Origin: Schoenoplectus triqueter
Taxonomy: Eukaryota; Streptophyta; Magnoliopsida; Poales; Cyperaceae
Direction of reading: 5' to 3'
DNA: 28,116 nt
Assembly (NCBI GenBank): GCA_964058805.1
Contig: CAXKVV010001644.1
Coordinates: 1 to 28,116, forward strand
Shown here: positions 1 through 28,116 of the stretch, piece by piece
Layout: each line of letters starts with the position of its first letter
How positions within the stretch are numbered: the stretch's first letter is position 1
Notes under the pieces: model-generated
What the model was told of the DNA's origin: nothing
Seen by the model: the letters and a program-made list of their open reading frames with translations, nothing else
The model's database searches: none
Position numbers and translations under genes: made by a program

Positions 1-190
1 TTTACCAGTACTTATTTTATTTTCATTCTATATATTTGAACAATTTGGGAGGTTGCTTAATTTTTATAAATAATAATAATATTATTATTTTATTATATAT
101 TATAATGATTATAATTTATCATGTTGGTGTTACTTCCTTTACTATTTTATTTTATCTTTCTTTATTTACTATTTTATTTTGGGCACTTAC

Positions 191-1522
191 TCCCATGGCA
201 AATCTCCGATCAGCATCCAATCTCCATCTCCATCCTCATATGTCACCATGTGGTAATGATGATTGCTAGAAGCCAAATTACGGATGTTGCCATCTGCATT
301 GTGTATCAGTTTTTTCTTAGCGACAATCAACATTCAGCAAGAATATTATAGTAGGCTTAACCTAAAAAGAATATATTGTAGTATGCTTTTCACCAACAAT
401 TAATTAATATAGAGAGAATAGCGGAAAAAAGGAAGTTCATATTTATAATTGCAAATTAATTAGTCAATCACAAGTTTGCCACATTTATCATGCATGGGCT
501 CATATATTTACAGTATCATGGCATTGCGTGTAAATGAGAGAATCATCAGTGAATAATTAATTTGTAAGGAAAAGTAAGGAGGTCAATTAAATAAAGGCAC
601 AACAGAATTTTCATAATTTATAAAGTTGTATAAAACGGGGCTTTTTTTTTTACAGAAAATATTATGTCCATGCATGTACAATTATAACAATTTAATTTAC
701 AGCTATTTAATTATCTCGATCGTTAATAAGCAAACAATATATACCTACCAGGATGCCTGTAAGGGAACATTCTGTCAAGCGTGTTGAAGAGATCTTGATA
801 GGAGTTGTGAAGAGCAAGATCCACCTTCCTCCCAATTACCACCCCTTCCATTGTAACTTTTATGTAGCTCCTTTGCTCAGTGTCAGAACCACCTTTCGAC
901 CACGAGCATTTCACCGGCGGCCACCCCACCAGTTCCTTCCTGAAATTAATACGTCAGTAAAACACATATACTTTTTATAAATATATATAGCCTTAATTTG
1001 AAGAAAAATTAGCTATGTACATTCTATATTGGAAATATTATAACAGCAGCAATTTTTTTGTGTGTGCACAAGTTATTAGAAATTCAATGCATAAACCAAG
1101 TTCCAGCTATAAATAGGCTATATATATATATATATATACGTTCTTTTGGCCGGGATGCATTCTTTTCAGAAAGGGAATATATAAAATTGTTATATATATA
1201 TACACACACACACACTGTTATATGTAGTAAATTAATTCTCTACTGTGCTACAGAAATTCTCATTCAAAATATTCATGAATTATATATACCAAGAGTGACA
1301 GAACACTTGCTTGCAATCGTCACTACATGATGAATCGGCGACCTGTCCATCGCTGTGGTCGTCATCGCATCCATCTAAGAGAGGCAAGGTGGTCTTCTCA
1401 AACGCCTCATCATATCTTCTCTTCCCATTAGAGCACGTTGCCTCCCCTTTCAAATCGTCCGCCTCCGTCGTAGCACCACACGGTAGACCCAGTCCCAGTC
1501 CCAGTCCCAGCTCCAACTCCAT
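191..1522 (-). CDS. Aux/IAA auxin-responsive repressor, three exons, 3' end outside window
   Basis: Nuclear repressor that binds ARF transcription factors and is degraded through TIR1/AFB receptors in the presence of auxin. My exons on the minus strand are 1522-1290, 939-749 and 293-191. All junctions keep frame (phase 2, then phase 1) with GT/AG borders. Exon 1 starts [14 protein letters not shown], an LxLxL EAR motif that recruits TOPLESS, followed by KRRYDEAFE. Exon 2 opens with the degron core VGWPPVK at about residue 82, then the first PB1 half ([17 protein letters not shown]). Exon 3 has the second PB1 half ([17 protein letters not shown]) with the acidic cluster that contacts the basic face of a partner. 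It stops at donor GA|GTAAGT. The usual last exon (MFI...KRLRIM type) is not found in 1-190, so the gene is cut by the window edge. About 175 residues are visible. The family assignment is firm, but I cannot name the paralogue. The start is the ATG at 1522-1520; the frame extends to a TTG at 1552 that is unlikely to be used. Confidence 0.93.
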
Positions 1523-1548
1523 GTTAATTATTTCTTCAATCAGGTTCG

Positions 1549-1584
1549 TCAATTAATCGTCGAATGCACATGCATATGCAACAT
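1549..1584 (-). other. Upstream ORF in the Aux/IAA leader (11 codons)
   Basis: On the minus strand an ATG at 1584-1582 opens an 11-codon frame (MLHMHVHSTIN) closing with TGA at 1551-1549, 26 bases before the Aux/IAA ATG and in a different frame. If transcription starts near 1635 it lies in the 5' leader and could lower translation of the main frame. The reading frame is seen directly; the effect is inferred. Confidence 0.4.
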
Positions 1585-1663
1585 CCAACTGCAATTGCGA
1601 GACTTTAATACTTGAGACTTGTTGGTATGACTAGTAGAGGCTTGGAGAACAAGTGTCTGTTGA

Positions 1664-1830
1664 TATATATGGAGAGAGAGAGGGAGAGAGATAAAGGAAG
1701 CTAGAAATTAATTGAGTGAGTGAAGAGAGGGGACACAATGTAGGGCTTCTAGGGGACCTGGGAGCGCGCAAGCTGTCTGGGTGCCGCTGGAAGAAATGCG
1801 ATTGCTCGCATATATCGTGCCATACCGACA
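1664..1830 (-). promoter_or_regulatory. Putative Aux/IAA promoter: TATA-like box and auxin response element core
   Basis: Read on the minus strand, a TATATAT stretch (1664-1670) sits about 145 bases upstream of the ATG, behind a CT-rich tract (1671-1690). Farther upstream, CCGACA on the plus strand at 1825-1830 reads TGTCGG on the minus strand. That is the high-affinity ARF binding core, and Aux/IAA genes are classic auxin-induced ARF targets. One hexamer alone is weak evidence; the placement upstream of this gene family is what makes it worth noting. Confidence 0.4.
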
Positions 1831-1839
1831 CGGTCGCTT

Positions 1840-2300
1840 TCCCTGGCTTCGTTTTTCTGTCCTTTCTTTAAGTGGAGGAGGACTTTATTGTGCAACTATG
1901 AAGGGGTCTCCCCCAGCGCCTGGCCTGGATGGCTGGATCGATTCAATTTCAAGCCTCTTATGATTTTATCTCATCTAATATGTGGTTCCTCAACTTGCCT
2001 ATCCTTTTGTGTTGTACACATGCGTGTAAGTGACTTGCACCATGCCTAGACATGATAGATAAATCCTGCTTAACATGGATAACATGCGTAGCAGGATACA
2101 ATTTTGTTATTAAAAATATGTGAAATTTTTGACAAGTATTAATTAATGTAATTTAGTTGTTTTGCCATATCTAAACTAATAATATATTAATATTGTACCA
2201 CCTATGGATATTTTAGTTCAGGAAACTCATTCTTTTTTTTTTGTATACAAAGGCACTTTAATCATCTCTTATTATAAACAATAACAATATGTGTTAGCAC
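1840..2300. other. Intergenic, no gene seen
   Basis: No coding frame with a recognisable product. The short ORF at 1781-1963 has no family resemblance and overlaps the promoter side of the Aux/IAA gene. Confidence 0.5.
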
Positions 2301-2680
2301 ACAACTGTTTGCATTTTGGTCCAATACAAATGACTCAAAATGCACCGTGGTGTACGAAAATATCAATTAAAGATTTTCAATGATCATGCATGTCAAAATC
2401 TTGTAGCATACCGAATTTTACTATTTTAAGACTTCTATTTATATTTTTAGATTTTTGAAAGATGTACCGAAAATAAAAAGAAAATAAAACTATTTCTATA
2501 CAAAAATGGGTCATGCATCCTTCTGATCATGAAAACTAGTTAAAAATCTTAAAAATAGTAAATTTCGATATTCTATAAGATTTCAATATATATAATTTAT
2601 TGAGAAGTTAAAATAAATATTTCGGATAGAAGAAAGTGTATTTTGAACAAATGTATTCCGACCAAAATACAAACATTTGT
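2301..2680. mobile_element. MITE-like element with long imperfect terminal inverted repeats
   Basis: The outer ends pair: ACAACTGTTTGCATTTTGG at 2301-2319 matches the reverse complement of 2662-2680 (ACAAATGTTTGTATTTTGG). Inner segments also pair: the AAAATCTTGTAGCATACCG region near 2396 with 2545-2585, and TACTATTTTAAGA with TCTTAAAAATAGTA. The arms are about 150 bases, diverged, with a short spacer and no ORF. I could not define a target duplication, so the superfamily is open. Confidence 0.6.
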
Positions 2681-2860
2681 AAGCTAGCCTGACTGAAACA
2701 ATAAGGTACCTTTTCACTCACCTTTACAAAAAAAAATGAAGGAAAGTCGATCTGTGATTATGAGTTATGACATATACATATTACATGTCACGTTTAAATG
2801 CATTTATAAAGTCATATTATGTTCTTGATTCCAATATTGAAATAGCCCGGTAGATGGAAA

Positions 2861-3243
2861 AAAATATAAGAGTGGGGATCCATTGACAATGGGTTATTTT
2901 GACAACTTTGATAATTAATTTCTAAATAAATACAAATAAATTCTTAAAAAAAATTTATAGATGTGTTCTTATACTTTTAGATTGATGATCATTTAAATTT
3001 TATGCAATTTCATTATCGTTTGATAGTCCATCGAAGACCATCAAATTTTCATGTAATTTACAACGGTTCAAACTTAACGGTCTTTGATGGACTATCAAAT
3101 GATAATGAAATTGTATAAAATTTGAATGACCATCAATCTAAAAGTAGAATAATACATATATAATTTTTTTATATTTATTTAGAAATTCATTGTCAAGGTT
3201 GACAAAATAAATCATTGTTAACCGATCCCTTCTCAAAATATAA
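2861..3243. mobile_element. Mutator-type MITE with perfect 9-bp target duplication
   Basis: The element at 2870-3234 (365 bp) is flanked by AAAATATAA at 2861-2869 and again at 3235-3243. The ends are inverted copies: GAGTGGGGATCCATTGACAA on the left against GAGAAGGGATCGGTTAACAA read in reverse from the right. Homology continues inward through TTATTTTGACAA and TTTCTAAATAAATA. The centre is a further stem (GTTTGATAGTCCATC paired with GATGGACTATCAAA). No ORF. A 9-bp duplication is the hallmark of Mutator-like elements. A second left end of this family occurs at 12731. Confidence 0.85.
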
Positions 3244-5100
3244 TATGTAAAAGTAACACTTGACAATATACATTAGCAATAGTCAATAATAAAGTATTTT
3301 TAATTATAACACATAATTTCACAAATAAGCTAGTACAATGTCACAGCATGCATGTCATTCACAAGGTACGACTAATTAATGTGAAAAAGGTTCTCAAACA
3401 GAAACAGTCACACTCATAAACCCGACAGAAGACCAACTCGAGGATTGCGACAGCAAATCCAAAGCCCATTAAATGTATTGCGTTTCTCCATCTATTTGAC
3501 TAATTTTCCCTATGCAGGCCGGCCAAGTGAGACTGGAAATAAGCGAGTGCTTCCTTCAAAATCCCCAAACCTTGGAATTAGAGAATCAAACCCTTATGTG
3601 AATGAGATCCAAATGGGACCAAAATTTTAACTTAATTAAGGCGACAACTGTTAACTAAAAGTCAAGGTGGCCATCATACTCTACTGCCATTTCTCCTAGG
3701 TTGTTATCTTAGTAGACTGACATTATGAAAATCAGAGCTTCCTCAATATCTTTATTCTTTATTAAAAATGTAAATATTCTGATTTTCTAACAGTTAAATT
3801 TTTTTATTAAATTTCTAGAGCTAATATTAGTTATCAGATTGAGTTATTAATAAAAAATATTATTATCTCTATAATTATTTGTGTTGAATTTATAATTTTC
3901 TTTCAATTTTAATTGTTACACAAAATACTGCATAATTTAGGAGTATAATTGCTCTACTTTATTTTATTTTTTTCTTAAATTATCATTAATTATGATTTTA
4001 ACTTTTTTTTTAAATTTCAAATGTCAACTTTCTTCTCAATTCTGTATTTATTTTACAGCATTTATGTAAAAATGACTGGAATTTATATTAATTATTAAAT
4101 TATTTTTATTTTTATTTATTTTTTCAAATGAAAATATAATTTTTTATATTTTTAAAAAAACATCACCGTAGCAACATATAGATAAAATACTAGTATCTTC
4201 AAAAAAGATATCATGTCCATGGCCTTCTTCTAGATGGGAATTTGTATAGCAAGGAATTAATCGTGGGTGATTGTTGTAAGTTTTAATGCGTAAAATTGTT
4301 TTTGTGCAATAATTTTTATTTGGGTGCAATTAGGCATAGGTGTGTTTCTGAAGTACGCTAACTTGAATTGTCCATCTATTAATGTATTTTTCATCGCTCT
4401 CTTCGAGGCAAGTTCAATTTTTACTTCATTTAAAAAGAAATTTCCGGAACGTTTTCGATAAAATTGATGATGGCAATCCACCTGGTTTATTAAAAGCAAA
4501 TGAATTTTTTTTTTTTTGTAGTCGGTACTAGCTGCGTGCCTAAAAATACAAAACCTCACAAACGATGTACCGGTAAAAAAAAATCCTAACGTTTGATAGC
4601 ATAGCTTGCCAGAACAACATATTGCTAATAGAAATCAGGAATTGAAATAGAAAACAGATCAACATAAACATTATTAAGTTTTGCAAAAATAAACCTTGAG
4701 AAACTAATTTTTGTACAATTCAGTTTGTCTTTCAAATCACAAGAACCTCCATCTCCATGAGTTGCCTTCTTGAAAATGATTTATTGACAGCTGGTCCTTC
4801 CATTTCTTGTGATATCACAAGGATTAGTTTAAAAGAATATAATTCTGATTTGCTTATTCTAGCGAGTCCAATAATTTGCATATCTTGAGACCTAATTAAG
4901 ACCTAGTTAGTCTACATTTAGTTAATTTACCATATTGGAAAAATATCCCTCTACCGGTGAATGCGTAAATTATTGGAATATGAAATATCAAACGAGACAA
5001 AATGTACATATCGCAACGCTGCTTAATATTTGACCTATAAACACCATACATATTTAATTATATCCTCAAAATAAGAAGGGCTCTTTAAATTATAAATTGC
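3244..5100. other. AT-rich intergenic DNA, no gene seen
   Basis: The ORFs here (3445-3630 plus; 4144-4329 and 4257-4559 minus) are short, low-complexity and lack recognisable domains. From about 3770 to 4140 the sequence is almost pure A/T. I see no RNA gene. Confidence 0.5.
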
Positions 5101-6350
5101 TGCTTTTTTTTTTGCTACCGCTGACTGTCACCAACTAGTCACATATCAAGTAGTCATAGTTCATAAGTACTCAGTTTTTGAATCTGATTTTGTCGGTCCT
5201 TCAAAAATTTGATCTTTATAAGTTTGATCCGGTCATTTCTTAGTAAGGATTGGACTTAGTTTTTAAAAAACAGACCATTCTTATCCGATCCTTATCAAAC
5301 TCAGCTCTTTTCGGTCCTTATCCGATCCTTCCCGGACTCTTTATCTAATATTTTATATTATACATTAATTACATTTAAATTTAAAAAAAAATAGAAAATT
5401 TTAAAATAAAACAGAAAAATATAATTTCATATTTTCATACAAATACAAATTAACTTAGAAAATACATAACCATAAAAAATATATCGATCAATTAACCGTC
5501 GATTCTTATTTGGCTCGTAAAGTCTGAAGGGCTTGATAAGAGCCGGGCTTCTCAAGGACCAAACTCACCCCTTAAAAATCAAGCCATTTGTACCATACTC
5601 TTTAAAAGCCCTTATCACATCCAACACTTATCCAGCCCTCTCATAAGCCTGCTAGTCGCGGCCGTTAAGGATGATGTCTAATCCCAGATATGTTGTGTAA
5701 ATTCTGACAATAATTAATACCACACACAACGTATTTTTCATTCTCTAATCAGAGTCGCGAATGTAAGATTTTGATTAGAAAACCAGTAATCAGATTATGA
5801 CAGTTATAGTATTTAAATTCATTAATTAATCAAATGCTTAATAAAAAAACAATAATTCAACGTATATTTATATTTAATAAAAAAAAATATCAAACTCTTT
5901 TACATACTAAAAATAACAAAAATATAAATCTAAAATAATAAATAATCAAATCGTTGAAATAAATTTGCTAATCTTTACATAATTCTTTCTTTATTCATAA
6001 TAATAAATAAAATTTTCTTAATAAAAATAATTAAATAATTTATAAAACTTATAAATAAAATCTAAAAAATAAAATAAAAAATAACATAAAATATTGTTTT
6101 TCAAAAAAAAAAATCTAGATATCAGCTGACTCCGGCCTGTACTACCTTCCCTGACATCACGATGGCATTAATCCTCTTAGTCATCTTATCTCCTTGTCGA
6201 ACCAATCCATATACACTCCATGCCATATCCCGAGTAGTACCACCTTTATATTTTAGTAGCTACATGTTTGTTTCCCCTCGATCTCTCGTGTCGGTTTGTT
6301 ATTTACCTCACACAGAGAGCGAACTAAAGAAACTAATACTTATATATAAA
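5101..6350. other. Intergenic, with a short repeat-like patch of GATCCTTATC words
   Basis: Between about 5190 and 5340 the words TTATCCGATCCTT and CGGTCCTT recur as close direct repeats, and related words (CCCTTATC, CTTATCCAGCC) return at 5610-5640. This may be an old, unclassified transposon. No matching termini or coding frame were found. 5820-6110 is nearly pure A/T. The ORF at 6162-6395 shows no recognisable product. Confidence 0.35.
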
Positions 6351-6352
6351 CC

Positions 6353-9300
6353 GAATAACAGCAGATATTTTTTTGGTAACAAAAATAAAAAATAGAAAAA
6401 TGATAAGACGACTTGTGCACAAGTAGTTTGGACGGAATTTAAAATTCGGTCTCGGCACCAATTTTTTTTTTTTTATGTTTGCTTATATATCGTATTAAAA
6501 AGCAGCAGAGAGTATGAATTGAGTTTAAAAATTGATCTCAAATAATTTATTTATATATTGTCATACACCTAGCAGTCTTCTTCTTCATTTTTCTCTAATT
6601 ATTTCTTTAAAATCAATATTGTTACTGTTGCAAGAGTTTCGAACTGAAAGTGTATCTTTCAACAGATCCAGTCCTTATCCGTATTTATCACTCTCTTCTC
6701 ATCAATATTGTATATTTTTATTTCTATTTGGACTATTAATTTTTGCTGTAAAACTAAAATACACTAACAATAGGGTTTATCGTTCATTATTGTAGAGAAG
6801 ATAATGTTGTTGATCAATGTGTATCACGAAGGTCAAATTCTGAACACTTCAACCGGCATGAGTTACGATATTTGTGCCGCATGCACATTACCAATGAGAC
6901 AATCAATATTCATGACTTGAAGAGGCAGATTTTTATTGGTTTGAAACTGCTCCCTAGTCATTTCAATATCACCATTAGTGCATGAATCAACACTGCCCCA
7001 CCAGATTCGTGTGACTTTTTTATCGTTTATTTGTGATAGTTTCTGAGAAAATTTGGAGAATGATTAAAATAACAGTTTCATATCAAATATCCGGGTATAA
7101 AAAACTGGAGCTAGTAGTTGAATCAGAATTAATATCCAGTTCTGATCACTATAATTTATGTTCGACTAGTATTCCTGAAAGTAGTAACCTAGTCCTAACT
7201 GAGGAAATAACCCACTCCTGAGCTAGAGAGCAATCACCAACCCGTGTTCCAGTAAAAAATCTGGATGAGCACGAGGAAGAAGAATAGTGACACATGGATG
7301 TCGAGGAGGATGACATTCAGGATGCAACAGATATAAATATTGATGAAATTGAGAATGAGATAGATGTCGAAAAAATAGTTAAAGAGTGACAAATGTCTGT
7401 TCCTTTCATTAATCAGGGAATGAAGCACCTGTGTGCATAATTTATTGATAATAAACCAATGTCGTATGCGTATACCCTTATTTTTGCAAATCGCTTAGAA
7501 TTGATGAATAATTTGCTGTCAGTCAGCAGTTTAGTACAAATCAAAGTTGAAATAAAAAATTGATGATTTTCATATTCAACGAAATATGAAATTAAAGGTA
7601 TCAAATAGCAGCAAACCAAAGTTAGTTATGACATATAAAGATTCTAACTATCCATGGAGATGGTATGTCACGCCCAACATAATGAGTATTTAAAAGATCA
7701 TAACAAATTTGCTTGAGCACTCTTTTTTTTGGCAGTGTTACTAGGACGAACCATAGTCAGATGAATTCTAGAATGATAGCAGATATTGTTAAAAATCAAT
7801 TGAGAGAGAACTTAGAAATGACAGTCAAAGAAGCAAGAGATTTAGTTAAACAAAAGTTTCATACAGTACAACCAAGTTATAATAAATTATGGAGAAAGAG
7901 AATTGATAATTGCAGACATTTTTTATAGTTGTGAGAGGTCATACGAGATGCTTTTGTCTCTGCTAGCAGCCATATAAAATTTCATATATGGCACCAAATA
8001 CGTCATAGAGATGACACAATTAATAAAATTTGGTGTTAAAATTTCCAGTATGGCCTTACTTACGGCCAGTCTTAACTATCGATACTAGATTTTTATTAAG
8101 TTAGTATACCGATAAACTATTTATGGCATATACTTATGATGTGGAGCAGCAACTACTATCACTTATATCTGCTGTTGTAACAGACGAGGAAAATACAATA
8201 AATTGGGGTTGGTTCATGTAGTGATTGCGTAAAGATGTTGTCGATAGTAAAATTATCGTTATATCAGACCAACATCTAGGTATAAGGACGATTTTTGAGA
8301 GACTAGATTTTGGATGACAGAAATCAACAAACGAGATTGTTCATCATTTTTGTACTCAACACATTGCATAAAATGTGTATAAGGACTATCATATGAAAAG
8401 AGTAAAAACTCTTTTCAAATAGGCTACAAGACATAAGAAGTCATGAAGGTGCGAGAAATTTCTGTGCCAATAGAAGAAGTGTCTGCCGAGCAGTTTCATT
8501 ACAAGGAGTTAACCCCTTCCACTTTTCTAGTTCGTCTTCTCCCCCGTAAAAGGGAAGTGTAAAGAGTTAAGGCCCCTCAGGTATGAATTCTCAAACTGAT
8601 AAAACATCACGATGATAAGGGGAGAATTTACGATGTCATACCACTGGATTCAGATATAAACAACTATGATATTTATAACAGAAATAGACTTATTGAAACA
8701 GTAATATTCTTTACTTACATAATTTTTATTTAACTTTAAAATTTAAGTAATAATTTTTAATTTTTATTTCAAATAATAGGGACAAAGGGGTGAAATGAAA
8801 TATGAGGTTAAATAAGCTATAACGGGAATTGATAATTGTTGGTGTCATAAATCGTAATTGACCGGCATTCCATGCGATCACTTGTTTGTCATTTGTTCGT
8901 TCAGAAGGCTGGATTACACTTTGTGCGTTATTAGCGTAGTAATGACAATAAATGAGATTAGTCAATGTACAACGGTTCAATCATCAGGTCAAATCCAGTA
9001 AAAATCAACAAAGAAAGGAGAAAAAATATATACATTCCAATGGTTATATATGGATGAAATGAAGGGTCGTATCAATAGACTATCAATTTGAGGTCGAGCT
9101 TGTTCCAGCAAAACATTATTTAAATTACATGATTTAGTGTTTATGTTTTATTATTATTATTATCAGAATAATTTGATTTTAATTATTGTTGTAATATTTT
9201 AATTTATTTGACACTATTTTAGAATAATTTACTATCGTGTTTATATTTCATATTATAAAATTTGAGTCGTGCTTCGTTTTTAATACAATATACAAGGAAA

Positions 9301-9457
9301 CGTAAAAAAAAATCTAGGACCGAATTTAAAATTATGTTTCGGTACCTGAAACTGAGTTTCAAACTCGATCCAGATCATCTGCGCACAAAATTGAGATCCT
9401 CTTTACCATTTTCTTATTTTTTATTTTATATACCAAAAAAAAATCTAGAATAACAGC
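6353..9457 (+). mobile_element. Mutator-like element (MULE) with target duplication and decayed transposase
   Basis: GAATAACAGC stands at 6353-6362 and again at 9448-9457, flanking a ~3.1-kb element (6363-9447). The TIRs are diverged but alignable over about 130 bases: the left begins AGATATTTTTTTGGTA, the right in reverse AGATTTTTTTTTGGTA. Shared blocks follow: AATAAAAAATA, TTTAAAATTCGGTC, a poly-T run, and CGTATTAAAAA against TGTATTAAAAA. The duplication is 9-10 bp, as expected for Mutator. The interior holds the transposase pseudogene described separately. It lies only about 340 bp from a second MULE. Confidence 0.85.
6804..9130 (+). pseudogene. MURA-like MULE transposase, multiply interrupted
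   Basis: The pieces read in family order. An N-terminal segment from the ATG at 6804 (YHEGQILNTSTGMSYD, then a frame change to IHDLKRQIFIGLKLLP) continues near 7033-7120 (ITVSYQISGYKKLELVVESE). Next comes a MuDR-type DNA-binding region (LKVSNSSKPKLVMTYKDSNYPWRWYVTPN, about 7590-7680), then 7755-7928 (NSRMIADIVKNQLRENLEMT..PSYNKLWRKR). The DDE core at about 8070-8400 has TIDTRFL, AYTYDVEQQLLSLISAVV and VISDQHLGI, with two catalytic aspartates visible. A SWIM zinc-finger end follows (LTGIPCDHLFVIC, 8855-8895). Many in-frame stops lie where the family has W or Q, such as WFM followed by TAG TGA, FG-TGA-QKS, HIA-TAA-N and FK-TAG-A. It is not functional. Confidence 0.85.
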
Positions 9458-9791
9458 TTGCTCTCGTTCAATTCTCGAGCTGCTTGCTTATTTTTTAATA
9501 ACCGCTTCCCTTTAAAAACACTGCACCGCCTCTGATCTGGGGCACATATGCACCAGACAGAGGATCTGTCGCGCCTCCTGTTTCGTGGCATTTTCTCTTC
9601 CCCATGAAAGGACGTCACTATTATGTCACGAGTTTCTTGGCATGGCACCTCTCTTGATCCCTTTGTGTTTCGTTCTTTTTCTAATGCTAATGGATTGCAT
9701 GAATTCTCTGTGCCTCTAGCTGTCCGTAATTTAGCTAGCTATATGAAGCTAGGATTAGTCCGAAATTTAACAATATCACAAAAATAGAAGG
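9458..9791. other. Spacer between two MULEs
   Basis: No gene seen. The minus ORF at 9445-9648 crosses the boundary of the left element and has no recognisable domain. Confidence 0.5.
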
Positions 9792-9881
9792 CGGGTCTGA
9801 CAGATTTTTTTAATTTAGTAAATAAAATAAATAAATATAGTAAATTGGCCACCTCTCTTCTCAGTTTTGCGTTTATAGTCA

Positions 9882-9971
9882 GATCCGAGTTTGAAATTCG
9901 GGTCCGTATTTTTTTTTTTACACAGAATCGAAAGAAGAAAAAAAAACAGACCCGAGTTTCAAACTCGGGTC
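9882..9971. repeat. Paired subterminal palindromes, left TIR of second MULE
   Basis: GATCCGAGTTT/AAATTCGGGTC (9882-9904) and a perfect 11-bp pair GACCCGAGTTT/AAACTCGGGTC with one central base (9949-9971). The right TIR has the counterparts at 12044-12068 (12-bp arms, GGACCCGAGTTT) and 12102-12125. The first MULE carries weaker versions near both ends (GGAATTTAAAATTC; GAGTTTGAAACTC). They are candidates for transposase-binding or hairpin-forming sites. Confidence 0.7.
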
Positions 9972-10258
9972 CGGGTAATTTTTTTTTATGTTTTCAATAT
10001 TATTAAGTTAGTTAGTTATTATGTTATATAAAATTAATTATGTTATTTAAATGATTATTATGTGATATGAAATTATATTGGATAAATGATTATTATGTTA
10101 TATAAAAATTATTATTATTTTTCTGTTGTTAATGATTTAAATATTATTATGTTAATGTAAAAAATTGATATAAAGTCGATATAAAGAACAATTGATGTAA
10201 AAATATATATAAGAACAATCTAAAAAAGTCGATACAAACAACAGTCTAAAAAAATATA

Positions 10259-11467
10259 TCAATGCCTACGAAATGTCCTCCGAATGAGAGACGGACTATA
10301 CGTGTCTCTCGGCCGAATTTCACGGCGAGGACGCTCGTGTCTTGCGTCCGGCAGTGCCTGCGTCTCGGGCACTTGGGTGGACGGACCAGGAGTGTCGTAT
10401 GATGACGCGCGCGGAGCATCATATTGGGTATCAGAGGTCCCACATCTGAAGCAGGAGCACTGGTCCGGCTATGCAATCGGTCGGCTCCAGACATGACCGA
10501 CAGATGTTGAAATACAAGCAATAGAGCACTGCCTGCCCCTAGTTATAACCTTCCTCCGGTACGTTGAGCAAGTCGTCAAGAAATGTCAAATACGCCGCTG
10601 GCATCGAGTCTGCACTGTTGTTCGGGAACATCACGGACCCGAACAAATCCAAGCAAAACGCTCGTGTGTACCTATCAAAAAAAGTTAGTACTCTTGTGTA
10701 CCTACAAAATAAATTCATGAACGGTGTAAAATTTGTAGTAAAAATTATACCGTTGGACGGTGTCGTCATCGGAGTTGGGAGGTAACTCTTGAAAATGTTT
10801 ACGCAAACACGAGAGTCGAATACCAAATGTCGAGAAATGAGTGTACTCGTTCTCTTTACCCCTATTCTTGATCTTAAACGACCACGGGTTATCGGTGATG
10901 TCGTCATAACTGTATGGATCAGCATTCAACCCAAGGAGCATCTCCACTGTCCCGCTCCAATCATCGTCAGTCACCCATGTTATTGGTTTCCCTGTATTGT
11001 TTGAATTTGCAAAATCATATTAGTAGACTTTCAAAGAAATATATAATAATATATTAAAAATTTAAAATACCTTTGATAGGTAATCCCCATAAACAACACA
11101 CGTCCTCTAGCGTCACCGTCAGCTCGCCGACTGGTAGATGAAATGTCGACGTCTCTGGTCGCCACCTCTCAACAAGCGATGTCAGGAGTGATTTATCTAA
11201 CTGACAATCACCCATAACCGCCATCTGGTACAGACCCAGTCGATGCAGATATGAATCCATCTACGCATTGTATGGTATCTTCGGACGATGTGCGTTCAAA
11301 CGGAGAGTGCTATGAGGCTGTAAAAATTATTTTGTTACGTACAACATGCTAAAATTATAAAGTATATTTTTTTTTCATATTATACGATAAAGAATACTTA
11401 CATCAGTTCTGGCCCTCTGCGACCTATGTTTATTTTCGGGCACGACAAGCAGTTGCGGATACTCCAT
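10259..11467 (-). pseudogene. MAIN-like plant mobile domain (PMD) gene, disrupted by stops
   Basis: PMD proteins are plant nuclear proteins related to MAIN/MAIL1 and are often carried by transposons. The minus-strand exons I infer, all with GT/AG borders and matching phases, are 11467-11402 (MEYPQLLVVPENKHRSQRAR), 11317-11071 (YLHRLGLYQMAV, then LVERWRPETSTFHLPVGELT and TVTLEDVCCLWGLPIKG, the PMD core), 10991-10751 (WVTDDDW, ending CLRKHFQELPPN) and 10671 onward (RYTRAFCLDLFGSVMFPN, AAYLTFLDDL). There is an in-frame TAG at 11263-11261. Another at 10541-10539 falls exactly where the family has W in the Y-x-W-G motif. A further TGA and a frame change follow QMWDL. A basic tail in the third frame (RPRREIRPRDTYSPSLIRR) ends at 10259. 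A 26-base near-duplication creates two tandem acceptors before exon 4. Confidence 0.85.
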
Positions 11468-12043
11468 TTTTCACTACAATTATTTAAAAAAATTATTATT
11501 TTGGTATAATTTTTGTATAATTTGGAATAGCTCGGTATAATTTGGTATAATTGAATAATATTACATAATTAATCAATGTACATATAATTAACAGTATTTG
11601 ACCAAATTTAATCTAACAAATTTAAAATAATTAGTCTCATTAGTGTTAATACACAATTAAACTAATTACAATAACATATTTCAAAATTAACACAAAAAAC
11701 AACACAAATCAACTAAATCAAACTATATTAACTATATTTCAATTATCACTATAATTATACTAATCAAATCTATCAAAATTACTAATTTTGATAAATTTGG
11801 ATTTAAATTTAAAATCAAAAATTACCTTCGAAATGACGATCAAATTGATGAATCGACGGGTTTTCCGACTCTCCTTCTAACGATAAAAAGTTTCGCATAA
11901 ACGGTTTATAAATTGGAGCAAAAATGAATTAGATCTAAAACATTGGGGAAAAAAATTTCATATTTTTTGAAGAGAGGAGAAGAGAGGGGAGAGATGGGAG
12001 AGAGAAGGGAGAGAGAGGGGCTGTAAATGGAAATGGGGCAGCT

Positions 12044-12125
12044 GGACCCGAGTTTGAAACTCGGGTCCGTGCTTTATTTTTTACGTTTCCAAAAAAAAAC
12101 CGGACTCGAGTTTCAAATTCGGATC
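12044..12125. repeat. Paired subterminal palindromes, right TIR of second MULE
   Basis: GGACCCGAGTTT/AAACTCGGGTCC with a single central G (12044-12068), and GGACTCGAGTTT/AAATTCGGATC (12102-12125). They mirror the pair in the left TIR. Confidence 0.7.
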
Positions 12126-12217
12126 TGACTATAAATACAAAACTGAGGAGAGAGATGATCAATTTGCTATATTTATTTATTTCATTTACTAAAATAAAAA
12201 AAAATCTGCGGATCTGA

Positions 12218-12730
12218 TGATTTTCATGCTTTGATGCTTTTCCATGTTGTGGATTATAGCAGCATTGATTCTGATTTAGTAATTATTTTTGGCTCTAGTT
12301 GTCCATCAGGTTCCCGGATTTTTACATCGGAACTTGCACTACTGTGGAGAAAAAACTTTTATGTGAGAAAAAGGTCGGGGATGCCTTTTTTTTTCCAGAA
12401 TTTTTTTAGCAACGAAAATAATTATAAAAATAGTACCTTCCTTGGCAATGTTGCTCAACATATATGCTTGTTTAATAAAATGACCACAAGCAAACTTGTG
12501 TAAGACTTCTAATCAATTAAATGAATGCACAATAATTATTCAAACTATAAGTAAATAAAAATATTTTGGTTTCTGTCAATACCAGAAATAGATGCAAAAA
12601 CGTTTTTCAAATGGTTTACAACTATTTAGTAATTGAAAAATAGTAATTAGTTTAATCACCCGTATCATTTCATAAGAACAAGGTCAGGTTTTCAAAAAGT
12701 TAAGGGATCAAATTATGCATATAACATATA
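12218..12730. other. Short interval without a recognisable gene
   Basis: The ORF at 12231-12503 gives no domain that I recognise, and several homopolymer runs suggest decayed repeat DNA. Confidence 0.4.
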
Positions 12731-12776
12731 GAGTGAGGATCCATTGACAATGGGTTATTTCGACAACCTTGACAAA
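12731..12776. mobile_element. Orphan terminal repeat of the Mutator MITE family
   Basis: GAGTGAGGATCCATTGACAA at 12731-12750 and the following TGGGTTATTTCGACAACCTTGACAAA match the left end of the MITE at 2870 (one mismatch in the first 20 bases). I found no partner end nearby. It is either truncated or the outer end of a larger element that includes the adjacent tandem repeat. Confidence 0.7.
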
Positions 12777-13710
12777 GAACCCCTCAAATAACAAGTTTAA
12801 ATGCAGTTTTTAATATATCCGAATTAAGTTTTGTGTAAAATTAGTATTGTAGAATGTTCATATCGCGGTGTTATTTGAAAAATATTGTAACGGACAATAT
12901 TATGAGTATCTATATGAATTTGCAGAAATTCATTTGTAGTTATGAGGAAATAAATTATGAAAAACTAAAACAACTATTTAAAACAGAACATCTTAATGCA
13001 TCTTTGTTAAGTTTTGTTCAAAATTAGTGCCGCAAAATTTTTATATTGATGTTTTAATTGAAAAATCTTACAATAAACATAATTATGAGTATTTACTTTT
13101 ATTGGTACGAATTTATTTGTATTTATGAGGCTGAATATGAAGAAACACTCAAACAACTAGTTTGAAATGCAGTTTTTAATGCATCTCAATTATGTTTTGT
13201 GCAAAATTAGTGTCATAAAATAATCATATTGTTGTCTTCATTGTAAAATCTTATAGTAGATATAAGCAGGTGTATTTATATGAATTTGCAAGAATTCATG
13301 TGTAGTTATGAGGTCAAAATTGTTAAAAACTCAAACACCTTGTTTGAACTGATGTTTTTAATGCATCCGAATTAAGGTTTATGAAAATTAGTGTTGTATA
13401 GGGTTCATATCGAATTGTTAATTATACAATCTCACAAAAGATATAATTAGAAGTATTTATATCAATTCACACAAATTTATGTGCATATAAAGCCTAAAAC
13501 GATGAAAAACTCAAACAACTAGTTTAACAGCAGTTGTTAATACATCCCAAATAAGTTTTGAGTAAAATTAGTACCGTAGAATATTCATATCGCAGTATTT
13601 ATTGAGAAATACTGTAATAGATATAATTAGGAGTATTTATATGAATTTGGACGAATTCAAGTGTTATTACGAGGCAAACAATGATGAAAAACTCAAATGA
13701 CTTGTATAAA
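12777..13710. repeat. Tandem repeat, about 181-bp unit, about five diverged copies
   Basis: The block CTCAAACAACTAGTTTAAAT or a variant, followed by GCAG and TTTTTAATGCATCC, recurs at about 12781, 12966, 13146, 13328 and 13508, and in part at 13690. Steps are about 181-185 bases. Each unit continues with AAGTTTTGTGCAAAATTAGT, TTCATAT and ATGAATTTGCAAGAATTCAT-like words. That last word is itself a hairpin (ATGAATT/AATTCAT), perfect in unit 3 and altered in others. Unit length is satellite-like but copy number is small. The array stops abruptly at the left edge of the large inverted repeat. Confidence 0.85.
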
Positions 13711-13875
13711 TGTTTACCCTTGAAAAATTTCAAGGATGAATAGATGAATAAATGAAATAAATTGATGATAAATCATAAGAAAGGGGGAGAAGAAAGAGAG
13801 CAGTGGAAAGGTGGCCCACTGATCAGGAAAGGTCGCTGCATAACCCCGGAACAAATCCATTAGTCCCACAATGGA

Positions 13876-13982
13876 ATGCTGAGCGCAAAGTGAAGAGTAT
13901 AAATACCCCGCTATTCTCTATCCACTCAGCATGTGTGACACCCAAGAAGATCGAGGGAGAGAGGAGACCTCTTGGGTGTCAC
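13876..13982 (+). other. Structured unit 1: TATAAATACCCC loop plus 13-bp hairpin
   Basis: Nested stems: ATGCTGAG (13876-13883) pairs with CTCAGCAT (13925-13932), and inside it AGAG (13894-13897) pairs with CTCT (13916-13919) around TATAAATACCCC (13898-13909). Next, GTGACACCCAAGA (13935-13947) pairs perfectly with TCTTGGGTGTCAC (13970-13982) over a purine-rich loop (GAGGGAGAGAGG). The same hairpin is kept in the right arm (about 24937-24984). TATAAATA could also be a promoter element. Confidence 0.7.
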
Positions 13983-14086
13983 CATGTGATTTTATCTTTT
14001 CTGACAAGTGGGACCCACACGGCAGTCCCTTATGAGCAGCTCCAATGACATGGACCTAGCCTATTTTGTTAAGAAAGCTAACCAAC

Positions 14087-14230
14087 CCGGAACAGAGGTT
14101 AAGCATTAATCCCACAATGAAATAATATGGTGAAAGACGAGGATATAAATACCCCACCACCTCCTACTCATTCGAGGTGGCTGACCCTCGGGAGATTTAG
14201 GAGAGAGAAAATCTCTTGATGGGTCAGCCA
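14087..14230 (+). other. Structured unit 2: same conserved loops, different stems
   Basis: A diverged tandem copy of unit 1. TATAAATACCCC returns at 14144-14155, now flanked by GAGG (14139-14142) and CCTC (14160-14163). The downstream hairpin is now TGGCTGACCC (14178-14187) with GGGTCAGCCA (14221-14230), plus inner GAGATTT/AAATCTC (14192-14198/14209-14215) around AGGAGAGAGA. Upstream, TAACC/GGTTA flanks CCCGGAACA, a word shared with unit 1. Stem bases differ from unit 1 but remain complementary. Confidence 0.65.
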
Positions 14231-14520
14231 TTTGATTATGTTTTCTCTGACAAGTGGGACCCACCTGGTAGCCCCTTGTAGATGAACCTAATAGCATAGC
14301 CTATCTGATGAGTCATCCATATGGCCATTTTCACTGACAGGTGGACCCCACACCTCAGTGACCTATTGAAGAATTGAACCCTAGAAATCTGCCTTTGAAG
14401 CTAACCCTAGAAAGGAGCTGAAGCAGTATGATCCCTATGCTACATGAAATGATGTCAATGCCAAGCTAGCATTTTGATGCAACTAATCATGAGAAATTCC
14501 AAATGTGATTTTGCTTTCGA

Positions 14521-14755
14521 GGCTGACCTGGTGCCAAAGCTGCGAGCAACCACCTAACCATGCTTTGATTTGTGTCAATTACTGATAAGTAGTCAGTTAT
14601 TTGACCAAGTCACCCTCATGTTAAGGGATTGAAAGTCAATTTCACAAGACTGATCAGGTGCCAAAGCTGGGAGCAACCACCTGATCAAGTCTAGATTTGT
14701 ATTAATTGCTGATAAGTAGTCAGCATTTGATCAAATCAAGCCCTAATGAATATCA
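14521..14755 (+). repeat. Tandem pair of ~120-bp units with small hairpins
   Basis: GTGCCAAAGCTG-GAGCAACCACCT (first half and second half both conserved) followed by ATTTGT, then CTGATAAGTAGTCAG, occurs twice. In unit B, TGATCAGGTG (14651-14660) pairs with CACCTGATCA (14678-14687). The small hairpin is ACTGA/TCAGT in A (14581-14597) and TGCTGA/TCAGCA in B (14707-14725), over an identical loop TAAGTAG. Both units are present in the right arm (24430-24630). Confidence 0.7.
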
Positions 14756-15157
14756 ATATAAGTCTAATTGGTATTTAGTTAGGGTGGTTTCTGCAAGAGA
14801 GAGATAATTGACAGAGACACAGAGCTACAATTGAGATCAGGGATTAATTCATAAGGAATAATAGGGTTTTATGAATAAAAGAATTTTTAATCCAGAGAAG
14901 GAAGGGTAAAAATGGAATTAAAAATTACAGGGATGATCATCATGAATTTAGGGATTTTTGGTGAAATTTTCATGATTTTTGGATAAGTGGAGCTATCAGA
15001 ATAAATTCAGGGAAGATAAAGGCAGAATAAATGGATTGATCAAAGGCTGAGATTCAATCAAGGGTTCATCTGGGTGCAATCTGGGGACAGAGACACATCT
15101 GGGTACAAACTGGGGATCCTAAGCACACCTACACCGAATCAGAGAAGAGAGAGGGTG

Positions 15158-15590
15158 TGACACGTGTCAGCATCTCATTGGGGCCACCTCATGCCACGTG
15201 TCAGCACCCCATTGGTCCACTTCAGCCATGTGGGCCCCACACCCCTGCAGACCTGACAAGTGGGCCCCACCTATGCCACATGGCAGTCAGCCATTGGTCC
15301 ACATCAGCAGCCATCTCATTCAACAGCTGGACAAATGGCAGCATGCTATAAGGCCACCTCAACAGCCCATTGCCATGTGGCCTTCCCTTATTGGTCCACC
15401 TCACCACTGTGAATCTCACTATGCTATAAGGCGACTGACAAGTGGGCCCCACTGGATGCCACATGGCATGCACTCACTGGTGCCATGTCATCATACAGTG
15501 TGTACAAGGAGGGACACATGGCTCCTTATAATTGGTACAGAGCAACACAAGGTGCCACATGGCACTATCTTACAGGGCCACATCATACAC
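15158..15590. repeat. Array of G-box palindromes and GTGGGCCCCAC words
   Basis: Repeated phrases: TGCCACATGGCA, TGACACGTGTCA, GCCACGTGTCAGC, CATTGGTCCAC, GGCCACCTCA and TGACAAGTGGGCCCCAC, spaced about 50-70 bases. The right arm has the counterparts at 23800-24000 (GCCACGTGGCA, GTGGGGCCCAC). CACGTG is the G-box, ATTGG is a CCAAT box, and GGCCCA resembles TCP site II. The long frames across this stretch (for example 15198-15689) are by-products of the repeat. Confidence 0.65.
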
Positions 15591-15838
15591 AGGTTATTAA
15601 CACTAAGGGTTTGTTTAATAAGCAGCCAACCAATCAGGCAGAGCCACCTCAGCCTATTAACCGTAATCATTATACTAATCAACTGCTAATTAGATCTGTA
15701 GGCGTATACTCACATAACCTTACAGGTGGGACCCTATTGTCAGGTTTATGAATCAGAGGCGCATAAGCCACTATGTGAACCAAACTCATTCAAATACAAC
15801 TGGAATTTAAATAAAGGATAAAGAAAGGAAAGGTGTAC

Positions 15839-15983
15839 CTGGCTCATGCGCATTATCCCCCTGGCTGTGGACCCCACTCCGTTGCGGTTCACGTGCGCCA
15901 AGGCCAACCCCTCCAGAGGCGCCTCCTTCTTCTCTTCTTCCTCTGCGTCTCTTTCTTCCGCGCGATTGATCGAAAGGCGCCAT
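15839..15983 (-). pseudogene. Orphan first exon, left-arm copy of the PMD gene 5' end
   Basis: Minus strand ATG at 15983-15981, then MAPFDQSRGRKRRRGRREEG, a basic nuclear-localisation-like stretch, ending NAHEPG at donor CCA G|GTACACC (phase 1). The mirrored exon in the right arm ends RAHAPG at CCA G|GTTTATC, also phase 1. Downstream of this copy (toward 13711) lies only intron-like arm sequence and then the ~181-bp tandem repeat; no PMD exon is present. Best read as the truncated head of a duplicated gene. Confidence 0.55.
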
Positions 15984-16463
15984 GGATGAATAAGCTAGAG
16001 ATGGCGTAATAATTCAAATTCCTTCAATATAAAGATGCAGAACATTGATTAAAGCATGGAAAAGCTATGAATTTTGGAGATTACGAAAAGAACAAGGAAA
16101 ATTAGTCTAAAACAGTTAGTAAGGTTGAAAATGGGATTGACCTTTGCAAGTTCACAAATGTGAAATTGATTATGCAAGTAGCCTCCTTTCACTAAGACGA
16201 CACTCTCCAGATGCAAAGATAACACCTTGTGAAGCTTTACAACAGTATTCCACCAAGTCAATAACCGGAGGAAGAACAGTGAGCTCAAACTTGACAATGG
16301 AGTACACCAGTAGTGCAAGAGACAGACCAGATCAATTACTGGAGCTAAGAGGAAGCTGAAAAAGCTTGCAATTGAATGAATTGGTGAAAGAGTGATAGCA
16401 ATGGTGATTGAGTGGAAAATCGGGCTTAAATGGAGAAATAAGAAATTTAAACTGTGTAAAGGC

Positions 16464-16772
16464 TTTTATAGTATCCAGAGGGACCTTCTGGTGATTGCCA
16501 AGTATAGAGAAAGTTCTAGAATGATCTAGAAATGAGTGAAGGCCGGTTAAGTCAAGAGAGTGGCAAGAGGGTAAATATGAAAATGTGTATAACTAACTCA
16601 AACGGCCTAGCTGCCAAAGGCCAACTCAATTGAGTGATTAGAAAGCACAGTAGCATCCCAACCATTGATCTAAGCCGAACCAAGGGTGAAGATTGAATTT
16701 AAACCGTGATCCAAGTGCTAATCCTCTAACCAATCACCATTTAGCAAATTTCATATCTCAGCCTATATAAAC
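16464..16772. promoter_or_regulatory. Putative divergent promoter, left arm
   Basis: Minus-strand TATAAAA (16470-16464) faces the arginine-rich exon, and plus-strand TATATAAAC (16764-16772) faces the centre. Read toward the centre, the latter box and its context (CTATATAAACTGAA) match the right arm (TTATATAAACCGAA). Confidence 0.45.
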
Positions 16773-17033
16773 TGAATTGGAAAACACAGAAAGGGTAGAG
16801 GGCAGAAGCTAGAAGATCTTAATAGTTGAAAGAGAGAGTCAATTGATAACCAGCAAAGAAGAAGCAAGAAAAAGCAAGGAAAAACAATTGGATTAATTGA
16901 TAGTAGACTTAGTCTCTCAATTCAATTCACTTTGCAGCTTCTAGGAGATCCAATCATCATTTGCAAGCTTGATTAGGTACTGCTATCGAGTTTATAGTGT
17001 AATTGAGAATGATTTTTGTGAATTGTGCAATAA

Positions 17034-17420
17034 GCTTAATTCTTGCATTAAGCAATCAATGGATTTGTGATTTTTCATTCAATTTCATTTCTTTATATTT
17101 GATTCCTGTCTCTTTTCACATTTGTTGCTTTTAAAACTCAGTTTTTAGATCAATTTCAAGAATTGCCAGAATGGCATATGAAATTAGTTATGAAACTTGA
17201 ATAATTAAAGACTTAAGCTTCTAGTTTGAGTTTCATGTCACTGTTATATCTCATTTCTATTGTCTGGTCACACAATTGAGATTGGTAGTAGAGTTAAGCA
17301 ACTCTCCCATTCATCGCTGGAAATCCGATCCTATGTCACAGTGAATCAATAGCAGGATTCGTGTTATCCTCTTGATTCCATTGCTTGAGTGATTGATGAA
17401 GCACTTACAAGTAACTCAAG
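17034..17420 (+). other. Cluster of stem-loops downstream of the left inward TATA box
   Basis: GCTTAAT/ATTAAGC with loop TCTTGC (17034-17053); ATGAAACT/AGTTTCAT (17190-17197/17229-17236); GAATCAA-AGGAT / ATCCT-TTGATTC (17343-17378); and CTTGAGT/ACTCAAG (17384-17420). All lie on the strand that would be transcribed toward the centre from TATATAAAC at 16764. Confidence 0.5.
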
Positions 17421-17745
17421 ATGCAAGAAAAGCAACTCAACTGCAGGTAACTCGGTGTATATCTTTTGAACGAACACGGCCGGTACCGCACCAAGTAACA
17501 CTGAGATGGATAGGGCTATACACAACGAATTCAGAAAAAATCAAACTTGCAAACATGATCAGGAAGCATAGACGATCAACAACAGGAAGTTAATTGCAAG
17601 AATTATTGACTAATTGAGTTGAATTTGCGATTAGAAACTCAATCGGTACCAAACTGAGACTGTACCGGAAAATGGTACCTCTATACACGATGAATCACCG
17701 TATCGATCTTCAATCAGATGTGACAGAAAGATTCTTGAGAGTAAG

Positions 17746-17846
17746 GCGATGCTGCTAGGTTCATCTGATCGAAAAGGCGGAGCTCCGGTCGCCGGGAGTG
17801 GCGTTCAGCGCGAATCTCGGCACAACAGTCAACGGGACAGTTAGAA
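17746..17846 (+). other. Block conserved between arms, possible small ORF (left copy)
   Basis: Frame reading SSDRKGGAPVAGSGVQRESR and ending in TAG at about 17843. The right arm counterpart (minus, 21568-21750) reads RSDRRRRAPVVGNAITRESQ. Conservation around GGAGCTCCGGTCG is higher than in flanking DNA. No family is recognised. It may be an exon of an inward transcript or a conserved regulatory block. Confidence 0.3.
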
Positions 17847-18500
17847 AACGAAGGCGCACGATTTTCAGCGCATGAACACGAGATTTGATGCGCGAAAACA
17901 CATCTTAAAGGTATCCAACGTCAGTTATAAACCGCGGCTTAAGGGAAAAGGAAGGAGTTGATCTAAACCCTTCATCTCAGATGAGTGAATCTCAAAGTAT
18001 ATCTAATGGCCCAAGTGATTCATAGTCAAATAAGCCTGATCTGGGCCCTTCATCTAATGTGCACCAATCTCAGGAATAGATCCAGCGGCCCAAATAAGTT
18101 TATAATGAAATAAAGGTATATGATAATCTGGATGTAAATCTGACGGCCCAGATTAGGCCCAATAATTAAATAATAACAGAATAGTAATAATATAGAATAA
18201 ATGAATGATTTGAAAATGTTATTGAACTCCAAATTGACTCAAATTTGTTTCTAAAATTTTCTTATTTTTCATACTATTTTTCTATACAATAATATTCCAG
18301 TTTTAGAAATATAATCATGATAAAACAATTTAAAAGCAAAATACATTACATATATTGATAAAGTTGACCTAGCTTTGACTTGTCATTTTAAATACTATAA
18401 AAATTCCAAAAATACAAATAAAAATCACAAATAATAATTAGATATATTTTACTGATTTTCAAGTGATTTTCCATGAAATAATAATGGTGATAATAATATA

Positions 18501-18680
18501 CCTGTGCGACCCTTTCTCGCGCGCCGCCGCACCGCCGCCGGGCGATGGGTTCTGCGGAAGAAGGACACGGAGATCCCTCCCGAGCGTGCATCTGCATGGG
18601 TGTCGGCTGATTCTGCCGATTAGAGATGTTTGGATGCACATTCAGGGGGTTTTTTAGTGATTGTGAGTTCTTGTAGATTC
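18501..18680. other. GC-rich leader of the central region
   Basis: An abrupt change at 18501 from AT-rich arm to GC-rich sequence (CGCGCGCCGCCGCACCGCCGCC). On the minus strand it is open in two frames and ends with ...CGCACAG|GTATAT, a donor-like site right at the arm boundary. It may be a former exon joined to arm sequence. The product is unknown. Confidence 0.35.
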
Positions 18681-18702
18681 CGGTGGGCGCAAGCCCCCAC
18701 CG
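18681..18702 (+). other. GC-rich stem-loop with GCAA loop
   Basis: CGGTGGG (18681-18687) pairs with CCCACCG (18696-18702), with an inner C-G pair closing a GCAA tetraloop of the GNRA class. It stands at the head of the hairpin array. A TATAAAA word at 18801-18807 separates it from the array proper. Confidence 0.55.
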
Positions 18703-18819
18703 TTAATTACCCTGGGCTACGAACCTCGAGGCACCTCTGGATCTTTGAAAGAGAGAAGCAAATAGTATAGTTAAGAGATGGGCAAGTGGTCGTCTAAGTT
18801 TATAAAATGGATCTACGGA

Positions 18820-19410
18820 AGATGAACCTACCAACAGACCGGTTCAATCTAGGGAAGACAAAACCTACAAACAGATCGGTTTTATCCTATGGGGGACGAA
18901 CCTACAAACAGACCGGTTCAGTCCATGCCTCCTCGAGATGTAACCTTACCAACAGACCAGGTTAATCTCTTCATAGGGGGCTTGAGGTGAGTCTACATAC
19001 AGACCGACTCGACCTCCGTTGATCTAGAAGATAAACCTACAAACAGACCGGTTCAATCTTGACTAGTCAACAACCAATCACACAAAATACAACTCGAAGC
19101 ACTGAGCCGGTTGATCTTGAGGTTGGTGAATCAGAAGAAGGGTGGATATGGCCCACGTGTTTCTTCTCACTGATCTTCTAGATCATGAATTCGTAGCACT
19201 AAGCCGATTCATAAACCTAGGAAACACAATTGCACACAATGTCAAACATGAAGCGCTGGGCCAGTTCAACATTGAGGCATGTGTTAGTGAAGGAACCTAC
19301 CTACAGACCGGTTCACATTCACTGTTTTGTGGATGAATCTACCAACAGACCGATTCAATCTCACATTCTCGGGAAATGAGTCGGGAGACAAACTCGTCGA
19401 CGGACGAATT
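18820..19410 (+). repeat. Hairpin family A: conserved TACMAACAGACC loop, covarying stems
   Basis: At least eight copies share a 12-base loop, consensus TAC(A/C)(A/T)ACAGA(C/T)C, with complementary but different stems. Inner stem pairs: GAACC/GGTTC (18824-18845); AAAACC/GGTTTT (18860-18883); GAACC/GGTTC (18898-18919); TAACCT/AGGTTA (18941-18964); GAGTC/GACTC (18989-19010); AAACC/GGTTC (19033-19054, one A-C mismatch); GAACC/GGTTC (19293-19314); GAATC/GATTC (19335-19356). In most copies one unpaired base follows the 3' strand, and a second helix then pairs: GGAC/GTCC, GAGAT/ATCTC, GAGGT/ACCTC, AAGAT/ATCTT, AGTGAA/TTCACT. A ninth, degenerate copy lies at 19386-19416. Confidence 0.85.
19083..19274 (+). 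repeat. Hairpin family B: TCGAAGCACTGAGCCG-type loop
   Basis: Three copies with a 16-base loop and differing stems. CAAC/GTTG encloses TCGAAGCACTGAGCCG (19090-19113). ATGAAT/ATTCAT encloses TCGTAGCACTAAGCCG (19185-19212). AAC/GTT plus outer CAATGT/ACATTG encloses ATGAAGCGCTGGGCCA (19237-19274). They lie in the middle of family A. Confidence 0.7.
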
Positions 19411-19430
19411 CAGTCTTGCCAGCTCAAATG

Positions 19431-19721
19431 GTCATGAATTACTTGTTCATGACACCGAGTCATTAAGATGTCACTTCGCTCGGACATCGTAATGTTCTTC
19501 ATCTTCAAAGTCGACATATCTCTCCATGCTGATGTCGTAGCTTTGGTCAATCTTCAACGAGCGTCAAGATGTTCTTGTCTCGACTAATCTTTCTATGTGT
19601 TGCATTACTTGTGCAAAATTACTATGTAGCCCTACACCCCTTGTGTGAGCGTATTCAATCATGAGTTACTTGCTCATGGCAGCGAGTCATTAAGATGTCA
19701 CCTCTCTAGGACATCGTAATG
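19431..19721 (+). repeat. Hairpin families C and D (two linked copies)
   Basis: Family C: loop TTACTTG in GTCATGAA/TTCATGAC (19431-19453) and in CATGAG/CTCATG (19660-19678); the closing pair changes from A-T to G-C. Family D follows each C: CATTA-a-GATGTC / GACATC-g-TAATG (19461-19494 and 19688-19721), an 11-bp helix with one internal mismatch and variable loop. C and D therefore form a composite unit repeated about 227 bases apart. Confidence 0.7.
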
Positions 19722-20012
19722 TTCTTCTTCTTCAGAGTCACAACTCTAATTATCCTTCATCAAATGTCAAGATGTTCCTGTCTCGACATATTTCTTCATG
19801 TCGCTATCGAAGCCTTAATCTTCTCACGTCGAGATGTTCTTGTCTCAACGCATCTTCTTCATATTGCTATTGAAGCCTTAATCGTCCTACGTCAAGATGT
19901 TCTTGTCTCAACGTATTTTATTATTATTCATCAAATGTCAAGATGTTCTTGTCTCGACATATCTTCTCATATTGCTATTAAATCCTACGTCAAGATGTTC
20001 TTGTCTTAACTA
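19561..20012 (+). repeat. Hairpin family E: AAGATGTTCTTGTCTC loop, six copies
   Basis: The loop word recurs at 19566, 19769, 19831 (first base G), 19894, 19940 and 19992, mostly 45-65 bases apart. Stems alternate between ATGTC/GACAT (19764-19789, 19935-19960) and TACGT/ACGTA (19888-19892/19911-19915). There are weaker CGT/ACG and GTC/GAC versions, and the last copy is degenerate. Between copies a shared spacer CTATTGAAGCCTTAATC appears. The six-frame ORF over this stretch (19719-20009) is low-complexity repeat and not a gene. Confidence 0.75.
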
Positions 20013-20066
20013 ATCGTTCTAAATGTTGTGTGAATATTCTCATGTGACTCTACACTCCTTGTGTGA
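19634..20066 (+). repeat. Hairpin family F: ACAC-(C/T)CCTT-GTGT
   Basis: CTACACCCCTTGTGTGAGC (19632-19650) and CTACACTCCTTGTGTGAGC (20050-20068) each form ACAC/GTGT over a 5-base loop. Both copies are preceded by related words (TATGTAGC / ATGTGACT) and seem to end blocks of the array. Confidence 0.6.
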
Positions 20067-20127
20067 GCATCTTTTATTCATTTCAAAAATATGTAAAGCC
20101 TATATAATACTTTCTATTATTATGCAT

Positions 20128-20132
20128 TTATC

Positions 20133-20163
<31 letters not shown>
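20128..20163 (+). repeat. (ATT)n microsatellite
   Basis: A run of ATT triplets at the junction between the hairpin array and the AT-rich direct repeats. Confidence 0.9.
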
Positions 20164-20169
20164 TTGTTT

Positions 20170-21120
20170 ATTCTATTTATCTATGTAGAAAATTATTTAC
20201 AAAAATAATAAGAAAAGGGGTAGCTATTAACTTAGAACTTTATTTATATTTTTGGGATTTTTATAATAGCTAAAATAGTAGAATTTTATTTTTATTATTT
20301 CTAAACTCTATTTATTCTATAGAAAATCACTTACAAAAATAATAGAAAATAAAATGGCTATGATTTTTATTTGTATTTTAAAATGTTTATAATAGCTAAG
20401 GTAATAGGATTTTATTATTATATTCTATTATATTGAAATACTATTCATTATGTAAGAATCATTTACAAAATTAAAAGGTGATTAGCTATACTATTTTACT
20501 ATTATTATTTTTATTATTTATTTTTTTTTTATTTTTTAATATCTATAATAGCTAAAAGAAATCATTACTAATATTCTATCTTACTTATTATACTATTCAT
20601 TATATCTATTTTTATTATTTCTATTTATTATCTATAGAAAAGTATAAGATTTTTTATTACTAATTGAAAATAGTCATAAGAGATGAAATTCATTATGTTT
20701 TTTTATTACAACTATTATTTTTATTACATTTTATTCATCAAAAGTATATATTTTTATATTTGTAAAGAAATACAAAAGAAATACAATTCATATTATAAAA
20801 CTATATTATTATTCTTTATTGTAAAAGAAAATGTATTTATTACAATAGTAGTATATTTTGTATATTTTGTGCTATTTATTTTTATTATTCTTTTTACAGA
20901 AAATATCAATATAATATCTATTATTATTATATACTTTTTTTTTATCCAAGAATATAGCTAATTTCATTATTTATTATAGCATATTACTATCATCATTATT
21001 ATTTCATGGAAAATCACTTGAAAAATCACTAAAATATATCTAGTTATTATTTATGATTTTTATTTGTATTTTTGGAATTTTTATAGCATTTAAAATGACA
21101 AGTCAAATCTAGGTCAACTA
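20170..21120 (+). repeat. AT-rich direct repeats related to the arm's inner end
   Basis: Units of about 130-170 bases contain TATAGAAAATCACTTACAAAAAT, then ATGATTTTTATTTGTATTTT, then TTTATAATAGCTAA. They recur at about 20180, 20320, 20450 and, more diverged, to 20700. The right arm's inner end (21003-21110: GGAAAATCACTTGAAAAATC, GATTTTTATTTGTATTTTTG) is another copy, and the left arm's inner end (18370-18480) carries the inverted copy. The arms therefore end within a pre-existing repeat array. The short ORFs here are not convincing. Confidence 0.6.
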
Positions 21121-21567
21121 TATCAATATATGTAATGTATTTTGCTTTTAAATTGTTTTATCATGATTATACCTCTAAAACTAGAATATTATTGTATAGA
21201 AAAATAGTATGAAAAATAAGAAAATTTTAGAAACAAATTTGAGTTAATTTGGAGTTCAATAGCATTTTCAAATCATTTATTTACTCCATATTATTATTAT
21301 TCTGTTATTATTTAATTAATGGGCTTAATCCCGGCCGCCAGATCTGCTCTGAGATTGGTGCGCATCTTTCTAACTCTCTTCTTCACTTGGGCCGCTAGAT
21401 TAATTTGAGATAAGTGTTTAATGGATCTACGGCCCAGATTAGCACAGAGTTATTATTTAAATGTTTAAACATATCTGGGCCGTTAGATTTAATTAAGATA
21501 CGTATCTAATATGTATAAGGCCCAGATCTTCTTCCGTTTAAATTTTCGAACTATCACCAAATCCCAC

Positions 21568-21861
21568 TCATTGAAGATTCTTCAAGATTAGCGAACGCTT
21601 CAAGAATCGTGCAGAGGATCTCTTCTCAGTCCCTGACCTCCTGTTGCGTTGAGATTCGCGTGTAATGGCGTTCCCGACGACCGGAGCTCTTCTTCTCCGA
21701 TCAGACCTATGCCCTAGCGTCGCCTCACTTCGGTGAGCCTCTCTGTAGTCTTTGATTGGAAATCCATGCGGTGACAGGCTTTGCATGATAGTATCGATGA
21801 GTATGTCAGTTAAAGTCGGTACCGAAATGCTTTCTTCATCAAATTCGACAGAATTAATCAA
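21568..21861 (-). other. Block conserved between arms, 97-codon open frame (right copy)
   Basis: An open frame without an ATG at its start (the first codon is TTG), ending in a basic region (SDRRRRAPVVGNAITRESQ, then RNRRSGTEKRS). The left arm version shares the basic block but is interrupted upstream. Coding potential is uncertain. Confidence 0.3.
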
Positions 21862-22042
21862 AGTTCTTGATGATTACAAGGTCGAGGAGCATCGTCTAGA
21901 CATGAATATGCGATATAGGATAGGCAGAGGGCTTCCCTTTCGTTCTTGAAGGTGCTGAAGCAACTCACCACACGGCAATACATGGTACCGGCCGGTACCG
22001 ATCTTAATTGACTCAATTCATGGCCCTTATTCATCCAATTAG

Positions 22043-22105
22043 CACTCCTCAGGCCTAAAGGCACACCTAGGCATAGCTAGGGCCAGTGGCTCACTGAGTT
22101 GAGTG
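22043..22105 (+). other. Structured two-stem module, copy A
   Basis: Outer helix CACTC-CTCA (22043-22051) with TGAG-TT-GAGTG (22095-22105). Inner helix CCTAG (22066-22070) with CTAGG (22077-22081), loop GCATAG. Between the helices lie the unpaired-looking words GGCCTAAAGGCACA on the 5' side and GCCAGTGGCTCAC on the 3' side, which copy B shares while its helices differ. Confidence 0.65.
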
Positions 22106-22353
22106 TTAATTTGAATAGATTTAGATTTGAGAACTCGGCGATATACTGATTTGTGCCAGAATTGAAGTGATTACAAGAATTAACTAATATATTCAACTGG
22201 AATCATGCAATTGATATGACTAGGAACTAGGAGATTATCACCTATTATCTATTATGCAAATACAAGTAAAGAATTTGAATAGCAAACGAGAAAGTCATAA
22301 AGAAACAGTATAACAGTAAAATAGGAATTGAATTATAAACTTCCAATGCTTTC

Positions 22354-22424
22354 TTGACTGATCCAGGCCTAAAGGCTCACCAATCACTTTGTGATTGGGC
22401 CAGTGGCTCACTGGATTCAGTCAA
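22354..22424 (+). other. Structured two-stem module, copy B
   Basis: Outer helix TTGACTGA-TCCA (22354-22365) with TGGA-T-TCAGTCAA (22412-22424), 12 bp with one bulged T. Inner helix CCAATCAC (22380-22387) with GTGATTGG (22391-22398), loop TTT. The words GGCCTAAAGGCTCA and GCCAGTGGCTCAC are the same as in copy A. Both helices changed on both strands while the joining words stayed. Confidence 0.65.
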
Positions 22425-22771
22425 TTACTATTGATTAGGGTTATTAAAGAAAGAACAAGAAAATGCAGAAAAGAAAATGTAAAAAAGATAGAACAAATTC
22501 TTAAAGAAAAGTAGCAAGAACAGAAAAGAAATCAATTGACTGTTTAACTAGCTATATCAAAGTTCTAAATTCATTTACAGAAATTAAAAAGAATTGCCAA
22601 TTGAATGCATGAACAACTAACCTCTCAATCTGAATAGTAATCTAAATCAATTGATTTCTTTGTAATCTCTCTTCTTCTTTGTAATTGGCGACTGCTAGTG
22701 TATATCCTCTCTCAATTGCTCTACTAATGGATGTATGGATATCTCTCTCCTCCACTGTTGCTGGATTTTCG

Positions 22772-23033
22772 GTTTATATAAGCTAATTAGGCCGGTTAAA
22801 CCCAATTGTGATTGGTTAGCTGCCTTCCACTCGGATTGCCACCTTGGGTTCATCTTCACCCTCCATTCTAACTCAATCAACGGCCCAGATAGGTTTGTGT
22901 TTGTTTTCTAACCGCTTTCTGTTATTCTTTGACTGTGCCGAGATTTAGTTTGACTTCACACTCTTAATTACCCATGTAATCTCGACTGACAAGCGGGCCC
23001 AAGGTCATTACTCACTATTTAAACATTCCATGA
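22772..23033. promoter_or_regulatory. Putative divergent promoter, right arm
   Basis: Minus-strand TATATAAAC (22780-22772) points to the centre, and plus-strand TATTTAAA (23026-23033) lies about 320 bases before the ATG at 23353. Spacing between the two boxes (about 250) is close to that in the left arm (about 300). A GCGGGCCCAA word (22993-23002) lies in the interval. Confidence 0.45.
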
Positions 23034-23352
23034 TCACTCTGACTGCCATTTCATTCATTCACCATTTCCAATTTCACTGAATTCATTTCTGCCCCGTTTC
23101 CTTCTTTTGATCAATTAGCATCTCATACTTCAAATTGCCTCATCAATACACCTCCATTGGCGTCGCCTTGCCCTAAAGGATCGACCTTGCAGTGCAATTT
23201 GATCTCCAGAGTGTCAATTCACCCCTTCTTATCAACTCAATTCTCGGTAATAAACCGATTTCGTCCTTCGTTCATCCCTTTTCATCTGTTGATTCAATAG
23301 CACCTATAATTCGGTCGCCTAGTCATCACTATCCATCAGATCATCTTCAATC

Positions 23353-23518
23353 ATGGTGAGGCGTCAAGGGAAGCGGAAGGCGCAAGCTTCGGTTGAATCG
23401 GGCAATGGCGAGAAGAAGAGGGAGGGAGAAGGCTCTTCCGCTAGCTTGGATGCGCATGGCACACGTGATCCAAAGGGCAGAAGAGAAACGGAGCAGCGAC
23501 ATAGGGCTCATGCGCCAG
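23353..23518 (+). CDS. Likely first exon of the PMD gene (basic N-terminus)
   Basis: ATG at 23353, MVRRQGKRKAQASVESGNGE then KKREGEG and RRETEQRHRAHAPG, ending CCA G|GTTTATC in phase 1. The next PMD exon has a good acceptor (pyrimidine-rich, then GTATTGTAG at 25315-25323) that is also phase 1, which joins as APV-LSHDAIPRRP. A basic head suits nuclear entry. The mirrored copy in the left arm keeps start, basic character, exon end and phase, which supports a real exon over a chance ORF. The intron would be about 1.8 kb of arm sequence. The join is inferred. Confidence 0.5.
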
Positions 23519-25218
23519 GTTTATCTCTCTCTTGTTTTCTTTTTAAATTCAGTTGCGTTGAACTGAATGAATAGGCTATATAGACTTGGTTCATGGCTTA
23601 GCTATGCGCCTCTATCTGAATCTCTGACTATTGGGCCCCATTGTCAGATGTAAATGGGCTTAGGAGTGGCCATGTCAGCGATTTTAGGATTAATCATGCT
23701 AATGTGGCGTGTTTCTATTGGCTGCTTCATCTGATCTGGCAATGTTTATATTAATCACCTTGTTTAATTTGCTGATTGTGCATTAATCTTATGAGTGACA
23801 CATGGCACATGATAGGGTCCACCTGTATAATCTTGGTCCAATAGCCTGTTGCCATGTGTATCGACTGTAATTAATATGGTGAGGTGGCCTCTTCTGGTTG
23901 TCTGCCACGTGGCACTAAGGTGGGGCCCACCTGTCAGTGACTCATACCTGGGTGGGGCCCACTTGCTGACATGGCCCAATGAGAGGCTGCCACGTGGCAC
24001 ACCCTCTCTCTTCGATTATTTTATACTTCCTGTGTTTCTTGTACCCAGTTTGTACCCAGAGCTGCTGTTATCCCCAACTTGCACCCAGGATTGCTCTGAT
24101 CAAATCTCAGCCTTTGATTAATCTATTTAATCTGCCTTTATTTTCCCTGAATTTATTCTGATAGCTCCACTTATCCAAAAATTATGAAAATTTCACCAAA
24201 AATCCCTAAATTCATGATGATCATCCCTGTAATTTTTAATTCCATTTTTACCCCTCCTTCTCTGGATTAAAAATTCTTTTATTCATAAAACCCTATTATT
24301 CCCTCTGAATTAATCCCTAATCTCAGTTATAGCTCTGTGTCTCTGCCAATTATCTCTCTCTTGCAGAAACCACCCTAACTAAATACCAATTAGACTTATA
24401 TTGATATTTATTAGGGCTTGATTTGATTAAATGCTGACTACTTATCAGCAATTAATACAAATCTAGACTTGATCAGATGGTTACTCCCAGCTTTGGCACC
24501 TGATCAGTCTTGTGAAATTGACTTTCAATCCCTTAACATGAGGGTGACTTGGTCAAAGAACTGACTACTTATCAGTAATTGACACAAATCAAAGCATGGT
24601 TAGGTGGTTGCTCGCAGCTTTGGCACCAGGTCAGCCTTGAAAGCAAAATCACATTTGGAATTTCTCATGATTAGTTGCATCAAAATGCTAGCTTGGCATT
24701 GACATCATTTCATGTAGTATAGGGATTATACTGCTTCAGCTCCTTTCTAGGGTTAGCTTCAAAGGCAGATTTCTAGGGTTCAATTCTGACCATCTTCAAT
24801 AGGTCACTGAGGTGTGGGGTCCACCTGTCAGTGAAAATGGTCACATGGGTGACTCATCAGATAGGCTATGCTATTAGGTTCATCTGCAAGGGACTGCCAG
24901 GTGGGTCCCACTTGTCAGAAAAGATAAAATCACATGGTGACACCCAAGAGGTCTCCTCTCTCCCTCGATCTTCTTGGGTGTCACACATGCTGAGTGAATA
25001 GAGAATAGCGGGGTATTTATACTCTTCACTTTGCGCTCAGCATTCCATTGTGGGACTAATGGATTTGTTCCGGGGTTATGCAGCGACTTTTCCTGATCAG
25101 TGGGCCACCTTTCCACTGCTCTCTTTCTTCTCCCCCTTTCTTATGATTTATCATCAATTTATTTCATTTATTCATCCATTCATCCTTGAAATTTTTCAAG
25201 GGTAAACAAAGAGCCACC

Positions 25219-25260
25219 CACCAAGACGAGTCTTGAACGCTCGAAAGGCTTGTCTTGGTG
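25219..25260 (+). other. Stem-loop just outside the right arm
   Basis: CACCAAGAC (25219-25227) pairs with GTCTTGGTG (25252-25260), with inner GAG/CTC. It lies in the inferred intron directly after the inverted repeat ends, and resembles the hairpin-rich style of the arms. Confidence 0.5.
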
Positions 25261-25323
25261 CATTATTCCTTATTATTCATCATTTCATTTCTCATGACGT
25301 CTTCTCTTCTTCGGGTATTGTAG

Positions 25324-28116
25324 TTTTATCTCATGACGCCATTCCGCGCCGCCCCTTGAGTCATTATCATTCTTTTTACGAGGATCCTAGCGATTGGACT
25401 CCTCTCATCTCAGCCATCCGAGCGACTCCTGTCTACCCGCGAGGCGGCGGTTTATTCTTCAGGGATGATCAGCCTCATGACATCATGCCCCTTCAGCCCT
25501 TAGGCGTTGCTTCTACAGCTCCTTTGACACATCTCCTGGGCAAGGAGATTATCGACGGGGAGGCTCACAGATGGACTACTGCTCCCTTCATCACTCCCTT
25601 AGAGTGCCATGGATATCAGCTAGAGTGGACCCGGTATGTACTCATGCGGGAGGGGACTCTGCTCAGGCGAGCCGGGATATATGACTCGGTCTTCTTGTCG
25701 ATGTTTCATTATCATATCGACACACCCTGGCTATGGGCCTTTTGTGAGCGGTGGAACTATTCCACCAACACTCTGTTCATCGACGATCGAGAGCTGACTC
25801 CGACCCTCCTAGAGATACAGCAGTTGACCGGGCTGCCGATCTTTGGTCATTTCTATGACGAGTTCATGGTCTCGCCCGCTGACTCGGGAGACCTCACTCG
25901 ATTCCCGCCTTCTTTGCACAGGATTTATGAGATTTATCATCATTTACGGAGGGGGCATCCCGGAGTTCCGTTCAGACATTGGATCGCCTATTTCACCGAT
26001 CGGGTCCACACTCGCCCTACGGGTCTAGCTTCCACCAGAGACCCATTTGGTACAGGTCGGCTCGAGATTCACCACGACGGCCCTATCCCATCTCAGGATA
26101 CCCTGTGTTCACATGACGTGGATCGGGAGACTTATTTGACAGCTTTCATCTCTTGGTGGATTTGCTATTTCTTATTGCCTAGCTCCCCCGCATACACCAT
26201 TCGGCCTTCGGTGTTCATTATGGCGAGCCTGATCGCGCATGGCGACAGGATTTCTTTGGCCGTGCCTGTTCTGGCCAACATTTATAGATGCCTTCGCGGT
26301 TTGACTTCATCTCGTAGTCCTTCACAGTGCCAGGAGCTGATCCCGTGGCATCTGATTAGCGGATGGCTCCATTTGCATTGGTCTGGCTCATATGATCCCG
26401 GCATGGCGGTCATGCTACGAGATCGCCTACCCATATTGAGTGACTTAGCTGGGGTGCAGCCAGCTTCATTGACTCCGGAGGCTGCCCGGTATAGATTCTT
26501 CAGGAGTCGAGACCATCTGCGCTTCTCCCGAGACAGATCAGTGGCCCGTGGGACATCCAGGGTTGCTGACAGGATGGTGATTGACAGCAGAGTTCCCTCT
26601 TCTGACTCTTCTAGCATTCGAGCCAGGCCTATTGACTTGGAGTACCTGATCAGTATTCGTCAGGGCTTTCTTCCTCTCAGATTGGGCGATCATATGTTCA
26701 TTGAGCCCTATTCGCCACATAGATGTGCACATCAGTTCGGCTTGGATCAGGATATTCCAGCGCCTCTTCTCCGCCCTATATCACTGGCGGCCGATTTGGA
26801 GGGTATCGGATGGTGCTACACTCACCTCTTCCGACTAGGCACGGGCACTCGCTATCAGATGGTATCCACTTCTAGGACTTCCACCTTCACGAGGCGTTAT
26901 CAGCAGTGGTATTATGAGACCATTCGCTCTTACCAGTCGTATACTCCTCCGGTGGTCGTCCGGAGTACATGTCCGCGAGATGGCCAGCCTCTGTTAGATG
27001 GCACCGTTTCGCGTGATCGCAGCCCTTTCCCGGCTATTGCTGCAGAGCCTGTCGACTTTCAGGGTTTAGACAGCCGGTTTTCTCATGCTCCTGTTAGGAC
27101 CATTCTCACAGGTATGCTTCATTACCCTTTAGGTTATTTCCTTTTAACAAGCCTCATCTCATTTAGACCAATTCTCTTTTGATTCAGAGCTGGCTTATGA
27201 GTATGATCACGCGGAGCCCGGGTTCTCGGTCCCTCGTCCACGAGTAGTTGGCGTTCATTCTCAGCCACATGTCGAGTCACCGGCTCCAGCTGCTATGGGG
27301 AGGGATCGAGACAGCGCCTCTCAGCCGTCTTCTCCATCTTCTTTCCCTTCTCCCACTCCGGGTGATTTTCTTTATTGACTCGCCTATCCTTATTCGGGCG
27401 CACTTCATTTACACTTCTGATTAGGGTTTATTTTTCAGCTCGTGATACATCTCCTGTGGTGGCTACCCAAGACGACATCATAGCAGATCTGTCGGCGCCT
27501 GCGAGCACTGCTATTCCAGGGCTTTGCACCGACCTTGCCGTCGCAGGTTCGTGTGCTTCATTTAATACCTAGTTGCCAGCATGCACTAGTATTTTCATTC
27601 TTACATGTAGATTTTACAGACCCTGAGGCCGATGACATGGCATCCCCACACCGCTCGGAGCCTTTCTTTCATGACGGCCCCGCTTCTCCGTCGATCTTGC
27701 TGGTACCCACTGGAGACGGTGATTCATTTGATGTGGTTCTGGGGCCAGTGCTCACTCTTGCACTACCAGAGGAGGCTCCTTTAGAGCAGGGGAGTCCATC
27801 GGCTGTCGAGCCCACAGGCGACGAGCCATTACTGATCGAGGGAGGACCATCTCATACTTTTTCATCTCCCGACGGGCAGCCTCTCATGGCCACAGATGGC
27901 AGAGTCTCGACTGAGCGGGTTGCAGTCGACTACGACTCAGAGTTGGATGAGAGCTGGCTGGTGGAGCAGCTATTCCACAGCCCAGAGATGGAGATTCCGG
28001 CTGGCGAGGGTCTCGCCGAGCCTCATGCTTCTCCCGGTATCTTATATTTCCTTTTGTCTTTTGCCCGTATTTTATTTTTCATGTATTTATGCTTTCTATT
28101 TTATTTTGCAGCCGGG
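25324..28116 (+). CDS. Plant mobile domain (PMD) protein, multi-exon, 3' end outside window
   Basis: Exons by frame and GT/AG borders: 25324-27111, 27188-27361, 27439-27546, 27620-28036 and 28112 onward. Every junction is phase 1, and no in-frame stop occurs in about 830 codons. The PMD (aminotransferase-like mobile domain, PF10536 type) shows RAGIYDSVFLSMFHYHIDTP, WLWAFCERWNYSTNTLFI, then RELTPTLLEIQQLTGLPIFG, followed by a conserved-looking helical part (FISWWICYFLLP, LANIYRCLRGL, WHLISGWLHLHW). Small exons downstream encode a Pro/Ser-rich, then acidic tail (SWLVEQLFHSPEMEIP). PMD proteins occur as host genes (MAIN/MAIL, silencing and genome stability) and as transposon cargo. The open frame suggests a gene that is intact or recently so. 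The frame runs back to 25206 without an ATG, so an upstream exon is needed. Confidence 0.8.

What the first reader, a model, noticed from the sequence alone, without database searches (positions are those of the whole stretch)
18820..19365. Hairpin array with fixed loop and compensatory stems (family A)
Seen directly: at least eight copies of a 12-base loop (TAC-A/C-AACAGACC type) flanked by stems that differ between copies on both strands: GAACC/GGTTC, AAACC/GGTTT, TAACCT/AGGTTA, GAGTC/GACTC, GAATC/GATTC. In most copies one base is unpaired on the 3' side, and a second helix outside it also changes in a complementary way (GGAC/GTCC, GAGGT/ACCTC, AAGAT/ATCTT). Point mutation of a spaced repeat without constraint would destroy pairing. 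Inference: either a folded RNA/DNA structure is selected and the loop is a binding site, or quasi-palindrome repair by template switching keeps restoring the stems. I know of no named plant element with this form.
Basis: partly seen in the sequence, partly recalled or inferred. Interest (0 to 1): 0.93.

Follow-up and report, generated by a model that had tools for sequence, protein, structure and literature searches.

The report
Hairpin array in plant retrotransposon leader
A row of hairpins with fixed loops and changing but still matching stems sits in the leader part of a giant plant retrotransposon, which suggests that the element's RNA is under selection to keep many copies of a small folded docking site.

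Summary
Eight 12-base loops (TACNNACAGA[CT]C) lie at 18829-19351, with stems complementary copy by copy (p about 0.001, 0 of 500 shuffles on four of five measures). They lie in the LTR (window 18503-25208) of a Ty3/gypsy Tat retrotransposon (about 29 kb in one full copy); one hairpin matches 193 times in the genome. The polymerase runs on the minus strand, so the array sits in the 3' part of the sense LTR, between a TATA-like box (20101-20106) and the LTR end, where a primer-binding-site-like sequence follows in other copies. Four more repeated hairpin groups and two single hairpins share this stretch. Among 59 distinct arrays, shared changes mostly avoid stems; one outer pair switches G-C to A-T, its one intermediate being G.U in sense. 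A second, diverged family in the same genome (13 copies aligned) has other hairpin repeats there; sense G.U exceeds A.C (175 against 42 cells; random pairs 3814 against 4620). This favours selection on folded sense RNA over DNA palindrome repair. Folding energies do not tell the strand. Most likely: a structured leader of the genomic RNA whose loops are read by a protein. That role is inferred; no expression or binding data.

The parts
18503..25208 (-). LTR (6706 bases) of a giant Ty3/gypsy Tat retrotransposon; sense 5' end at 25208 (TGTTTACC...), sense 3' end at 18503 (...GGTCGCACA)
   Evidence: Homology of other copies starts at 18501-18503 with differing flanks before TGTGCGACCC; other end at 25208 by comparison of the two LTRs of copy C2061, whose outer flanks share CTTGT
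18818..18851 (-). Hairpin A1 (H1), loop 18829-18840
18854..18890 (-). Hairpin A2 (H2), loop 18866-18877
18891..18927 (-). Hairpin A3 (H3), loop 18903-18914; outer pair 18894/18924 is G-C or A-T in different LTR copies
18935..18971 (-). Hairpin A4 (H4), loop 18947-18958
18982..19018 (-). Hairpin A5 (H5), loop 18994-19005
19026..19062 (-). Hairpin A6 (H6), loop 19038-19049
19285..19322 (-). Hairpin A7 (H7), loop 19298-19309
19328..19365 (-). Hairpin A8 (H8), loop 19340-19351
18681..18702 (-). Hairpin near the LTR end, sense CGGUGGG-GGCUUGCG-CCCACCG; CAGUGAG-GGCUUGCG-CUCACUG in the second family
19085..19280 (-). Three hairpins of group B (loop GGCYYAGYGCT, sense starts 19108, 19205, 19262) with different stems
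   Evidence: stems read by eye, no statistics
19130..19189 (-). Long hairpin shared with the second family (L095:2331-2388, 80% identity)
19432..19680 (-). Three hairpins of group C with loop CAAGUAA and unlike stems (sense loop starts 19445, 19611, 19672)
   Evidence: no shuffle test
19463..19725 (-). Two copies of group E (GATGTC...GACATC), stems alike in both
19560..20015 (-). Six hairpins of group D with loop CARGAACA (sense loop starts 19577, 19780, 19842, 19905, 19951, 20003)
20101..20106 (-). TATATA, TATA-like box just upstream (sense) of the hairpin region; promoter role inferred
   Evidence: TATTATAT in 26 of 31 distinct flanks of this kind in the fetched loci (some listed); start site not tested
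18734..18809 (-). LTR segment complementary to the region just after the primer-binding-site-like sequence in 5' LTR copies; duplex predicted, no covariation found
25206..27182 (+). ORF of 658 aa (stop to stop) with plant mobile domain (PF10536), antisense to the polymerase, next to the LTR

Best explanation
The array is part of a highly structured RNA leader (R-U5 part of the LTR, then the primer binding site) of a giant Tat-lineage LTR retrotransposon. In the minus-strand transcript it folds into a chain of some two dozen small hairpins in several groups. Each of the groups tested keeps its loop sequence and lets the stem drift as long as it pairs. Shown: location, orientation, stem conservation and compensation, G.U tolerance mainly in the sense strand, and a second family with different hairpin repeats in the same place. 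Inferred: transcription starts near 20,070, and the loops are docking sites for an RNA-binding protein (most likely the element's Gag nucleocapsid, otherwise a host protein), the many copies giving strong multivalent selection of the genomic RNA for packaging, dimerisation or priming rather than translation.
For: Stem complementarity across the eight copies: 39/40 pairs, p = 0.00125; 8 of 9 pairs changed on both sides, 0/500 shuffles. Polymerase on the minus strand in copy C2061: RT, RNase H, second RNase H, integrase in one 1176-aa frame. Sense LTR end is followed by GGATC-TGGCACGCCCGGTGGGACC in copies with an internal side. Among 59 distinct arrays, sites with a minor-base count of 5 or more (deletions not counted): 3 of 150 stem, 8 of 76 spacer, 9 of 24 at loop places 4, 5 and 11, 0 of the other 72 loop sites. 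Outer pair of H3: G-C 35, A-T 23, one intermediate that is G.U in sense. Stem mismatches across copies, H2 left out: sense G.U at 7 pairs (4 of them in 2 or more copies), sense A.C at 3 pairs and other mismatches at 3, all single copies. Group D, 71 stems, inner 7 pairs: G.U 88, A.C 9; own arms pair better than shuffled arms, 0 of 2000. Second family, 13 copies, 104 pairs: G.U 175, A.C 42 cells; 41 pairs against 14, p = 0.0004; eight kept sequences 36 against 14, p = 0.003; random Watson-Crick-majority column pairs give 3814 against 4620; 24 cells changed on both sides against 13.0 shuffled, 0/500. A homologous hairpin near the LTR end keeps its loop and changes two pairs compensatorily between families.
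Against: Folding-energy z-scores do not single out the sense strand: window array -3.43 sense and -4.06 antisense, next stretch -4.72 and -2.68; of two other LTR segments used as controls one reached -3.31 and one gave 0.44; the second family's antisense strand has the lower energy (-200.6 against -168.1; z -3.49 and -4.32). In group D the own-arm test is passed as well when A.C instead of G.U is counted as a pair, and the two outermost pairs show G.U and A.C equally, 20 and 20. In the second family pairs changed on both sides (13 against 9.2, 19/500) and further pair types (70/500) are weaker. The LTR-internal long-range duplex shows no covariation. Copies are related, so counts of cells are not independent events. 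The A2 structure was drawn partly from one of its own sequences, which inflates paired percentages and the slide control. No start site, RNA reads, probing or protein binding could be tested; the packaging role rests on analogy.
Confidence: 0.72

Rival explanations
1. DNA-level palindromes kept by template-switch (quasi-palindrome) correction during replication or reverse transcription; no selection on a fold.
For: Would also give complementary stems around a fixed loop; single copies show extra partial array pieces; an inverted copy of an LTR part lies just after the primer-binding-site-like sequence.
Against: Correction restores Watson-Crick pairs on both strands alike, but stems keep G.U in the sense strand and less often A.C, and unconstrained column pairs show no such excess. 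At the level of shared variants loops keep nine of twelve positions while spacers drift.
Confidence: 0.08
2. Double-stranded enhancer repeats bound by a plant transcription factor, for example MYB-type sites around ACCTACC, as recalled for the Tto1 L-box.
For: Loop and stem edge read ACCTAC[CA] on the + strand in five of eight copies (H1, H2, H3, H6, H7); LTRs carry enhancers (passages of PMC3485330).
Against: Three of eight copies change the ACC part together with its partner (H4, H5, H8); the array lies on the sense 3' side of the TATA-like box; the one second-family copy searched for the loop lacks it yet keeps hairpins.
Confidence: 0.1
3. Sense-RNA structure, but acting on translation or splicing (internal entry, ribosome shunt, or keeping the leader unspliced before the ORF after the primer-binding-site-like sequence) rather than on packaging.
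For: The leader would be over 1.5 kb and full of stems; a pyrimidine-rich stretch ending in GCAG lies just before the ATG of the first ORF (sense of L050).
Against: No 5' splice site or entry signal was tested; fixed loops in many copies fit binding sites better than a scanning barrier (inference).
Confidence: 0.25
4. Chance or inherited similarity of an ordinary tandem repeat.
For: Tandem Repeats Finder sees a 37-bp repeat over the first three copies.
Against: p about 0.001 within eight copies, 0/500 shuffles, and the same pattern in group D and a second family.
Confidence: 0.01

Closest known systems
Ty3/gypsy Tat lineage (Ogre/Retand type) LTR retrotransposons of angiosperms
   Same: RT, RNase H, additional RNase H, integrase order; plant mobile domain ORF; very long LTRs and element (PMC6317226 sections 9 and 13 read)
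   Different: Copy C2061 is about 29.4 kb with 7.4-kb LTRs, beyond the about 24 kb and about 5 kb given in PMC6317226; the two sections read and the passages shown do not mention hairpin arrays
Retroviral and Ty1/Ty3 5' leader packaging and dimerisation signals
   Same: Stem-loops in the leader near the primer binding site (retroviral abstracts in the listing; Ty1 abstract start PMC5454406)
   Different: Here one loop is repeated up to eight times with unlike stems; no Gag binding or packaging shown (PMC4974528: passages only; PMC11381356: listing only)
Long retroviral R regions conserved through stem-loops, and U5-IR stems between LTR and neighbouring sequence
   Same: LTR conservation explained by stems, LTR-to-neighbour pairing (passages of PMC3601003)
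   Different: Those models did not include plant Metaviridae LTRs, whose length variation prevented model building (same passages)
Tto1 L-box and Tnt1 boxes in LTR enhancers (recalled; Tto1 seen only as a reference in PMC3485330)
   Same: Repeated short motif in an LTR, ACCTACC-like core
   Different: Pairing, strand asymmetry and position after the TATA-like box do not fit an enhancer

Membership tests
Ty3/gypsy Tat lineage (Ogre/Retand) | RT, RNase H, then an additional RNase H before integrase | tested here: met
   L062 minus frame of 1176 aa: RVT_1 174-333, RT_RNaseH 423-526, RVT_3 596-708, Integrase_H2C2 816-869, rve 888-985; definition in PMC6317226 section 13
Ty3/gypsy Tat lineage (Ogre/Retand) | LTRs with TG...CA ends and a 4-5 bp target duplication | tested here: met
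   TGTGCG...TAAACA on +; CTTGT before and after copy C2061; duplication checked in this one copy only
Ty3/gypsy Tat lineage (Ogre/Retand) | Placement by RT/RH/INT phylogeny, Ogre or Retand | not tested
   No tree made; plant mobile domain (57% of Ogre in PMC6317226) is present but antisense, next to the sense 5' end of the LTR
Ty3/gypsy Tat lineage (Ogre/Retand) | Primer binding site for a tRNA after the 5' LTR | tested here: inconclusive
   TGGCACGCCCGGTGGGACC five bases after the sense LTR end; not matched to a tRNA
Retroelement packaging/dimerisation signal | Lies between transcription start and first ORF of the genomic RNA | tested here: inconclusive
   Ahead of the primer-binding-site-like sequence and first ORF; start site only guessed from TATATA
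Retroelement packaging/dimerisation signal | RNA fold kept by compensatory change in the sense strand | tested here: met
   folding energy alone does not show the strand
Retroelement packaging/dimerisation signal | Bound by Gag, needed for packaging | not testable with these tools
   needs binding and packaging assays
Quasi-palindrome correction | Watson-Crick restoration without strand preference | tested here: not met
   sense G.U over A.C against control
Known Rfam RNA | Match to a curated covariance model | tested here: not met
   no match at gathering score in the window

The most novel reading that the evidence does not exclude
Giant Tat retrotransposons carry a modular, fast-rewired RNA recognition code in their leader: several hairpin groups, each amplified in tandem with an invariant loop and freely drifting paired stems, replaced by quite different hairpin groups in a sister family, so that leader and binding protein (Gag or the element's extra proteins) co-evolve to tell own genomic RNA from that of relatives in the same cell.
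Probability: 0.3. Interest if true: 0.82.

Novelty: new variant of a known kind. Interest (0 to 1): 0.66.

Why it matters
Plant Ty3/gypsy elements make up much of many plant genomes, and I know of little on their cis-acting RNA signals (recalled, no exhaustive search). This gives a sequence-based, testable candidate: a leader with many copies of a few hairpins, two families in one genome with different sets, and clear predictions for probing and Gag binding. It also shows that stem covariation can be read inside one array of a repeat, without other species.

Tried and rejected
Related hairpins elsewhere: model R1 finds the eight in the window, the only further hit scoring 11.4 bits, E 0.82; patterns for other LTR starts or another base after the primer-binding-site-like sequence gave 0; the loop with R/Y flanks gave 13 matches against 18 reversed controls, chance level; one loop match in C39 has no stem. 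No match in viral contigs or genome contigs, which may leave out the window's own genome; no relative of the RT part in viral contigs. Rfam: nothing. Folding energy as a strand test failed. Long-range duplex around the primer-binding-site-like sequence: predicted in each of the 20 distinct pairs of arms that I found, but matched pairs are no better than shuffled ones (-76.6 against -76.4, 132 of 500), so it is not used as evidence. Enhancer and palindrome-repair readings: see rivals. Group F (ACACAAGG) failed the inner-pair filter in 22 of 24 forms as set up and is not counted. The host species was not identified; a carnivorous plant was considered from assembly size only (paper search) and not tested.

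Literature: full-text searches of the held PMC library listed no paper that by title or abstract start deals with hairpin arrays with covarying stems in plant LTRs; these are capped listings, and most subscription papers are not held.

Rows dropped: 79 array copies collapsed to 59 distinct by the first 600 bases; for the across-copy pair table H2 was left out because its pairing register differs between copies, and deletions were not counted as variants; group D left arms were pre-filtered by their last bases (72 distinct stems of 9 bases left), and 1 of the 72 with fewer than 5 of 7 standard pairs was dropped; of the second family 12 further copies from the 50 matches were fetched, and cells with gaps were set aside.

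Full report
What is there. The finding's eight loops are present on the + strand at the stated place. Shuffling right arms among the eight copies gives 28.5 Watson-Crick pairs of 40 on average; 39 are seen, p = 0.00125. On the alignment of all eight with nine pairs, eight pairs change on both sides in at least one copy and none of 500 shuffles reaches this; of five measures only 'further pair types' is reached by shuffles, 74 of 500.

Where it lies. TACMAACAGACC occurs 394 times forward and 444 times reverse in the 82-Mb assembly, the reversed control 3 and 10 times. Copies are homologous to the window from 18501-18503 onward, and what stands before it differs between copies, except for a constant sequence next to some of them. 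Several contigs hold two copies in the same orientation 17-22 kb apart. For one such pair (C2061) the two long repeats are 99.9-100% identical over the stretches compared, run from 189687 to 197054 and from 211699 to 219065, and are flanked by CTTGT on both sides. So these are LTRs: about 7.4 kb in C2061, 6.7 kb in the window (18503-25208). A C2061 stretch across its LTR end matches window 24888-27553 at 96%.

Which way it reads. In C2061 the frame with RT, RNase H, second RNase H and integrase is on the minus strand, and C2061 has the same orientation as the window. Directly after the sense LTR end come GGATC and TGGCACGCCCGGTGGGACC, the usual place of a primer binding site (not matched to a tRNA). 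The plant mobile domain ORF at 25206-27182 is antisense to the polymerase. The order of domains fits the Ogre/Retand part of the Tat lineage as described in PMC6317226 (sections 9 and 13 read). The window copy therefore shows a 3' LTR: sense 5' end at 25208, sense 3' end at 18503, and the array lies about 317-862 bases from the sense 3' end.

More hairpins. In sense, the stretch 20,070-18,680 holds further groups with fixed loops: CAAGUAA with three quite different stems, CARGAACA six times, GGCYYAGYGCU three times, a fourth group twice with like stems, and two single hairpins. A TATATA at 20101-20106 lies just upstream in sense; TATTATAT stands there in 26 of 31 distinct flanks of this kind among the fetched loci. 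I infer a transcription start near 20,070, so that the hairpin region would be the R-U5 leader; this is not tested.

Selection on the fold. I gathered 79 array copies, 59 distinct. Sites whose minor bases occur in five or more copies (deletions not counted): 3 of 150 stem sites, 8 of 76 spacer sites, 9 of 24 sites at loop places 4, 5 and 11, and none at the other 72 loop sites. Two of the three stem sites are one pair: the outer pair of H3 is G-C in 35 copies and A-T in 23, with one copy in between, which is G.U in sense. The third, in H1, is G.U in sense in 8 copies. H2 changes its register by a one-base deletion together with a substitution in 35 copies, 22 have neither and 2 the substitution only; both main forms pair (reading of the forms is mine).

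Which molecule. Mismatches tell the strand. In sense RNA a G.U pair is tolerated; the same change read on the other strand is A.C. Among the 59 arrays (H2 left out) sense G.U occurs at seven pairs, four of them in two or more copies; sense A.C at three, each in a single copy. In group D, 71 distinct stems show 88 G.U and 9 A.C cells in the seven inner pairs; in the two outer positions they are equal, 20 and 20. These counts include related copies.

A second family. A search with a distant PMD protein (P0019, 37% identical to the window's) gave one row that stood out, C350 (74 of 210 candidates scored). Its LTR starts with TGTGCGACC like the window's but the stretch fetched has no family-A hairpin. 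Instead it has tandem units of about 130 bases, each with three hairpins. In the genome 31 matches at 78-100% identity cover 469 or more of the 561 query bases; I fetched 12 and aligned 13 with C350. RNAalifold on the sense alignment gives 104 pairs, 13 with changes on both sides. For a hairpin-only structure, also of 104 pairs, 94.2% of 1304 cells pair against 92.9% shuffled (0/500), cells changed on both sides are 24 against 13.0 (0/500), the covariation score is 0.192 against 0.170 (0/500), pairs changed on both sides 13 against 9.2 (19/500) and further pair types 68 against 65.3 (70/500). G.U cells are 175 and A.C cells 42; 41 pairs lean to G.U and 14 to A.C (p = 0.0004), and with eight less related sequences 36 and 14 (p = 0.003); random Watson-Crick-majority column pairs in the same alignment lean the other way, 3814 to 4620. 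One hairpin near the LTR end is homologous between the families: loop GGCUUGCG is kept and the stem changes from CGGUGGG/CCCACCG to CAGUGAG/CUCACUG.

Against. Folding energy does not separate the strands, one of two LTR control segments also folds well, and the second family's other strand has the lower energy. In group D the own-arm test is passed with A.C counted as a pair too. The long duplex between the LTR and the region after the primer-binding-site-like sequence is predicted in each of the 20 distinct pairs of arms found but does not covary. Copies are related; the structure of A2 was drawn partly from its own first row. There are no expression, probing or binding data.

Mechanism. The best reading is a structured sense RNA leader whose loops are repeated docking sites, most likely for the element's own Gag, serving choice of genomic RNA for packaging, dimerisation or priming. 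The structure in sense RNA is well supported (about 0.85); the packaging role is an inference (about 0.4), with translation or splicing control as the main rival. Stem-loops in long R regions and U5-IR stems are described for retroviral LTRs (passages of PMC3601003), cis-acting stretches at the ends of the genomic RNA for Ty1 and Ty3 (passages of PMC4974528), and leader stem-loops in packaging for retroviruses (abstract starts in the listing); I found no account of a leader made of loop-conserved, stem-drifting hairpin arrays in the searches named.

Novelty. A structured leader is a known kind; its amplification into several loop-fixed hairpin groups that differ between two sister families is a new variant, to my knowledge and by the searches made.

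Noticed in passing
window 13711-15182 and 18125-18499: Inverted pieces of another LTR of the same family (74-98% to 23975-25208 and 20981-21356; the stretch between gave no long match there), ending next to the array's LTR start; likely a nested insertion into an older copy, the far half lying beyond the contig.
   Followed up: partly
C2061:189687-219065 (L027, L028, L052, L053, L056-L062): Full copy of about 29.4 kb with 7.4-kb LTRs nearly identical where compared, larger than the about 24 kb and 5 kb given in PMC6317226; recent activity likely.
   Followed up: partly
L001, L022, L024, L034, L043, L092: Some copies carry one or more tandem extra pieces of about 146 bases made of the LTR end plus the primer-binding-site-like sequence, perhaps from slippage at a strand transfer.
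   Followed up: no
L050 (sense), just before the first ORF: Pyrimidine-rich stretch ending in GCAG directly before an ATG; possible 3' splice site, so the leader might be spliced out of the mRNA.
   Followed up: no
C2080:175155-175244, C1476:9253-9342: Extra partial array piece (82-83% to query 518-596) overlapping or beside the main match, a sign of hairpin gain in single copies.
   Followed up: no
L030:60-230: Two more CAAGTAA loops with a further stem (TTGA/TCAA) in the LTR-like flank of this locus, outside the leader stretch.
   Followed up: no
window 12783-13697: Tandem repeat of 183/361 bases, five copies, outside the LTR.
   Followed up: no
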